Assembly (NCBI GenBank): GCA_018817385.1
Contig: JAHIUA010000098.1
Span: 1 to 64,000, forward strand
Reading direction: 5' to 3'
Source: Pseudomonadota bacterium
GTDB lineage: Bacteria > Desulfobacterota > Desulfobulbia > Desulfobulbales > Desulfocapsaceae
Length of the DNA stretch: 64,000 bases
The stretch's first letter is position 1, and every line of letters begins with the position of its first letter. The position numbers and the translations under genes were made by a program. Below the pieces are notes generated by a model. It was not told where the DNA came from and did no database searches. It saw only the letters and a list, made by a program, of their open reading frames with translations. Below, piece after piece: positions 1-64,000 of the stretch.

Positions 1-432
1 CACCTCACAGATGTGTACCTTTGCGCCACATACCGGACGCCCGCTGTCGGCCTTGATCACCCGGCCTTTTACCCAGCATGAGCAGAGTAACCATTTTATC
101 ATGATCATGTCGGGTACACGAATGGTGTCGACCAGGCTGTCGCCCTTCCGCAGAACGGGCGAGTAAGCACCGAGACGGGTCATGGATTTGAGAGTGGGAC
201 GCTGTCCCTCAAGGTCTTTGTCTGAGATCGGTGCAATGAACAGTCGGTTTCGAGACAAGGCCTGTAGTGAGCTTGCCAGGATCACTTTTCCATCCTTGAC
301 CAGGGCCTGCTCCAACAGGTTGCCGGTCGAGTCGAAAACGAATGCCGCCAGCTGTCCCTTAAAGTCAGGTTGTTCAAGGTCTATCGTCAGTGTGGTACGT
401 ACTCTTTTCGGATCTTTTTGCTGGTTAGCCAT
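1..432 (-). CDS. Hypothetical protein, 3' end outside window
   Basis: An open frame runs on the minus strand from an ATG at 432 to the window edge without a stop, giving at least 144 residues. A strong Shine-Dalgarno (AGGAGG, about 441-446) precedes the ATG. The protein starts MANQQKDPKRVRTTLTIDL. Around residues 20-60 it has a stretch of the type DFKGQLAAFVFDSTGNLLEQ, and near residues 115-144 a hydrophobic, Cys-containing stretch followed by VKGRVIKADSGRPVCGAKVH. That last stretch resembles the start of a carboxypeptidase-regulatory-like beta-sandwich, in which ingested-material-like G-x-V-x-D-x-x-x-G-x-P patterns are common. No function is recognised. The frame, the start and the absence of stops are seen directly; the domain suggestion is weak inference. 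Confidence 0.7.
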   Translation of the reverse strand, partial: MANQQKDPKRVRTTLTIDLEQPDFKGQLAAFVFDSTGNLLEQALVKDGKVILASSLQALSRNRLFIAPISDKDLEGQRPTLKSMTRLGAYSPVLRKGDSLVDTIRVPDMIMIKWLLCSCWVKGRVIKADSGRPVCGAKVHICEV

Positions 433-1252
433 CTGATCTTCCTCCTCATTGCAGTAGGTGGGTTTTCCTTCGTGCGATTGTTGGTCTAAGAAGAGAAGAA
501 ATCGCTTTTCAGGCCAACGATCTTGTTGGGCACGAAAAAGCCAGTTGCGTAACGTATAAGCTTTGTTTGAATCTTATTGTCTGTGAGGTAACAAAATGGT
601 AACAGTTTGAAAAAATATGGGTATTGGTCGGATTGTTTAAAAAAACAATAACGTTTTCAAGAGGATGGGTAGAAAGAGTTGTTTGGATATCTGCAGGTAA
701 TGGGGAGAGGTGGGGGGCTGCTCTCAGTCAAGAGGACAAAGGGGCCTTTTAATGGGTGACCCCTTTGTTTTGTTCATTCTAAAAAATTCAGGAGAGTACC
801 AGCAAGGGCAACCGAGGTTAACAGACATTGTTTGTAGTCATCGCTGGAATCCTCATTTTTGAGGCACGACTCATCCTTCTGTTTTTTCACTGTATTTCCT
901 TTATTTCCCTAAAGTGAATCACCATTCATTTAATCATGGATGGGAGATTTTTCCTATAGGTATAACTACCCATTTTTATATTAATTATGGAAAAAGTCGA
1001 AATGTGAATCCAGTGCTCAGGTAAAGCAATGGCCGAGAGTGAGGAGCCAGAGATTGTGTCTCATTCCGGGAACCTGGGCCATTGGTCAAATTTGCAGGCA
1101 AATTGACCTGAAGGTGGCCATAGTTTGGCAGAGCTTCTCTGGCACATCATAGGTGAACGTTTGCTTGTCTGTATTCGAGATGTTGCTTGAGTATCAGCTT
1201 TGCTGACACTTTTTTTGACTGAATGGACCAAGCAGATCTGAACGACCCCAGC
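433..1252. other. Intergenic region with two hairpins, no gene seen
   Basis: About 820 bases lie between the two minus-strand genes and no convincing coding frame was found. A dyad CAAAGGGG/CCCCTTTG lies at 737-744/760-767 and is followed on the plus strand by TTTTGTT. A second hairpin lies at 1084-1094/1099-1108 (GGTCAAATTTG paired with CAAATTGACC, one bulged base, loop CAGG). The second hairpin sits about 145 bases past the stop of the spermidine-synthase-like gene. It lacks a U-tract, so a terminator role is uncertain. Confidence 0.4.
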
Positions 1253-3637
1253 CTATGACCATGCAGTTGAGAGGGCCGCTAATGCGTAGGCGGCGCAGGC
1301 CATGAGCATGACAGCTGAAAAACCGAGTTCGACGGCGACAATGGTGGCCAGGCCGGTGCTTACCACTGAGACACAGCCGTTAATACCCCAGGCCCAGGCG
1401 GCCTGGCTTTTGCTGTGATTGGCCAGTTGGCTCAGGCCGAGGGGGAAGGGCATGCCCATGGCCAGGCCCGGTGGGGCAATAAGGAGGAGAAAAAAGAGGG
1501 TCTTCCACATTGGCGGCAGGGTGATGGCCAGTTGTAACAAGGGCGGCAGGATAAAGAAGTAGAGAAGGAGGAGCAGGGCCACCAGCGCCGCCGCCTGGCC
1601 ATGGTTTGCAGGGCGGGGCAGGGAATGGCCGGAAAGAAGGCTGCCCAGGCCGGAAAAAATAAGCAGTCCGCTTATTCCTGCGGCAGCGGCAAAGATGGGG
1701 TGACCGAAGAAGAGGACCAACTTGTGGATCAGCATGATCTCAAAAAACATGTAGCCAAGTCCCAGGCCGCCGAAAAAGGGAATGGTCCATCTTTGCAGTC
1801 CGCTGCGTCCGGGCAGGCCAAGGCGGAGGAGGGGAAGGAGGATGAGGAGGACAGCTGCCAGGGTGATCTGGCAGAAACTGACCAGGACAATGAGATAGCC
1901 CAGCTCCAGAAAGGGCAGGGCTCGTTCACCGAAGAGTTGGAGGAGATGGGCGAGGGACTGCCAGCGGAGAAACTGGGAAAAGAAGGGATGGTTGTCGCTG
2001 ACCGGAGCCAGATTGAAAGGATAGCTGCTGGAGAGTTCACTGCGGCTGGCCGGCGAAAAGAGGCTGTCGAGATTGGCCAAAAAATGTGGATCAGCAGGAG
2101 CGTGGGAGCGTATCCGTTCCTGGGCCTGCAGGCCAGGCAGGAGGGTCGGGTCAAACTGCAGGCGCTGACAAAAGCTGCGGACCGCGGTGATGTCGTCGTT
2201 GCTGAGTGGTGAACGTTTGAGGATAAAGGTGATCATATTCCAGCCGCGTACTGCGGCCACATGCTGGTGCGCGTCCACACCTACCTCTTCCAGCGTCTCG
2301 GCAAGGGTGGCTGCCAGGCGCAGGGAGTTGCGGGCAGGAGAGTCCAGCCAGGCTGAAACCTGCAATACGCCATCAGGGGATAGGTGGCGCCATAGTTCGA
2401 GGAAGGCCTCCCGGGTCAGGAGATACTCCTCTTGGAGGGCAAAGAGGCCGGAGGCACCGCCAAAGCTGCCCACAGTGGGCAGGGTGATCAAGTCATAGGC
2501 TTGCCGGTGCAGGGCAAGCCAGGTTCGAGGGGTCAGCGAGGAACGCTGGACCAGGCGATGGTCCAGGGGGGTGGTTGGAGGATGAAGGTCAGTGCTGATC
2601 GCTGTTGCCTGTTGCTGTGGCTCCACGGCCATGATCTCTTGCGCCCCGTTCTCCAGGGCCAGGATGATATCTGTACCTGTTCCGGCCTGGAGGACAAGCA
2701 CCCGATCTCGTTTAGCCATGGCATAGGGCAGGGCGGTTAAGGTTGCCTGGAGAAAGGATGCTTGGCCGCTGCTCACTGCTCCGAACCAGTCGCCATTGGT
2801 GAAAACAGCCCCCCTGACTGTCGGCACCTCCTGTTCATAGGTCAGGCTGAGTCCGGGGGCGTAACGCAGGGCCGGGGCCGTTACCAGCTCTATCAGGCCA
2901 TAGGGGCTGGGCTGGCTGGCGGCAATTTTACTGCCGGGGAGATCCAGGGTGCGGCTGATGTCTTTATACTGTGAAGGCCGGATGGGGGGAGGCTGGAAGA
3001 GTACGGCTGTAATAACCGCCAGGGTGAGAGCTGCCAAAACAAGGAGGGGCATACGTCTGGGGCGGGCTATGACAAGGATGCCGGCAGCCCATGGCAGGAG
3101 GGCGGTCAGGGCGGGGAGCTGTTGCGGCAGGAGGAAATACATGAGGGCAACCGCGCCGAGACCGCCGATGCCGGAACCCATCAGGTTGGCGCAGTAGAGA
3201 CTGTTGATCCGATGGCTGAGGCCGATAAAGACCAGGCCCAGAGGCAGGGCGCCAAGGAAGAAAACCAGCAGGTAAATACTCTGGCTCAGGAGGAGCAGGG
3301 GCGTCTGGCCTGCTTCGACAAAGAGCAGGCAGACATCAAAACGACTGCTTATCCCCTGGGAGAGGGGCAGGGCCAGGGCCATGGTGATGGCGCAGGCAAA
3401 CATCAAAACAGGCAGCAGCCACTCCATATGGCGGAGGAGGCTGCTGCGATAGAGGGCGATAAGGGTGCCGCTGGCGCCAAAACCGAGCAGGGCAACTGAA
3501 ATGATCAGGTAGGCAAAATGATGCCACTGGATAAGGGCCAGGAGCTGCATCTGCTCCAGCTGAAAAGCGATCAGGGCGGCGGAGAGGAGGATGAGGGCCA
3601 GATGAAGTTGCAGGGGGGGGAGGGGAGCCCGTTTCAC
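1253..3637 (-). CDS. Membrane-embedded spermidine synthase-like protein
   Basis: The 794-residue protein has many membrane segments in its N-terminal third (about residues 10-210). A soluble middle region follows (about 290-480) with the arrangement of a class I methyltransferase or spermidine-synthase fold: VLVLQAGTGTDIILALENGA, then a MAVEP acid-ending strand. A second membrane block (about 600-794) ends the protein. This three-part layout is that of membrane fused SpeE-like proteins, which are widespread and mostly uncharacterised. The glycine motif is slightly degenerate (QAGTGTD rather than GxGxG), so true aminopropyltransferase activity is not assured. Its start overlaps the stop of the upstream pcm by four bases (ATGA, 3634-3637), so the two are probably translated together. 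Substrate and role are not predictable from sequence. Confidence 0.8.
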   Translation of the reverse strand: MKRAPLPPLQLHLALILLSAALIAFQLEQMQLLALIQWHHFAYLIISVALLGFGASGTLIALYRSSLLRHMEWLLPVLMFACAITMALALPLSQGISSRFDVCLLFVEAGQTPLLLLSQSIYLLVFFLGALPLGLVFIGLSHRINSLYCANLMGSGIGGLGAVALMYFLLPQQLPALTALLPWAAGILVIARPRRMPLLVLAALTLAVITAVLFQPPPIRPSQYKDISRTLDLPGSKIAASQPSPYGLIELVTAPALRYAPGLSLTYEQEVPTVRGAVFTNGDWFGAVSSGQASFLQATLTALPYAMAKRDRVLVLQAGTGTDIILALENGAQEIMAVEPQQQATAISTDLHPPTTPLDHRLVQRSSLTPRTWLALHRQAYDLITLPTVGSFGGASGLFALQEEYLLTREAFLELWRHLSPDGVLQVSAWLDSPARNSLRLAATLAETLEEVGVDAHQHVAAVRGWNMITFILKRSPLSNDDITAVRSFCQRLQFDPTLLPGLQAQERIRSHAPADPHFLANLDSLFSPASRSELSSSYPFNLAPVSDNHPFFSQFLRWQSLAHLLQLFGERALPFLELGYLIVLVSFCQITLAAVLLILLPLLRLGLPGRSGLQRWTIPFFGGLGLGYMFFEIMLIHKLVLFFGHPIFAAAAGISGLLIFSGLGSLLSGHSLPRPANHGQAAALVALLLLLYFFILPPLLQLAITLPPMWKTLFFLLLIAPPGLAMGMPFPLGLSQLANHSKSQAAWAWGINGCVSVVSTGLATIVAVELGFSAVMLMACAAYALAALSTAWS

Positions 3638-4434
3638 TGTGATCTCCGGAAGGGAACAAAACGTACCGGGATCAGGCTGTGGGTGGTGATATTACCCCCT
3701 TTCTTTTCCACCAGCATGAGATGCTGCACATAAAAAGGGGAGCCGACCGGGATGATCATCCGTCCCCCCGCTTTGAGCTGCTGGAGGAGGGGAGGGGGAA
3801 TGAATTCCGCTGCTGCGGTGACCATGATGGCATCAAAGGGGGCTGCCTCGGGCCAGCCGTGGTAGCCGTCACCCTGCCTGACCGTCACCTTGGTATAGCC
3901 TGTCTCTTTGAGTCTCTTGCCGGCACTGGCGGCCAGTTCCGGGATAATCTCCATGGTGTATACCTGGTCGCTCAGTTCGGCGAGGACTGCTGCCTGATAT
4001 CCTGAGCCGGTACCGATCTCCAACACCTTGTGCTGCGGATTGATCTGTAATATCTCAGTCATGTAGGCGACGATATAAGGCTGAGAAATGGTCTGTCCAT
4101 GACCGATGGGGAGTGGGCCGTCTCTATAGGCCTGTTGTCTGAGATGATCGGGAACAAAAAGATGGCGTGGGACTGTGGACATGGCACGAAGGATCTTGGG
4201 GTCTGTTATGCCCCGGTTCTTGAGTTGGCCGTTGATCATCTGCAACCGTTGTTTTGCAAGGTTGCTCGAGTCATCCCACCATGAGGCAGAAAGGGTCTCT
4301 GCTCCATGGCCAAGACAAAAGAGGATTACAAAAAACAGTGCCCCTCTTCGCAGGCCAGAGGGGGAGAAATGACCTGCATTGCTTTTTGCTATTGTTTCCT
4401 GCTGCTTGATTCCCATACTCTCTCTGGTGATCAA
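3634..4434 (-). CDS. pcm: Protein-L-isoaspartate O-methyltransferase, exported form
   Basis: The protein has 266 residues if the first ATG is used; an in-frame ATG at 4416 is an alternative start. Pcm methylates abnormal L-isoaspartyl residues so that damaged proteins can be repaired. The family motifs are present: HLFVPDHLR, GHGQTISQPYIVAYM, VLEIGTGSGYQAAVLAEL (SAM-binding, residues 137-154) and the C-terminal FVPF. Unlike cytoplasmic Pcm, it carries an N-terminal hydrophobic segment (about residues 30-47) ending in LSASWW, so the enzyme is probably exported or membrane-anchored and acts in the periplasm. It overlaps the spermidine-synthase-like gene downstream by four bases. Confidence 0.9.
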   Translation of the reverse strand: MITRESMGIKQQETIAKSNAGHFSPSGLRRGALFFVILFCLGHGAETLSASWWDDSSNLAKQRLQMINGQLKNRGITDPKILRAMSTVPRHLFVPDHLRQQAYRDGPLPIGHGQTISQPYIVAYMTEILQINPQHKVLEIGTGSGYQAAVLAELSDQVYTMEIIPELAASAGKRLKETGYTKVTVRQGDGYHGWPEAAPFDAIMVTAAAEFIPPPLLQQLKAGGRMIIPVGSPFYVQHLMLVEKKGGNITTHSLIPVRFVPFRRSQ

Positions 4435-4570
4435 AAAAAGATATTTGGTAGAGTTGCATTGATTCTCTATTATACACCTTGTTTCGTTCTGCCTGGTAAT
4501 AAAAAAAATCTTCGGCCTGTTCCCGGTAATTCTCTTTTGGGTTCATCTGCTTTGACTCTTTTCCCTTATC

Positions 4571-4587
4571 TGTGATATATAATCACA
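4571..4587. promoter_or_regulatory. Operator-like dyad TGTGAT-N5-ATCACA
   Basis: A 17-bp inverted repeat with arms TGTGAT and ATCACA lies in the divergent gap between pcm (minus) and the NlpC/P60 gene (plus). It resembles a CRP/FNR-superfamily half-site pair, but its spacing differs from the classical TGTGA-N6-TCACA. It is therefore reported only as a possible operator. Confidence 0.3.
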
Positions 4588-4844
4588 GCAGACACCTTTG
4601 AAAGACTCCTGTAACTGAGGGAAGAGGCAATACAGGTCTGGGCCGTAAAGACGGTGAAAAAACGGGAATCAGGGGCTCCCCGGTTCTTCCGAGGTGTTTT
4701 CGGTCCATTCACTCGTAATTCAAGTGTATCTTCGGGGGGGCCGGGTAGAAATTTGAGGGGGATAACAGGACAGGCCTCAAGCAGATCTTCTGGTTGCCCT
4801 GTTCTTACATGGAAAGATGTTACAGGCTACATAGAGAAAAAATC

Positions 4845-5330
4845 ATGCCCATGTGTCGTTACAGTTTGCTCGTCCTTCTTGTGGCTCTGCTATTGGGGGG
4901 CTGTTCATCTCACTACGCGGGCATGAAAATCGTTGATTCCCTGGGACAAAAAGACAGGGCTCAGGTGATAGAGGGGCTCTATGCCCAGCTTGAAAAGTGG
5001 CATAGGGTGCCTTACCGGCTGGGTGGGTTAAGTAAACGCGGCATTGACTGTTCCGGCCTTGTCTATCTGACCTATAAGAATCGTTTTGGAATCGAATTGC
5101 CCAGGTCTGCCGGAGAGCAGGCGAAATCAGGTCAAGTGGTCAATCTAAATGGGTTACAGGCAGGAGATCTGGTGTTTTTTAAAACTGGAATACTGGGGAA
5201 ACATGTGGGAATTTATGTTCAAGGTGGTGAATTTCTGCATGCTTCAACCACTAAAGGGGTCATGGTATCCAACCTCTCTGATCCCTACTGGTCATCTCAT
5301 TACTGGAAAACTGTCAGAATTCGTAACTAG
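4845..5330 (+). CDS. NlpC/P60 family lipoprotein, peptidoglycan endopeptidase
   Basis: The protein has 161 residues from the ATG at 4845, which puts a lipoprotein signal peptide directly at the N-terminus (LLVALLLGGC, lipidated Cys20). The NlpC/P60 domain covers about residues 40-155. Its catalytic triad is visible: Cys69 in DCSGLVY, His120 in GKHVGIY and His132 in FLHAST. Proteins of this type cleave peptide stems of peptidoglycan from the outer-membrane side. Longer in-frame starts upstream would bury the lipobox and were rejected. The gene stands alone, with a copy of the dispersed 125-bp repeat directly downstream. Confidence 0.92.
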   Translation: MPMCRYSLLVLLVALLLGGCSSHYAGMKIVDSLGQKDRAQVIEGLYAQLEKWHRVPYRLGGLSKRGIDCSGLVYLTYKNRFGIELPRSAGEQAKSGQVVNLNGLQAGDLVFFKTGILGKHVGIYVQGGEFLHASTTKGVMVSNLSDPYWSSHYWKTVRIRN

Positions 5331-5345
5331 TAAGCAGCCCTCCAT

Positions 5346-5473
5346 CTTCGTTCATTCAGGTCTTCTCGAATAGCTCCCGGGGTGCTTCGAAGTCCTGACT
5401 GAACAAAAAAAGCACTGCTAAACAGCCACAGGGAGCAGTTGTTTGCCAATGATTAGCATTCCCTGAATTGGTA
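5346..5473 (+). repeat. Dispersed intergenic repeat, copy A
   Basis: This is one copy of a family of about 125 bp found six times in the window. Shared blocks, in order, are CTTCGTYCATT, TCTTCTCGAA, GTCCTGAYTGAAC, AAAGCACTGCTAA and a GCRGYTGTTTGCCAAT core followed by ACCTGAA-type sequence. Here the core dyad is degenerate (GCCAATGATTAGC). The copy sits between the convergent NlpC/P60 gene and ftsH. Confidence 0.75.
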
Positions 5474-5539
5474 TCAGAATTCCACGATCCGCTCTGGGGA
5501 AGAAAAAAGGACCAGACTGTTGCAGATGGACAAGTCGAT

Positions 5540-7384
5540 CTACTCAGCACTCTCTTGCAGTGGTTCTCCGGTTCCTTTCTTTTTGATGAGTTCTTCGAGA
5601 TAACTGCCCTCGATTTTTTCCTTTTCCATCAGTTCCGCCACCGCCTCTTCCAGAATATCTCTTTTCTCGTCCAGAAGCTTCATCGCCACTGCATACTGCT
5701 GATCTATGATGTTGCGCACCTCCTCATCAATGACCTGGGCCGTCTTTTCACTATAGTTTCCCGAAACATTTCGTCTCTGTTCCAGCTGGAGAAACATGGC
5801 CTGCGGTTCCTGCTTATAGTAGACCTGTCCGGCTCTTTCGCCCATTCCATATTCAGTGACCATGCTGCGGGCTATGTCGGTGGCCTTGGACAGATCATTA
5901 TGGGCGCCGGTGGAGATATCTGTGAAAATAATTTCTTCGGCAGCCCTGCCGCCAAGGAGTGAGGCAATTTTTCCCAGCAGCTCGGTTTTGGTCATCAGAA
6001 AACGATCTTCGGTGGGGACCTGCATGGTGTAGCCGAGGGCTGCAATGCCACGGGGGACAATGGTTATTTTTTTCACCGGGTCGGTGCCAGGTAAGGAAAG
6101 GGCAACGAGGGCGTGACCCAATTCGTGATAGGCGACTATTTTTCGTTCCTTGGGATTGATCAGCCGGTTCTTTTTTTCAAGCCCGGCCACCAGACGCTCA
6201 ACGGCCTCCTCGAACTGCTCTTTTTCCACCGTTTTTTTGCGGGCCCGCACTGTTAAGAGCGTGGCCTCATTGACCAGGTTGGCAAGATCGGCACCCACCA
6301 TACCGGGAGTCATATTGGCCAGATCTTCGACATTAATGTTCCCCAGTTTTTTGATTTTTTTGAGGTGCACCTCTAAGATTGCAATGCGGCCCTGTTTGTC
6401 GGGCCGGTCAACGAGAACCTGGCGGTCGAAGCGACCCGGGCGCAGGAGAGCAGGGTCCAGTACTTCGGGGCGGTTGGTGGCAGCCATCAGGATCACCCCG
6501 ACATTGGGATCAAAACCGTCCATTTCCACAAGGAGCTGGTTGAGGGTCTGCTCCCGTTCATCATGACCGCCGGCTCCACCAAAGCCGCGGGCCTTGCCGA
6601 GGGCGTCCAGCTCGTCGATAAAGACGATGCAGGGTGCATTGGCATTGGCCTGATCAAAGAGATCACGCACCCGGGCGGCTCCCATCCCGACAAATAATTC
6701 AACAAATTCTGAGCCGCTGATGCTGAAAAAGGGAACCTGACTTTCCCCGGCAACGGCCTTGGCGAGCAGGGTCTTGCCGGTGCCGGGAGGGCCGACCAGG
6801 AGAAGACCTTTGGGCAGGGAGCCGCCGAATGAAATGTATTTGTCGGGATTCTTGAGGAAATCAATTACTTCTGCAAGCTCTGCCACGGCCTCGTCCACTC
6901 CGGCCACATCTTCAAATCTGACGCCCACGTCCTCCTGTTTATGGACCTTGGCCTTATTTTTGCCAAGGCTCATAAAACCGGGCTGTTGGGCGGCAAGGCG
7001 TTTCATGAGAAAGAACCAGACTCCTACGAAAAGCAACACCGGTATGACCCAGGACAGGATATCTCGAAAAAATGTCGATTCAATGGAGGCAGAATAGTTG
7101 ACCTGGTATTTGTCTAACAACTCGGAGGTGTCAGGGTCAACCCGTATCGTACGGAAATAGGTCTTCTCGTCAGATGTTGCTTCCGGTTGCATCAGGCCCT
7201 GGATTTGCTTTTCCGTAATATTGACCTCAACAATCTTCCCTTCTTTGAGCTTCTGCAGAAACTGACTGTAAGGTATTGTCTTCACAGAATATGTTGATGC
7301 CAGGTAACTTTGCAGGATCAGGACGATCCAGATGCCTATGACGAAATACCAGATTGAAACCTTATGGTGCTTTTCCATGTCCAT
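5540..7384 (-). CDS. ftsH: ATP-dependent zinc metalloprotease FtsH
   Basis: The protein has 614 residues, a usual FtsH length. It is a membrane AAA+ protease that degrades misassembled membrane proteins and short-lived cytoplasmic regulators. Two membrane segments (about residues 10-30 and 108-127) flank a small periplasmic domain. Walker A is GPPGTGKT at 198-205 and Walker B is FIDELDA at 255-261. The second region of homology is visible in RPGRFDRQV near 315-323. The zinc-binding HELGH is at 420-424, where many FtsH proteins have HEAGH. An in-frame ATG two codons downstream is an equally good start. The gene is monocistronic and convergent with the NlpC/P60 gene. Confidence 0.97.
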
Positions 7385-7850
7385 TTTTCACCCCGGAATA
7401 TTTTTAAAAGCTATATTTTTAAGTTTATCGAACTGTTTGAAAAAACGCAATTTTAAGATAGGTATTATGTCGTTTTGGGCAAGGGGTTGCCGCTAAAGGC
7501 AACTGTCGTCTCTGGAAAAATGGCCGTGTTTCAGGGAGTTGTTGCTCCAGAGGAAGGATAGGACTTTTGTTCATTAGATAGATTTTATATGCGGAAAGCG
7601 GCAATTGAATGCAATATTATTGGAGGGGAGAGGGACAAGGCGTTGGGCTTTCTTGGTGGCAGCCGATTTGATTGCCAACAGGGCTTGATGCGCTGCCCCT
7701 TCCTGCTTGAGTCTGGAGGGGGCTGCTTGGGAGGAAGGTGCTCTGGTACCTCTTATTTGCTGACATAATCTAATGATACCATTATCATTTTCCAGACCGT
7801 TTTGCGGACTTATCTTGACAAGCATGTTCTACGACTGTTAAAATTCAGCC
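7385..7850. other. Divergent intergenic region, no gene seen
   Basis: About 466 bases separate ftsH (minus) from tatT (plus). Short frames here lack ribosome-binding sites and protein-like composition. The region presumably carries the promoters of both genes, but no clear promoter or operator was recognised. Confidence 0.4.
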
Positions 7851-8708
7851 ATGATAATGCGATATGTATGGATGGTCGTTTTTCTTGCTCTTTTGTCAAT
7901 CCTGAGTGGTTGTGCCAGGATGGTAGTCGGCTCAGTCATGGGCCCGACGCTGACCAATCTGCAGCGCCAGACGGATGTTGATCTCGTTTGTGAAGGAACA
8001 CCTGCCTTTCTCCTGATGCTTGACAGTATGATCGCATCGGCTCCCGATGACAAAAAACTGCTGCTGACCGCCACCCAGGCATTTAGTGGCTATGCCGCCG
8101 CCCTTGATTCCTGCAGCAAGCCGGAACGGGCAGCTGCGGTAAGCGTCAAGGCCAGGTTGTATGGTATGTCTCTGTTGTGGAACTGTGATAATCTGCACGG
8201 AAACTGTACCCTGCCCTTATCCGATCTGGAACAGACCCTGGCTCAGCTGGATCGGGATGACGTCGACCTGTTGTTCTGGGCCGCTAACGGCTGGGCGACC
8301 TGGATTCGTCACCAGCAAGGATCGCCGGAATCGCTGGCCCAGCTGGTCCGAGTGGAACAGATGATGCTGCGGGTACTTGAACTGGATGAGACATACTACC
8401 ACGGTGGGGCTCATCTCTTTCTTGGTGTATACCATGGTTCCAAACCTGCCCTTCTCGGAGGCAACCCCGAGTTGGCCCGCCGCCACTTTGAACAGGCCCT
8501 TGCCATCAGCAACAGACAGTTCCTGCCGGCCCTTGTCCTCTACGCCGAGACCTATGCCCGGATGGCCTTTGACCGTGAGCTCTTTGTCGCTCTGCTGCAG
8601 GAGGTCATTGACTTCCCCCTGGAAAGCCAGCCGGATATTTCCCTTGCCAATCAGGTGGCCAAACGGGATGCTATCCGCCTGCTCGGGCAGGCGGATCAGT
8701 TCTTTTAG
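7851..8708 (+). CDS. tatT: TRAP transporter TatT-family lipoprotein
   Basis: The protein has 285 residues with a lipoprotein signal (LLSILSGC) and an all-helical, TPR-like remainder (for example GNPELARRHFEQALAIS). It matches the TatT (T-component) family, which forms a periplasmic scaffold that associates with a DctP-type binding protein in TRAP transporters. The conserved region GGAHLFLGVYHGSKPALLGG (about residues 180-200) is typical of the family. It is followed after 13 bases by dctP, with the dctP Shine-Dalgarno AGGAG overlapping the tatT stop, so it is the first gene of the TRAP operon. Confidence 0.88.
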   Translation: MIMRYVWMVVFLALLSILSGCARMVVGSVMGPTLTNLQRQTDVDLVCEGTPAFLLMLDSMIASAPDDKKLLLTATQAFSGYAAALDSCSKPERAAAVSVKARLYGMSLLWNCDNLHGNCTLPLSDLEQTLAQLDRDDVDLLFWAANGWATWIRHQQGSPESLAQLVRVEQMMLRVLELDETYYHGGAHLFLGVYHGSKPALLGGNPELARRHFEQALAISNRQFLPALVLYAETYARMAFDRELFVALLQEVIDFPLESQPDISLANQVAKRDAIRLLGQADQFF

Positions 8709-8721
8709 GAGAAAAACGTCT

Positions 8722-9741
8722 ATGACTTGTAAGCGATATGTCCAACTGCTGATCCTCCTCTTCGTCGCCCTGTGCCTTTCCAGTTCGGCGCAGGCCAAAA
8801 ATAAATATCTGTTCAAGGTGGCGACCATAGCCCCGGAAGGCAGTGTCTGGACCAATCACTTTAACGATTTTGTTGCAGAGGTGGGGGAGAAGAGTAACGG
8901 TGAGGTGGGGTTCAAGGTCTACCCTGGAGGCATAATGGGGGATGACCGGGCCATGTTCCGTAAGATGCAGATAGGTCAACTGCATGGCGGTGGCTTTACC
9001 ATGACCGGTATCGGAACCATGGTCCCGGATTTCCGGGTCATGGGTATTCCCTTTCTCTTTGGCTCGTACGGGGAGGTCGATTATGTGACGGAAGGGCTGT
9101 GGCCCTTTTTCAGCACCGCCTTTGCCGAAAACGGCTTTGAACTTCTTGCCATGACCGAGGTGGGGTTCGTCTACTCCATGTCCACTTCACCCATATCCAC
9201 CCTCACTGCGCTGAAAAAAAGCAAGGTCTGGGCACCGGAAGATGATCCCATCAGTATCGCCTATCTGCAAACCCTGGGGATCACTCCGCTGCCCTTGACC
9301 ATTCCTGATGTTCTCACCTCCCTGCAGACCGGTATGGTGGAAACGGTATTTAATTCCCTCTATGGCGCCATTGTCCTGCAGTGGTTCACCAAAACAAAAT
9401 ACATCTCAGACATTCCCTTTGGCTACGCCTATGGAGCCCTGCTCCTGGATCGTAAGAAATTCACCAGCCTGCCTGCATCCTACCAGGCGTTGATCAGGGA
9501 CTCTGCCAAAAAGCATTTCAAGCTGCTTCTCGATGATACCAGAAAAAGCAACAATGACTCCAGGCAGGTGCTCCGCGATAACGGAGTTTCCATGGTCATT
9601 CCTGATCCGAAAGATATTCAATCGCTGAGTGAGATGCGTGATGAAACGGTGCAGCGCGTGCAAGGCACAGCCTTCAGTCCGCAAATTTATAAGGTAACTA
9701 CACAATTGTTGGATGACTACAGGAACCGGTCCCAGAAGTAG
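8722..9741 (+). CDS. dctP: TRAP transporter solute-binding protein DctP
   Basis: The protein has 339 residues from the ATG at 8722, preceded by AGGAG. A Sec signal peptide ends around SSSAQA. The mature part has the DctP/TAXI pattern: VATIAPEGSVWTNHFNDF at the N-terminus, FRVMGIPFLFGSYGEVD, and a helix-rich C-terminus. It captures a carboxylate-type ligand in the periplasm and delivers it to DctQM. The ligand-anchoring Arg of the canonical family (in a xGxxRVxxxP context) is not obvious, so the substrate is uncertain. Linkage with TatT places it in the lipoprotein-associated TRAP subgroup. Confidence 0.92.
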   Translation: MTCKRYVQLLILLFVALCLSSSAQAKNKYLFKVATIAPEGSVWTNHFNDFVAEVGEKSNGEVGFKVYPGGIMGDDRAMFRKMQIGQLHGGGFTMTGIGTMVPDFRVMGIPFLFGSYGEVDYVTEGLWPFFSTAFAENGFELLAMTEVGFVYSMSTSPISTLTALKKSKVWAPEDDPISIAYLQTLGITPLPLTIPDVLTSLQTGMVETVFNSLYGAIVLQWFTKTKYISDIPFGYAYGALLLDRKKFTSLPASYQALIRDSAKKHFKLLLDDTRKSNNDSRQVLRDNGVSMVIPDPKDIQSLSEMRDETVQRVQGTAFSPQIYKVTTQLLDDYRNRSQK

Positions 9742-9791
9742 CGGGCAGGGATACCAGCAGCAGATTTCATAATCCAAACCTGAAGCATGCC

Positions 9792-10316
9792 ATGATCATC
9801 AGACAGGTTGGCCGTCATGTTTTGACCTTTGAAAAGCGACTGACAGATGGTTTGCTTTGTCTGCTGCTTGTGACGATGATAGTGCTTGCCTGTCTGCAGA
9901 TCGGTCTGCGCACATTTTTTTCCGGTGGCCTGCTCTGGGCCGACCCGCTGCTGCGCTACCTTGTCTTGTGGAGTGGTATGCTCGGGGCAGTGGTGGCCAC
10001 CAGGGAAAAAAAACATATTGGCATTGATGTGGTTGGGTATCTGGCGCCGGAGAGGATGAAACCATGGATAGGCCTGGGGATTGATCTCTTTTCCGCCTCT
10101 GTTTCCGTCGTCCTCACCTGGGCCGCTGTCATCTTTATCGGCAACGAACGACTCTATGGCAGTTCCTTTCTCCTCACCATTCCTTCCTGGATCTGGAATC
10201 TTATTTTCCCCCTGGCCTTCGGCCTGATCAGCATACACTTTATTCTGGCAATCGCAGCAGATATCAGGATACTTGTTTCCCGAGTCGGGGAGAACGAAAG
10301 AGGAAGTGGCTCGTGA
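9792..10316 (+). CDS. dctQ: TRAP transporter small permease DctQ
   Basis: The protein has 174 residues with four predicted membrane segments. It contains the DctQ signature region RYLVLWSGMLGAVVATREKKHIGIDV (shown here in two overlapping pieces: RYLVLWSGMLGA and REKKHIGIDV). It is the small membrane subunit of the TRAP transporter. It starts 50 bases after dctP and overlaps dctM by four bases. Confidence 0.93.
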   Translation: MIIRQVGRHVLTFEKRLTDGLLCLLLVTMIVLACLQIGLRTFFSGGLLWADPLLRYLVLWSGMLGAVVATREKKHIGIDVVGYLAPERMKPWIGLGIDLFSASVSVVLTWAAVIFIGNERLYGSSFLLTIPSWIWNLIFPLAFGLISIHFILAIAADIRILVSRVGENERGSGS

Positions 10317-11581
10317 ACAGTCTCAGGCTCCTCACGCTGGTCCTGGCCCTTTTGGGCAGTCCCCTGTTTGTTGTTATAGCAGCCGTCGCCCTGCTCTCAT
10401 TCTTCAGTGTCGGTATTGATATCTCGGTGGTCATCATTGAGATGTCGCGTCTGGCGGATACTCCCCTCCTCCTGGCTCTGCCCCTCTTTATTTTTGCCGG
10501 TACCATCCTTTCTGAAAGTGGAACGCCCAAGCGCCTGCTCAGGCTGTCCCACCTCTTGCTGGGATGGTTGCCCGGTGGTCTGGCCGTAGTCTCCCTGCTG
10601 GTTTGCGCAGTTTTCACGGCCTTTACCGGGGCCTCGGGAGTGACCATTTTTGCCTTGGGCGGTCTGCTCTTTCCGGCACTTATCAAGGATCATTACTCGG
10701 AAAAATTTTCCCTGGGGCTGATTACCTCGTCTGGCAGTCTTGGTCTGTTGTTTCCGCCCAGTCTGCCGCTTATCCTCTATGGCGTCATTGCCGAGGTCCG
10801 TATTGACCACCTCTTTCTGGCTGGTATCCTGCCGGGGATCTTTATGCTCATCCTCCTGGTGGCCTATTCCATGTACAGGAGTCCGCGCAAAAGGGAAAAA
10901 CAGAAACAGGTCAGTGGCCAGGAGATAGTCGCTGGCCTCAAAGAGACTGCCTGGGAACTGCCCCTGCCTTTTATTGTCCTGGGCGGGATTTACGGTGGTT
11001 ATCTGGTGGCCGGAGAGGCGGCAGCCATAACTGCCCTCTATGTCTTGGTGGTCGAGGTGTTTGTTTATCGTGATATCCACCTGCGGCAACTGCCCGAGTT
11101 CATGGTCAAGTCCATGATGCTCTTTGGTGGTATCCTGGTGATTCTCGCCGCCTCCATGGCTGCCACTAATTTTCTGGTGGATCAGGAGGTGCCCATGCGT
11201 CTCTTTGACTTTATTCGCCAGTATATCTCCAGCAAATATACCTTTCTCCTCCTCCTGAACATCTTCCTCCTCATCGTCGGCTCCATGCTGGATATTTTTT
11301 CCGCCCTGGTGCTGGTGGTGCCGCTTATAGTCCCCATTGCCAGAGGGTATGAGGTCGACCTGATCCACCTGGGTATAATCTTTCTCACCAACCTCCAGAT
11401 CGGCTACTGTACGCCGCCGGTGGGACTCAATCTCTTTTTGGCCAGCTACCGATTTGAACGGCCGGTGATCCAGCTCTACAGCGCGACTATGCCTTTTCTC
11501 GGGTTGTTGCTGGTCACTCTTGTCATTATCACCTATTTTCCCCTCTTGAGTCTCTTTCTGGTCAATCTCCTGGGGGGGTGA
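10313..11581 (+). CDS. dctM: TRAP transporter large permease DctM
   Basis: The protein has 422 residues with about 11-12 hydrophobic segments and the DctM family layout. It contains TAFTGASGVTIFALGGLLFP, an EKFSLGLITSSGSLGLLFPPSLP-like gate region (GSLGLLFPPSLPLILYG) and a C-terminal LQIGYCTPPVGLNLFLAS. It forms the ion-coupled transport pore, normally driven by sodium. The GTG start overlaps the dctQ stop (GTGA), showing translational coupling. Confidence 0.95.
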   Translation: MNSLRLLTLVLALLGSPLFVVIAAVALLSFFSVGIDISVVIIEMSRLADTPLLLALPLFIFAGTILSESGTPKRLLRLSHLLLGWLPGGLAVVSLLVCAVFTAFTGASGVTIFALGGLLFPALIKDHYSEKFSLGLITSSGSLGLLFPPSLPLILYGVIAEVRIDHLFLAGILPGIFMLILLVAYSMYRSPRKREKQKQVSGQEIVAGLKETAWELPLPFIVLGGIYGGYLVAGEAAAITALYVLVVEVFVYRDIHLRQLPEFMVKSMMLFGGILVILAASMAATNFLVDQEVPMRLFDFIRQYISSKYTFLLLLNIFLLIVGSMLDIFSALVLVVPLIVPIARGYEVDLIHLGIIFLTNLQIGYCTPPVGLNLFLASYRFERPVIQLYSATMPFLGLLLVTLVIITYFPLLSLFLVNLLGG

Positions 11582-11631
11582 AAGGACCATGAAACTGTAG
11601 ACCTGGGGCACCCCCCCCTGTGAGGTGTTGA

Positions 11632-12807
11632 ATGCGAAGGACCATCAAGAGCGAAAAAAAACCGATTAAGCTCTGGCTGGAAGATATGGACAGCGGGGCC
11701 ATGGAGCAGGCCAGAAATCTTGCAAATCTGCCCTTTGTCCACAGTCATATCGCCATCATGCCGGATGCCCACCTTGGCTATGGTATGCCCATCGGCGGGG
11801 TCCTGGCCACCGAGGGGGTGGTCATTCCCAACGCCGTGGGTGTTGATATCGGCTGCGGGATGTGCGCCCAGCAGACCTCACTTCACTCTTTGGACAGCGA
11901 GCAATTGAAAGCCTTGCTTGCCCATATCAGAAAAACCATCCCCCTGGGATTTAAACATCATAAACAGGCACAGGATTCTCGCTTGATGCCAAGGCCGAAG
12001 GGAGGGCTTCCTGTCGACAACCTCCAGATCGTCTCCCGGCAGTATGAAAGCGGTCGTAGCCAGCTCGGGACGCTGGGCGGGGGCAATCATTTTATTGAAA
12101 TCCAGAAGGGGAGTGACGGCTTTATCTGGATCATGATCCATTCCGGCAGCAGAAATCTTGGCTTTCAAGTGGCCAACTTTTATAACAAGCTGGCCAACAG
12201 GTTGAGCGGACGCTTTGGCTCAACTGTCCCCAAGAACTGGCAGCTTGCCTTTCTGCCGGTGGAGAGTAAAGAGGGGCAGCAGTATCTGCTGGAGATGGAG
12301 TACTGTGTTGATTTTGCCTATGCCAACCGAAAACTGATGATGGAACGGGTAAAAGAGGGGCTGCTGCTGGTTGCGCCCCCGGTGCAATTCGGTCAGTTTG
12401 TCAATATTGCTCATAATTACGCCAGCCTTGAGACCCATTTTCATGAGGATGTTCTGGTCCACCGCAAGGGCGCTACCAGGGCAAGGGAGGGAGAAATAGG
12501 CATTATTCCGGGCTCCCAGGGAACGCCAAGTTATCTGGTCCGGGGTAAGGGAAACCGGGAGAGTTTCCAGTCCTGTTCCCACGGGGCGGGGAGAAAGATG
12601 GGGCGTAAGCAGGCCCAGCGCAGTCTGGACCTCCATGAAGAACAGAAGAAACTCGAAGATCAGGGCATACTGCACGCCATCCGCAGCAGGCGTGATCTTG
12701 ATGAGGCTGCCGGAGCCTATAAAGATATAGATGAGGTTGTGGAAAACCAGCTGGATCTGGTGGAGGTCATTGTCACCCTCAAACCCCTGGCAGTGATCAA
12801 GGGGTGA
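11632..12807 (+). CDS. rtcB: RNA-splicing ligase RtcB
   Basis: The protein has 391 residues. RtcB joins RNA 3'-phosphate or 2',3'-cyclic phosphate ends to 5'-OH ends using GTP and Mn2+. Visible metal and nucleotide motifs are MPDAHLGYGMPIGGV (about 43-57), GVDIGCGMCA (Asp72, Cys75), LGGGNHFIEIQ, MIHSGSRNLGFQ, HNYASLE and SHGAGRKMGR, where the active-site His accepts guanylate. The gene follows dctM by 50 bases in the same direction but has no obvious functional tie to transport. No RtcA, archease or RtcR is in the window. Confidence 0.95.
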   Translation: MRRTIKSEKKPIKLWLEDMDSGAMEQARNLANLPFVHSHIAIMPDAHLGYGMPIGGVLATEGVVIPNAVGVDIGCGMCAQQTSLHSLDSEQLKALLAHIRKTIPLGFKHHKQAQDSRLMPRPKGGLPVDNLQIVSRQYESGRSQLGTLGGGNHFIEIQKGSDGFIWIMIHSGSRNLGFQVANFYNKLANRLSGRFGSTVPKNWQLAFLPVESKEGQQYLLEMEYCVDFAYANRKLMMERVKEGLLLVAPPVQFGQFVNIAHNYASLETHFHEDVLVHRKGATRAREGEIGIIPGSQGTPSYLVRGKGNRESFQSCSHGAGRKMGRKQAQRSLDLHEEQKKLEDQGILHAIRSRRDLDEAAGAYKDIDEVVENQLDLVEVIVTLKPLAVIKG

Positions 12808-12857
12808 AGACGACGAAACCTCCTCGTTCCAGTTGTACCGGCAAAACTCTGTTCACC

Positions 12858-13844
12858 TCAGTCAAACAGGGTCATGGCCTCGGCAAGATCATCATGAAAT
12901 TCACTCACGGTTTCGTAAAAGACCTCGGTCCCATGGGAGAAGTGGAGGAGGATGTTATTTAAGCGATGCGGAATATAAGGAAAGAGTTTTCTGAGGTTGA
13001 CGATTCTATTCTGTGAGAGTACGGACAGGTCGCCGGGGACTATGGTGTCGAGGACAGGTTGTCCCATTTTCGGGTGCTTGAGGATATCCTGCTGTTGGAA
13101 CCTCCCCCGTGCCGTGAGATAGGTCAGGATATTCCCCAGTTCATAGAGATCCAGGGCAAAGGGACGTTCCGGCATATAGAAGTCGTAATCAAAGTCTATC
13201 CAGCGAAAGCAGCCGGTATCCCGTTCGACGAAGATGTGATCGCGGCGGATATCGCCGTGGCGAAGACCGTTTTCATGGAGAAATTGAATTCCTTTGACAC
13301 ACTCAAGAAACTGTTGAATGATCTCCGGAAACTTCTGAAATAAGTAGTCCTGGTGGGGGAGTCCGTCCCGATGGATATACTTGTCCAGACGACTGCCGTC
13401 GATGATGTCGAGGATGCGTACCAGGTTGTTGGCCTCGTCCAGAACACTGCGACCATGCATAAAATGCGGGTGGCCTTGGACAAGTTCAAGGACACGGGCC
13501 TCCTTTTCCGGGTTGCGGTAGCAGTTGATGGTAAACTGACCGAACTGCATTTCAAAGGTTTCATGGAAGACGAGCTTGAGGATGAACTTTTCTTCACTCT
13601 CCAGGTCCTCGGTGCGAGGGACCCAGGGTTTGACCTGCTCCTCCACTCCGAACCGGCCCTCTCTGGTATAACCGGTGACCAGAAGGAATCGATTGTCGAC
13701 AGCAATGATGTCGCCATAATCGATGGCCGTGAAATTGCTGGTGTCTGTGAAATAACGGGGGGGCCTGCGAAGGCTGCGGGTAACTCGGTGGTGTCTGAGC
13801 TTGCCCTGCAGATGCTGAGGAAGGATATCCAGTGCGTATTGCAT
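12858..13844 (-). CDS. Protein kinase-like protein with DFD motif
   Basis: The protein has 328 residues. A protein-kinase-like fold is supported by a beta-strand lysine (FILKLVF, Lys90), a glutamate-bearing helix (PEKEARVLELV), a catalytic loop HGDIRRDHIFV (196-206) and a metal-binding DFD (217-219) in place of DFG. The loop HGDIRRDH resembles the RIO, lipopolysaccharide-kinase and aminoglycoside-kinase side of the superfamily more than HRDxxxxN of Hanks kinases. Its substrate is unknown. It lies three bases downstream of a universal stress protein gene on the same strand, so the two are almost certainly cotranscribed and may act together. Confidence 0.75.
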   Translation of the reverse strand: MQYALDILPQHLQGKLRHHRVTRSLRRPPRYFTDTSNFTAIDYGDIIAVDNRFLLVTGYTREGRFGVEEQVKPWVPRTEDLESEEKFILKLVFHETFEMQFGQFTINCYRNPEKEARVLELVQGHPHFMHGRSVLDEANNLVRILDIIDGSRLDKYIHRDGLPHQDYLFQKFPEIIQQFLECVKGIQFLHENGLRHGDIRRDHIFVERDTGCFRWIDFDYDFYMPERPFALDLYELGNILTYLTARGRFQQQDILKHPKMGQPVLDTIVPGDLSVLSQNRIVNLRKLFPYIPHRLNNILLHFSHGTEVFYETVSEFHDDLAEAMTLFD

Positions 13845-13847
13845 ACC

Positions 13848-14300
13848 CTAACCGACAACCCAAACAGTGAAATCGTTGCAGTGGTGGACGATACCATTGG
13901 AGATAGATCCGAAGAGGAACTCCTCGGCCTTTGATACGCCGCGCTTGCCAACCACCACCGTGCCGAATTCTCCTTCTTCCTGAACATCGAGAACGGCCTG
14001 GCTGATGGTGATCTTATCCGCCATTCTACAGCGGGTTTTCACATTTCCTTTTAGACCGCACTTCTCAAGCAACTCCATCGAGGTCTGGAATATCCCCTCT
14101 GCGCTGGCTGTTTTTTCCTGTTGATAATTGGCCAACGAGCCACCGCTGCTGTAGTAGTTGGGCGGCGGTTCCGGATAGATGTAGAGCAGGCAGAGCTCGG
14201 CATCGGGGAGATTACTGATGATGCCTGCGGTATAGCTGAGTGCCTTTCTTGAAGTTTCGGTTTGATCGACTGCGATCAGAATCTTTTTCCAGTCATTCAT
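13848..14300 (-). CDS. Universal stress protein (UspA family)
   Basis: The protein has 150 residues, a single Usp domain. The N-terminal strand KKILIAVDQTETSRKAL and the C-terminal region VVVGKRGVSKAEEFLFGSIS followed by a VxxxCN(D)xTVWVV strand fit the family. The usual ATP-binding G-2x-G-9x-G(S/T) pattern is partly kept (GKRG, then FGSIS). It is the first gene of a two-gene unit with the kinase-like protein. Confidence 0.9.
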   Translation of the reverse strand: MNDWKKILIAVDQTETSRKALSYTAGIISNLPDAELCLLYIYPEPPPNYYSSGGSLANYQQEKTASAEGIFQTSMELLEKCGLKGNVKTRCRMADKITISQAVLDVQEEGEFGTVVVGKRGVSKAEEFLFGSISNGIVHHCNDFTVWVVG

Positions 14301-14344
14301 AGGTATACCTCGTCAGGTTTTGCGCAAAACGAGACAGTAGGACA

Positions 14345-15286
14345 TTACGATTTTGATTGATGGTGTTCAATTAATTTAACCAGCTCCACCATGGTCTGTT
14401 GGGTGGGCGTTTTCACCCCGACCTCTTCGCCAAAGGCAACAAGGGCTCCGCACTGGGCATCAATCTCGGTTCTTTTTTTATTGAGAATATCCTGGAACAT
14501 GGAGGAAAGATTGTCCGAGGATTTTCTGCAGGTATCAAAGAGAAGTTCGTAAAGATCGGGAAAAACCAGATCGATGGCTTGGGCTTGGGCCACTTTTTCC
14601 CCCTCATCAATAAGACGTTTGAGGAGGGTGATGGATTCCAGATGTTGAAGAAGCTCTCCATTGCGGACCCGAAGGATGGCGGTAACCGCGTTGATGGCCG
14701 AATAGACAATGACCTTGCACCAGAGACGGCCGATGACCCTCTTGACCGTGGTGCAGGGCAACGAACACTGGTTCAGTAATGTGTTCAGTCTCTTGACCCG
14801 CTCAGTCACCCTTCCGTCAAGCTCACCGATGTAGGTTTTGCCGGCCCCGCCATTTCGGACAACACTGGGCCCCAGGGAGGTGCCGGACATAAAGGTAAAG
14901 CCGCCGATGATATTTTGGCGTCCGACAACCCGTTCCATCAGTTCCAGATTCCCGAGCCCGGTCTGCAGGCTCAGGAGCGGTGAATGGTCGGTCACCAGAT
15001 GACTTACCTGTTGCACAGCCTGGAGGGTATCAAAGGATTTTACAGCCAGGATGACCAGGTCACAACTTGTCAGCTCGCTGCCATCAGTGACGGCCCGAAT
15101 AGGGCTGTAAGACGGAGCGTCAGGGCTGGTGGCATCGAACTCGAGGAGGCCGACCCCTTGTTCATTGAGGGCCTGTGCCACTTCTGGGTTAGGCTCGACC
15201 AGGGTGACGCTGTTGCCCCCTTTGCCGATGTAAGCCCCTAACAACCTGCCTATTGATCCCCCACCGACGATGACGACGTTCATCAT
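14345..15286 (-). CDS. panE: 2-dehydropantoate 2-reductase family protein
   Basis: The protein has 313 residues from the ATG at 15286, chosen because AGGAG stands seven bases upstream and the Rossmann motif then begins at once (MMNVVIVGGGSIGRLLGAYI). The ketopantoate reductase layout is visible: ILAVKSF near residue 75, LQTGLGN near 100, and a helical C-terminal domain with WCKVIVYSAINAVTAIL, which carries the conserved Lys and Asn region. It would reduce ketopantoate with NADPH for coenzyme A synthesis. Paralogues act on other 2-oxoacids, so the pathway assignment is moderate. Confidence 0.85.
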   Translation of the reverse strand: MMNVVIVGGGSIGRLLGAYIGKGGNSVTLVEPNPEVAQALNEQGVGLLEFDATSPDAPSYSPIRAVTDGSELTSCDLVILAVKSFDTLQAVQQVSHLVTDHSPLLSLQTGLGNLELMERVVGRQNIIGGFTFMSGTSLGPSVVRNGGAGKTYIGELDGRVTERVKRLNTLLNQCSLPCTTVKRVIGRLWCKVIVYSAINAVTAILRVRNGELLQHLESITLLKRLIDEGEKVAQAQAIDLVFPDLYELLFDTCRKSSDNLSSMFQDILNKKRTEIDAQCGALVAFGEEVGVKTPTQQTMVELVKLIEHHQSKS

Positions 15287-15472
15287 AACATGCTCCTCGT
15301 AAGTTTCAGAATTCGCTCCTCGAAAACTCCATATCTTATTGTAACACCGCAAGGTTAAGACAGCAAATGTTTTCAGGTAGAGATGACAAATAATAGTGTC
15401 AGGCAGGATCAGCTTCGGGGAGTGAGCAGGGGGGGGGCTGATTTTCTGGCAGGGTTATTTCCTGTAGGCCCC

Positions 15473-15595
15473 GAACGTATAGACTTCCAATGTCCTCTTG
15501 GCGATAGTTAAAAGATTAGGTCGCTCGCAGCCTGCTAACCAGTTGGAGAGCGGTTGTTAGCCAATTATTGGCCAGTACCTGAATAGGGTCATTGA
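15473..15595 (+). repeat. Dispersed intergenic repeat, copy B
   Basis: This copy carries CTGCTAACCAGTTGGAGAG, then GCGGTTGTTAGCCAATTATTGGC and GTACCTGAATAGG in the same order as the other copies. The dyad GCCAAT-T-ATTGGC at its core is perfect. It sits between two minus-strand genes, panE and the large membrane protein, in a 372-base gap that otherwise shows nothing. Confidence 0.75.
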
Positions 15596-15658
15596 TTTTT
15601 TGATTCTGTTTTTCCCATGGGGGGGCCAGGGCCCAGGTCGAGATATCGTCTTTGCCTA

Positions 15659-17548
15659 TTAGGTCGATAACTGGGACTTGAATTCAATTCGGGCCTCCTC
15701 GATACTGTTGAGGATCTCCTCCTTGAATGTGTTACGGCTCAGGGCTTCTTCGAGGCTGAGGAACATGGTGTCAATTGTTATCCCAGCTCCCACAGCGCCA
15801 ATAACACCGCCGACAACAGCCCCGGTCGCCGTTCCCACAACGGGCAGCAGTGAACCGATTGCTGCCCCGGCTGCCATTCCGGCAGTTGTACCTCCTGCCG
15901 AGGCCGTTGTTTTGGAGAGGACAATTTTACTGAGGGCCTTGGCCGCAATTTTTATGGTATTTTTAGCAACTATCTTGGTGCAGATCTTTTTGACCACTAT
16001 CCCACTCAGTATTCCTGTCCCAGCGCTGCCCATGGCTCCAAAGAGCATTCTGTTTTGCAGATTGATACTGTCTTTATGAACCGGTACTGACAGGGCATCT
16101 GCCATGGACATCTTCCGGATGACGGTTCGCTCTGGAGGCAACTGCCGGACCTGGTTCTGGGCAAAGATTTCCCCTATTGCTTCTCTGTATTCCTGTTCTC
16201 CGGCCGCCTTAAGCTGAAAGACCTGGTTGAGGGCCTGTTCCACTTTCCTGAAGGCATCTTCCTGGAGCAGGGAGGTCTCCAGGCGGACCATCATGTACTC
16301 TTCAAGATCTCCCGTCAGGATTTTACTTATCCGGGTATACTCACCTGTCAGACTGTAATACCAGTCCAGGTAGTCATCTACACCCCATGTCATCCGCGCA
16401 AAGGCCAGATCGATTTTTTCCTGGAGCAGGGCGAGTGAAATGTCTGCCTTGTGCAATGCCTTCAGCTTGGCAGTCTGGATTCGGGCAATGGTTCCTTCCT
16501 TGAAGAATTGGTCATCAATCTGTTCAAGCCTGGGGATGAGGCCTGCCTCGATCTGTTTTCTGACCTCCACTACCTGGGGGTTCTGCAGTATGCCGGACTC
16601 GAGGTGGGCCATGATGGGGACATAGATAAAGAGGATAACGAAGGTGAAAATTCCCGTTGACCAGGCAATCTGGCGGGGGGAGGCCGGCAGCGGGATTTCG
16701 ATATCGGAAATGGGGTTGAAGAGACGTCGATATTCTCTTCTGGGGATGAGAAAACAGGAGAGCGACAGGCAGCTGTTGTAAAAAACGATGAAAGATCCCA
16801 TGCCGGTAATGAGCAGGGACCAGAGGCTATCCTGCCGGCCAAGGTGTCCCAGGGCAAAAATTTTAACTCCATTATACCAGGCCAGATATTGAGAGACCTC
16901 AAAGATGAAGGCAGATCCAGTCATGTCGGAGACCGTATCTTTTTGAGCATAGACGGCTTGGAGAGAGGACTCATAGGGGGGGATATCGACAACCGCATAT
17001 TGAAACAAGTGAAAAAAAAGCAGCATGGACAAGGGACAGAGCCATCGAGCCCAGCAGAGGCTGGTGTTTGTTACCAGAAGAGGGTGTAATTCTGTGGAGT
17101 TGAAGTGTTCGAGTGCGACAAAAATGATCCAGAAGAGAGGGATGACAGCAAAGAAAACAGTCCATTCCAGGGGACTGTAGGTATGGAACTGGAGGAGCAT
17201 GAAAAACGCACTGCATAAGGCCAGAGCTATGGAAAAAACGAGTTTTAGAAACCACCCGGACCAGAGGCGGAAATACCACCCCTCCCTGCAATACCCCCAT
17301 AAACGTTTTGTCTGTTGGATGGTGGCAGAATAGAGGTAGCAGACAAAAATGGGCAGGCTGAGGAGTAAAATGGAAAGAACAGCGAGCCAGAATTTTCCCC
17401 TGCCAAAGTGGCTGGCCAGGAAAAAAATGGTTATGCCCCATAAGCTGGATTGGAGCAGAAAAAGGAAAAAGGAAGTCCAGTCTCTGCGAAGACGGGGGAG
17501 ATCCCGGGCCTGATTCGCAGGACCCCTGTGGTGTTCAGATCTATTCAT
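15659..17548 (-). CDS. Large membrane protein of unknown function
   Basis: The protein has 629 residues. About seven to eight hydrophobic segments occupy residues 25-320. A soluble, helical region follows (about 330-500; QIEAGLIPRLEQIDDQFFKEGTI and similar). The C-terminus has a glycine/alanine-rich hydrophobic stretch (GGTTAGMAAGAAIGSLLPVV, then GAVVGGVIGAVGAGITID) resembling a glycine-zipper membrane hairpin, and ends in a charged helix. The family is not recognised. The gene is alone between two repeat-bearing gaps. Confidence 0.75.
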   Translation of the reverse strand: MNRSEHHRGPANQARDLPRLRRDWTSFFLFLLQSSLWGITIFFLASHFGRGKFWLAVLSILLLSLPIFVCYLYSATIQQTKRLWGYCREGWYFRLWSGWFLKLVFSIALALCSAFFMLLQFHTYSPLEWTVFFAVIPLFWIIFVALEHFNSTELHPLLVTNTSLCWARWLCPLSMLLFFHLFQYAVVDIPPYESSLQAVYAQKDTVSDMTGSAFIFEVSQYLAWYNGVKIFALGHLGRQDSLWSLLITGMGSFIVFYNSCLSLSCFLIPRREYRRLFNPISDIEIPLPASPRQIAWSTGIFTFVILFIYVPIMAHLESGILQNPQVVEVRKQIEAGLIPRLEQIDDQFFKEGTIARIQTAKLKALHKADISLALLQEKIDLAFARMTWGVDDYLDWYYSLTGEYTRISKILTGDLEEYMMVRLETSLLQEDAFRKVEQALNQVFQLKAAGEQEYREAIGEIFAQNQVRQLPPERTVIRKMSMADALSVPVHKDSINLQNRMLFGAMGSAGTGILSGIVVKKICTKIVAKNTIKIAAKALSKIVLSKTTASAGGTTAGMAAGAAIGSLLPVVGTATGAVVGGVIGAVGAGITIDTMFLSLEEALSRNTFKEEILNSIEEARIEFKSQLST

Positions 17549-17581
17549 GGATCAGTGTTGTGCTTGCCAATATGGCAGCTC

Positions 17582-17660
17582 TTCAGATAAAGGCCAATAG
17601 TTGGCAAACAACCACTCTCTCACTGGTTAGCAGTACTTCATCTGTTGGATTGGTGAGGTT
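17582..17660 (-). repeat. Dispersed intergenic repeat, copy C (inverted)
   Basis: Read on the minus strand this copy gives TACTGCTAACCAGTGAGAGAG, GTGGTTGTTTGCCAACTATTGGC and CTTTATCTGAAG, colinear with copies A, B, E and F. It lies upstream of the 629-residue membrane protein, about 300 bases from copy D in opposite orientation. Confidence 0.7.
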
Positions 17661-17879
17661 CCCATAAAGATGTTATTTTATCTCTTGGCTGATCTGCTGT
17701 CTCTCTTTTTCAGTAAGCTGTTTCTCGTTGCTCAGTCCCTCTAGTTGTAAATGCGCCCCCGCGGTCGCTGAGAAAAGGCATTATGGTGCATTGACCATTT
17801 TTCATGCTGACACGGAAAGGGCGCATCTGCAAGGTATAATAAGAGTATGAACGGAAGTGTTTTTTTGCTAACATTCAAA

Positions 17880-17962
17880 GAGAGGAGTTTACTCCTCCAG
17901 TTTCCCTGTGGCGGTTGTTTGCCAAAATTAGTGGGCCTTACCTGAATAGTTACCCAAAATGG
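17880..17962 (+). repeat. Dispersed intergenic repeat, copy D
   Basis: This copy is recognised by GGCGGTTGTTTGCCAAAATTA followed by GGCCTTACCTGAATAGTTACC. The left part is more diverged than in the other copies and contains its own small dyad (GGAGTTTACTCC). Copies C and D together occupy most of the 494-base gap between the 629-residue membrane protein and the GemA-like gene. Confidence 0.6.
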
Positions 17963-18042
17963 AGGGAAAGGCTGTGGGCTAACACCTCTTCTGTGCCAGC
18001 AGAGAGGAGGTGATCTGCCATCGAACAAAAGGAGTATTGTCA

Positions 18043-18429
18043 ATGCCATTGGATCATAAAAAATTGGCAGTCATTCATATTGTCAAGAGCGAGTTGGGCC
18101 TGTCCGATGACGAATATCGGGATCTCTTGCAGCGTGAAACCGGTGTCCGTTCAGCAAAAGATCTGGATGAGACGGGATTCAGGCGTCTTATGCGCTTCTT
18201 CGCGGCAAGTAGCCACTACCGTATCAACCGGTATGGTCTGACTTTTCGGCAGAAACTGTTTGTCCGTCACCTGGTTGACGACCTTGGTTGGGACGCAGAC
18301 CATTTTAAAAATTTCCTCAACAAGTATTATCACAAGACTGAGGTTGATGAACTGACAAAGGGGGAGGCAAGCAAGGTGATTGTATCGCTGAAAAATATAC
18401 TCATGCATGAACGATCAAGCCATGCCTGA
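18043..18429 (+). CDS. GemA/Gp16-like (DUF1018) small protein
   Basis: The protein has 128 residues from the ATG at 18043, chosen because AAGGAG stands nine bases upstream. It begins with KLAVIHIVKSELGLSDDEYR and continues DLLQRETGVRSAKDLDETGF, the pattern of the GemA/Gp16 family known from Mu-like phages, where GemA modulates host gene expression. Basic, helical residues follow. No other phage gene is nearby, so this is either a domesticated phage gene or a small chromosomal DNA-binding regulator of the same family. Confidence in the family is moderate and the function is unknown. Confidence 0.7.
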   Translation: MPLDHKKLAVIHIVKSELGLSDDEYRDLLQRETGVRSAKDLDETGFRRLMRFFAASSHYRINRYGLTFRQKLFVRHLVDDLGWDADHFKNFLNKYYHKTEVDELTKGEASKVIVSLKNILMHERSSHA

Positions 18430-18566
18430 GCGGGCAATATCCAGCAAGCTGTGCTGTGTTAAAAAAGACTCTGATCAGGAGCAATTCCATTCGCTTTCTG
18501 TCCCATTATTTGAAAAAAGTTACCCCTTTCATGGGTCATCGGATTTATCCGGTTGAGTTTTAATAA

Positions 18567-18641
18567 GTTACCCTTATGTAACAATTTCTGCTGACCCTTT
18601 AATCCTAACCAGAAAAGTGATAAGCTAGACATAAGCTAGAC
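18567..18641. promoter_or_regulatory. Dyad and 11-bp tandem repeat upstream of the ACP-ligase fusion
   Basis: An inverted repeat GTTAC-N6-GTAAC lies at 18567-18582. The 11-mer ATAAGCTAGAC occurs twice in direct tandem at 18620-18641, ending 63 bases before the start of the fusion gene. Such sites could bind a regulator of the operon, but no factor can be named. Confidence 0.35.
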
Positions 18642-18704
18642 ATAGTTTCAAGGGAATGTCCTGTATGTTTCAATTCGCTGCCAACCCATAGGGTCAGGAA
18701 GATT

Positions 18705-21587
18705 ATGAATTCCGATTCCAACTCCCGGTCGTTACGTTCTGTTGGGAATGAAGAAACGCTCCTGCAACTCATCGGGCAATTGATGGATGAGTTGCATCCA
18801 GATAAGCACCTCTCCCAGCCTCTTAGTCTGGATAGCTCACTGGATCGTGATCTGGGCCTTGACAGCCTGGCCAGGGTAGAGCTTTTTGCCCGCCTTGAAC
18901 AGAGATTTGATCTTTCCCTGTCCGAACAGTTACTGGCAACGGTGGAGAGTCCGAGAGACCTGCTGAGACATCTGGGAACATCGGAAAGGACAACTTTGGT
19001 TCAACAGGCCAGGCAAACCGTTTTGCCTGATGCTGAAGACGAAACCGATCTGGCACCTTATGCAGCAGATACGCTCCTGGCAGTACTTGACAGTCATGTC
19101 CAGTCCAGTCCGGATCGAATTCATCTCATCCTTGAACGGCATGCTGAGGAGGCAATACAGCTTAGCTATGCAGATCTCAAAACAGGTGCTCTGAAGCTGG
19201 CTGCCGGGCTGCAGCACCATAATCTGGAAGCGGGCAATACCGTTGCCATCATGCTGCCCACCGGAGTGGACTATTTTTTCAGTTTTTGGGCGGTCCTGCT
19301 CGCCGGGGGGATTCCAGTCCCCCTCTATCCTCCGGCGCGGCCGACTCAGATTGAAGAACATCTGAGGAGGCACCGGGGGATTTTAGAGAATGCCGGGGCC
19401 AAAATCCTGATCACCATGGCCGAGGTCAAACCAATTGCCAGACTGTTGCGGGCCCAGGTGGAGACCCTGGAGCAGGTTGATACTGTGGATGCATTTTCCG
19501 GGCAAGCCCAGGAGTTTATTCCCATACCTGTATCTGGAGGTGATATTGCCTTTATCCAGTACACCTCCGGTTCCACCGGTGACCCCAAGGGGGTGGTCCT
19601 CAGCCATGCCAATCTGCTGGCCAATATCCGGGCCATGGGCCAGGCAACTGCGGTCACAGCTGCTGATGTCTTTGTCAGCTGGCTGCCGCTGTATCACGAT
19701 ATGGGATTGATCGGGGCATGGCTGGGAAGTCTCTACTACGGCTGCCGTCTTGTTATCATGCAGCCCCTCTCTTTTCTTGCCAGGCCGGAGCGTTGGTTGT
19801 GGGCCATCCACAACTATCGGGGGACCCTGTCGGCCTCCCCCAATTTTGGCTATGAATTCTGTTGCCGACGACTGAACGATGACGTATTGCAAGGGCTTGA
19901 TCTCAGTTCCTGGCGTCTGGCCTTCAACGGTGCGGAGCCGGTCAGTCCGGAGACGATAATAAGCTTTGGCAAGCGCTTTACCCCCTATGGCTTTCGTCCT
20001 GAAGCCGCCGCTCCGGTCTACGGCCTTGCCGAGTCCTCGGTTGGTCTTGCCTTTCCACCGCTTGGGCGGGAGCCTGTAATCGATCGGGTCAAGCGTGCTC
20101 CCCTCGTCGAATCCGGCCGGGCAGTGGTGGCGGCAGCAGACGATGACAACGCTCTTCGTTTCGTGGCCTGTGGTCGGCCCCTGCCAGGTCACCAGATCAG
20201 GATCGTTGACGAGAGTGGCAGAGAGTTGCCTGATCGCCACCAGGGCGAGCTGCAGTTCAAGGGGCCATCGGTCACCAGCGGTTACTTTCACAATCTGGAG
20301 AAGAGTCGCAGTCTGTTTCGGGGCGAGTGGCTGGATTCCGGTGATCTTGCCTATATTGCCGAAGGTGACGTCTTCATTACCAGTCGGATCAAGGATATTA
20401 TCATTCGCGGCGGCAGGAATCTGTATCCCCACGAACTGGAAGAGGCGGTGGGCAACGTTGTGGGTATTCGTAAGGGCTGTGTTGCCGTGTTTGCCAGTCA
20501 GGACCGGGATTCCGGTACCGAACGTCTGATTGTGCTGGCGGAATCGAGGTTAAAGGACAGGGAAGCGAAAGAACAGCTGCATCAGCAGATTATCAATACG
20601 GCAGTCGACCTCTTAGGGATGCCGCCGGATGAGGTGGTGCTCGCTCCACCAGGGACGGTGCTGAAGACTTCAAGTGGCAAGATCAGACGGGCAGCCAGCC
20701 GAGAACTCTATGAAAGAGGGGAAATCGGTAAGGGAAAACGGCCGTTGTGGCTGCAGCTTGTTCGCCTCTCCCTTGCCGCCATTGTGCCGCAGATTCGGAG
20801 GCTGCTGCGTCAGGCAGGAGCGTCTCTCTATGCCTCCTTCTGCTGGCTGTTGTTTGTTCTCATCGGACTGTCGCTCTGGCTGCTTGTTGCCGTGTTGCCC
20901 TCCGTCAACTTACGCTGGTGGTTTGTCCGCCGGGCCCTGCGTTTACTGGCCTTCCTGTCAGGGACGACGATGACCATACGCGGTCTTGCTCATATTGCCG
21001 GCAAGCAACCGATGATTCTGACCTCTAATCACGCCAGTTATCTGGACAGCCTTGTCCTTGCTGCTGTTCTCCCTGTTACCTGTAACTTTGTGGCAAAGGC
21101 TGAGCTGGCAGAAAATTTTTTCTCTCGAGTGATGCTGTCTCGTCTGGAGGTGATCTTTGTTGAGCGCTTCGATGTGAGAAAAGGGCTGGAAGGTGCGCGC
21201 AGGATTGGTCGCCAAGCGGTTTCAGGGAAGCGACCACTATTCTTTGCCGAGGGAACTCTGCAGCGCATGACCGGTCTGCTGCCCTTTCAGATGGGCGCCT
21301 TTGTCACTGCGGCTCAGTCTGGAATTCCTGTGATTCCGGTGACGATCCGGGGGACTCGAAACAAGCTCCGCGGCGGGACCTGGTTTCCTCGCAAAGGCGC
21401 GGTCACTGTTATTATAGGCAAACCAGTTCTGGCCACGGGAAGCGATTGGAATGCTGCTGTTACCCTGCGTGACAAGGTACGTGCAGAGATACTGCATCAC
21501 TGCGGTGAGCCTGATTTGGCGGGTGTGTACAGCTCGCTTTCGCAGATGGAAATTAAACGACCTGATTTATCGAAGAGGGAGGAGTGA
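18705..21587 (+). CDS. ACP / acyl-AMP ligase / PlsC acyltransferase fusion
   Basis: The protein has 960 residues in three domains. An acyl carrier domain (about 15-95) has the phosphopantetheine site Ser54 in LGLDSLARVE. An AMP-forming acyl ligase (about 110-670) has YTSGSTGDPKGV at 286-297, the core region VYGLAESSVG and the C-terminal GTVLKTSSGKIRR with its catalytic lysine. A PlsC/LPLAT domain (about 750-940) follows, preceded by a hydrophobic segment, with NHASYLD (His776, Asp781) and FFAEGT. The protein could activate a fatty acid, load it on its own ACP and transfer it to a lyso-lipid acceptor at the membrane. This cycle is inferred from domain order and has not been demonstrated. It overlaps the next gene by four bases. 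Confidence 0.93.
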   Translation: MNSDSNSRSLRSVGNEETLLQLIGQLMDELHPDKHLSQPLSLDSSLDRDLGLDSLARVELFARLEQRFDLSLSEQLLATVESPRDLLRHLGTSERTTLVQQARQTVLPDAEDETDLAPYAADTLLAVLDSHVQSSPDRIHLILERHAEEAIQLSYADLKTGALKLAAGLQHHNLEAGNTVAIMLPTGVDYFFSFWAVLLAGGIPVPLYPPARPTQIEEHLRRHRGILENAGAKILITMAEVKPIARLLRAQVETLEQVDTVDAFSGQAQEFIPIPVSGGDIAFIQYTSGSTGDPKGVVLSHANLLANIRAMGQATAVTAADVFVSWLPLYHDMGLIGAWLGSLYYGCRLVIMQPLSFLARPERWLWAIHNYRGTLSASPNFGYEFCCRRLNDDVLQGLDLSSWRLAFNGAEPVSPETIISFGKRFTPYGFRPEAAAPVYGLAESSVGLAFPPLGREPVIDRVKRAPLVESGRAVVAAADDDNALRFVACGRPLPGHQIRIVDESGRELPDRHQGELQFKGPSVTSGYFHNLEKSRSLFRGEWLDSGDLAYIAEGDVFITSRIKDIIIRGGRNLYPHELEEAVGNVVGIRKGCVAVFASQDRDSGTERLIVLAESRLKDREAKEQLHQQIINTAVDLLGMPPDEVVLAPPGTVLKTSSGKIRRAASRELYERGEIGKGKRPLWLQLVRLSLAAIVPQIRRLLRQAGASLYASFCWLLFVLIGLSLWLLVAVLPSVNLRWWFVRRALRLLAFLSGTTMTIRGLAHIAGKQPMILTSNHASYLDSLVLAAVLPVTCNFVAKAELAENFFSRVMLSRLEVIFVERFDVRKGLEGARRIGRQAVSGKRPLFFAEGTLQRMTGLLPFQMGAFVTAAQSGIPVIPVTIRGTRNKLRGGTWFPRKGAVTVIIGKPVLATGSDWNAAVTLRDKVRAEILHHCGEPDLAGVYSSLSQMEIKRPDLSKREE

Positions 21588-23428
21588 TGAAGCATGCTGC
21601 TATATCAACTGTAATCCCGGAGAGTATTTCAGCTGCCGAGGCGGGTACCCTGCCTGGCCTGCTCAAACGGAGGATTGAACGGACACCGGAGCTGCCAGCC
21701 TATCAGCAATATGAGAGAAAAGAGAACAGATGGGTCACCTATTGCTGGCAGGATATCGGCAAGTGTGTGGCGAGATGGCAGATGGGATTGAAAAAAGAGT
21801 CTCTGGAACCGGGAGATCGAGTGGCGATCATGGTTCACAACTCCATAGAATGGGTCTGTTTTGAGCAGGCCGCCCTTGCCCTCGGCCTGGTCGTGGTCCC
21901 ACTCTATACCTGGGACAGTTCTGAAAATCTAATGTATCTCCTCAAAGATTCGGGAAGCAGGTTGCTCCTCATTGAGAAGGCCGAACAATGGCTGAATCTG
22001 GTTCCTCATGCCTCCTCCTTCCCCGAACTCGACACGGTGATTTGCCTGGAGAACAAACCTCTGGCCATGTCTCCTCATATCGCTATCGCCACCATGAGTA
22101 CATGGTTGCCTGATGATGGCGGAGAGATAAGCCTTCATGGCGATGACCCCGATTCCCTGGCCACAATCGTCTACACTTCGGGAACCACCGGCCCAGCCAA
22201 GGGGGTGATGCTCTCCCATAAAAATATACTCTGGAACGCGGAGGCTATCCTGAAGGTGATCCCCTGTCATCCCTCTGATGTCCTCCTCTCTTTTCTTCCT
22301 CTCTCCCATACCTTTGAACGTACTGCAGGCTATTATACGCCGATGATGGCGGGCAGTTCGGTGGCCTATTCCCGTTCCATGGAGAGCCTGGGGGAAGATC
22401 TGCGGACCATACGGCCGACGATTATTATTTCCGTTCCCCGCATCTATGAAAAAGTCTATACCAAAGTCTGGTCGCAGTTGCAGAAAAAGAACCCCTTTGT
22501 CCGCTGGCTCTTTCAGCTCACTCTTGCCACCGGCTGGCACCATTTTGAAGCTGAACAGGGACGAGCTGCAGCTCTTCCTTTCTGGGAACAGCTCCTTTGG
22601 CCTCTGCTCCAACGCCTTGTGGCGGCTAAAATCATGGAGCGGCTTGGCGGCAGAATCCGACTTGCTGTGAGCGGCGGTGCTCCTCTGCAGGAGGTTGTTT
22701 CCAGGTTTTTTCTCAGTCTCGGTCTTCCCTTGATCCAGGGCTATGGACTGACAGAAGCGGCGCCGGTGGTCAGTGCCAACACCCTGGAGCGCAACATCCC
22801 GGCCTCGGTGGGGCCTCCTCTCCCCGATGTCCAATGTCGTATCGGTCATGATAGCGAGCTGCTGGTGAAAAGCCCTGGCCTCATGTCAGGATACTGGAAT
22901 CAGCCGGATAAATCCAAAGAAGTCATTGACAGCGAGGGCTGGCTCTCCACCGGTGACGTGGTGGAAATAAAGAGCCGCGACATCTATATCCGGGGGCGGC
23001 TCAAAGAGATCATCGTCACTTCAACCGGTGAAAAAATTCCTCCGGCAGACTTGGAAATGACCATTGCCGGCGATCCCCTTTTTGATCATGTGATGGTGGT
23101 TGGCGAGGGGATGCCCTATCTGGCCGCATTGCTGGTCTTACACCGTTCCCAATGGAACGAACTGGCCAGGAAATGCGGCCTGGATCCAACTGATGGGGCG
23201 TCACTGCATGCACCAGTTGCCAGGCGGGTCGTTGTCAAAAAAATCCAGGCCCTGCTCCATGAATTTCCCAGTACTGCCCGCATTCGCAGGGTCGGTTTGC
23301 TCCTGGATGAGTGGAGCATTAAAAACGGGCTCTTGACGCCGACCTTGAAGTTGAAACGAGAAGAAATAGAAAGCCGTTATGCGGAAACCATCAACGAGCT
23401 GTACAAGGGGCATGATGTGCCGCTATAA
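21584..23428 (+). CDS. AMP-dependent long-chain acyl-CoA ligase
   Basis: The protein has 614 residues and resembles the FadD15 type of long-chain fatty acid CoA ligase. The P-loop-like motif YTSGTTGPAKGVMLSH is near residues 196-211. Other visible motifs are SFLPLSHTFERT, IQGYGLTEAAPVVSANT, GWLSTGDV and IYIRGRLKEIIVTSTGEKI. It adenylates a fatty acid and forms the thioester with CoA or possibly ACP. The ATG overlaps the stop of the fusion gene (ATGA), so the two are coupled and the pair supplies activated acyl groups. Confidence 0.93.
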   Translation: MMKHAAISTVIPESISAAEAGTLPGLLKRRIERTPELPAYQQYERKENRWVTYCWQDIGKCVARWQMGLKKESLEPGDRVAIMVHNSIEWVCFEQAALALGLVVVPLYTWDSSENLMYLLKDSGSRLLLIEKAEQWLNLVPHASSFPELDTVICLENKPLAMSPHIAIATMSTWLPDDGGEISLHGDDPDSLATIVYTSGTTGPAKGVMLSHKNILWNAEAILKVIPCHPSDVLLSFLPLSHTFERTAGYYTPMMAGSSVAYSRSMESLGEDLRTIRPTIIISVPRIYEKVYTKVWSQLQKKNPFVRWLFQLTLATGWHHFEAEQGRAAALPFWEQLLWPLLQRLVAAKIMERLGGRIRLAVSGGAPLQEVVSRFFLSLGLPLIQGYGLTEAAPVVSANTLERNIPASVGPPLPDVQCRIGHDSELLVKSPGLMSGYWNQPDKSKEVIDSEGWLSTGDVVEIKSRDIYIRGRLKEIIVTSTGEKIPPADLEMTIAGDPLFDHVMVVGEGMPYLAALLVLHRSQWNELARKCGLDPTDGASLHAPVARRVVVKKIQALLHEFPSTARIRRVGLLLDEWSIKNGLLTPTLKLKREEIESRYAETINELYKGHDVPL

Positions 23429-23602
23429 TTTGTGTCTGGCCGTACCTAGCTGTTTTTCCACGACTATTCCTTGATCTTGAAATATATTCATCGCAATTGC
23501 AATGAGATGCCCAGACGTTGATTCGTCGAGCCTCTGGATTTTTTAAAAAACTATCGCATCTCTGGACAGACATGAATGAGTATCTGCCCGGAAAAGGAAA
23601 CC

Positions 23603-25069
23603 ATGGTCACTTCTGCGGTCATCAGAAATTATGCTTACTGTCTGGTCCATGTTCCTGATCTTGTCCAGTATGGCTCAAAGCCACGACGGGAAATAGGTCA
23701 ACATTCAAGCATTCGAGAATCCATTGTCCAGGCGCTTCGTTCCTATGACAAGGCCCTCTCCTATCCTCCCAATCAGACCTTTATCGGCAACCTTTCTCCC
23801 GGTGAACTGAAGAACATTGCAAGGCCTTGGTTTCAAGAAAAAACTGTGGGGAGCAGTACGGGAAAATTCGGAGAAATCCTGGATCAGTCCAGCTTTTACG
23901 GTCTGCTGAAGGTGGCAGATGTCCTCAACCCTCCTCTCTTCGCAGTGGATAAGAATGCTCTGGCAAAACTGCAGGGACGTCTTGCCGCCCATTCCCTCCT
24001 CGCCGCTTTTGCTGCCAGGCTTAGCGCGATTCCCTCGACTGAACATGTGTATGTGCAGTCAGATTCCAGCCGATCGTCCCCACTGGCCATGGCTGCAGAG
24101 GGAGAAATCTGCGGCTGGTTTCATGGTGACGAGCGGGCGGAAGGGTGGGGGGACGAAAACCTTGGCCCGCATATCCTTCTTGAAAATATATGTACCAAGG
24201 CCACGGGCGCCCTGGCACTCACCTGGCTCTTGGATCGGGAAAAAATCAAGCCTGAAAAAATTGACTTTCTGATCAGCTGTGGCGAAGAGGCCTGCGGCGA
24301 CAGGTATCAGCGGGGCGGTGGTGGTATGGCCAAGGCCATTGGAGAGATGTGTGGCTGCAGCAACGCCTCGGGCATGGATATCAAGAATTTCTGCGCCGCA
24401 CCTGCCTCAGCCATTGTCACGGCAGCGGCCATGGTGAAAGCTGGCCTCTATAAACGTGTCGCTGTCGTCGGCGGTGGTTCATTGGCCAAACTGGGGATGA
24501 AATTTCAGTCTTTTCTGGAGCATGGAATTCCCATTCTTGACGATTGTCTTGCCTGTACTGCCCTGCTTATAAGTGAGGACGATGGTGTAAACCCCATTAT
24601 CCACCTTGAGCCTGGAGCTGTGGGGGCCGTTCCTTCAGGTGCCGGCTCCACAGATGAAGCGGTGTTCCGTCATTATTTGCTGGCTCCCTTGGAGAGCCTT
24701 GGCCTGAAATGTACGGATATTGACCGCTATGCCGCCGAACTCCATAATCCGGAAATTATGGAATTTGCCGGTTCCGGTGATGTGGCCTCAAAAAACTATC
24801 GTAAAATTGCAGCCATGGCAGTGCTTGCCAAACAGCTTGAAAAACCGGAGATGAACGCCTGGATCGAAAAGATCGGCATGCCTGGTTTTGCCCCGACCCA
24901 AGGCCATATTCCCTCTGCGGTCCCCTATATCGGGCATGCCATGGAGGCGATGGGGAGAGGAGAGATCAAGCGGGTTATGTTTCTCGCCCGGGCAAGTATC
25001 TTTCTTAATCGTTGTACTAATCTGCTGGATGGGGTTTCATTTATATTGGAGCGTAATCCCGAACGTTGA
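23603..25069 (+). CDS. grdC: Glycine/sarcosine/betaine reductase protein C, subunit beta
   Basis: The protein has 488 residues from the ATG at 23603, preceded by AAGGA; an upstream in-frame ATG at 23576 would add nine residues unlike the family's N-terminus. GrdC receives the acetyl (acyl) group as a thioester from the selenoether on protein A. It has a ketoacyl-synthase III-like fold. Family motifs visible are YPPNQTFIGNLSPGE, CGEEACGDRYQRGGGGMAKA, IGEMCGCSNASG, NFCAAPASA and GHIPSAVPYIGHAMEAM. It follows the two acyl ligase genes by about 175 bases and precedes grdA by 36. Its normal partner GrdD (PlsX-like, releases acetyl phosphate) is not found in the window. Confidence 0.93.
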   Translation: MVTSAVIRNYAYCLVHVPDLVQYGSKPRREIGQHSSIRESIVQALRSYDKALSYPPNQTFIGNLSPGELKNIARPWFQEKTVGSSTGKFGEILDQSSFYGLLKVADVLNPPLFAVDKNALAKLQGRLAAHSLLAAFAARLSAIPSTEHVYVQSDSSRSSPLAMAAEGEICGWFHGDERAEGWGDENLGPHILLENICTKATGALALTWLLDREKIKPEKIDFLISCGEEACGDRYQRGGGGMAKAIGEMCGCSNASGMDIKNFCAAPASAIVTAAAMVKAGLYKRVAVVGGGSLAKLGMKFQSFLEHGIPILDDCLACTALLISEDDGVNPIIHLEPGAVGAVPSGAGSTDEAVFRHYLLAPLESLGLKCTDIDRYAAELHNPEIMEFAGSGDVASKNYRKIAAMAVLAKQLEKPEMNAWIEKIGMPGFAPTQGHIPSAVPYIGHAMEAMGRGEIKRVMFLARASIFLNRCTNLLDGVSFILERNPER

Positions 25070-25105
25070 GAGGAAGATGACTGGAAAAATGAGGAGAGAA
25101 CAGCT

Positions 25106-25561
25106 ATGTTAACAGGAAAAAAAGCCATTGTTTTTGGGGAAAGGGATGATATTTCCGGGACAACTGTCAGCACCTGTCTCAAGGCTGCGGGGGCAGAGAT
25201 TGTTTATGAGGCCACTGCCTGTTTTGTTTGAACTGCTGCAGGTGCCGTAGGACTTACGGTACAGGAAGAGGTCAAAAAACTGGCTGCCCAGTACGGGACG
25301 GAGATGCTGATCATTGTCTTCGGAATCAATCAGCCGTCATCCATACGGATCATGGCCCAGACCTTTAAAAATGGTGATCCAAGCTTTGCCGGTCCTCTGG
25401 CTGGAGTTGCCCTGAACATAGAAAGCTATCATATTCTTGAACTTCAGGATCACATCCCGGAGGAGGTATGGGAAAAAGAAATGCTTATGTATGAGCTTGA
25501 AATTGAGGAGGAAGCACGGAAAATTATTTTTGCTGTCATGAAAGAGATACGGACTCACTAG
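25106..25561 (+). CDS. grdA: Glycine reductase selenoprotein A (UGA = Sec42)
   Basis: The protein has 151 residues when the UGA at 25229-25231 is read as selenocysteine. It starts at ATG 25106 behind GAGGAGAG. Protein A carries the redox CxxU centre that accepts the carboxymethyl group from protein B. The motif here is CFVU followed by TAAGAVGL, matching the family CFVUTAAGA exactly. The C-terminal NGDPSFAGPLAGVALN is the conserved GDPTFAGPLAGV block. A hairpin with loop GGACU starts 11 bases past the UGA. Downstream, reading continues in frame with family similarity to the stop at 25561. Gene finders that stop at UGA would split this gene. The Cys39/Sec42 motif and context make the assignment secure. 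Confidence 0.95.
25242..25262 (+). promoter_or_regulatory. SECIS-like hairpin of grdA
   Basis: Bases 25242-25249 (GTGCCGTA) pair with 25255-25262 (TACGGTAC) in an eight-pair stem with one G-U pair. The five-base loop is GGACT. The loop begins 18 bases after the Sec codon, the usual distance for bacterial SECIS elements bound by SelB, with guanines at the first loop positions. Confidence 0.7.
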
Positions 25562-25584
25562 TCTTTAATGAAATAGGATTTTGG

Positions 25585-26184
25585 ATGAATAACAGACTGC
25601 AGGAACTGCTGACTAAGATAAAACAGCTTGAACAAGAACTCCTCATTGAGCTGCAGAAAAAAGAAAAAGAGTATTTTTACGAGGTTCGGGATAAGAAAGT
25701 TCGTTTTCAAGAGGACGTCAAAGAGAAAAACAGGCGTCTTGTCAAAACCATTCGCCGTTATCTCAATGAGGCATCCCTGCTGAATATAATCAGCGTGCCG
25801 GTGATCTGGTCCTGCCTGGTGCCTGCCCTGTTTCTCGATCTTGTTGTTTCCCTTTTTCAGGTGATCTGCTTTCCCATCTACTCCATCCCAAAAGTCAAGC
25901 GGGGGGACTATATCATTTTTGATCGCCAGTATTTGAGCTACCTGAACCTGATTGAAAAAATTAACTGTTGCTACTGCGGATACTTCAATGGATTGATAGA
26001 ATATGTTCGGGAGATATCAGGGCGGACGGAGCAGTACTGGTGTCCCATAAAACACGCCCACCGAACCAAGTCGAGTCACAGTCGTTATCGATTTTTCTTA
26101 GATTATGGTGATGCAGAGGGATTTCGGGCCAAGAACAATACAATCCGCAGGGACTTTGATGACCTTGACAGCAATCTGCCGTGA
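25585..26184 (+). CDS. Hypothetical membrane protein with Cys-rich motif
   Basis: The protein has 199 residues. The N-terminal 50 residues are highly charged and likely coiled coil (KIKQLEQELLIELQKKEKEY). A hydrophobic segment or hairpin follows (about 72-100), then a conserved-looking C-terminal part with FDRQYLSYLNLIEKINCCYC, GYFNGLIEYVREI and RTEQYWCPIKHA. The four Cys and nearby His could bind a metal or be redox-active. It starts 23 bases after grdA on the same strand, so it probably belongs to the grd transcript. I recall similar uncharacterised proteins in Proteobacteria but can assign no function. Confidence 0.75.
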   Translation: MNNRLQELLTKIKQLEQELLIELQKKEKEYFYEVRDKKVRFQEDVKEKNRRLVKTIRRYLNEASLLNIISVPVIWSCLVPALFLDLVVSLFQVICFPIYSIPKVKRGDYIIFDRQYLSYLNLIEKINCCYCGYFNGLIEYVREISGRTEQYWCPIKHAHRTKSSHSRYRFFLDYGDAEGFRAKNNTIRRDFDDLDSNLP

Positions 26185-26227
26185 AGTCTTCCCGGGACCC
26201 GCAAAAGAACCTCCTCTCCGCCCCCCC

Positions 26228-26247
26228 TTCGCGGCTGAAGCCGACTC
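26228..26247. repeat. REP-like element
   Basis: A single REP-type dyad, TTCGCGGCTGAAGCCGACTC, stands in the convergent gap between the grd operon and selD. The same sequence recurs at 46.2 kb and 61.7-62.1 kb. Confidence 0.7.
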
Positions 26248-26300
26248 AAAACCACTGTTCAAGCCCAGGAGTCCAATGAGAAAATGAAGCTCCATAGTTC

Positions 26301-27353
26301 CTATTCGACTATGATTCCTGCAGCCTCACTCGTGGTTTCTCCAATTTTTACAGCAGAGCCTATTCCTGAATCGTGAAGCACCTGAAGGAGAGCATCTGCT
26401 TCAGCATTGGGTAGAGACAGCAGCAGTCCCCCTGACGTCTGAGGATCATAAAGCATTTCCTCTTCCGCTTTATGCAGAACAATTCGCATTTCAAGATTGC
26501 CTTTTGCCACCATTGCCCTGTTGGCTTTATTACTGCCGGTGGATTCTCCCTTCCGATACATATCAAGGGCATGAGGATAGAAAGGAATGCTGCGCTGATT
26601 GAGTATCACCTGCACATTGCTGCCGTGGGCGACCTCCTGAAGATGACCAAGGATTCCGAAGCCGGTGATATCGGTGCAGGCATGGAGGTTAAATTGGAGG
26701 GCTGCTTCCATGGCAGGGCCATTCAAGGCCGCGATACTGGGGAGAATATCACGTTCCAGTTCCGCATAGGGAAGTCTTCCGGAACGGACTGCATTGAAGA
26801 GGACACCTGAACCTATGGGTTTTGTGAGGATCAGGGCGTCGCCGGGTCGTGAGCCGGCATTGGTGATGATACGATCCGGATGGACAATTCCGTTCACGCA
26901 AAGCCCATATTTCGGTTCTTCGTCGTCGACTGTATGTCCGCCCACAAGAGAGGCTCCCGCTTCGACTGTTTTATCGTGCCCGCCTCGCAGAATCTCCCGT
27001 AATATGCCCATATCCAATTTTTTGGCAGGAAACATGACCACATTAAGGGCCGTTAAGGGTCTTCCTCCCATGGAATAAACATCAGATATGGAATTAGCCG
27101 CTGCTATCTGACCAAACCAGTAGGGGTCATCCACAGGTGGAGTGATGAAATCAACGGTGTTAATCATGGCTATGTCATCTGAGAGACGATAGACGGCCGC
27201 ATCGTCAGAGGTTTCTATGCCAACAAGGAGATTGACATCAGATGGGGCTGCAAGCCCGGCAAGCGCGTCCGACAGATCCGTCGGACCAATTTTGGCAGCT
27301 CAGCCGCAGGTGCGGGCCAATCCGGTCAAGGTCTTTTTTTTGAAAATGTGCAT
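26301..27353 (-). CDS. selD: Selenide, water dikinase, itself a selenoprotein (Sec18)
   Basis: The protein has 350 residues if the UGA at 27300-27302 is read as selenocysteine. SelD makes selenophosphate from selenide and ATP for Sec-tRNA synthesis. The true N-terminus, from ATG 27353 behind AAAGGAG, reads MHIFKKKTLTGLARTCGU followed by AAKIGP. This is the family's catalytic G-(C/U)-x-x-K loop with Sec18 and Lys21. Further motifs are ETSDDAAVYRL, DPYWFGQIAAANSISDVYSM, GGHTVDDEEPKYG and YDPQTSGGLLLS. A strong hairpin with a GGA loop follows the UGA. A start downstream of the UGA would delete the catalytic loop and is wrong. A 21-bp inverted repeat lies just upstream. Confidence 0.96.
27267..27286 (-). 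promoter_or_regulatory. SECIS-like hairpin of selD
   Basis: On the minus strand GUCCGAC pairs perfectly with GUCGGAC (27280-27286 with 27267-27273) around the six-base loop GGAUCU. The loop starts 20 bases after the Sec codon. The position, the stem and the GGA at the start of the loop match the grdA and grdB hairpins. Confidence 0.75.
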
Positions 27354-27369
27354 AATATGCTCCTTTGTT

Positions 27370-27416
27370 ATGGGAAACACGAGATGATCAAAGGCTGATC
27401 ATCTCGTGTTTCCCAT
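27370..27416. promoter_or_regulatory. Perfect 21-bp inverted repeat upstream of selD
   Basis: Arms at 27370-27390 and 27396-27416 are exact reverse complements around a five-base spacer. The arm begins ATGGGAAACACGAG. The near arm ends 17 bases before the selD start codon, just upstream of its AAAGGAG site. No U-run follows on either strand, so a simple terminator is unlikely; an operator or a leader RNA hairpin controlling selD is more likely. Confidence 0.6.
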
Positions 27417-27589
27417 GCTACGCCACTGCATTATAATGTCAACAAAGAAGGGGAAAAGAGAACAGAGCGTAAAGCAAAAGAAGTTACCATCTAAGAGGCT
27501 GTCAGCGATGTAAATGTAGAGCTACTGCGCTGCCACCTTTTTGCCTGTCAGTGGAATAACCGGATTTGTCGGAACTGAATCTATTCTTT

Positions 27590-28207
27590 TTAACCAGAGA
27601 TCCCATGCCGGACCAATGATATGGCGATAATCCACATGGTTGCGCATACCAGACTGTCGAGAATTCGCCAGGATAGCTGTTTCCTGAATACAGGTGCCAG
27701 CATCCTGCCGCCAAGGCTCAGGCAGGTAAACCAGAGGATTGAAGCGGAAACCGCACCAGCGCCGAACCACAACCGATTTTCCCCTTGAAACTGGCTGCTG
27801 ATACTTCCAAGCAGGACAACTGTGTCCAGATAGAAGTGCGGGTTCAGGAGTGTAACGGCCAGTGTCGTTATAATGGCCGATCCCAAAGAGCGTACGGCCT
27901 GCTCGTTGGGGTCAAGCCGCCCTCCCTGGAGGGCGGAGCGCAGAGAGTTCCATCCATAGATGAAAAGAAATCCGGCTCCACCCCATGTCAGCCATTGTGA
28001 AAGAGAGGGGTGGGCTGAAATTGAGGCCCCCACCCCAGCAATCCCGGCAATGATGAAGATGGAATCACAGAGAATACAGATCAAGGCGATAACCAGGTGG
28101 TAGTTTCCGCGAACGCCCTGGGACAAAACAAAGGCGTTCTGGGCCCCTATGGCCACAATCAATCCTCCCCCCGAGCCGAATCCTTGAATAAATGGTGTAA
28201 TTAGCAT
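27590..28207 (-). CDS. argO: LysE/ArgO-type amino acid exporter
   Basis: The protein has 205 residues and about five to six membrane segments. LysE/ArgO motifs are visible: GLIVAIGAQNAFVLSQG at the N-terminus, IALICILCDSIFIIAGIAG, and VTLLNPHFYLDTVVLLGS, the conserved NPxxxLD region. It exports basic amino acids such as arginine or lysine. It is divergent from the argP-like regulator at 28315, the usual arrangement for argO-argP or lysE-lysG. It lies about 235 bases upstream of selD on the same strand, and the gap includes the 21-bp inverted repeat. Confidence 0.92.
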   Translation of the reverse strand: MLITPFIQGFGSGGGLIVAIGAQNAFVLSQGVRGNYHLVIALICILCDSIFIIAGIAGVGASISAHPSLSQWLTWGGAGFLFIYGWNSLRSALQGGRLDPNEQAVRSLGSAIITTLAVTLLNPHFYLDTVVLLGSISSQFQGENRLWFGAGAVSASILWFTCLSLGGRMLAPVFRKQLSWRILDSLVCATMWIIAISLVRHGISG

Positions 28208-28314
28208 AGGTTCATTTCCCTCTGTAGGTATTTACTTGAGAATGTAGACCTGAGAGGATAAAAAGTAAAATTAATAGATTTAATATAAAATTAAAAATTC
28301 TAATAAGGGGCCTC
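28208..28314. promoter_or_regulatory. Divergent argO-argP promoter region
   Basis: This 107-base gap is very AT-rich next to argP. A LysR-type regulator encoded beside its target normally binds such a divergent region. A T-N11-A site cannot be fixed uniquely by eye, so only the region is marked. Confidence 0.45.
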
Positions 28315-29211
28315 GTGTTTGATTACAAACTCATTGAAGCCATGGCAATGGTGGTCCGGGAAGGGGGGTTTGATAAGGCGGCCAATGTCTTACATCTCAG
28401 CCAGTCGGCGGTTTCTCAGCGGGTGAAATTACTGGAAGAGCAGACGGGGCAGATTCTGCTGGCCCGCAGCACTCCTCCACGCACGACCTCGGCAGGCCGA
28501 AATCTGTTAAAGCATTATCTTCAAGTCAAGCAGCTGGAAGATGACCTTTTAGGAGAGATGGATAAGGAGGCCGATAAAGGGTATAGGTCCATAGCCGTGG
28601 CGCTCAATGCTGATAGCCTTGCGACCTGGTTTCTTGATGCGATTCAATCCCTTGTTGTTAAGGAAGGTGTGTTGTTAGACATCCGGGTCGATGATCAGGA
28701 ACAGACCCACCGGCTGCTCAAAAACGGCGATGTTGTGGGGTGTGTCAGTACACAGGATCAGCCACTGCAGGGATGCAGAATGGTCTATCTAGGGGAGATG
28801 AATTATCAACTGTTGGCTGCTCCGGAGTTTGTGGAAAAATGGTTTCCAGCTGGACTTACCATTACCGAGGCCTGCCGTGCCCCCGCGATTATTTTCAACC
28901 GGAAAGATGAGTTGCATCATAAACTCTTTCAGCAAGTCTTTGGAGAAGTGCCTGACGCCTTTCCAGCGCACTATATACCCTCGGCTGAGAAATTTGTGGA
29001 TTTCATTGCCAGGGGGCTTGGCTATGGTATGTTACCCGGTCAGCAGAGTGAGTCCTTTCTCCGAAACGGCCGGCTGGTCGATCTCGCACCTGGCTGTAAG
29101 GTACCAGTGAAACTCTATTGGCATTGCTGGAATCTGAAATCCAAGCTGCTGGATACCCTCACCCGGCAACTCACTGTGAAAGCAAACATGTTGTTGGATG
29201 AATACAGGTAA
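28315..29211 (+). CDS. argP: LysR-family regulator ArgP/LysG-like
   Basis: The protein has 298 residues and starts with GTG at 28315 behind AAGGGG. The N-terminal winged helix-turn-helix (residues 1-60) includes GGFDKAANVLHLSQSAVSQR. The effector domain follows, with VALNADSLATWFLDAI, typical of ArgP/LysG (ALNADSLATWF). Members of this subgroup sense lysine or arginine and activate the adjacent exporter gene. The divergent exporter at 28207 supports this. Confidence 0.93.
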   Translation: MFDYKLIEAMAMVVREGGFDKAANVLHLSQSAVSQRVKLLEEQTGQILLARSTPPRTTSAGRNLLKHYLQVKQLEDDLLGEMDKEADKGYRSIAVALNADSLATWFLDAIQSLVVKEGVLLDIRVDDQEQTHRLLKNGDVVGCVSTQDQPLQGCRMVYLGEMNYQLLAAPEFVEKWFPAGLTITEACRAPAIIFNRKDELHHKLFQQVFGEVPDAFPAHYIPSAEKFVDFIARGLGYGMLPGQQSESFLRNGRLVDLAPGCKVPVKLYWHCWNLKSKLLDTLTRQLTVKANMLLDEYR

Positions 29212-29642
29212 CTGCTTCTCCTTGGGCATATCGTGTGATGAGGGCGGGAGGTAAGGGAAGCCGCAGTCTTTTGCTTATTATATTTCGCTGGAGAGGAGCT
29301 CTTTAGCTCTTTAACAGAGACTTTACCGATAACGACTGGCTCTTCCAGAGAACTCGAATACAGTCAATTGATGGAGTTGGCATATGATCGCTTGTTTGAC
29401 CTCTATATGAGCATCTCTGAGAGTCGAAGTGAATTCAACGCAACGTATGCCTGCCGAATAGAAAGGGCCCTTAACCAACAGGCAAAATTCAAATAAATGG
29501 ATCATCTCGAATCGGCAGACAGTGTCAGCAGCATACTTTTTGCGGCTGACAGTTATGTAGAGGCGGAAAGCGGAAAGAAATTTGATATATATTGTAATTC
29601 AACCTACTGAGTTGATTAAACGTTCGCCTCTATTGGAGAGTT
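29212..29642. other. Intergenic region with small hairpin
   Basis: About 430 bases with no supported gene. A hairpin TGTCAGC/GCTGACA lies at 29523-29529/29545-29551 without a U-run. Confidence 0.35.
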
Positions 29643-30270
29643 GTGTCCTCTGAGGGAGTAACTTTGTATGCGGTCCCCATGTATAAACCAGCTGCCTTTT
29701 TGATTTCTATCACCGCTCTGACGAGTATATTCAGTTTTTTCTTTGGTGGCTATTATCGAGAAAGGGAACGCGCATATCGGTTATGGTTGATGTTTGTGGC
29801 CTATGCTAAAAAAGATCCCAACGATGAAGAGAAGCTTTGTCTCTGCTCTGAACTTGAATCACGGAATCGTATGTTTTTTTAAGGCCAAGGGGCTGCTCCT
29901 CATTCTCCTGCTGACCACCTTCATTGACTTTATCGTTTTTCAATTTTATTCACTGCCCTATATTTCTCAAAATTCTGCTCGTTACCAGGCCGGGGCCTAT
30001 GAAGCATATCTCTGCTTCAGTGCCATCATGGGCTGTATTGTTTTGATTAACTTCCTGGAAATTATCTATATACAGGTGGCAATAAATAAAACGGAAATGT
30101 TTCCCTACTTTAAGATACGGCGCCGGGTCACAGGCCAGGAACGGCTCTCCAAGGTATGGATGATTCTCGGGTGTTCAGGGCTGAAAACAGGAGAATATTC
30201 GGAAAAAAGAATTCCCAGAATATTTTATGATAACCAGGAATTTTATTCTCGTGAGGACGATGGCCAGTGA
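29643..30270 (+). pseudogene. Small membrane protein interrupted at a T7 run
   Basis: Two overlapping frames together look like one gene. The first encodes 79 residues: a membrane segment (PAAFLISITALTSIFSFFFG), then a charged stretch ending ELESRNRMFF. It stops at the TAA created by the T7 run at 29874-29880. The next frame continues KAKGLLLILLLTTFIDFIVF and runs to 30270 with two further membrane segments and a charged tail. Removing one T from the run fuses both into one coherent reading frame of about 208 residues. It could be a decayed gene, a slippage-regulated gene, or a sequencing error. The start is uncertain (GTG 29643, TTG 29664 or ATG 29679). The family is not recognised. Confidence 0.6.
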
Positions 30271-30383
30271 ACAGGGAGAAAATTGGAAAAACTGGCAAGT
30301 CTGATCTGTAAGAGCAACTCGCAGTTGCGCATGGCCTTGCCCCCTTTCTCCACACCTCAGTAGCGTGCAGGTTGGCGATCTTT

Positions 30384-30935
30384 CTACGATTCCGTCCTTT
30401 TTTCCTTTTCCCGAAGACGCAGCTCGAGGAGAAACAGCCAGCCATAATCACCGGCAGCGCCGACACTGAACAGTGCCGCGCCACAGAGAGCAGGCCAGAT
30501 TTTATGAGGAAAGAGGAGGACAACCAGGAAGAGGAGGAACTGTGCCAGGGTGGCTATCTTGCCAGACCACCTGGCATCCATTTTTTTAAATGATTCCCAG
30601 GATCGTATTGAAAGCGCATAGATGGCTGTAAAGGCAACGAGGAGGTCACGGCTGAGCAGGGCAGGAAGCCACCAGGCCGAGAATTTTCCTGCAGCGATAA
30701 AGGTGGTGAGTGCACAGAGGATAAAAAGCTTGTCGGCAACTCCGTCAAGGAGGCCACCCTGCCAGCTCTGCACCTGCCACCGTCTCGCCACCCAGCCATC
30801 AAGAAAGTCGCTGCAGCCGCTGCCGAGAACGAGCCAGAGCCACAGCCATTCCGGAGAGAATGGGAATACACAGGCAAGGAGTATGCGGGTGGTTGACAAG
30901 GCGTTGGGAACATATCTGATAGCGCTTTTGCTCAT
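30384..30935 (-). CDS. CDP-alcohol phosphatidyltransferase
   Basis: The protein has 183 residues with about five to six membrane segments. The family signature DG-x2-AR-x8-G-x3-D-x3-D is fully present as DGWVARRWQVQSWQGGLLD followed by GVAD. It transfers a phosphatidyl group from CDP-diacylglycerol (or a related CDP-alcohol) to an acceptor alcohol at the inner membrane. The C-terminus is unusual in ending with a basic tail. The acceptor (glycerol-3-phosphate, inositol phosphate or other) cannot be told. It lies 105 bases downstream of grdB on the same strand. Confidence 0.88.
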   Translation of the reverse strand: MSKSAIRYVPNALSTTRILLACVFPFSPEWLWLWLVLGSGCSDFLDGWVARRWQVQSWQGGLLDGVADKLFILCALTTFIAAGKFSAWWLPALLSRDLLVAFTAIYALSIRSWESFKKMDARWSGKIATLAQFLLFLVVLLFPHKIWPALCGAALFSVGAAGDYGWLFLLELRLREKEKRTES

Positions 30936-31040
30936 AAACAGTTTTTATCCATCTTATTGTTATCTTGCCAGTCCCTGATTTGAGCGTTGGCCCATTTGCT
31001 CTGCATACCAGTTGTGGCAGATCTGTTTTCAGTTACTGGC

Positions 31041-32363
31041 TTAAAAGACCCTCTGTTGGTCAATGGGTGTGGCCAAGGCCTTGAGTGTCTTTTGGACCAG
31101 TTCTTTTCTCAGCTTTTTTTCTTCCTCTGGGCTCTTGGTCGGGTCGCCAAAGGGATGGGGAATGGCAATGGTGGCAACAATGCGGTTGGCACCCACTGTC
31201 CTCGAGATAGGGACGATTGAACAGGCGTGAACAACTGCTATTCCTGCCAGTTCGATTTGTTTGCTCATCGTTGCTCCGCAACGAGTACAGGTCCCTCAGG
31301 TGGAGGTGAGGATGACCGCCTGAACACCGTCGGCGAGCAGGAGTTTTGCAATCTCACGACCATATTCCTCGGCATTGGCAACCGATGTTCCATTGCCCAC
31401 CGTGGCATAGTAGAAGTCGTGGAGACTGGCAAAGGCCCCCTCTGACTCCAGTTCACGCACTGCATCCAGGGGCAGTATCCGGTTCGGGTCGGCATTGGCA
31501 AAGGTCGGATCATAGCCGCCATGGGCGGTCTGGTGTGTTTCGCTGCTGAACCGTAAGAGCCCTTTCAGGGAATAGATGCCAAAGCGGCTGGCGCTGGCGG
31601 CTTCGATCCTGTCCGGATTGCCGCGGGGGACTATGCCGCCGGAAGTCACCAGGGCCAACCTGGCCCTGGCCATATCATGGATAGGGGGAGCGGGTTGGAC
31701 CCGGTCAAAGACTGGCATGAGGTATTCGGTATTAAATGCTTGGCCTCCTAATTTCAGTAGCAACATATCACAGGCACGGGTCGCCCCAGTTTTTTCGGCA
31801 AAATAATTCTTCCGCCGCCCATGGGGGATGTAGTTATGGCGATCCGGAAACAATTCTTCCCCGTTGAACTGTTTGATTGCCAGAAGTGCCATCCTCTGCA
31901 CCGCCTCTTTCATCGCCATGACATCCTTGCCGGCTCTGGCAATGAGGACATCTTTCCTGTACACTGCAACTGCTGGATTTCTAGGATACATGGCGGTTAA
32001 AGCAGGAATTGAAAACCTCTCCTGCACTGCCTGGCATATGGCGCCGCAAGCGATACCGTAACGCCCGGCATTAAAGGCCGGGCCGGCCAGGAGGAAATGG
32101 ATTTTGTCTGCGCCTTCAGCCGTAAGGCTGGGGCTGAGGAGGGCGAGGATTTCCTGGAGGGCAGTTTCTGTCTTTTCGGCCAGGTAATTGTCACCAACCA
32201 CCAGGGTGGCTGCGACCTCCATATGGGGAAACAATTTTTCAAGTAAAAGGCCGGGGCCTCTTGGGCCCTCAAGAAGTTGTGGCGGCTGGTAAGCCTTATC
32301 TTCCCCCCCCAGGCCGGCAAAAAACTGGTTCAGCGAGTATACAACTCTATATTGGGATGCCAT
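31041..32363 (-). CDS. grdB: Glycine reductase selenoprotein B (UGA = Sec356)
   Basis: The protein has 440 residues when the UGA at 31296-31298 is read as selenocysteine. GrdB is the substrate-binding selenoprotein that activates the amine together with the pyruvoyl-bearing GrdE products. Family blocks are SLNQFFAGLGGEDKA at the N-terminus, ALVTSGGIVPRGNPDRIE, TAHGGYDPTFANADPNRILP and the Sec site AVILTSTUGTCTRCGA. After the Sec, VVHACSIVPISRTVGANRIV and TIAIPHPFGDP continue the family to the C-terminus. A hairpin with a GGA loop follows the UGA. Which amine is bound (glycine, sarcosine, betaine or another) is not determined. The gene starts two bases after the grdE stop. Confidence 0.95.
31268..31284 (-). 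promoter_or_regulatory. SECIS-like hairpin of grdB
   Basis: On the minus strand UCGUUGC (31284 to 31278) pairs with GCAACGA (31274 to 31268) around the loop GGA. The loop begins 18 bases past the Sec codon, the same distance as in grdA. The short loop opens to CGGAG if the closing pair breathes. Confidence 0.7.
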
Positions 32364-32365
32364 GG

Positions 32366-33610
32366 TTACACCTCCCTGCAGCTCAGTCTCTGCATGCCGA
32401 GTTCGTTGGTTGCCCCGATAATTGCCTGCAGTTCCACCTCCAGGCTGCCGTCTTTATGGAGGCTGTGTGGCCAGGCGCCTGCAAGCCTGCTCAAGTCCCT
32501 TATTGGGCCAAGCAGCTCCTCCATGGGAGGCAAGAGGACCCGCTCATTGGCATTGCCCACCGAGACCACACCATCTGCCTCCATGGCAGAATCGGCCAGG
32601 GACTGTGAAAAGCCATCCGCACCGGCAAATTCATCGGTGATGGCTACCACCTTGATACCGATTTGTTCCAGACCACGGGTCAACAGCATCTGGTCGGCAT
32701 CCGGGTTGCCGAAACCCTCCTTGGAGAGAATGACCCCCTTGGCTTGCAGTTCACGAACCAGGATGATGGTTTTTTGTGCTGACGATTCCTTGACCGCCAG
32801 ACTGACAGGTTCAGTGGTGAGGACTACCCCGCCAAAATCGAGATCTCGGCCATGGCGTCGGAATAACTCTCTGAGCACAGGATTGTTCTGGTGGTGCCAG
32901 GTGGTATTCTTGTCGCAGGCGGAGACGCAGTTGCCCGAGGTGATGGCTCCGTCCAGGAGCATGAGTGGCTCAATGGTTCGCGGCAGCCCTTCCCTGGCAT
33001 TGCGGCCAAATATATAGGTGTCATGGAGAAGTCCCTGGCTGAGGAGCATGTATATATAGACGACTCGGGGGAGATGCGAAGAAACGGGCTGGTCCTCCTG
33101 GGCGGAAAAGGTTTGTATCGTGTCGGGCCTCAGGGCTCGCGTCGTTTCGCCAAGGAAATCGGCGGCAACAAGGCCGGCGTTTCTGATCGTTTCTTCATGC
33201 TGGTGGGGTGTCAGGCCGGAGACAACGGCGATATCCAGGACCACATTGAAGGTCCTGGAAAAGGGTGAATAGAGTGCTCCCGTTCCGCTCATGTCGATGA
33301 TACCTTCCTGGTAGCCGACAATTTTACCGCAGGTCACGATAGCAACGTTCTCCAGGACATGTCTTCTCCCTTCACCGGGACCCTGACCCCAGACTTTGCA
33401 GCCCGGTTGCACCACATCTTTGACACAGAGTATCCTGGTTGAGTCGCCTGGCCTGGCCAGGGAGATCAGGCAGCTCGTTATATTGTCATCCCGGGACAGC
33501 AAAAACTCGGCCAATCTTTTCTTGTCCACCAGCAAAACACCGTTGCAGAGTTCTGTCTGTTCACCAAGGCGCACATCAGCCACGGCAATATTTCCTCGTT
33601 CAAATGTCAT
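32366..33610 (-). CDS. grdE: Glycine reductase protein B proprotein GrdE
   Basis: The protein has 414 residues. GrdE is cleaved at a cysteine to give alpha and beta subunits, the new N-terminus becoming a pyruvoyl group that forms a Schiff base with the amine substrate. The cleavage site is conserved as TSGNCVSACDKNTTWHHQNN, with the cut expected between Asn227 and Cys228. Other family blocks are SGTGALYSPFSRTFNVVLD, FGGVVLTTEPVSLAVKES, LSKEGFGNPDADQM, IGIKVVAITDEFAGADGFSQ (shown to 20) and VSVGNANERV. Its start overlaps the upstream membrane-protein gene by four bases and it is followed by grdB after two bases. Confidence 0.95.
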   Translation of the reverse strand: MTFERGNIAVADVRLGEQTELCNGVLLVDKKRLAEFLLSRDDNITSCLISLARPGDSTRILCVKDVVQPGCKVWGQGPGEGRRHVLENVAIVTCGKIVGYQEGIIDMSGTGALYSPFSRTFNVVLDIAVVSGLTPHQHEETIRNAGLVAADFLGETTRALRPDTIQTFSAQEDQPVSSHLPRVVYIYMLLSQGLLHDTYIFGRNAREGLPRTIEPLMLLDGAITSGNCVSACDKNTTWHHQNNPVLRELFRRHGRDLDFGGVVLTTEPVSLAVKESSAQKTIILVRELQAKGVILSKEGFGNPDADQMLLTRGLEQIGIKVVAITDEFAGADGFSQSLADSAMEADGVVSVGNANERVLLPPMEELLGPIRDLSRLAGAWPHSLHKDGSLEVELQAIIGATNELGMQRLSCREV

Positions 33611-33999
33611 TTTTCCCCCACAATTGTTTTGTCGTTAAGGGTCATATAGGTTATCTCGCCATTGTCTTTGGAGACCACGCAGACACCACTGTTGATGGTC
33701 AGGCCCCCCGAGGCCTTTTTGATGAAGATCCCCACCGGCCTGTTCCAGTAAAAGATATATTCCTTCTCATTCTCGGTTCTTTTTTTACTGTTCGCTATGT
33801 TGATTTCGCCAGGGGAGGCCAGCGACTTGTATCTGTCCTTACATAGTTTCATTGCCGGAGCCCAGGCAATTCCCTCGGGCTTGGTCTCTTCCCGGAAAAG
33901 AGCATACTCTTCTCGAAAAAGAGAGAGCAGTACAATCAGGAGGACAAGAAAGAGGATCAGCAACAAACAGCCCACTCTGCTTTTGGTTTTTGTCTTCAT
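33607..33999 (-). CDS. Small membrane-anchored hypothetical protein
   Basis: The protein has 130 residues with one N-terminal membrane anchor (CLLLILFLVLLIVLL) and a soluble part facing the periplasm, including KEYIFYWNRPVGIFIKKASG. The family is not recognised. Its stop overlaps the grdE start (ATGA, 33607-33610), so it is translated with grdE and grdB and may be a membrane partner of that unit. The gap to the phosphoribosyltransferase upstream is only 70 bases, so it may instead be the tail of that operon. Confidence 0.65.
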   Translation of the reverse strand: MKTKTKSRVGCLLLILFLVLLIVLLSLFREEYALFREETKPEGIAWAPAMKLCKDRYKSLASPGEINIANSKKRTENEKEYIFYWNRPVGIFIKKASGGLTINSGVCVVSKDNGEITYMTLNDKTIVGEK

Positions 34000-34069
34000 T
34001 TTGTAAGTTGTTCTGCCTGTCTGGCGAAAAAAAAGAGGCGCGGGAGAGTATGATATGGATTGGGATAGT

Positions 34070-34681
34070 TCATCTCTTTTTCTCGATCATCTTGAAAACC
34101 TGGGACAGCGTCCGCAGGGGGATCGTCACTCCATACTCGGCTTGAAGTCTTTTCCTTGTCGACTCGATCGTTGTCGGCAGCTCAGGCATGGTCTGGAGAA
34201 ATCCGCCCATGTCTTCAACCACTGCCCAGGGATAGATGAGCCAGCGCCACTTGACTAATTTTTTGGCATAAAAATCAGGCTGCAGCCTGGATTGTTTTTT
34301 ATGGTGCAGTGTAGCGACCTTGATCTCTGCCGGTTTGAATTCTCTGATATGCTGGAGGGCTACCTCGATGCTGTCGCCGGTATCAGTGAGATCATCGACA
34401 AGCAGGACATTGAGTCCCTGGATATCCATACACAGGGGAGAGGAAAGGCGGGCCGTTTCTTCTTTGCTGCTGCCTGCGGTGTAGTGAGAAATACGGATAC
34501 TGGTGAGGTTATAGATACCAAGAAAATCGCAGACCAGTCGAGCCGGGACATATCCGCCCCGGGCTATGGCAATAACCAGATCGGCCCGACAGCCGGCTTC
34601 TTTAATCTGGTGGGCGAGAAGGGCTGAGAGTCGGTATACTTCTTTCCAGGAGATGAGTTCGCATTGAAATTGTTTGCCCAT
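34070..34681 (-). CDS. Purine-type phosphoribosyltransferase
   Basis: The protein has 203 residues. The PRPP-binding motif VLLVDDLTDTGDS (about residues 91-103) and the upstream LVIAIARGGYVPARL place it among type I phosphoribosyltransferases. The closest group is bacterial and archaeal xanthine/guanine/hypoxanthine PRTases. It would salvage a purine base with PRPP. A C-terminal region with KWRWLIYPWAVVEDMG is also seen in that group. It lies 33 bases after the isochorismatase-like gene on the same strand. Confidence 0.87.
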   Translation of the reverse strand: MGKQFQCELISWKEVYRLSALLAHQIKEAGCRADLVIAIARGGYVPARLVCDFLGIYNLTSIRISHYTAGSSKEETARLSSPLCMDIQGLNVLLVDDLTDTGDSIEVALQHIREFKPAEIKVATLHHKKQSRLQPDFYAKKLVKWRWLIYPWAVVEDMGGFLQTMPELPTTIESTRKRLQAEYGVTIPLRTLSQVFKMIEKKR

Positions 34682-34714
34682 GGCCTTCGTTTTCCTCTTC
34701 TTGTGTTGGCGGGA

Positions 34715-35323
34715 TTATCGAGTCGTTCTTTTCCTCAGCTCCTGCCAGGATAGCGTCTGGCCCCAATTGGCCAGGGGAACATTGAACAGAGATTGTTTTT
34801 CTTCCTGGCTGCCAGTGAAGGTGTCCACCGCCTCCATAAGAAATTCTACACGGTAGCCTCGAAAGAAGAGTTCCTGGGCCGTACAGAGGACACAACAATC
34901 AAGAGTCAGACCGATCAGGACGATGCTGTTGGTTTCTCGCGGAGGTCCGACAACGGTTGCCAGCCAGTTTGTAAAGCCTTTGGCGTCTGCATAGGGCTTT
35001 CCCGGTGACTTTGCAGCCATCCCTCCATGCTCGCGCACCCAGACGGGGGAGTGCATGCACTTGACCCAGCTCTGGGCATGTTTGATATCGACAGGGAGAT
35101 CCGACTCGTAGCCCGGGGTTCCCGGTACACAGTGAGCAAAGGGGGCACCGGGACGCGGTTGCCGGTAATCCGAGACGATCTCAGCAAGTTGTATTCCCTG
35201 CTTGCGACAGTGAGGGACGAGTATCTTCTGAATAAAATCCACACAGGGGCGAACCTGAAAACAGGCTCCACCGCTGGTGCTGAAGTCTCTTTGCATGTCT
35301 ACGGAAATGATGCGCATAGCCAT
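34715..35323 (-). CDS. Isochorismatase-like cysteine hydrolase
   Basis: The protein has 202 residues. The N-terminal SVDMQRDF supplies the catalytic Asp. LIGLTLDCCVLCTAQELFFR near residues 140-160 supplies the nucleophilic Cys of the isochorismatase/nicotinamidase superfamily. The central WVREHGGMAAKSPGKPY likely carries the catalytic Lys. It may hydrolyse an amide or isochorismate-like compound. Placement next to a phosphoribosyltransferase suggests a nicotinamide or purine salvage link, but that is inference. Its start lies two bases past the dnaJ-like stop. Confidence 0.82.
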   Translation of the reverse strand: MAMRIISVDMQRDFSTSGGACFQVRPCVDFIQKILVPHCRKQGIQLAEIVSDYRQPRPGAPFAHCVPGTPGYESDLPVDIKHAQSWVKCMHSPVWVREHGGMAAKSPGKPYADAKGFTNWLATVVGPPRETNSIVLIGLTLDCCVLCTAQELFFRGYRVEFLMEAVDTFTGSQEEKQSLFNVPLANWGQTLSWQELRKRTTR

Positions 35324-35325
35324 TC

Positions 35326-36435
35326 CTATTTTTGGGGACGGACAGCAGCTAATTCCCTGAGCTGTTCATAGAGGGTGCGCTCTTTCTGGGAGAGCTTGTC
35401 AGGGATATCCAGCTGGATATGGATATTGATATCGCCATGTCCGCTCCCCCGAAAACGGGGGAGACCTTTGGCCTTCAGTTGGATGATCTCGTCGGCCTGG
35501 GTACCGGGCGGGATTGTTAATTCTATGTTTTCGCCAAGGCCTGGAATGCTGATTTTTGTGCCCAGTACGGCATCTGGGACAGTGAGAGTTTCCGCTCGCC
35601 ACAAGTCAGGACCGCGACGTTGATAGCGGTTGTCGGTTTTGGTTGATATGACAATATGAAGATCGCCCGGTGGAATATCCGCTTCCTCAGCAAGCAGACC
35701 CTGCCCTGCAACTCGCAGTATCACACCATCCTCGATGCCTGGTGGAATAGTCACTTCAATGGTTTCTTCTTTTTCAATCTGGCCGTAGCCGCCGCAGATG
35801 GGGCAGGGATCAGTTATTTCGGTACCTTTTCCGTGACAGATTGGACAGACCTTGATCTGCTCCACTTTGATCTCTTCTTCCCCCTTGGTTTCGTTATGGG
35901 TTGAGATGATCCTGCCGGAGCCATGACAGGAATTACACAATGCCGGTGGTGTACCGGGCTTGGTTCCATACCCATGACAGGAGGCACAGGCCACCGGATG
36001 GCTGACTTGGAGTTTCTGTCTGCCACCGTCATTGATCATTTCCAGCGGTATCTCAATCGGCACTCTGAGGTCTTGTCCATGCGGCGGACGGCTGCTTCTG
36101 TGGCTGTACATACAGTCAAAAATGGAGTCGCCGCCAAAGGCAAAGCCCATCTTATCGAAGATGTGTCCGAGGTCGAGGTTGCCAAAGAGGTCTTCTGCGC
36201 TATAGTGAGCGACTCCCTCCATACCCTGGGTATCATAGCGTAGCCGTTTCTGTGGGTCTTTGAGAATGGCATAGGCTGTGGCTATCTCTTTAAAACGATC
36301 TCCCGCCTCTGGTGACTTGTTCCGGTCGGGGTGCCATTGCATTGCCAGGGTATGATAGGCTTTTTTGATCGCCTGTTCATCGGTGTCTCGGGGAATACCC
36401 AGGATTTGATAATAATCTTTTTCGAGTGCAGGCAT
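35326..36435 (-). CDS. dnaJ: DnaJ-type chaperone with zinc finger
   Basis: The protein has 369 residues. An N-terminal J domain contains the HPD motif (QWHPDRN, about 34-36). A Gly-poor linker with DLFGNLDLGHIFDKMGF follows. Four CxxCxGxG-type repeats form the zinc-binding domain: CASCHGYG, CNSCHGSG, CPICHGKG and CPICGGYG. Two C-terminal substrate-binding beta domains complete the protein. It delivers unfolded proteins to DnaK. The linker lacks the long glycine-rich region of classical DnaJ, so it may be a second DnaJ paralogue rather than the one encoded with dnaK. Confidence 0.9.
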   Translation of the reverse strand: MPALEKDYYQILGIPRDTDEQAIKKAYHTLAMQWHPDRNKSPEAGDRFKEIATAYAILKDPQKRLRYDTQGMEGVAHYSAEDLFGNLDLGHIFDKMGFAFGGDSIFDCMYSHRSSRPPHGQDLRVPIEIPLEMINDGGRQKLQVSHPVACASCHGYGTKPGTPPALCNSCHGSGRIISTHNETKGEEEIKVEQIKVCPICHGKGTEITDPCPICGGYGQIEKEETIEVTIPPGIEDGVILRVAGQGLLAEEADIPPGDLHIVISTKTDNRYQRRGPDLWRAETLTVPDAVLGTKISIPGLGENIELTIPPGTQADEIIQLKAKGLPRFRGSGHGDINIHIQLDIPDKLSQKERTLYEQLRELAAVRPQK

Positions 36436-37022
36436 AGTTTTCAGTTAGATGAGAAAAATTTGTGCTGGAGATTCCAGGAGGAGCATTTCTCCGCGCGCAT
36501 AAAAAAAACTGTGCTCCATTGTGTCTATCGCTTTGTCATTATACGGTTCTCTTGGCTGGGGTCTGGCTTTTACCGGCAATGAAGGGCATGGCGATAGAGA
36601 GACGATGGTCAGGGTGACAGTACTGTTCAAGCCGGCAAGGGGTATATAATGTGGCAGCCGGGGATTCCGATAGCCAACCCTCATTGCTTACGGTAAAAAG
36701 ACCGTTGAGGGTGGCAGGTATCGGTATATTGCCTGTTTTCTGATGAGAGGGCAGTGGCAGAGGATCATGGCTCTATCAACAAGGTTGTATCACAAGGGTA
36801 TGTTCTGCGGGGCACCTCTGGTTACCTCTATCGAGTGCCTCGATTGAGAAAGACTTCTCTAAAGGCCATCTCGAAAAGTTGCTTTTTGGGACAAGCTTTT
36901 CGTCACAGTCAAAAAAAACAATGCTCATCTATCTACTGGATACTGCGCTTATTTTTTCGTCTGCTCCTCGGTCTTGAACAAAAAAATTAATTTTTCAAGG
37001 TACCCTTAATTCTGGATAGGCA
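36436..37022. other. Intergenic region with complex hairpin, no gene seen
   Basis: About 587 bases without a supported gene. A nested dyad lies at 36677-36712: outer arms ACCCTCA/TGAGGGT, inner arms ACGGT/ACCGT, apical AAAAAG. No U-run follows. It may be a structured leader or 3' element, or a repeat remnant. Confidence 0.35.
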
Positions 37023-37508
37023 CTATCTGCTCCAGAAAACGCGGATTGTTTTTTCACCATCACCATAGGTGAATGAGAGGTCGCCTTGGTAGGCCCGGGA
37101 GATTGCCTCACCGATACGACGGGCAGTGTGGATACCGGTGGTTGTAATGAGGATAAGTTCCTCTTCTTCCTCGTTTATGTCCATGATTCTTTCCAGGGGA
37201 TGCTCAGCTTTTTCCTGCTTTTCTTCGTTGTGAATGAGATTGAGCATCTCTTCTCGGTGGTTTTTGAAAAAGGATCCCTTTAGCTCCAGGTAGCCGGCGG
37301 GATAGTTTTCGGCAATACGTTGGCAGGCGGGACAGAGTACTCTGTTGGCTTTATAGGGGGGCTCATACCAGGTCCAGCGGCCCTCAAGGTAGACACTGTT
37401 ACAATTGGTGCATGCTGTCGGCTCCGGCCATTTTTTATCTTCTCTGTACGTGTCATGGCGTTTTTCCTGCATTAACCTGTCTCGTCGTCCGTATTGGCTT
37501 TTATCCAT
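37023..37508 (-). CDS. BCAM0308-family zinc-binding protein
   Basis: The protein has 161 residues. It fits the small BCAM0308 family, which combines a zinc-ribbon-like part (CTNCNSVYLEGRW, then RVLCPACQRIA) with a C-terminal alpha/beta part (LILITTTGIHTARRIGEAIS). Proteins of this family are uncharacterised; the ribbon and the NMD3-like look suggest nucleic-acid binding. It stands alone, divergent from amrS across a gap that contains repeat copy E. Confidence 0.8.
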   Translation of the reverse strand: MDKSQYGRRDRLMQEKRHDTYREDKKWPEPTACTNCNSVYLEGRWTWYEPPYKANRVLCPACQRIAENYPAGYLELKGSFFKNHREEMLNLIHNEEKQEKAEHPLERIMDINEEEEELILITTTGIHTARRIGEAISRAYQGDLSFTYGDGEKTIRVFWSR

Positions 37509-37643
37509 TGAGCGTCCTCCTTGTATATGTAAACCTTATCTGTTCATTTCTACCGGGGAGCATTATACTGTAAGTATATGCTACCAGAGAGTTCCAGGGA
37601 AGGTGAAAATGATGTGGGAATGAACTATTCATCAGCACTTCAG

Positions 37644-37770
37644 CTTCGTCCATTGGCTCTTCTCGAATAACATGAGTATCTTCAACGTCCTGATTGAACT
37701 CATATAAAGTACTGTTAACCAGTTACAGAGCGGCTGTTTGCCAATTATGGGGCATTACCTGAACAGGTAC
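37644..37770 (+). repeat. Dispersed intergenic repeat, copy E
   Basis: One of the longest copies: CTTCGTCCATT, TCTTCTCGAATAACATGAG, TCCTGATTGAAC, AAAGTACTGTTAACCAGTTA, GAGCGGCTGTTTGCCAATTA and GCATTACCTGAACAGGTAC in order. It lies in the divergent gap between the BCAM0308-family gene and amrS, ending about 125 bases before amrS. Confidence 0.8.
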
Positions 37771-37893
37771 ATGGGGATTTTTTAAGAGAACGGAGTCTGG
37801 GAGAGGGGGCGGAAATAGACAAGGTCTGGGGAGGGGGAAAACCTGTAACAGCCTGAATATGTGAACAACAGAATAGATAAGGAGGGTGAGAGT

Positions 37894-38913
37894 ATGCATG
37901 AGGCAATGTTCTACCAAGCCAGCAAAGAAGAGGAGCTTATCTGCGGACTGTGCAACCACCATTGTCGTATCAAGGCGGGAGGGCGTGGCATCTGTGGGGT
38001 GCGGGAAAATCGGAATGGGAGGCTGTACAGTCTGGTATATGGCCGCTTGGTTTCGGAACACATTGATCCCATTGAGAAAAAACCGATGTTTCAATTTCTC
38101 CCCGGCAGCCGCTCCTATTCCATAGCAACAGTGGGCTGCAATTTTCGTTGTCTGCACTGTCAGAACTACGATATCTCCCAATATCCCCACCTCTACGGCG
38201 GAGACATAACCGGCAGGGAGCGGACACCGGAGGCAGTGGTTGAGGCGGCGCTGCAAGCAGATTGCGCAAGTATCAGCTACACCTATGTGGAGCCGACAAT
38301 CTTTTATGAATTTGCCTATGCCTGCGCGGAATTGGCCCATGCCCAGAAGCTGAAAAATGTCTTTGTCAGCAACGGCTACATGGCCCCGGAAGTGACGCGT
38401 CATGTGGCCCCGGTTCTTGATGGTATCAATATCGATATCAAGTCCTTTCGTGGTGATTTCTATAAAAAAATATGCAAGGCCAGGCTGCAGCCGGTACTGG
38501 ATAATGTTCAACTCATGCACAATCTCGGGGTATGGGTTGAGATAACCACCCTGATCATTCCCGGCCTCAATGATTCAGAGGATGAGCTGCGTGATGTAGC
38601 CAGGTTCGTCAAGGGGGTTGATCCGGCGATCCCCTGGCATGTGACTGCCTTTTATCCCACCTATAAGATGACCGATCGCAAGCCCACCCCCGTGGAAACC
38701 CTGCGCAGGGCAAGGGATATAGGTCTTGAAGAGGGATTGCGTTTTGTCTATGAAGGGAATAGACCCGGTGAGGGGGGGGAAAATACCTACTGTCCCTCCT
38801 GCGGCACGGAACTGATCAGCCGATTGGGTTTCAGTATTCAACAGAACAGGGTAATCGACGGCTGCTGCAGCGACTGCGGCCAGAAGATAGAGGGTGTGTG
38901 GAGTGTTGGTTAG
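37894..38913 (+). CDS. amrS: AmrS, AmmeMemoRadiSam-system radical SAM enzyme
   Basis: The protein has 339 residues from the ATG at 37894, chosen because GGAGG stands about nine bases upstream. It matches the AmmeMemoRadiSam radical SAM family (PflA-like). The radical SAM cysteines are in GCNFRCLHCQNYDISQ. An N-terminal zinc-like cluster (ICGLCNHHCRIKAGGRGICG) and C-terminal CPSCGTELI...CCSDCGQKI cysteines flank it. The enzyme's substrate is unknown. The usual companions AmrA (AMMECR1) and AmrB (Memo-like) are not encoded nearby. Confidence 0.9.
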   Translation: MHEAMFYQASKEEELICGLCNHHCRIKAGGRGICGVRENRNGRLYSLVYGRLVSEHIDPIEKKPMFQFLPGSRSYSIATVGCNFRCLHCQNYDISQYPHLYGGDITGRERTPEAVVEAALQADCASISYTYVEPTIFYEFAYACAELAHAQKLKNVFVSNGYMAPEVTRHVAPVLDGINIDIKSFRGDFYKKICKARLQPVLDNVQLMHNLGVWVEITTLIIPGLNDSEDELRDVARFVKGVDPAIPWHVTAFYPTYKMTDRKPTPVETLRRARDIGLEEGLRFVYEGNRPGEGGENTYCPSCGTELISRLGFSIQQNRVIDGCCSDCGQKIEGVWSVG

Positions 38914-39199
38914 TTCTCTGAAACTTTGAATTTGTCTGACCTCATTGCGGGCTGGACTCCTTGGCAAGGATGATCTCTTTACTACCTAAAAAATTCTTTT
39001 CGTGTTTTTTTGAAAAGAATTTCCTGAAGGTACTTTCAGCCCTCAAGGGGATACTGTACTGAGTGCCGGCTTACCGTTCATCACCGGTTTCAATCGCCTT
39101 TATCGGGATATGCTTTTCTGGAGAGAGTGACTGTATCGTGGATGCGTGCCGGATGCAGTGGGGAGGATAAGGTAAAACGCGCAAGCCAGGAGGGAAAGG
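38914..39199. other. Intergenic region with AT-rich hairpin
   Basis: A perfect 11-bp dyad (AAATTCTTTTC/GAAAAGAATTT) lies at 38991-39001/39012-39022 around a T-rich loop, following amrS. It is too AT-rich for a confident terminator call. Confidence 0.35.
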
Positions 39200-40603
39200 G
39201 TGCTTATCATCAGTAAGGTTGCGGTGTTTCTCCTCTGGATCAACTTTCTTCCCCCCCTGGCCAGGATCATCTGGGGCGAGCGTTTTAAAAGACCTGTTGA
39301 CGGTGGCGGCTTGTGGTTTGATCACCATCCGATATTCGGGGATCATAAAACGATTCGCGGTGTCCTGGTCAGTCTCCTGGGAGGTATGGCAGTCTCCCCA
39401 TTGTTTGCTGTGGACGTCCGAATTGGGGCTGCAGCAGCCTTGCTGGCCATGGCTGGAGATCTGCTGTCCAGTTTTATCAAACGTCGCTTACACATGCCCT
39501 GTGGCAAAAATGTCTTCATCTTGGACCAGATCTTCGAATCGCTGTTTCCAGCCCTCTTGCTGAGGCAAAGCCTCCAGTTGACCTGGGTGCAGATTCTGGT
39601 AATCCTCTTCTGTTTTATCCTTATTGCCTATCTGGGTTCTTTTCTCTGGGCCTTTATTATATTCCGTCCATCCGAGAAAAATAATCCACGCCTGATCCGT
39701 TCAACGGTTCGGTTGCGTGAGTGGCGGGCCTGTCATACGCCGCTGGTTCGCTGGCAGACCTTACTTAACCTGAGCAGTTTTCTGGCCTATGAGGTACTCT
39801 ACTTCTGGTTCTTTAAACTGACCGGTCTCCAGGAGAAGGGCCTGCGGAATGCCTTGAATGTACGGGTGGTGGAACAAACATTTTATTTCCCGGATCTGCC
39901 GCCCTCTTTTGATGGCTTTCGTATCCTCCTCCTCACCGATCTTCACCTGGACGGGCTGCCAGATTTGACCACCGAAATTGTCCGGCAGGTTCGGGAGATG
40001 GAGGTGGATCTCTGTCTTGTGGGTGGTGATATCCGGATGAAGACCTACGGTCCCATGGCCAGCTGTCTCCGCCAGTTACGCTGCCTTTTACCTCATGTGT
40101 ACTCACGGCATGGCATCTTCGGGGTATTGGGTAATCATGACTGTATTGAAATGGCAGTCGATATGGAAGAGAGCGGTTTGACCATGCTCATCAACGATTC
40201 CTGGGAAATCAGGTGCAATGGTGAGAGCCTATGGGTGGTTGGGGTCGATGATCCCCATTATTACAGGGTGGATGATGCAGAGCGTGCCTTTCGGGGCGTC
40301 CCGGAACAGAGTTTTAAGATCTTTCTGGCCCATTCCCCTGAGGCATATAAGAAGGCAGTCGCTTTTCGCCCCCAGCTCTATCTCTGTGGTCACACCCATG
40401 GCGGCCAGATCTGCCTGCCGGGCAGGGGGCCGATCTTCACCAACAGCAGGGCTCCACGCTTTACCGCCGTGGGTTGTTGGCAGTATAAGGGAATGACAGG
40501 CTATACAAGCTGTGGCGCCGGGGCCTCAGGAGTGCCGTTGCGATTCAATTGCCCGGGCGAAATCAGCCTCATCCGCCTGCACAGGGGGACAGCATCATCT
40601 TGA
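39200..40603 (+). CDS. CarS-like CDP-lipid synthase fused to metallophosphoesterase
   Basis: The protein has 467 residues from a GTG at 39200 behind AGGAGGG. Residues about 1-150 are a membrane domain of the CarS (CDP-archaeol synthase, DUF46) type, with GDHKTIRGVLVSLLGG, MAGDLLSSFIKRRL and ILDQIFESL matching conserved blocks of that CTP-transferase-like family. Another hydrophobic segment (about 195-210) precedes a calcineurin-like phosphoesterase (about 230-460) of the membrane YkuE type, with LLTDLHLDG, VGGDIR, GVLGNHDC and GHTHGGQICLPG as metal ligands. YkuE-type enzymes hydrolyse UDP-diacylglucosamine. The two activities would meet on a nucleotide-linked lipid, but the reaction is unknown. 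Confidence 0.85.
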   Translation: MLIISKVAVFLLWINFLPPLARIIWGERFKRPVDGGGLWFDHHPIFGDHKTIRGVLVSLLGGMAVSPLFAVDVRIGAAAALLAMAGDLLSSFIKRRLHMPCGKNVFILDQIFESLFPALLLRQSLQLTWVQILVILFCFILIAYLGSFLWAFIIFRPSEKNNPRLIRSTVRLREWRACHTPLVRWQTLLNLSSFLAYEVLYFWFFKLTGLQEKGLRNALNVRVVEQTFYFPDLPPSFDGFRILLLTDLHLDGLPDLTTEIVRQVREMEVDLCLVGGDIRMKTYGPMASCLRQLRCLLPHVYSRHGIFGVLGNHDCIEMAVDMEESGLTMLINDSWEIRCNGESLWVVGVDDPHYYRVDDAERAFRGVPEQSFKIFLAHSPEAYKKAVAFRPQLYLCGHTHGGQICLPGRGPIFTNSRAPRFTAVGCWQYKGMTGYTSCGAGASGVPLRFNCPGEISLIRLHRGTASS

Positions 40604-40699
40604 TAGGGGTGAGGGTTTAGGGAAAATCCGCTATTTTCCCGGTTCAAGTAAGATGAGAAGTCATAACAGAGAGAAGGGAATGATGGGAGGCATCGAATT

Positions 40700-42358
40700 A
40701 TGAAATTAGCCCTGATTGCTACGCCCCATACCCATCCAACATGTCCACCCCTGGGACCGGCTGTTCTCTCCGCCTACCTGCAAAAAACATTGCCGACGGT
40801 CACTGTTTCCGTCTTTGATCTCAGTCTCGAGTACTATCTGAGCAGTTTTGGCAAAATTAAGGAAGGGACTCTGGGCATCCGTCTCTATAACTGGGACGAA
40901 AAGACCACTGCCCATCATCTTGAGCAGGCGATCTCTTTTCTCAAGAACTGGCAGCCCAAAAGTCATCCAGACTTGAAGGAATACCATTACCGAGCCACGA
41001 TTTTTTTAACCTTTGAAAATATTTTTAACGCTTTTATGGCGGAAATGGCAGAAAAGGCCCTGCTTGGTCAAAGTATTCCCCCCAAAATAGAGTCTTTTTT
41101 TGCAGGTCTGATCCAACCGGTGCTGGCAGTTGGGCCCGATCTGATAGGCTTTTCCATACTGTATCAGCAGCAGGTCGTTTTTGCCGCCCTGCTTGCCCAA
41201 ATGATCAAAAAACGAAGCGATGTGAAAATTGTGGTGGGAGGCGCAAATATCAGCGTTATGGTTGCCCCGGAGACACTGCTTACCACCCCGCTTCTCTCGG
41301 CAAAAGCGGATACTCCGCAAATCTTTTGTAAGGACTTTTTTGATTACCTGATACCGGGTGAAGGGGAATTGGGGCTCTCTCATCTCTGCCAGGCCGAAGA
41401 TGTTGCTGATCTGGCCACTGTGCCCAACCTGATCTATTTCAGGAAGGATGAGCTGCAAATCAATCCCCCAGCCCTGGTTGAAATCGATACCCTTCCCTAT
41501 CCTGATTTTTCCCATTTTAAGCTCGATGCATATCTGACCCCTGAGCCGGTGCTGCCGCTGATGACCTCACGTGGCTGTCCCTGGGGGAAATGCACCTTCT
41601 GCACCCACCACCACACCTCCCTCCGTTACCGTACGCGCAGGATTGAAGCGTGTGTGGCGGAGATCAAATTCCTGCAAAGCCAATATGGCTCCAGCCTTTT
41701 TTATTTTTATGACGAGATGATTCCGCCCCAGCGTTTTAAGAAGCTGGCCGGGCAGATCATTGAGGCAGGACTTGTCATTCACTATGGCGCATATGCCAAA
41801 CCAGTCAAACAATTTGACATCAGCCTCTGCAGGCTGATTCAAAGTTCAGGTTGCCGGGTCCTGCAGTGGGGGGTGGAGTCGGCCAGCCAACGGATACTTA
41901 CTCTGATGAGTAAGGGAACAGATATCCATGTGGTCAAGGACGTTCTTGGCAACTCCACTCGGGCCGGGATAAATAATCTGGTTTTTATTCTTTTCGGGTT
42001 TCCCTCAGAAACAGAAGAAGAATTGCAGCAAACCCTGACTTTTATCGATTGCAACAGAGAAAATATCCAGGCCCTGAGTGCCGGGACATTTGTCCTGACT
42101 GAGGGATCACAGATTCACAGGGAACCGGAAAAGTTTTTCATCAGCCGGATTGGGGAAAAGAATAAAACATCAATTCTCCATTCTGCCCTGGAGTATGATA
42201 TCAGTCAGGGAATGACGGTTAAAGAAGTCTGGCAACATTTCAATGATAACCAGAAATTTTTTGGCAAGATCCCCCTCTCACGTCGCTTTGGAACCTACCG
42301 CGAACACCTGCTTATTTATGGAGCAAGCCAGAGCGGCAGGGAGGGACAAGAACGATAG
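40700..42358 (+). CDS. B12-binding-domain radical SAM protein
   Basis: The protein has 552 residues. An N-terminal cobalamin-binding-like region (about 1-230; PPLGPAVLSAYLQK, IGFSILYQQQ, KIVVGGANIS) precedes the radical SAM domain with SRGCPWGKCTFCTHHH (near 296). The cysteine spacing is CX4CX2C rather than CX3CX2C. The region VLQWGVESASQRIL and the C-terminal FGFPSETEEEL are typical of the family. The function cannot be named; relatives modify peptides, lipids or cofactors. It follows the CarS fusion by 96 bases on the same strand. Confidence 0.85.
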   Translation: MKLALIATPHTHPTCPPLGPAVLSAYLQKTLPTVTVSVFDLSLEYYLSSFGKIKEGTLGIRLYNWDEKTTAHHLEQAISFLKNWQPKSHPDLKEYHYRATIFLTFENIFNAFMAEMAEKALLGQSIPPKIESFFAGLIQPVLAVGPDLIGFSILYQQQVVFAALLAQMIKKRSDVKIVVGGANISVMVAPETLLTTPLLSAKADTPQIFCKDFFDYLIPGEGELGLSHLCQAEDVADLATVPNLIYFRKDELQINPPALVEIDTLPYPDFSHFKLDAYLTPEPVLPLMTSRGCPWGKCTFCTHHHTSLRYRTRRIEACVAEIKFLQSQYGSSLFYFYDEMIPPQRFKKLAGQIIEAGLVIHYGAYAKPVKQFDISLCRLIQSSGCRVLQWGVESASQRILTLMSKGTDIHVVKDVLGNSTRAGINNLVFILFGFPSETEEELQQTLTFIDCNRENIQALSAGTFVLTEGSQIHREPEKFFISRIGEKNKTSILHSALEYDISQGMTVKEVWQHFNDNQKFFGKIPLSRRFGTYREHLLIYGASQSGREGQER

Positions 42359-42372
42359 GCGTTCTCGTCCCT

Positions 42373-42495
42373 CTTCAGGTACCGGCCAATAATTGGCAAA
42401 CAGCCGCTCTGGAACGATTCAGCAGTGCTTTCTATGCGTTCAGTCAGGATTTCGAAACATACTCGTGTTCTTTAAGAAGATCAAAATGGACGAAG
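42373..42495 (-). repeat. Dispersed intergenic repeat, copy F (inverted)
   Basis: Read on the minus strand this copy gives CTTCGTCCATT, CCTGACTGAAC, GAAAGCACTGCTGAA, AGAGCGGCTGTTTGCCAATT, then ATTGGCC and GGTACCTGAAGAG. Its GCCAAT-T-ATTGGC core is perfect. It lies between the convergent radical SAM and degP genes. Confidence 0.8.
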
Positions 42496-42541
42496 ATGAA
42501 GTGCTGCTGAAGAGGGACGATTTTTTTTTGAGGGTGTCTGC

Positions 42542-42567
42542 CAGGAGCCTGCTCGCACAGGCTCCTG
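42542..42567. terminator. Hairpin after degP
   Basis: Perfect 10-bp arms CAGGAGCCTG (42542-42551) and CAGGCTCCTG (42558-42567) stand eight bases beyond the degP stop. No U-run follows on the degP strand, so it could stabilise the 3' end or terminate weakly. Confidence 0.4.
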
Positions 42568-42574
42568 AAGTCTG

Positions 42575-44041
42575 TTACCTTTGTTTCCTCAAGACCAGAT
42601 AAAAGGTATTGTTCTCTCGATAAATAAGGATAAGGAGGGCATTCTTTGACTGAGTATAGACCGTTTCGAGATCTTCTACTGAGTTTATATCCTGACGATT
42701 CATTTCCAATATGACATCACCGGGTCTGAGTCCAGCCTGCTCGGCAGTGCTTCCAGCCTCAATCTGAATAATGGCAACACCTGTTGTGACATTTTTGTTG
42801 ATGTTGAATTTTTCACGTATCAAGTCGTTGAGAGGGGCGACAGTCATACCCGCAAGAACGCCATTGGTGTCCTGGAGGGTTGTCTGGCTGGCAATATCAT
42901 TTGGTAATTCCCCCAGAGTGAGATGAATAGACTTTTCCATACCATCACGCATGATATCCAGTTTGACTTCCGCTCCTGCGCCCATGGCGGCAATGGTATT
43001 GCGCAGTTTTCCGGTTGAAGTCATTTTCTCATCATTCACTCTCAAAATGACATCACCTCGTTTGAGCTGTGCTGTTGCCGCAGGACTCTTTTCGCTGATA
43101 TCTGAAACCAGTACTCCATCGCTGTTTTTCAGGCCCATGGCGTCGGACAGGTTTTTATCCAGATCCTGAATGATAACCCCGAGCCAGCCACGAATGACTT
43201 TGCCGTTTTTTATCAGGCTATCCATAACTGCTTGGGCCATATTGGATGGAATAGCAAAACCAACGCCCTGATACCCGCCTGAGCGGGAGACAATTGCAGT
43301 GTTTATGCCCACCAGTTCACCTTTCAGGTTGATAAGGGCACCACCGGAGTTTCCTGGGTTAATGGCAGCATCGGTCTGGATAAAATCTTCATAGTCAGTA
43401 ATGCCGACATTGGCCCGGCCTTTGGCGGAAACAATGCCCATGGTGACTGTATGGTCAAGGCCAAATGGATTGCCAATGGCAAGGACAATATCACCAAGAC
43501 GCAATTCCCCAGAGTTGCCAATCGGCATCGCGGTAAGATCTTTTATGTCGCCTTTGAGACGGATCACTGCCAAATCACTTTTGGGATCTGTCCCCACAAT
43601 TTCTGCTTTAAACTCACGCTTGTCAGATAATGTGACTAGTATTTCTTCTGCATTCTCGACAACATGATTGTTGGTTAAGACCAACCCATCTGCGGAGACA
43701 ATCACGCCGGAACCGAGACTGCGTTGACGTCTTTCTTTTGGAATATTGGAAAACCGCTCGCCAAAAAAATCACGGAAGAACGGATCGTTAAAAAAAGGAT
43801 GCATGAGTTGGCTGGTGTCGTTGGTGATAAGCTTTGTTGAGGAAATGTTAACAACCCCAGCCACTCTGCTCTCCGCAATGTCAGCTATGAGCGTCCCGCT
43901 GTTCTGGAGAACTTCTCCGGACAATGGCATCTTGGCCCAGGCAGAGCTGGCACCTGGGGGGACGCTTGTCAGTAAAAAAAACAAGCTGGCAAGAAAAAAT
44001 ATTTTTCCCATATGGAGGATTGACGTCTGCCGCCTTTTCAT
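42575..44041 (-). CDS. degP: Periplasmic serine protease Do (HtrA/DegP)
   Basis: The protein has 488 residues with a signal peptide (about 1-35). The trypsin-like domain has the triad His126 (LTNNHVVENA), Asp156 (KSDLAVIRL) and Ser232 (NPGNSGGALINL). Two PDZ domains follow (about 280-370 and 400-485). It degrades or refolds misfolded envelope proteins. A strong Shine-Dalgarno (AGGAG) precedes the ATG. It follows three Hsp20 genes on the same strand, suggesting a shared protein-quality-control locus. Confidence 0.96.
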   Translation of the reverse strand: MKRRQTSILHMGKIFFLASLFFLLTSVPPGASSAWAKMPLSGEVLQNSGTLIADIAESRVAGVVNISSTKLITNDTSQLMHPFFNDPFFRDFFGERFSNIPKERRQRSLGSGVIVSADGLVLTNNHVVENAEEILVTLSDKREFKAEIVGTDPKSDLAVIRLKGDIKDLTAMPIGNSGELRLGDIVLAIGNPFGLDHTVTMGIVSAKGRANVGITDYEDFIQTDAAINPGNSGGALINLKGELVGINTAIVSRSGGYQGVGFAIPSNMAQAVMDSLIKNGKVIRGWLGVIIQDLDKNLSDAMGLKNSDGVLVSDISEKSPAATAQLKRGDVILRVNDEKMTSTGKLRNTIAAMGAGAEVKLDIMRDGMEKSIHLTLGELPNDIASQTTLQDTNGVLAGMTVAPLNDLIREKFNINKNVTTGVAIIQIEAGSTAEQAGLRPGDVILEMNRQDINSVEDLETVYTQSKNALLILIYRENNTFYLVLRKQR

Positions 44042-44134
44042 AATTGGTTCTCCTGTGAATTTTTGGTGTTGTTCTGACCAATGGACCGCTGGTCCCCATG
44101 TTAAAGGCGGCCGAGGTAGCCTTCTCGCCAGAAT

Positions 44135-44168
44135 CTAGGCAGGCGAGGAGGGTTCCTCGCTTGCCTAG
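44135..44168. terminator. Hairpin between hsp20 and degP
   Basis: Arms CTAGGCAGGCGAGGA (44135-44149) and TCCTCGCTTGCCTAG (44154-44168) pair over 15 bp with one G-U pair around loop GGGT. It may separate hsp20 and degP transcripts or stabilise the upstream message. Confidence 0.45.
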
Positions 44169-44203
44169 TCCCGACGCTGGATAGAGGACAAAGAGGTGGT
44201 GTA

Positions 44204-44764
44204 TTACTTGATCTCAATCTGTTTTATTTTAGACTGTGGCACTGCATTACGTGGCAGGGTAATTGTGAGAATACCATTTTTGAAATTTGCTTTGACTGCA
44301 TCCTGATCAGCATCTTCAGGCAGTGACAGGATTCTTTGAAATGAGCCGTACGAGCGTTCTATTCGATAATAGTCTTTTTGTTTTTCTTCGTGCTCCTGTT
44401 TCTTTTCACCCCTGATCGTCAGGATATTGTTGCTGATCTCCAGTGTGATGTCTTTTTGATCTATGCCGGGGACTTCAACACTGATTGCATATTCTTTTTC
44501 TGTGGCTCCTATGTCCAGTGTCGGTTTGAAAAGCCCATCGGTCAGGGAATCGGTAAAGAACTTTTCTGTTCCGAAGCCACGTTGCTCAAATCCTTTCAGG
44601 AAGTTGTTAAACAGTTGTTCCATTTCCTGTTGTATCTGGCCCACGGGACTGTATGAGGGGCGTCGTGGCTGTATTTGGCCGGGGCGATTAATCGGCAGGG
44701 CAGTATCCGTTTCTTTTTCCTCTTCTTTGAACCAGTTCCATGGGGCCAATTTTTTCAGATCCAT
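44204..44764 (-). CDS. Hsp20-family small heat shock protein
   Basis: The protein has 186 residues from the ATG at 44764, chosen because GGAGA stands eight bases upstream; a TTG five codons earlier overlaps that site. A long N-terminal arm (about 1-75; PWNWFKEEEKETD, GQIQQEMEQLFNNFLKGF) precedes the alpha-crystallin domain, with ATEKEYAISVEVPGIDQKDI and GILTITLPRN. It binds unfolding proteins without ATP. It is the third of three hsp20 paralogues here. Confidence 0.93.
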   Translation of the reverse strand: MDLKKLAPWNWFKEEEKETDTALPINRPGQIQPRRPSYSPVGQIQQEMEQLFNNFLKGFEQRGFGTEKFFTDSLTDGLFKPTLDIGATEKEYAISVEVPGIDQKDITLEISNNILTIRGEKKQEHEEKQKDYYRIERSYGSFQRILSLPEDADQDAVKANFKNGILTITLPRNAVPQSKIKQIEIK

Positions 44765-44922
44765 AAGGTGTTTCTCCAACTCTCATTGTTGTAAAAAGAA
44801 GCGGTAAGATGTCAAGAGCTGATCTTTCGCCTCTTTGCTTCCCTTTTCTGTGAGGATTACCTTCCTTGCGTCACTCTCCTGCAGCACTCTATGCAAAGAA
44901 TTGAGGGTGCTATCATGAGGCC

Positions 44923-45303
44923 TTAATGGATTTCAATCTGCCGGGGTTTGGAGGCCTCTGACTTTGGCAGATGCAGCGTGAGTACGCCGTCCTTCAGTTC
45001 AGCATTGACCTTTTCCACATCAATTGTCTGATGCACAGAAAAGATTCTCCGGTATTCCACATCGCCAAACTCTTCCCGGGTTGCAGTTCCCGATGGGGGG
45101 AGCCTTCGTACTCCGCTAATCAGTAACTCTCCATTATCAATGTTGACGGTGATATCTTCTTTGGCCACCCCCGGCATGTCGGCATAGAGGAGCATTTCAT
45201 CGTCGTTTTCAAAAATATCAACCACAGGTGCAATGACAGGGATTTCCCGACTGCGTTCCGGGACGGTTTTTTCTTTTGTGGTAATATTTGTTGTTTCACT
45301 CAT
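44923..45303 (-). CDS. Hsp20-family small heat shock protein
   Basis: The protein has 126 residues, the shortest of the three paralogues. It lacks an extended N-terminal arm and consists mainly of an alpha-crystallin domain: VVDIFENDDEMLLYADMPGV, GELLISGVR, then GVLTLHLPKSEA. The short arm suggests it forms smaller oligomers or joins those of the neighbouring paralogues. It lies 43 bases after the 45347-45793 gene. Confidence 0.93.
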   Translation of the reverse strand: MSETTNITTKEKTVPERSREIPVIAPVVDIFENDDEMLLYADMPGVAKEDITVNIDNGELLISGVRRLPPSGTATREEFGDVEYRRIFSVHQTIDVEKVNAELKDGVLTLHLPKSEASKPRQIEIH

Positions 45304-45346
45304 GGCTCAACCTCCGTCAGTAACTATCTGAATATGTAAAAAACAG

Positions 45347-45793
45347 TTATGCTATGGAAACCTGTTTGGGCTTGGCAGCTTCAGCCTTCGGTAAGGTGAG
45401 AGAGAGGATGCCATTTTGTAAGGAGGCATCGATTTTATCCACATTCACCTCAGAGGGCAGAGTAAAACTGCGGGTAAATGAAGCTGTTTCCCGTTCGGTT
45501 CGATGAACCTTATAGCCTTCCGGGGCGTCTGATTTGCGAGTACCACTCACTTCAAGATAATTGCCCTGGATCTGGATGGTGAGATCCTCCTTGCTCATGC
45601 CGGGAACCTCAGCTTTAAGTTCAAGCTGATTGCCATTGTCATAAAAATTGGTTCGTGGGCTCCCGTCAGTGGCTGACCAGCCAGGGCTCCGTCCATAAAA
45701 TCTGTTGTCATCTGTGGTTAATCTGTTGAGTCGAGAGCGAAGTAAATCCATGGCCCCAAACATCCGGTCAATGTCACTTGTTCGTGTCCACAT
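45347..45793 (-). CDS. Hsp20-family small heat shock protein
   Basis: The protein has 148 residues, the usual Hsp20 size. The N-terminus MWTRTSDIDRMFGAMDLLRS is followed by the alpha-crystallin domain with NQLELKAEVPGMSKEDLTI and GILSLTLPKAEAAKPKQVSI. It is the first gene of the hsp20-hsp20-hsp20-degP series, preceded by GAGGAG. A heat-shock promoter or a CIRCE element was not recognised upstream. Confidence 0.94.
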   Translation of the reverse strand: MWTRTSDIDRMFGAMDLLRSRLNRLTTDDNRFYGRSPGWSATDGSPRTNFYDNGNQLELKAEVPGMSKEDLTIQIQGNYLEVSGTRKSDAPEGYKVHRTERETASFTRSFTLPSEVNVDKIDASLQNGILSLTLPKAEAAKPKQVSIA

Positions 45794-46077
45794 ACGTTTT
45801 CTCCTCTACCTGTGTTTTAGGTTGTTGTCTGACGGATTCGAAAAAGAGTTTCCTGGAGACATAACTAGCATCTCTTTATCACCATGAAATAATGATTGAT
45901 TAGAGAGGTTCCATGTTCTTTTTGAATACGCCATCCCTTGGTTGCGAAAAAATAGTTACAGCATATTTACATGTCAATATTGGCCATTATTTTTTTGCGA
46001 ATGGGTTTTAATTACTCTTCTGTTATTCGTTGATAAAGTAATCAGAGTGTCCTGTTTTCCTGATAAGGAGAATTGTT

Positions 46078-46122
46078 ATGAACTTAGAAAAAGAGATCCA
46101 GACGATAATGAACTCAGGCTGA
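46078..46122 (+). other. Start of a lost or very short gene
   Basis: An excellent Shine-Dalgarno (AAGGAG, spacing seven) precedes ATG 46078 and a 14-residue peptide MNLEKEIQTIMNSG ending in TGA. A REP-pair region starts 46 bases later. It may be a small peptide gene or the 5' remnant of a gene replaced by the repeat. Confidence 0.3.
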
Positions 46123-46167
46123 CAGCAAATGATCTGAAAAGGAAACGCCTCCCCCGCACCACCCCCA

Positions 46168-46300
46168 TTCGCGGCTGAAGTCACTCCCACAAGCAACCGG
46201 GGGAGCCGGCAAAACTCCACTCTCCTCCCACCCCTCATCGAAAAGACCCCCAGACCAGCTACCTGGAAATGGCAAAGTAGGAGCCGGCTTCAGCCGCGAA
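46168..46300. repeat. Inverted REP pair (BIME-like)
   Basis: TTCGCGGCTGAAGTCACTCC at 46168 and GGAGCCGGCTTCAGCCGCGA at 46280 are the same REP in opposite orientations about 90 bases apart. The gap between the first hsp20 gene and the 46396 gene contains no other supported element apart from the short ORF at 46078. Confidence 0.75.
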
Positions 46301-46395
46301 CAGCACACTCAGCAGGGCTAAAAACAGCAACCCCGCTCCTGATTTTCCCCTCCAGTTCCGGCAACGCAGAGAAACCAGCACGTTCGCTGTCACCT

Positions 46396-46746
46396 TTACA
46401 GGAAGTTACCGAGCAGTTCTTTGAGGTCGGCAATGGTTGCGCAGCCATTGATTTGCTCGGCTGTAATGATGCATTTCATTTCCCCCCTTGTCTTTCGAAA
46501 AATAGCCGGTAATGAGACCTTGAGGTCATATTTTTCTTTGAGTTCATCTCGGTGCATAAACTGGAGTGGTGTCGCAAGGGAATTGAGGAATTCCTTCCAT
46601 TCCGTTTTCATGCCCAGGGCGGAATGGGTGATAGCGCAGAGATTGCATTCATACGTTTCAGGTGAAAAAATCTTATGGGCACTATCGGAAAGTGCGTTGA
46701 ATAATCCGCTATCTGCATTGTAAACAAAAACAATTGTATCATCCAT
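46396..46746 (-). CDS. Hypothetical protein with CNLCAITHS motif
   Basis: The protein has 116 residues from the ATG at 46746, chosen because GGAGG lies six bases upstream. It begins MDDTIVFVYNADSGLFNAL and contains ETYECNLCAITHSALGMK. The central part is thioredoxin-superfamily-sized but has no redox CxxC active site at the usual place; the CNLC pair may bind metal. I recall the family as widespread and uncharacterised. It is immediately downstream of the citrate synthase gene (36 bases) on the same strand. Confidence 0.75.
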   Translation of the reverse strand: MDDTIVFVYNADSGLFNALSDSAHKIFSPETYECNLCAITHSALGMKTEWKEFLNSLATPLQFMHRDELKEKYDLKVSLPAIFRKTRGEMKCIITAEQINGCATIADLKELLGNFL

Positions 46747-46781
46747 AATTGCCTCCATGAGAGAGTACCTTGCCCGGATTC

Positions 46782-47963
46782 TTATTTTCTTTTTTCCAGT
46801 GCTTCAAATACGCACCCCATCTGGCCGCAATATTTGCCGATATATTCGGCTTTAGGGCGATAAAGTGCTGGCTTTCTCTGGGCTTCTCCAGTCTTTTCTT
46901 CAACAATATGAGCACTCCAACCGGCTATCCGGGAGATGGCGAAAATGGGTGTCATCAGGTCCGTGGGAATTCCCAGGAGATGATAGACAGAGGCACTATA
47001 AAAATCTACATTAGGTTTTATTTCAGTCTTGCCCCGTTTTTCAAATTCGCTCAAGGCAGCGTGTTCAATTTGCATGGAAAGAGTAACTATCTGTTCTTGC
47101 CCCGTTTCCTTTCCCAGTTGCAAGGCCATCTCTTTTAAAAAAATCGCTCTTGGATCCATGGTCTTATACACTGCATGACCCATCCCCATAATCCGTTTCC
47201 CCTTATCCAGTTCTTTCTTCACCCAGTTGGCCACGTCTTTTTCTTCTTTAAGGGCAAGAAGCATTTTCATCACCTGGGCGTTGGCTCCGCCATGGAGGCT
47301 ACCGGAGAGGGCTCCAATACCGGCGGTAACTCCGGCATAGATATGTGCCCTGGTAGAGACGACCTGCCGACATGAAAAAGTTGAGGCATTAAAGGTGTGA
47401 TCCGCATGGAGGACAAGGCAGGTATCCAGTATCTCGGCCTTTGCTTTTGAGGGCTTTACTCCCTGTAACTGCCAGAGAAAATTTTCCGTATGAGAGAGTG
47501 TAGGATCTGTCGGCAAGGGCTCTAGTCCCTGCCGGATACGATGCCAGGCGGCAACCAGCATGGGCAGACGAGCGATGAGTCTGACGGCCTTTCTGTTATT
47601 GGCCTCTTTTGTCTCATCTGAGAGTTCAGGGTCTGCCATAGCGAGAAGTGGAACTCCGGCCTGCAGCACATCCATGGGCCCGGCATCTGTGGGGAAGTGC
47701 TTAAATACCTGGTAGACGTAGGGAGGGAGTACACTCGCTTCCTGCAACTGTTGAGTGAAGTCTGCTAACTGCTGGCTATCCGGCAGGACCGCATGGAGCA
47801 GCAGATATGCCACCTCTGGAAAGGAGGCGTTTTGAGCCAGGTCTTCGATACGGTAGCCCCGGTAGACGAGAACCCCTTTCTTGCCGTCAATAAAGCTCAC
47901 CTTGGTGTCGGCAACCGTGACTCCTCGCAATCCTATATTTTTTACATTGACTGATTCTGGCAT
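46782..47963 (-). CDS. gltA: Citrate synthase
   Basis: The protein has 393 residues from the ATG at 47963 (behind AGAGG); longer in-frame starts lack a ribosome-binding site. Motifs with catalytic residues are GSLHGGANAQV, GMGHAVYKTMDPRA (catalytic His) and PNVDFYSASVY (catalytic Asp). It condenses acetyl-CoA with oxaloacetate; 2-methylcitrate synthase activity on propionyl-CoA is possible for this short bacterial type. Together with the monomeric Icd at 59-61 kb it supports a TCA-type route to 2-oxoglutarate. Confidence 0.93.
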   Translation of the reverse strand: MPESVNVKNIGLRGVTVADTKVSFIDGKKGVLVYRGYRIEDLAQNASFPEVAYLLLHAVLPDSQQLADFTQQLQEASVLPPYVYQVFKHFPTDAGPMDVLQAGVPLLAMADPELSDETKEANNRKAVRLIARLPMLVAAWHRIRQGLEPLPTDPTLSHTENFLWQLQGVKPSKAKAEILDTCLVLHADHTFNASTFSCRQVVSTRAHIYAGVTAGIGALSGSLHGGANAQVMKMLLALKEEKDVANWVKKELDKGKRIMGMGHAVYKTMDPRAIFLKEMALQLGKETGQEQIVTLSMQIEHAALSEFEKRGKTEIKPNVDFYSASVYHLLGIPTDLMTPIFAISRIAGWSAHIVEEKTGEAQRKPALYRPKAEYIGKYCGQMGCVFEALEKRK

Positions 47964-48670
47964 CTGAGCCTCTTGAGGTCGAGAACAGTAATATTGAGCT
48001 GCAAGCACCTGGAGGCCGCAGTCCATGGGGGCCCCGGTCCCTCTTCTCTGCTTGCTGATCAGGACAGGATGACCGCACTGTCCCTGACAATGCCTGAGTA
48101 AGATAGAGATCAAAAAATCTCCCCTCCGCTTCAGGTATTACGGCAAAGACCAGGACCAGTTAAAAACATAACCATGATTAGCAGTAAAGCCATGTCTCGT
48201 GCCTGGACAAGAGACTGGTCCCGGCTGAAGGGGGGATTCAAAGGGAAATAGAGAGGAGGGGGAGGAGTGAGAAAAAAGGGGTCTCCTGGTAAAGATTATC
48301 GCCTAGGCTGTTCCCTCTAAAGGGTGCAGTGAGATAAAAGGGCTTTGAATTTGAACAGATGGGTGAAATTGAATTTTGTAGAATTGCTTTTTTTATTATA
48401 TACTGAAGTGAGTCTCAGAGCAGGTGGCATCTTCAGGTCCTTGGGCCTCAGTTTCCCAATGCCTGGTAGTGGAACCGGTGTCAACGGCAGGGGGGGGCTT
48501 GGAGGATGGGGGAAATTTGAATGCCAGGATATGAAACAATGGATACAGGTACTTTCAGTTAACACTTGATCTCCTTTTTGTTGCGTCTTGCCGTTCTTCT
48601 CTCTGTCTCATGGAGAGGGATTGGTAAGGTATTGCTATTCACACCGCTTATATTTGTTTCAGGAGAGGAT
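47964..48670. other. Intergenic region with a possible decayed repeat copy
   Basis: About 700 bases between citrate synthase and the histidine kinase hold no supported gene. Around 48127-48215 the series CTTCAGGTA, GGCAAAGACC and TTAGCAGTA is reminiscent of an inverted, decayed copy of the 125-bp dispersed repeat. Confidence 0.35.
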
Positions 48671-49753
48671 ATGGGTGATCGAAAGGATATAACAAAGGAA
48701 CAACTGTATGACGTTCTCCTTACTAATCTCCCCGCTGGTTTGTTTATGGTGGATGCCGAATTTAAGATCATTGAGTTCAATCGGGAGGCAGAAAGGCTGA
48801 CAGGTTGGCAGCGGGCTGAAGTGCTTGGCAAGCAGTGTTCGGAGATACTGCAAAGTAGTCTCTGTGAAACACGATGCCCTATCCGACAGAGCGTCCAGGA
48901 AAAGCGGAGTCTGGAACAACAGGAAACAACTCTTATAACAAAGTGGAATGAAAAAGTTCCTATTTTCTTTTCAAGTGCGGCCTCAGTCGCAGAAGATGGA
49001 AAGATGCTGACAGGGGTTAAAATTTTCAGGGATGCAACAGAAAGAAAAAAACTGGAATCACAAAAGAAAAATGTTATTTCTATCTTTGCCCATGATCTCA
49101 AGGCTCCTGTGTCGATTTCCGGGGGGTTCCTCAACCGTCTTCTCCAGGGGAAAGCTGGTGAACTGACAGAAAAGCAGAAGGCATATCTTCTCTTAATAAA
49201 AAAAGAAATTGACAGGTTGGAGAAATATATTCTCCATTTTCTTGATGTCTCCCGTCTTGAATCCGGTCAACTGCAGTTGAGTTATGAAACCTGTAATCCT
49301 GACGAAATACTCCAGGAACTGGTTTCCGGTTTCCAAATAAAGGCCCATCTCAAAAAAATATCCATTCAATACACAGCAGATACTCAGATCACCAGCATTG
49401 TTGCTGATAAGCTACAGCTGGAAAGAGCAGTCAGTAACCTGCTGGATAATGCTATAAAATACTCACCCGCTAACAGCGAGGTGGAAATTAACTTAAAAAT
49501 TATTGGGGATTTTATTCTCATAACAGTGAACGATCAGGGGCAAGGCATAGCGGAAGACAAGCTACCATATATCTTTGATTACTTTTTCTGTCTGCATGAA
49601 GCTGATAAGCAGACCGATGGGGTTGGCCTGGGGTTGGCGGCTGTTAAAGGAATTGTTGAGGCCCATGGAGGTACCATCTGGGCCGAAAGTATTCAGGGAA
49701 AAGGCAGCATCTTTTATATTAAAATTCCCCGTTCTCAGCACAAGCATCTTTAA
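48671..49753 (+). CDS. PAS-domain sensor histidine kinase
   Basis: The protein has 360 residues from ATG 48671, chosen because AGGAGAGG immediately precedes it; a TTG 35 codons upstream is poorer. No membrane segment is present, so it senses an intracellular signal. A PAS domain (about 15-130) has FMVDAEFKIIEFNREAERLT and the cysteines CETRCPIR. A HisKA dimerisation helix holds the phospho-accepting His in FAHDLKAPVSIS. The ATPase domain follows, with NLLDNAIKYS, VNDQGQGI and GVGLGLAAVKGIVEAHGG. No response regulator gene is adjacent, so the partner is elsewhere. Cys in the PAS domain may bind a metal or heme, or sense redox. Confidence 0.93.
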   Translation: MGDRKDITKEQLYDVLLTNLPAGLFMVDAEFKIIEFNREAERLTGWQRAEVLGKQCSEILQSSLCETRCPIRQSVQEKRSLEQQETTLITKWNEKVPIFFSSAASVAEDGKMLTGVKIFRDATERKKLESQKKNVISIFAHDLKAPVSISGGFLNRLLQGKAGELTEKQKAYLLLIKKEIDRLEKYILHFLDVSRLESGQLQLSYETCNPDEILQELVSGFQIKAHLKKISIQYTADTQITSIVADKLQLERAVSNLLDNAIKYSPANSEVEINLKIIGDFILITVNDQGQGIAEDKLPYIFDYFFCLHEADKQTDGVGLGLAAVKGIVEAHGGTIWAESIQGKGSIFYIKIPRSQHKHL

Positions 49754-49849
49754 AAGTCCTCACCTCGGTGCTGCGCAGGGTATCGGTCTTGCCAATCATC
49801 TGCAGTTGGCCTTTCCTTGCTTGAGAACTCTATGGCTTCCCGCCAGAGA

Positions 49850-49995
49850 CCTGCCTGAGAATGCCCTTTTTCCCAAACTCTTCGTTATTTCTAAAAAAAT
49901 AATGTCAGTATTGTTAACCAGATGGCTGTGCTTGTCTTTCAGGAATACCTCGATTTTGGCGGGAATGGCTATTTTCGGACAGGCTCCTGAGAGCG
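49850..49995 (+). repeat. Second spacer repeat, copy 1
   Basis: This spacer shares, in order, TGCCTGAGAATGCCCTT, ACTCTTCGTTATTTC followed by an A-run, TTTCAGGAATACCTCGAT, TTGGC and CGGACAGGCTCCTG with 63551-63700. Part of it (AGTATTGTTAACCAG and a GGCTGTGCTTG) also resembles the first dispersed repeat. Confidence 0.6.
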
Positions 49996-50082
49996 ATGGG
50001 GTGGTCAAAATACTATTTTCTACAATTCAAAGAATGCCCAGATGATGGCTGGGGAATGGATTGTTCTTTAAAGAGGTCTCCC

Positions 50083-50526
50083 ATGCAGGAAATTTGTCAA
50101 ATCCTTGTTCCCCTCGATTTTTCTATGAATACTATAAAATTGGTTGATTATGCCAGTTATATAGCAGGAAAATTTTCGGCAAAGCTCTGTTTCGTTCATG
50201 TTGTTGATACCCGTCAAGCGTATGACCTGTTTTTGAGCCATCCTGTTCTTACCGACCTTCAGGAGAAGATCATGGCCGCTGCAGAGGAGAGGATGGCAAG
50301 TTTTTTGCGAGCCAATGCTGATCGTTGCAAGGGATGCACAGGCAAGGTGATCAACGGAAATATTGTTGATTCTCTCATTGCCTATGCCAAGAATGAAAAG
50401 GTGGATTTGATCATTATCGGTACTCACGGCAGCAAAGGGCTCGAAAAAATATTGCTGGGGAGCGTTGCGGAACGGGTTATTAAAAAATCTCCCTGTCCCA
50501 CGCTGCTCTATAATCCCTATATGTGA
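50083..50526 (+). CDS. Universal stress protein (UspA family)
   Basis: The protein has 147 residues from ATG 50083 behind AAAGAGG. Motifs are CQILVPLDFSMNTIKLVDYA at the N-terminus and LIIIGTHGSKGLEKILLGSV near the C-terminus. The latter is the ATP-binding GxxGxxxxxxxxGS pattern, fully kept here, unlike in the 13848-14300 paralogue. It lies downstream of the histidine kinase, separated by the second spacer repeat. It may respond to energy or membrane stress. Confidence 0.92.
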   Translation: MQEICQILVPLDFSMNTIKLVDYASYIAGKFSAKLCFVHVVDTRQAYDLFLSHPVLTDLQEKIMAAAEERMASFLRANADRCKGCTGKVINGNIVDSLIAYAKNEKVDLIIIGTHGSKGLEKILLGSVAERVIKKSPCPTLLYNPYM

Positions 50527-51397
50527 AAATCCGGTTCCAGAGGGCTTGGCGCTTGATACTCCCTGCAGCTTGAGGTCGGTGGCGGTGAAAGTGCGGATCA
50601 AAGGGACTGCAATATGGGGTCAAAAACTCTTGGCGACGATTCAACAGCGGATGGAGTGCTCTCTCCAGAGGAGTGACTTCAGCCACGAACAGCCTTTCAG
50701 CCAATGCAAACAGATAGACGCATCGCAGGCCCTGTCGGCGGATAATCCCGCTTCTCCAAAAAAAAATACAACTTCTTTTCCCCTCCCCCTTGTTTTCCAG
50801 GCCAAAAAACAGTAGGGCTGCACTCCAGGAACCGTTTTTTTGTCTCTTTCTTTGGGTGAGGTGGATCCATATCTCGAAACCAATTAAAATAATTTCTCAT
50901 ACTACCATGTGGTAGTATGGCGATTTCTCCTGCCCTGTACATGGATCAGCATTTCTTCTCTTTGTCTGTTGTCCAATTTTCTGGAAATGACTGGTTCGTA
51001 CTCTGTCTTACCATGGGGCAACTCCTTCACCCATTCACGCATTCACTCATTTGTTCTCTTTATTTGTTTTCAGATTATTTTCCTTGTCTCTCAAGGATGG
51101 AGAAAGCCGATGTTTTTCCTTGTTGGCATGTCCGGCGGTATGCCACATTCGTTTTGCTCGCTTGGATGGCCCCTGTCATGTTTTTAGAACCTGACACAAA
51201 AAAAGAGTGGATCGGTTGGAAGTTGGTCGGATACCCAATCAGAAAAGCTCTGAAAGGCAAAAAAATATTTTTTGAAAATCATTGGAGGGGGTGATACCAT
51301 TTAAATAATACTATTTACTAAAGGAGATGGGGCTTTTTTATGGCGCCGCATCTTCAAAAAACTCTATTCCGAAGAGAATACAGATGAGGAGAAAACA
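50527..51397. other. Long intergenic region, degenerate REP and palindrome
   Basis: About 870 bases carry no gene I can support. A degenerate REP lies at about 50669-50690 (GACTTCAGCCACGAAC core). A perfect palindrome lies at 50898-50919. Open frames between 50909 and 51294 lack ribosome-binding sites and convincing composition. Confidence 0.4.
50898..50919. promoter_or_regulatory. Perfect 22-bp palindrome, operator-like
   Basis: Arms CATACTACCA and TGGTAGTATG flank a TG centre. The size and perfect symmetry are those of a dimeric regulator's operator. It lies about 480 bases before the PstS-like gene with no other gene between. Confidence 0.45.
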
Positions 51398-52189
51398 ATG
51401 AAACAAATGGTTGTAGGTCTTGCAGTATCGGTTTTTTGTCTCTTCTTTTCCGGCCAGGTTATGGCGGAAGAGATCACCATTGTTGGCACCGGCAGTGGTG
51501 CGGCAGTGCTTGAGGCTGTTGGTGCAGCTTTCACCGCCAACAACCCTGGAGTGACCATCGTTGTTCCCAAAAGCATCGGTTCCGGTGGAGGCATAAAGGC
51601 TGTTGGGTCTGATAAGGATGTCGTTGGTCGTGTGGCCAGGGGGATAAAAGACAAAGAGGAGTCTTATGGCCTTACCTATCTCGCCTATGCCAAGAATCCG
51701 ATCGTTTTTTTCGTCAATAAGAGTGTGGGAATAAAAGATCTGACTACGCAGCAGCTGTGTGACATATACAGTGGCAAGATCACCAACTGGAAAGATGTCG
51801 GGGGCAAGGATGCTACTATAAAGGTGATCAGGCGTGAGGATGGTGACAGCTCTTTGGAAGTGCTGGTTGAATTGTTTCCCGGCTTTAAGGATATTACCCT
51901 GACCGCAAAATCAAAAACAACACTGAGTGACCCGGAAACCTGTCAATTAACCGAACGCAAGGCAGATACCATCGCCTTTGGCACCTATGCCAATGCCAGG
52001 AATTACGGCGTCGATATTCTGAGCATCGAGGGTAAAGTAGCCACCGATTCTGATTATCCCTATGTGGGAACGTTGGCCCTTATATTCAAAGAAAAGAACA
52101 ACACTGGCAATATCAAAAAATTTATTGAGTTTGCAACCTCTCCAGCAGCCCATCCTGCGATCACGGAGGCAGGTGCAAGCGCGCTCTAG
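51398..52189 (+). CDS. PstS-like phosphate-binding protein
   Basis: The protein has 263 residues with a signal peptide (about 1-22) and a periplasmic binding fold. ITIVGTGSGAAVLEAVGAAF and KSIGSGGGIKAVGSD form the ligand loop seen in phosphate-binding PstS relatives, and LCDIYSGKITNWKDVGGKD is a family block. No pstC, pstA or pstB follows. Instead a chemoreceptor gene starts 95 bases downstream, beyond a terminator. The protein could feed a phosphate (or other oxyanion) transporter encoded elsewhere or present ligand to that chemoreceptor. Confidence 0.88.
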   Translation: MKQMVVGLAVSVFCLFFSGQVMAEEITIVGTGSGAAVLEAVGAAFTANNPGVTIVVPKSIGSGGGIKAVGSDKDVVGRVARGIKDKEESYGLTYLAYAKNPIVFFVNKSVGIKDLTTQQLCDIYSGKITNWKDVGGKDATIKVIRREDGDSSLEVLVELFPGFKDITLTAKSKTTLSDPETCQLTERKADTIAFGTYANARNYGVDILSIEGKVATDSDYPYVGTLALIFKEKNNTGNIKKFIEFATSPAAHPAITEAGASAL

Positions 52190-52203
52190 AATCCCGATTG
52201 CAT

Positions 52204-52233
52204 GCTTCAGGAGGTGGGTTCGCCTCCTGAAGC
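52204..52233 (+). terminator. Terminator-like hairpin after the PstS-like gene
   Basis: Perfect 11-bp arms GCTTCAGGAGG (52204-52214) and CCTCCTGAAGC (52223-52233) stand 15 bases past the stop. A T-rich but interrupted stretch follows. Confidence 0.65.
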
Positions 52234-52284
52234 AATGTTCGTTAATCTGTCTTCTTCTCGAATCGAGAACTGTGGAGTTTGGTT

Positions 52285-54384
52285 GTGAAAAGCATAAAAT
52301 ACAAGATACTCATTAGCTTTCTTGCTGCGGTAACCGTTGTCGGGAGTATGACAATTGGTCTGGTATCGTGGCAACTTGGGGTGGGGATCTCCCGTCAGTC
52401 AGAATTACTTGCAGAAGATATGATGGCCCGGGTCAGCAGAACTCTGGTCAGCCACAATGAATTACTCCAGTCTTTTATCGATGATGTCAAACAAGATGTG
52501 GCCCGCAGTTCGCACGAAATAAGCCAAAATCCGGCTACCTCTATAAATATAGAGAGTCAGCAACTGAGTTATTTGTCAGGATTAATGCAAAAATCCTGTA
52601 ATGCCCTGGGGACAGACTTTGCCCTGGTGTATGATATCGATGGCAAACTCCAGGCATCCTTTCCAAAAGATATAGATGCTGTAACGATGGAGGACTATTA
52701 TCGTTCCCTGAAGGGTAGCGAAAGTGTTCAAGGGACGGGCAATGGTACTGGCTCAGGGGATGCAGGGCAACTGGGTATTGTTTCCAGGTACGATACAGAT
52801 TTTCTTGAGCGGTTAGGGCTAGGAGAGCGGGGTGTTGCCGGGGAAGGCGGAATCGTCATTGCCTCTCTGACCACTATTCTGGATGAATTTGGCGATACGG
52901 TTGGGGCCTGTATTACCGGGAAACTGCTCAACGGCTATAATAAATTCCTCAAACAGACATACCAGGTATTGGGCTCAACCAGTGCCCTTTATCTCGGTTC
53001 CATTCCCATTGCCCAGGCAGGCTTTGGCCTCGACAACAGGATCGACCTCAAAAGCCTGCAGTTAAACTCCAGCATCCTTGCTTCAATATATGAAGCCGAT
53101 AAAACGATAAGCATTGTCCTGCCACTTGCCGAAAAAAACTATGTTACCGCCTTTTCCCCTATCCTCTCTTCCCGTGGTGAAAAAATCGGCGCTGTCGGTG
53201 TCGGCATTCCGGAAGATGAAATCGTCGAACTTCAGGATACCGTCCATCTCTTAGGGAATAAGACCAGGAAGCGCGTGCAGGCCTGGTTTTTCGGGATTGG
53301 TGCCCTGTCACTGCTTGTTCTGGTCGTTGTTTCACTGGCCATAGCTGTAAGCATTGTTCGCCCCATCAAAGGCCTCACTGATATGGTGAAGGACATCGAG
53401 GAGAGTGGAGATTTTACCAAACGAATTAATATCACCAGCAAAGATGAAATCGGAGTTCTGGCCCAATGCTTTAATTCCTTTATCGAAAAACTGCATATGA
53501 TCCTGCAGGATATTGCAACGAGCGCTGAAACGCTGAGTTCTGCATCCGAAAATCTTTCTCAGCTCTCAGGAAAAATGTCGCAAGGAGCCAGCATCATGTT
53601 CAGCAAGTCGAACACGGTGGCTGGTGCCGCCGAGGAGATGAACACCAGTATAGGTACAGTGGCAGTGACAATGGAAGAGGCAGCCGCCAATGTGAGCATG
53701 GTCGCCACAGCAGCCGAACAAATGACGGCCTCAATCAGCGAGATTGCCAAAAATAGTGAGAAGGCGATTGCCATTACCCGTGAGGCTGTTTCCGAGGCGG
53801 CAAGCGCATCCGATAAAGTGGATGAGTTGGGACTGGCTGCCCAGGAAATAGGCAAGGTTACAGAAACCATTGCTGAAATTTCCGCCCAGACCAATCTCTT
53901 GGCCCTGAATGCCACCATCGAAGCGGCCAGGGCAGGTGAAGCCGGGAAGGGATTTGCCGTGGTGGCCTCCGAGATCAAGGCCCTGGCCAGGCAGACAGCC
54001 GAAGCTACGGAGGGAGTCAAGATTAAGATCCACGGAATTCAGAGTTCAACCCAAGAGACGGTGGCCCAGATTGATAAGATTTCAAGGGTGTCTAAAGATG
54101 TCAGTGACATTGTTTCCACCATTGCTTCAGCTGTGGAGGAACAATCTGTAACAACGACAGAGATTGCCGGTAATGTGACCCAGGTCTCCGGAGGCATCCA
54201 GGAGATTACAGAAAACGTGGCTCAGAGTTCTGTGGTGGCAGGCGAGATCACCAGGGATATCGCCGAGGTCAATCATTCTACTGATGAAATATCTCAGAGC
54301 AGTGCAAAAGTGAATCTGAGTGCCAGGGAACTGAGTCAGCTTGCCGAGAAACTGAAGGAGATGGTAGGACGGTTTACGGTGTAG
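52285..54384 (+). CDS. Methyl-accepting chemotaxis protein
   Basis: The protein has 699 residues from GTG 52285, placed seven bases after GGAG; a TTG two codons earlier is too close to that site. A membrane segment (about 7-25) precedes a large periplasmic sensor region (about 28-330), probably of Cache type. A second membrane segment (about 338-360), a HAMP domain and the long cytoplasmic coiled coil follow. The hairpin tip is [20 protein letters not shown] with [17 protein letters not shown]. It relays ligand binding to CheA. The neighbouring orphan PstS-like protein is a candidate ligand presenter. Confidence 0.94.
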
Positions 54385-54582
54385 CGTCTGGCGGCGCACA
54401 GGTGAGGACAGCGAGATGTTGCTTGTGGCGAAGACCTGTTCGGTCTCCAACCAGACCAGGATTTTTGCATAGGGGGAGAAGAGGCTGGCCTTCTTGGCTG
54501 GGGGGGGGCAGGGGGATCCTCAAGGGGTTCAGGATTTTCCCCTCTTTTTAATTGTTGATCGCCAAAACTCCGGACAGGTCGC

Positions 54583-55656
54583 TCACAGGTTGTCCGTGAG
54601 CAGCAGACCGAATCCAATTCGATTTACATATTGATCATAATCGATCAGGCTCTCACCATACCCAGAGAAATATTGTATATATCCTTTCAGGTAATCGTAA
54701 TGCAAGAGTGGAAAACTCCACCCGAGTTTCATGGCTCCCCTGGAAAATCCGGACTCCAGGACATTACGAGACATTATGCTGAAGGTATGATCCTGATACT
54801 TGTAGGCCATTTTTATCTCACCGTGGCCTAAATAGTCGATGATATCGGGGTTGTCGTCATTTGAGATGTCCTCTTCCAGGCGTAGCCAGGGCTTTATCAG
54901 CAGGGCCAGATTGCCACGTTCGAATGCAAAACCTGCATAGACCCTGTTCCAACTTCGCGACAGGGAAGCGGTCTGGCCATTTGACTGGTGAACCAGGCCC
55001 AGGATGTTTACCGTATTCTTGAATCCGAAAAAGGATAGATCTGATCGCATCTGCAACCAGGTATCAGGTTCATGATCGCTTTCCCTGAAAGGCGAGGAGA
55101 TATCACTGTTATAGAATTGCCAGAATGATCTGACGGTATAGGCACCGAAGATGTCCACCCCCTGATTGAAGAGGTTGATTGCGAGAGGTGTTTTGATACT
55201 GAGTTGGAATTGGACCTCTGAGTTATCAAGGTCTATGGAGTCCTGGCCAGTACCTTTTTCGAACTCTTTCGAGTTATAGCCTTGGAAGTTATGCGCTGCC
55301 AGTAAGATATAGTTAGGGAGATGGGCCATAAGGGTAAATGGTTTGAGAATATTTGTCTGGTCGGCACTAAATCGTGTCTCCATTGCCCCAGCTGTGCTCT
55401 CTTCCTTTTCGCCCTTGTCTGGGTCTGCAATCTCAAGGGGCTTCCGTTTACATTCCGCTCTTGCCTCACCGAAGGTCATCGTGTCGGCTGCAGTCTTGAG
55501 AACTTCCAGCATGCAGCGTTCCTCATCTGTTACAGTCTGAGCCCAGGCTGGGGCAGTGGTGACCACAAGTACAGATGATATAATTCCCCAGGCGGACAGT
55601 GAACATCTCCCTGCGCGCTGGAACGTGTTTCTCCGCCCAGGCCATAAGCAATTCAT
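54583..55656 (-). CDS. pldA: Outer membrane phospholipase A
   Basis: The protein has 357 residues from ATG 55656; an in-frame ATG at 55701 would read through the T9G9 tract and is less likely. A signal peptide ends near APAWAQ. A linker of about 80 residues precedes a beta-barrel with alternating hydrophobic strands and an aromatic end. The PldA active site is present in NILGLVHQSNGQ (His-x-Ser, with the following Asn-Gly). It hydrolyses acyl chains of misplaced phospholipids in the outer leaflet. The leader has a hairpin and a homopolymer tract (see findings). Confidence 0.9.
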   Translation of the reverse strand: MNCLWPGRRNTFQRAGRCSLSAWGIISSVLVVTTAPAWAQTVTDEERCMLEVLKTAADTMTFGEARAECKRKPLEIADPDKGEKEESTAGAMETRFSADQTNILKPFTLMAHLPNYILLAAHNFQGYNSKEFEKGTGQDSIDLDNSEVQFQLSIKTPLAINLFNQGVDIFGAYTVRSFWQFYNSDISSPFRESDHEPDTWLQMRSDLSFFGFKNTVNILGLVHQSNGQTASLSRSWNRVYAGFAFERGNLALLIKPWLRLEEDISNDDNPDIIDYLGHGEIKMAYKYQDHTFSIMSRNVLESGFSRGAMKLGWSFPLLHYDYLKGYIQYFSGYGESLIDYDQYVNRIGFGLLLTDNL

Positions 55657-55664
55657 AGACCCAT

Positions 55665-55727
55665 CCCCCCCCCAAAAAAAAATGATGTCATAAAAATCCA
55701 TTTCTGTGATACCTCACAGAAATGGAT
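55665..55727 (-). promoter_or_regulatory. pldA leader: hairpin with T-run and T9G9 tract
   Basis: A perfect 14-bp hairpin (arms 55696-55709 and 55714-55727, loop GGTA on the minus strand) is followed by TTTTTA. Next comes a T9 run directly joined to a G9 run (55682-55665), which ends eight bases before the pldA ATG. The first resembles an intrinsic terminator or attenuator and the second a slippage-prone tract. Confidence 0.5.
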
Positions 55728-56140
55728 GCCAATATATTTGTTAGGAATATAGTACTCTCTGCGCCTCAGTCAAATCAATGTGTTTCATATTATCAAGGAA
55801 AAAGGTTGTTCGCACGGGTGTTCTCATGCCTGTGAATAGCAGGAGGAGGGAGGTGAGAATGGGAGTCAGGTTGTGTTGGTAATGGAGAAAAGGAAAGAAC
55901 AGCAATGGGTTCTTGATTTCTATCGCCACTGGGAAGTGCAGAACATCGGCAGATAAGAGTGATACTGTTCATAGAGAGGATGTTATGGCGGGGTGTGATG
56001 CTTTTGGGATATGGGTTCGGGAGAGTTGTTTGTGAAGTGAGGAGTGCACATACTGGTGGCCTTGAGGAACTAAACTATGCTATGTTCTGGAGAGGCATTA
56101 AGGTGGTGATCGTTTTGGGTGGAAAAGAAAGAGGAGAGCT
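55728..56140. other. Divergent gap, no gene seen
   Basis: About 410 bases between pldA (minus) and the transglycosylase gene (plus). A 61-codon frame ending at 56144 and overlapping the transglycosylase start has no ribosome-binding site and no recognisable motif, and was not accepted. Confidence 0.35.
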
Positions 56141-56146
56141 GTGACT

Positions 56147-57361
56147 ATGGTAAAAGACTTGTTAAAAAGGGTGCTCTTTTGTTTGTGTCTGGCCGGAGGA
56201 CTCGTACCAGTATCAGCGGTACCGGCTGCTGAGCAGTCCTTTCAGGAATGGCTGGAGGGCTTTTATTCTGTTGCGGCCGAGAACGGGATTTCGCGGGATA
56301 CCTATGAACGGACCTTTGCCGGGGTCACGGCAGCGGACGAAGAAATTCTCAAAAAGGCCGCGTATCAGGCTGAGTTCACCACGGAGATCTGGGATTATCT
56401 GGATACTCGTGTCAATCCCAGATCCATTGACGATGGGCGCATCATGGCCGGGGTTTATGGCAAGACGTTGCAAGATGTGGAGGCCCGTTTCGGCGTGGAG
56501 GCCCCTGTGCTGCTGGCCATCTGGTCCATGGAGACCAATTACGGAGCCGTCCTCCTCCGTTCCAATCGTCTCTATTATGTTCCCCGTTCCTTGGCCACCC
56601 TGGCCTATGCTGATAAACGGCGCCAAAAATTTGCCAGGGCGCAGCTGCTTGCGGTCCTGGAAATTGTCCAGGCCGGAGAGATCAGCATAGAGCAGCTGAC
56701 CGGCTCCTGGGCAGGGGCCATGGGGCATACTCAGTTCATTCCTACCAGTTATCTGGCCTACGGGGTCGATATGGATGGTGATGGGCGCCGTGATATCTGG
56801 AATTCTATTCCCGATGCCCTGGCAACGGCGGCCAATCTTCTCCATAAAAACAAATGGAAAACAGGAAAAAACTGGGGCTATGAGGTGCGAGTGCCGGCAA
56901 ATGGCGTCCTCTACAAGGAGGAAACCAAGACCTTGGCTCAGTGGCAGGAACTTGGCTTTGTCCGTCCCCACGGACAGGGTTTTCCCCAGCCTGAGGAAAA
57001 GGCTGTGTTGAAGCTGCTCGCCGGTGATACAGGTCCAGGTTTTCTGATGATGCGGAATTTTTTTATTATAAAACGCTATAACAATTCTGATTTTTATGCC
57101 CTTTCCGTGTGCCTGCTCGCTGATCGTCTGGCCGGCAGGAAAAAAATGGTTCAGGCATGGCCCAGACCAGCGGGCTCGCTCTCGGTTGAAGAGAAATTTG
57201 AGCTCCAGGCCTTGCTCAAGGAAAAGGGTTTTTATGTTGGTGCTGTTGATGGCTATCTTGGATCTAATACCAAAAAAGGGATTATGGAATTTCAAAATAA
57301 GCAGGGGATAAGATCTGACGGGAAGCCAACGCAAGAGCTCCTCAAGGCCCTGCGCCGGTGA
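56147..57361 (+). CDS. mltB: Lytic murein transglycosylase, MltB type
   Basis: The protein has 404 residues from ATG 56147, behind GAGGAGAG; GTG 56141 is an alternative. A signal peptide (about 1-28) precedes the MltB-type catalytic domain. The catalytic Glu is in LLAIWSMETNYGA. WAGAMGHTQFIPTSYLAYGV and DGRRDIWNSIPDALATAAN are family motifs. A C-terminal peptidoglycan-binding domain (about 345-404) has FYVGAVDGYLGSNTKKGIM. It cleaves glycan strands of murein with 1,6-anhydro product formation. It is followed by the PNPOx-like gene after six bases. Confidence 0.93.
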   Translation: MVKDLLKRVLFCLCLAGGLVPVSAVPAAEQSFQEWLEGFYSVAAENGISRDTYERTFAGVTAADEEILKKAAYQAEFTTEIWDYLDTRVNPRSIDDGRIMAGVYGKTLQDVEARFGVEAPVLLAIWSMETNYGAVLLRSNRLYYVPRSLATLAYADKRRQKFARAQLLAVLEIVQAGEISIEQLTGSWAGAMGHTQFIPTSYLAYGVDMDGDGRRDIWNSIPDALATAANLLHKNKWKTGKNWGYEVRVPANGVLYKEETKTLAQWQELGFVRPHGQGFPQPEEKAVLKLLAGDTGPGFLMMRNFFIIKRYNNSDFYALSVCLLADRLAGRKKMVQAWPRPAGSLSVEEKFELQALLKEKGFYVGAVDGYLGSNTKKGIMEFQNKQGIRSDGKPTQELLKALRR

Positions 57362-57367
57362 AAGGAC

Positions 57368-57985
57368 ATGGGGGAAATGCGTCGTAAACAATGTGAAATT
57401 TTAGATCACCAAGAGATCTGCAGGGTGCTGACTGGCTGTACAATCGGTCGCCTGGCAACTCTTGGTGTTGATGGCTATCCCTATATCACTCCCGTGAATT
57501 TTGTCTGGTGGCAGGAGGCAATCTATTTTCATAGCGCTCCGGCAGGAGAAAAAATGGAGAATATGAGGCGTGAGCCAAAGGTCTGTTTCGAGGTTGATGT
57601 CCCCCTTTCTTATCTGGGATTAGGCTCTGCAGCCCACCCTGACCCTTGCCGCCTGCACCAGCTCTATCACTGTGTCATTGTTCGCGGACAGGCTACTCTG
57701 CTTGCAGATGCGGAGGAAAAGGCAAGAATTCTCAATGCGCTGGTACGGGCCCATGAGCCGACAGCCATCTATCCACCTCTTAGTGCCAGAACTCCGGCCC
57801 TGTCTGCCTGTGCTGTCGTGAAAATTCATCCTGAGCAGATTTCTGCCAAGAGTGATCTCCTCCAGGGTAAAGATGGCAAGCGAGTCGCTGGGATCATTGC
57901 CTATCTCCTGGAACGGGGAGAGGAGAGGGATGTGCAGACCGTCGAGGCAATCCAGGCCAGTCAAGGTCAAGGCAATTCAGCGTAG
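57368..57985 (+). CDS. Pyridoxamine 5'-phosphate oxidase-like flavin protein
   Basis: The protein has 205 residues. The N-terminal half is the FMN-binding split barrel of the PNPOx-like/NimA type, with GRLATLGVDGYPYITPVNFV and IYFHSAPAGEKMENMRREPK. Such proteins bind FMN, F420 or heme, and the true reaction is unknown. It lies six bases after mltB and the next gene is 11 bases downstream, so it is part of a short plus-strand unit. Confidence 0.85.
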   Translation: MGEMRRKQCEILDHQEICRVLTGCTIGRLATLGVDGYPYITPVNFVWWQEAIYFHSAPAGEKMENMRREPKVCFEVDVPLSYLGLGSAAHPDPCRLHQLYHCVIVRGQATLLADAEEKARILNALVRAHEPTAIYPPLSARTPALSACAVVKIHPEQISAKSDLLQGKDGKRVAGIIAYLLERGEERDVQTVEAIQASQGQGNSA

Positions 57986-57996
57986 GGATGCTGACC

Positions 57997-58386
57997 ATGA
58001 AAAAAAGAACTCTGAGCGCAATCCTTTCAGGAATAGGGCCTTTGTTGTTCCTCTCCGGCTGCGGGCCGGTCTACAAAACCGTCTACAGCTATCGGCCGCC
58101 AGCGAGTCCCCAGGGGCAAATCTGCATAATGCAGTGTGATAATATCAAGCGGCAGTGTTATACTCATGAGGATTTTCGGGTGCGGGCCTGTGAAGACGAA
58201 AACAGGATTGCCCGTCTCGAGTATGAGCGCTGTGCTTCCATGGGCTATGACCGTTGTTGGGATCGATCTGCTTTTTGTAATTCTGGCAACTATTGGTACT
58301 GTGATGAGGAGTATCGGATCTGTTATCAGAATTGTGGTGGCTTCATCTCCAGTCGCGAGATCTGTGTCTCTGGCTGCGAGAAATAG
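57997..58386 (+). CDS. Cysteine-rich small lipoprotein
   Basis: The protein has 129 residues from ATG 57997; ATG 57988 is possible. A lipoprotein signal ends LLFLSGC. The mature part holds 12 further cysteines in about 100 residues, with spacing CIMQC, then single cysteines through YERCASMGYDRCWDRSAFC and ICYQNCGG. This suggests a disulfide-stapled envelope protein. I recognise no family. It lies 11 bases after the PNPOx-like gene. Confidence 0.7.
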   Translation: MKKRTLSAILSGIGPLLFLSGCGPVYKTVYSYRPPASPQGQICIMQCDNIKRQCYTHEDFRVRACEDENRIARLEYERCASMGYDRCWDRSAFCNSGNYWYCDEEYRICYQNCGGFISSREICVSGCEK

Positions 58387-58438
58387 AGAGGACTCGAATG
58401 GATCTATTGCTGCAAATGAATTGTATGGGTGAAAGACT

Positions 58439-59056
58439 ATGTCCCTGACTGCCTGGTTTTCTCTGGCCACCATCTGTACCCTCGGTGCCATGTCACCGGG
58501 GCCGAGCCTGGCGATTGTTTTGAAGAATACTTTAGCTGCCGGCCGTTCGGAAGGGGTGAGGACCGCCCTGGCCCATGGCTTCGGTGTCGGACTCTACGCC
58601 TTTGCCACCGCCGCCGGTCTGGCTGTTTTGATCACCGGCAGTCCTCTGCTCTTTACGATTGTGCAGTGGCTCGGGGCCTTTTTCCTGGCCTATCTTGGCT
58701 GCAAGGCCCTGTTCGGGCATTCTGCTCTGGCCGATTCGGCCCAGACGGAGGCAGATGGTTCCTGCCGGATTAACGGACTGCGCTCCGGTTTCCTGACTGC
58801 CTTTCTCAATCCCAAGCTGGCAATCTTTTTTGCCGCCCTCTTCAGTCAGTTTGTCTCTGTGCAGGCCGGGATGGGGGAAAAGATGATCATGGCCCTGACC
58901 GCCGCCACCATTGATGCCAGCTGGTATATCCTTGTTGCTCTCCTCCTCTCCCATTCCTGGGTGCTCGCTCTTTTGCGGCGCAAGGCCGGTCTGCTGGATA
59001 AGACCTTTGGGGTCCTCCTCCTGGGTCTGGCTATCCGGGTGATAACCCTGGCTTGA
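58439..59056 (+). CDS. LysE-family (RhtB-type) exporter
   Basis: The protein has 205 residues and about six membrane segments. The RhtB/LysE pattern is visible: SPGPSLAIVLKNTLAAGRSE at the N-terminus and SGFLTAFLNPKLAIFFAALF in the middle. It exports a neutral amino acid such as homoserine, or a small metabolite. It is a different subgroup from the ArgO-type protein at 27.6-28.2 kb. It stands alone after the Cys-rich lipoprotein gene (52 bases). Confidence 0.92.
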   Translation: MSLTAWFSLATICTLGAMSPGPSLAIVLKNTLAAGRSEGVRTALAHGFGVGLYAFATAAGLAVLITGSPLLFTIVQWLGAFFLAYLGCKALFGHSALADSAQTEADGSCRINGLRSGFLTAFLNPKLAIFFAALFSQFVSVQAGMGEKMIMALTAATIDASWYILVALLLSHSWVLALLRRKAGLLDKTFGVLLLGLAIRVITLA

Positions 59057-59321
59057 GGAGAGCAGAAATCTTCTTTCCCCTTCCTTGCTCGTAGAGATGG
59101 ACTCCATTTTGCCGGGGGCCGCGCCGCGGGATACTTTGTGGTCGGCGGTATGTTACACTATAAGTGAAGTTAAATCAGTAGGTTGAGTAAATTGTAGGTA
59201 AGCTGTTGACATCTAACTGGCTGTTTTGGAAGAGTGTGTTATATTTGCAGCTCAGCAGTTTTACCTGAGATGACAGAACAAGGTTGTTGGTGGACAGTTC
59301 TTGTCCGCCTTTGCAGTGTGA

Positions 59322-61568
<2,247 letters not shown>

Positions 61569-61620
61569 TTCCTTGCGGATCACAGTGGCCAATGCTCGTT
61601 TGAGAGCGAAGAATCAGGCC

Positions 61621-61660
61621 ATCCCCGGATCAATGCTCTGTTGATCCGGGGATTTTTTTT
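61621..61660 (+). terminator. Intrinsic terminator of icd
   Basis: A perfect 13-bp stem (ATCCCCGGATCAA at 61621-61633 with TTGATCCGGGGAT at 61641-61653) with a seven-base loop is followed at once by T7. Confidence 0.9.
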
Positions 61661-61672
61661 GTTCTCCTTTCT

Positions 61673-62115
61673 GGGAGTTGGAATTTCCCTTGGTGTTAGC
61701 GCTACCCCTGTTTTTTGTAGGAGCCGGCTTCAGCCGCGAATGGAGGTGGAGCGCAGGCTGCGTTTCTTTTTCGGATACCTGGGTATGCAGTTCGCGGCTG
61801 AAGCCGACTCCCACGTTGTCTTTCCGTGGTTGCTAGTCTGGGAGGATTTTTGGGAGTTGGGATTTCCCTTCGTGTTAGCGCCGCCCCCCTGGTTTTTGTA
61901 GGAGTCGGCTTCAGCCGCGAATGGAGGTGGCGCGAAGGCTGCGTTTCTCCTTCGGATACCAGGGTATGCAGTTCGCGGCTGAAGCCGGCTCCCACTATGT
62001 CTTTCCGTGGTTGCTGATCGGGGGGGATTTTTTGGAGTTGGGATTTTCCTCCTAGTTAGCGCTGCCCCTCTGGTTTTTGGAGGAGTCAGCTTCAGCCGCG
62101 AATGGAGGTGGTTCA
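61673..62115. repeat. Tandem array of REP pairs, unit about 180 bp
   Basis: Two and a half tandem units begin at 61673, 61852 and 62033, each with (G)GGAGTTGG-A/G-ATTT. Each full unit carries the REP in one orientation (GGAGYCGGCTTCAGCCGCGA, at 61719 and 61900) and again inverted about 70 bases later (TTCGCGGCTGAAGCCGRCTC, at 61791 and 61972). The partial third unit ends after one REP (62079). This is a BIME-type arrangement. It lies between icd and the metallo-beta-lactamase-fold gene, whose 3' ends face each other; open frames inside are by-products of the repeat. Confidence 0.85.
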
Positions 62116-62182
62116 GGCAGGACTTCTGTTGCGGGGAGGTGGCTGTTGTGGGCGGCTTGCCGCTTTATTCTGCGTCTGAGCC

Positions 62183-62926
62183 TTAGAGAATCAACTGCTC
62201 TCCATCCGTAGCCAGATGAATTCCTTTGGTGTCACTGAGGATTTTTGTCAGGGCCTTTTCTGCTCTCCTGGTTTCCCGAGCCAGATGGACCAGGGCCATG
62301 CTGCTGTAACCGCATTTTTGCTGAAGACGAAGGCAGCTGGCTACGGAACCGTGGTTTTCCATTCTCTCTTCCAGGGTAAAGGCCTCGTGGACTATCAGAT
62401 CGCATCCCTTCATCAGTTCTTCCCCTTCTGCGGTGGCCCGGCCATCCCCACTGTAGTAAAATGAGCGATTGTCCTTCTCTATCTTGACGGCGAAGGAGGG
62501 TTGGGAATGAATGGTGGCCGCGCTCCTATAGAGCAGATCCTGAGAGGAGAATTTTTCACCTGCTTTGAGCTGGGTGAAGTGGACGGGGAACTGGAGGCGT
62601 GCCTTGAAATCCGGGTAGGCCAGCTCCAGGGCTGGCCAGATTTTTTCAGCAGCAGGGGTGCCGCTGATGATCTGCAGCGCTCCTTTTCGGCCCATCTCCC
62701 AGAGACGGAGAAGAAGGAGGGGGACTCCAAAGAAGTGATCGCCATGGAAGTGAGAGATCCACAGGGTCTTCAGTTGCTCCGGGTCCTGGCAGTGGTGAAA
62801 AAAGGCATGGGGAACCGTGAATCCGCAGTCGAATAGGTAGTAGCTCGAATCTGACTCGAGCAGGAGTGAGGTGTTGGCCCGATCGGGATCACAGGCCTCG
62901 CCGGTGCCGAGGAAGGTGAGTATCAT
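62183..62926 (-). CDS. RNase Z-like metallo-beta-lactamase-fold protein
   Basis: The protein has 247 residues from ATG 62926. The N-terminus MILTFLGTGEACDPDRANTS and the metal motif SHFHGDHFFGVPLLL are typical of RNase Z and its relatives. Further ligands are the Asp in YYSGDGRATAEG and the His in HLARET. The substrate (tRNA 3' ends, cyclic nucleotides or another phosphodiester) is not certain, as the RNase Z exosite arm is absent. The start overlaps the HD-domain stop (ATGA), so they are coupled. Confidence 0.85.
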   Translation of the reverse strand: MILTFLGTGEACDPDRANTSLLLESDSSYYLFDCGFTVPHAFFHHCQDPEQLKTLWISHFHGDHFFGVPLLLLRLWEMGRKGALQIISGTPAAEKIWPALELAYPDFKARLQFPVHFTQLKAGEKFSSQDLLYRSAATIHSQPSFAVKIEKDNRSFYYSGDGRATAEGEELMKGCDLIVHEAFTLEERMENHGSVASCLRLQQKCGYSSMALVHLARETRRAEKALTKILSDTKGIHLATDGEQLIL

Positions 62927-63519
62927 GTTCTGAGCGCTGGGGGCTGATAATGGACCAAGACACTTTTCAGATCCTCTGGCTGTATGGTGAGAGAGGAAAA
63001 GAGAAAGCCTTCCAGCTGTTGACACTGGCTGAAATTTTTTCTGATCAGGCTGTGGCGTCCGGCGTCATTGTTGCCGTAGCGTTCCAGGATATAGTCCAGC
63101 CGCTCTTCCAGAGAGACGATTTCTTCATGGCGGACCCGTTTGTCGGCATAATAAACCAGTTCCTTGGCCAGGAACCGGCCACTCTCATACCGCCTGGGGC
63201 AGAAGTCGCTGAGAATGACATGTTCCAGGACTATCTCGGCCACTTCCGGGAAGCCCAGCTCCAGGCAGATATCTCTGCCCTGGAGGGCGTGGTTGCAGCG
63301 GTTGTCCAGACAGGGGGTCTTGGCGATATCATGGAGCAGGGCTCCGGCCAGGACCAGATCGGTGTCCGGCAGCAGGGGCTCCATTTGTTGTGAATGAGCC
63401 AGCTCCTGGAGGAGCAGATCTGCCACTCTGGTCACCATCAGGGAATGGGCCCGGATGTTGGCCAGCATTTCATACTCATCCATGAGAGAGTAGCACTGTT
63501 GGATGGTGGGAATAGTCAC
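62923..63519 (-). CDS. HD-domain phosphohydrolase
   Basis: The protein has 198 residues. HD-superfamily metal ligands are visible as HSLMVTRVADLLL, ALLHDIAKTPCLD (His-Asp) and a later ILEHV...DFCPRRYE region. This small type hydrolyses phosphate esters or nucleotides; the substrate is unknown. It overlaps the metallo-beta-lactamase-fold gene by four bases, an association that suggests sequential hydrolases on a nucleotide or RNA-derived substrate, which is inference. Confidence 0.85.
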   Translation of the reverse strand: MTIPTIQQCYSLMDEYEMLANIRAHSLMVTRVADLLLQELAHSQQMEPLLPDTDLVLAGALLHDIAKTPCLDNRCNHALQGRDICLELGFPEVAEIVLEHVILSDFCPRRYESGRFLAKELVYYADKRVRHEEIVSLEERLDYILERYGNNDAGRHSLIRKNFSQCQQLEGFLFSSLTIQPEDLKSVLVHYQPPALRT

Positions 63520-63550
63520 GCGCTTACCCTTTTCGGTTAACCATCCAGGA

Positions 63551-63700
63551 GTCTGTCTGAGAATGCCCTTCTGTCCATACTCTTCGTTATTTCAAAAAAA
63601 AAGCTGGCAAGAGTAACGCTACGGCTGCGCTTATTTTTCAGAACTACTTCGATGTTGGCTAACAGACCTCTTCTCGGACACGTTCCTGGAGGGGTGAGTT
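63551..63700 (-). repeat. Second spacer repeat, copy 2
   Basis: This spacer between hemE and the HD-domain gene shares ordered blocks with 49850-49995 (GTCTGAGAATGCCCTT, ACTCTTCGTTATTTC plus A-run, TTTTTCAGAACTACTTCGAT, TCGGACACGTTCCTG). The alignment is on the plus strand in both places. Confidence 0.6.
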
Positions 63701-63712
63701 TTTGCAAGGATA

Positions 63713-64000
63713 TCATCTTTGACTGAGTTCATGGACGAAATCCACTGCTGCCTTGGCCTGCTCCGGCGGGGTGAATTGGTGGATACCGTGACCCAGGTTG
63801 AAGATGTGACCGTGGGCGTCTTTGGCATCGTCAAGGATACGTCCTATGCGGACTTTGAGTTCATCTTTGGGCAGGAGGAGGGCAAAGGGGTCCAGGTTCC
63901 CCTGAACGGCCACTTTGCCTATGCGGCGGACTGCATCACCGATATTGATCCGCCAGTCCAGTCCCAGAACATCGGCTCCGGAACTTTCGGACATCTCCAG
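63713..64000 (-). CDS. hemE: Uroporphyrinogen decarboxylase, C-terminal part
   Basis: Only the last 95 codons are in the window; the 5' part lies beyond 64000. The sequence VLGLDWRINIGDAV, GKVAVQGNLDPFALL and GHIFNLGHGIHQFTPPEQAK is characteristic of HemE, which decarboxylates uroporphyrinogen III to coproporphyrinogen III in heme synthesis. The conserved GNLDP and NLGHGI motifs are intact. Confidence 0.93.
   Translation of the reverse strand: MEMSESSGADVLGLDWRINIGDAVRRIGKVAVQGNLDPFALLLPKDELKVRIGRILDDAKDAHGHIFNLGHGIHQFTPPEQAKAAVDFVHELSQR

Follow-up and report, generated by a model that had tools for sequence, protein, structure and literature searches.

A CarS-like CTP-transferase domain fused to a metallophosphoesterase in Desulfobacterota: a candidate enzyme of an accessory CDP-lipid pathway

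In a DNA stretch of 64,000 nucleotides (the window, by which we mean the whole stretch analysed) we identified a gene that joins a CarS-like CTP-transferase domain to a metallophosphoesterase (MPE) domain. Nearly all the CarS copies that we examined have a phosphoesterase as companion, either fused to the domain or encoded by a paired gene. Our preferred reading, held with a confidence just short of even, is that the fusion is a bifunctional enzyme of the inner membrane and belongs to an accessory CDP-lipid pathway. It combines a known CTP-transferase family with a known phosphoesterase family; the fusion itself and its pathway setting are new as far as the open-access literature shows. Among the matches listed from 5.39 million open-access PMC texts, a collection that leaves most subscription journals outside, there was no report of a CarS-phosphoesterase fusion. 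An earlier note on this DNA, made from the sequence, had described bacterial CarS-like proteins as poorly understood, and as far as the matches listed in the literature show, they do look little studied.

RESULTS

Domain composition of the fusion protein

The features of the window that bear on the fusion are compiled in Table 1. The earlier note had seen CarS/DUF46 motifs and a full set of metallophosphoesterase motifs in one frame of 467 residues, and both Pfam matches and motif residues kept in 55/55 aligned members confirm this. The CarS-like family PF01864 (formerly DUF46) matches residues 9-151 (41.5 bits, E 1.9e-10, cut-off 22), so the DUF46 similarity expected within residues 1-150 is present. 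Metallophos (PF00149) matches residues 240-401 with 36.8 bits (E 7.2e-9, cut-off 21.5). Both families match all 12 of the aligned members scanned, the window's included (E up to 0.01).

Table 1. Coordinates of the fusion gene, its parts and selected other genes of the window
Feature	Position	Strand	Remarks
CarS-MPE fusion gene	39200..40603	+	single intact frame, 467 aa; GTG start at 39200, stop at 40603
AGGAGG ribosome-binding site	39188..39193	+	6 bases 5' of GTG; read from sequence
CarS-like CTP-transferase domain (residues 9-151)	39224..39652	+	profile, fold, alignment
Linker (residues 156-235), positively charged	39665..39904	+	alignment, AlphaFold2 model
MPE domain (residues ~236-462)	39905..40585	+	profile, fold, alignment
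CDP-alcohol phosphatidyltransferase, 183 aa	30384..30935	-	CDP-alcohol motif intact; subfamily elsewhere adjoining fusion
ACP + AMP-ligase + acyltransferase protein	18705..21587	+	possible lipid partner; homologue adjoins fusion in locus L037 (weak link)
Radical SAM gene, AmmeMemoRadiSam type	37861-38913		next to fusion in window
Radical SAM gene, B12-type	40700-42358		next to fusion in window

When a 12-member profile was compared with known structures, Aeropyrum CarS (ApCarS, 5guf) was the only PDB match (E 3.6e-16, with E up to 0.01 considered). Against the NCBIfam equivalog for CarS, CDP-archaeol synthase (NF003114), the fusion scores 66.7 bits, below the cut-off of 148. The best NCBIfam scores of the MPE half, YaeI (80.1 bits) and LpxG (61.4 bits), are likewise below the respective cut-offs of 188 and 350.

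Conserved motifs and structural model

The CTP-site motifs GxxKTxxG, GDxxxSFxKRR and DxxxE are kept in all 55 aligned members. Residues G47, K50, T51, G54, D87, S91, K94, R95, R96, D109 and E113 are invariant throughout, the window's protein included, and D34 (54/55) as well as D41 and Q110 (53/55 each) are nearly so. The LDQLD of ApCarS corresponds to DQxxE in the bacterial clade, and the 12 unfused proteins checked also have DQxxE. In TmCdsA the metal-binding aspartates are Asp219 and Asp249, according to PMC7018664; going by the motif, D87 and D109 probably occupy the positions expected for the two metal-binding aspartates of CdsA. The MPE half has the features of calcineurin-like metallophosphoesterases (DxH, GD, GNHD, H and GHxH, together with the PF00149 match), and its motif residues D247, H249, D277, N312, H313, H378, H398 and H400 are invariant in 55/55. 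Judged by residue conservation, both catalytic sites of the fusion look active. Conservation extends into the linker, with R171 present in 55/55 aligned members and W175, R176, C178 and H179 in 53-54 of the 55.

The AlphaFold2 model of the fusion, built with 55 sequences, has a mean pLDDT of 82.3 and a pTM of 0.63, with pLDDT below 50 in the linker. Residues 1-149 of the model superpose on 5guf (Z 16.9, rmsd 2.2 A, 143 aligned residues), and residues 235-465 match MPE folds (Mre11, Z 16.6). Neither LpxG nor LpxH is among the 50 VIA-align matches listed for the model; Foldseek matches it to LpxH (7ss7) with an E of 7.7e-5.

The N-terminal domain consists of five helices and is rich in Lys/Arg in loops 26-51 and 97-107 and at the start of the linker. 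The five-helix count puts the linker start and the catalytic loops on the same side, and we favour a cytoplasmic MPE. A further hydrophobic helix (residues ~191-209) follows the linker motif. Its mean Kyte-Doolittle value is 0.89, compared with 0.83-1.67 for helices 1-5, and it has 3.2 polar residues on average; it may be an interfacial helix or a borderline sixth transmembrane crossing. The twin-arginine motif is not conserved, RR being present within residues 151-200 in 2 of the 55 aligned rows. The phosphoesterase had been called 'YkuE-type' in the earlier note. At the family level this holds broadly, but the best scores go to YaeI and LpxG and the twin-arginine motif is unconserved.

Distribution and phylogeny

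The search for the same fusion in other genomes, which the earlier note had proposed as a check, was successful. Fusions, either full-length or cut at a contig end, are present in 13 of the 56 relative genomes, own included. At the level of the order (Desulfobulbales, judged from named relatives), 64 hits were obtained in 193 genomes; leaving out the weak one in G194 (28 bits), 63 genomes carry the fusion domain; the open frame has 394 residues or more in 60 and fewer in three (G067, G122 and G152). In a scan of named genomes we considered the best 80 of 546 relatives. Matches start from residue 21 or earlier in 77 of these, and the remaining three loci (L028, L089 and L094) are cut at contig ends. 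The fusion is neither a chance frame nor an assembly join, given its presence in the 13 relative genomes and in these 77 loci. Of the 80 named loci, the ORF filter recovered it in 73, and in 63 of these both flanks extend for 1 kb or more.

The best 80 named loci come mainly from Desulfobulbales, with some from other Desulfobacterota and seven from MAGs labelled Gammaproteobacteria (Thioalkalivibrio, Thiohalocapsa, Thiotrichales and others). Binning errors are possible because most fusion records are MAGs, but the fusion is also present in isolates such as Desulfopila aestuarii, Desulfogranum japonicum and Desulfosediminicola flagellatus. In a scan of 395 genomes of the phylum, the CarS model scored at least 137 bits in 39, of which 24 have fusion-sized frames (at least 446 aa) and 15 have an unfused protein. 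At this score none of the 395 genomes has both forms together.

The phylogenetic tree excluded four fused rows cut at contig ends and included 12 of the 15 unfused rows. The 12 unfused rows are split from the 77 fused rows by a branch with 100/100 support, the root being the midpoint only. The 70 fused rows that are not gammaproteobacterial share a branch supported at 97/91. The seven gammaproteobacterial rows, which as a group were set against the unfused rows alone, fall outside it.

Association with a CDP-alcohol phosphatidyltransferase

Neighbour clustering revealed a CDP-alcohol phosphatidyltransferase in 21 of the 73 named fusion loci. In 20 loci it lies within 200 bp of the fusion on the same strand (13 upstream, 7 downstream); in the window it is 8.3 kb away on the opposite strand. 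The five proteins scanned match PF01066 with 64.8-82 bits (cut-off 22). The transferase represents a distinct subfamily: its own model scores at least 204 bits in 40 of the order's 193 genomes, followed by 73 as the next-highest score. A second, PgsA-like transferase in the window's own genome scores 58 bits.

Thirty of the 40 transferase genomes also have the fusion; the Fisher test, uncorrected for kinship, gives an odds ratio of 10.9 and p 6e-10. Both genes are on one contig in 22 of these 30 genomes, and in 19 they are on the same strand within 1.7 kb. The association is partial on either side, as 33 of the 63 fusion genomes of the order are without the special transferase and 10 of the 40 transferase genomes are without the fusion. 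Outside the order, the subfamily was absent from all 33 carrier genomes searched (18 fused, 15 unfused). A search of 16 genomes gave no CarS-like match in the 10 transferase genomes without the fusion. Neighbourhoods were inspected in nine of these 10, and the transferase locus of G101, which has no fusion, retains SppA/Gate-type neighbours found elsewhere. To judge from the tree, the transferase-fusion pairing looks to have been re-made more than once, because the fusion loci holding the transferase fall in several branches.

Unfused CarS relatives

Each of the 15 unfused CarS loci has a gene for a PHP-type phosphoesterase downstream, in the same orientation; the distance is at most about 135 bp in 14 loci and 1.5 kb in one. 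These loci were covered completely by tblastn, the ORF filter having called 12 of the 15. The Pfam PHP family gives 29.8 bits for the L154 protein, over its cut-off of 26.4, and 20.8 bits for that of L160, under it; PHP_C is over the cut-off in both. Thus, the CarS domain is paired with a phosphoesterase on both sides of the tree, each time of a different fold, and we read this as a shared functional need.

Other neighbours of the unfused genes are related to the envelope. An MsbA-type gene immediately precedes CarS in six of the 15 loci; that of L149 scores 514 bits, short of the equivalog cut-off of 602. An LptD gene follows PHP in six loci, within 250 bp in five and at 2.6 kb in one (L150: PF04453, 93.7 bits, cut-off 22.4). 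Neither the L154 PHP nor the L150 LptD protein, used as a query with E up to 1e-5, matched anything in the window or the 80 fusion loci. The MsbA query gave seven ABC-transporter stretches in the same loci and window; they show 25-38% identity, and the one closest to the fusion is about 1.3 kb away.

Housekeeping lipid enzymes and archaeal lipids

The window's own genome codes for CdsA, PgpA and LpxI. Within the order, CdsA is present in 188 of the 193 genomes (61 of the 63 fusion carriers), PgpA in 174 (59 of 63) and LpxI in 184 (59 of 63); LpxI was also found in 32 of 33 further carriers. We therefore rejected the idea that the fusion replaces any of the three. With CdsA and PgpA already encoded in the own genome, a CDP-lipid pathway involving the fusion would be an additional one. 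The presence of LpxI in the own genome and in most genomes of the order makes a UDP-lipid (LpxG-type) role disfavoured; the fusion scores below the LpxG cut-off, and the lipid A step is already filled by LpxI. The earlier suggestion of a combined synthase and hydrolase acting on a CDP- or UDP-linked lipid is partly borne out, in that both motif sets are intact in one protein, but its UDP-lipid alternative loses ground. As a separate observation, the open frames that contain LpxI span 614-696 residues in 15 genomes belonging to families f49, f82 and f101, compared with 272-371 residues in the other genomes listed, which suggests an LpxI fusion protein.

GGGP synthase (PF01884) was absent from all 32 genomes searched, which include the own genome and 23 carriers (15 fused, 8 unfused). 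The same search gave matches in seven of 14 control genomes, five of them over the cut-off. CDP-archaeol is an unlikely product of the fusion, because the synthase is missing from all 32 genomes while the controls respond. On the other hand, an acyl substrate is not to be assumed for bacterial CarS, because the characterised archaeal enzyme discriminates against phosphatidate in favour of its isoprenoid lipid and fails to complement an E. coli cdsA mutant (PMC9385802).

Other genes of the window and of related loci

A conserved partnership of the fusion with the two radical SAM genes adjoining it in the window was unsupported, as neither is in the 40 largest neighbour clusters. A different radical SAM protein (cluster 4, 12 loci) stands beside the fusion in at least 10 loci, and in L066, L069, L076 and L081 it ends seven positions upstream of the fusion frame. 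Locus L014 has an unfused MPE (1354-2304, plus strand; 43% identity to the MPE half of the fusion) and no CarS; by eye, two glycosyltransferase-like genes flank it.

Several further genes of the window were noted, all on the minus strand. At 31020-32363, a glycine-reductase-like frame, which we take to be of the GrdB type, has an in-frame UGA at residue 356 and continues beyond it until a UAA/UAG stop at position 441; the gene likely codes for a selenoprotein. In a selenophosphate-synthetase-like gene (26301-27401) the frame can be followed further upstream across a UGA, residue 34 of the stretch; presumably this is SelD, with the UGA where such enzymes have Sec or Cys. The 161-aa protein at 37023-37508 matches NMD3 (PF04981, 27.4 bits, above the cut-off of 24.9), a family known from eukaryotes and archaea. 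Three related small genes in a row (44204-45793) form one neighbour cluster, are small-heat-shock-protein-like by eye and adjoin a trypsin/PDZ protease gene.

DISCUSSION

Proposed role and alternatives

According to the reading that we prefer, the five-helix domain, whose fold and motifs are observed, would transfer CMP from CTP onto a lipid phosphate to give a CDP-lipid. The substrate is probably an acyl- or alkyl-glycerol phosphate and less likely an archaeal isoprenoid lipid. In part of the lineage, the dedicated CDP-alcohol phosphatidyltransferase would then replace CMP by a head group; the genes are observed together, and the reaction is the one expected of the family. Members without the special transferase would rely on a housekeeping one. 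The fused MPE would cut a phosphoester in the same short pathway, which is the step of which we are least sure. Its target would most likely be the terminal phosphate of a phospho-head-group product, comparable to the action of PGP phosphatase on PGP. Against this reading stand the partial association with the transferase, its distance from the fusion in the window, the lipid selectivity of archaeal CarS and the unfused relatives, whose msbA and lptD neighbours point to LPS export and not to phospholipid head groups.

The same neighbours would fit an explanation that we consider unlikely but deserving of attention, namely that CarS and phosphoesterase make or remodel an outer-membrane lipid (LPS or a pyrophosphate-linked glycolipid) and that the MPE resembles LpxG and LpxH in cleaving a nucleotide-diphospho- or pyrophosphoryl-lipid. 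The scores of the MPE half to LpxG agree with this in kind, yet 61 bits is far from the cut-off of 350, and the UDP-hydrolase step of lipid A is filled by LpxI in most genomes (184/193 and 32/33). The fusion loci and the window also yield no LptD match and, for MsbA, only the distant ABC-transporter stretches. According to PMC6362211, the glycolipid MPIase, which is made via CDP-DAG, increases in E. coli on overproduction of CdsA or of its paralogue YnbB, but it is about unchanged in the ynbB knockout. It is these data, together with the msbA and lptD neighbours, that keep the envelope-lipid alternative alive.

Other alternatives seem to us weaker still. It is improbable that the two domains form a self-limiting or futile pair, in which the MPE hydrolyses the CDP-lipid (or lipid phosphate) from the first domain and so sets the CDP-lipid level. 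Both motif sets are intact in a single chain, and the catalytic loops and linker start are on the same side by helix count, as such a pair would have it; however, the pairing with the transferase is left unexplained, and the MPE relatives act on so many substrates that nothing singles out a CDP-lipid. Dgk1 and Sec59, CTP-dependent lipid kinases, belong to the same wide superfamily as the CTP-transferase domain, and a kinase opposed by a phosphatase would make sense as a pair. Nevertheless, we hold a kinase to be very improbable, as the domain's closest solved relative, in sequence as well as in fold, is a cytidylyltransferase, and CDP-lipid-using transferases adjoin the fusion. Finally, we give hardly any credence to a true archaeal-type CDP-archaeol synthase acquired from archaea. 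The Pfam name and 5guf as the closest solved relative suggest one, but GGGP synthase is missing, DQxxE replaces LDQLD and the NCBIfam equivalog cut-off is missed by a wide interval (66.7 of 148 bits).

Returning to the accessory CDP-lipid pathway, a wider generalization is possible, though we regard it as rather doubtful. CarS-like proteins of Desulfobacterota and some sulfur-oxidising Gammaproteobacteria may define an undescribed CDP-activated lipid pathway with a CTP-transferase and a phosphoesterase at its core. Phosphoesterases of unrelated folds would have been brought in on at least two occasions, MPE through fusion and PHP through an operon. The product would be a non-archaeal envelope lipid; part of Desulfobulbales would make it with a dedicated CDP-alcohol transferase, and elsewhere MsbA/Lpt would export it. 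If true, this would be an undescribed CTP-transferase plus phosphoesterase route to a membrane lipid, with the two activities kept together differently in relatives. The role of bacterial CarS homologues becomes directly testable, as one protein is expected to carry both activities. Studies of the lipid divide could also be misled by bacterial CarS-like genes, since the profile that these match bears the name CDP-archaeol synthase.

Comparison with known systems

Archaeal CarS (PF01864; 5guf) and the fusion have the five-helix fold and the CTP-site motifs in common. In contrast to archaeal CarS, the fusion is bacterial, is joined to an MPE, has DQxxE instead of LDQLD and occurs in a genome without GGGP synthase. 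YaeI and LpxG are the closest NCBIfam families to the MPE half, which remains below their equivalog cut-offs. LpxG is membrane-associated (PMC4807358), but in most fusion genomes its step is filled by LpxI. Membrane-anchored, polytopic YkuE proteins also exist, and a twin-arginine motif has been described in the polytopic ones (PMC5449189). This Sec/Tat type has the twin arginine before the last transmembrane helix, whereas in the fusion it is unconserved.

The E. coli ynbABCD genes likewise combine a CTP-transferase paralogue, a CDP-alcohol phosphatidyltransferase and a phosphatase. YnbA is a PF01066-type transferase, YnbB is of the CdsA type (PF01148) and YnbD is a DSP with a weak PAP2 match. 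A similar trio is present in the window, with the transferase at its 8.3-kb distance, and its genes adjoin in 20 of the 73 fusion loci. The ynb genes differ in being unfused and in coding for other enzyme families; the alignment of YnbA with the window transferase is weak (21% identity, E 0.075). YnbB is dispensable in E. coli, according to PMC6362211. The CdsA-PgsA-PgpA route to phosphatidylglycerol is built of enzyme families unrelated to or distant from those of the fusion, but its order is the same as in the pathway proposed here: CTP activation, head-group transfer and phosphate removal.
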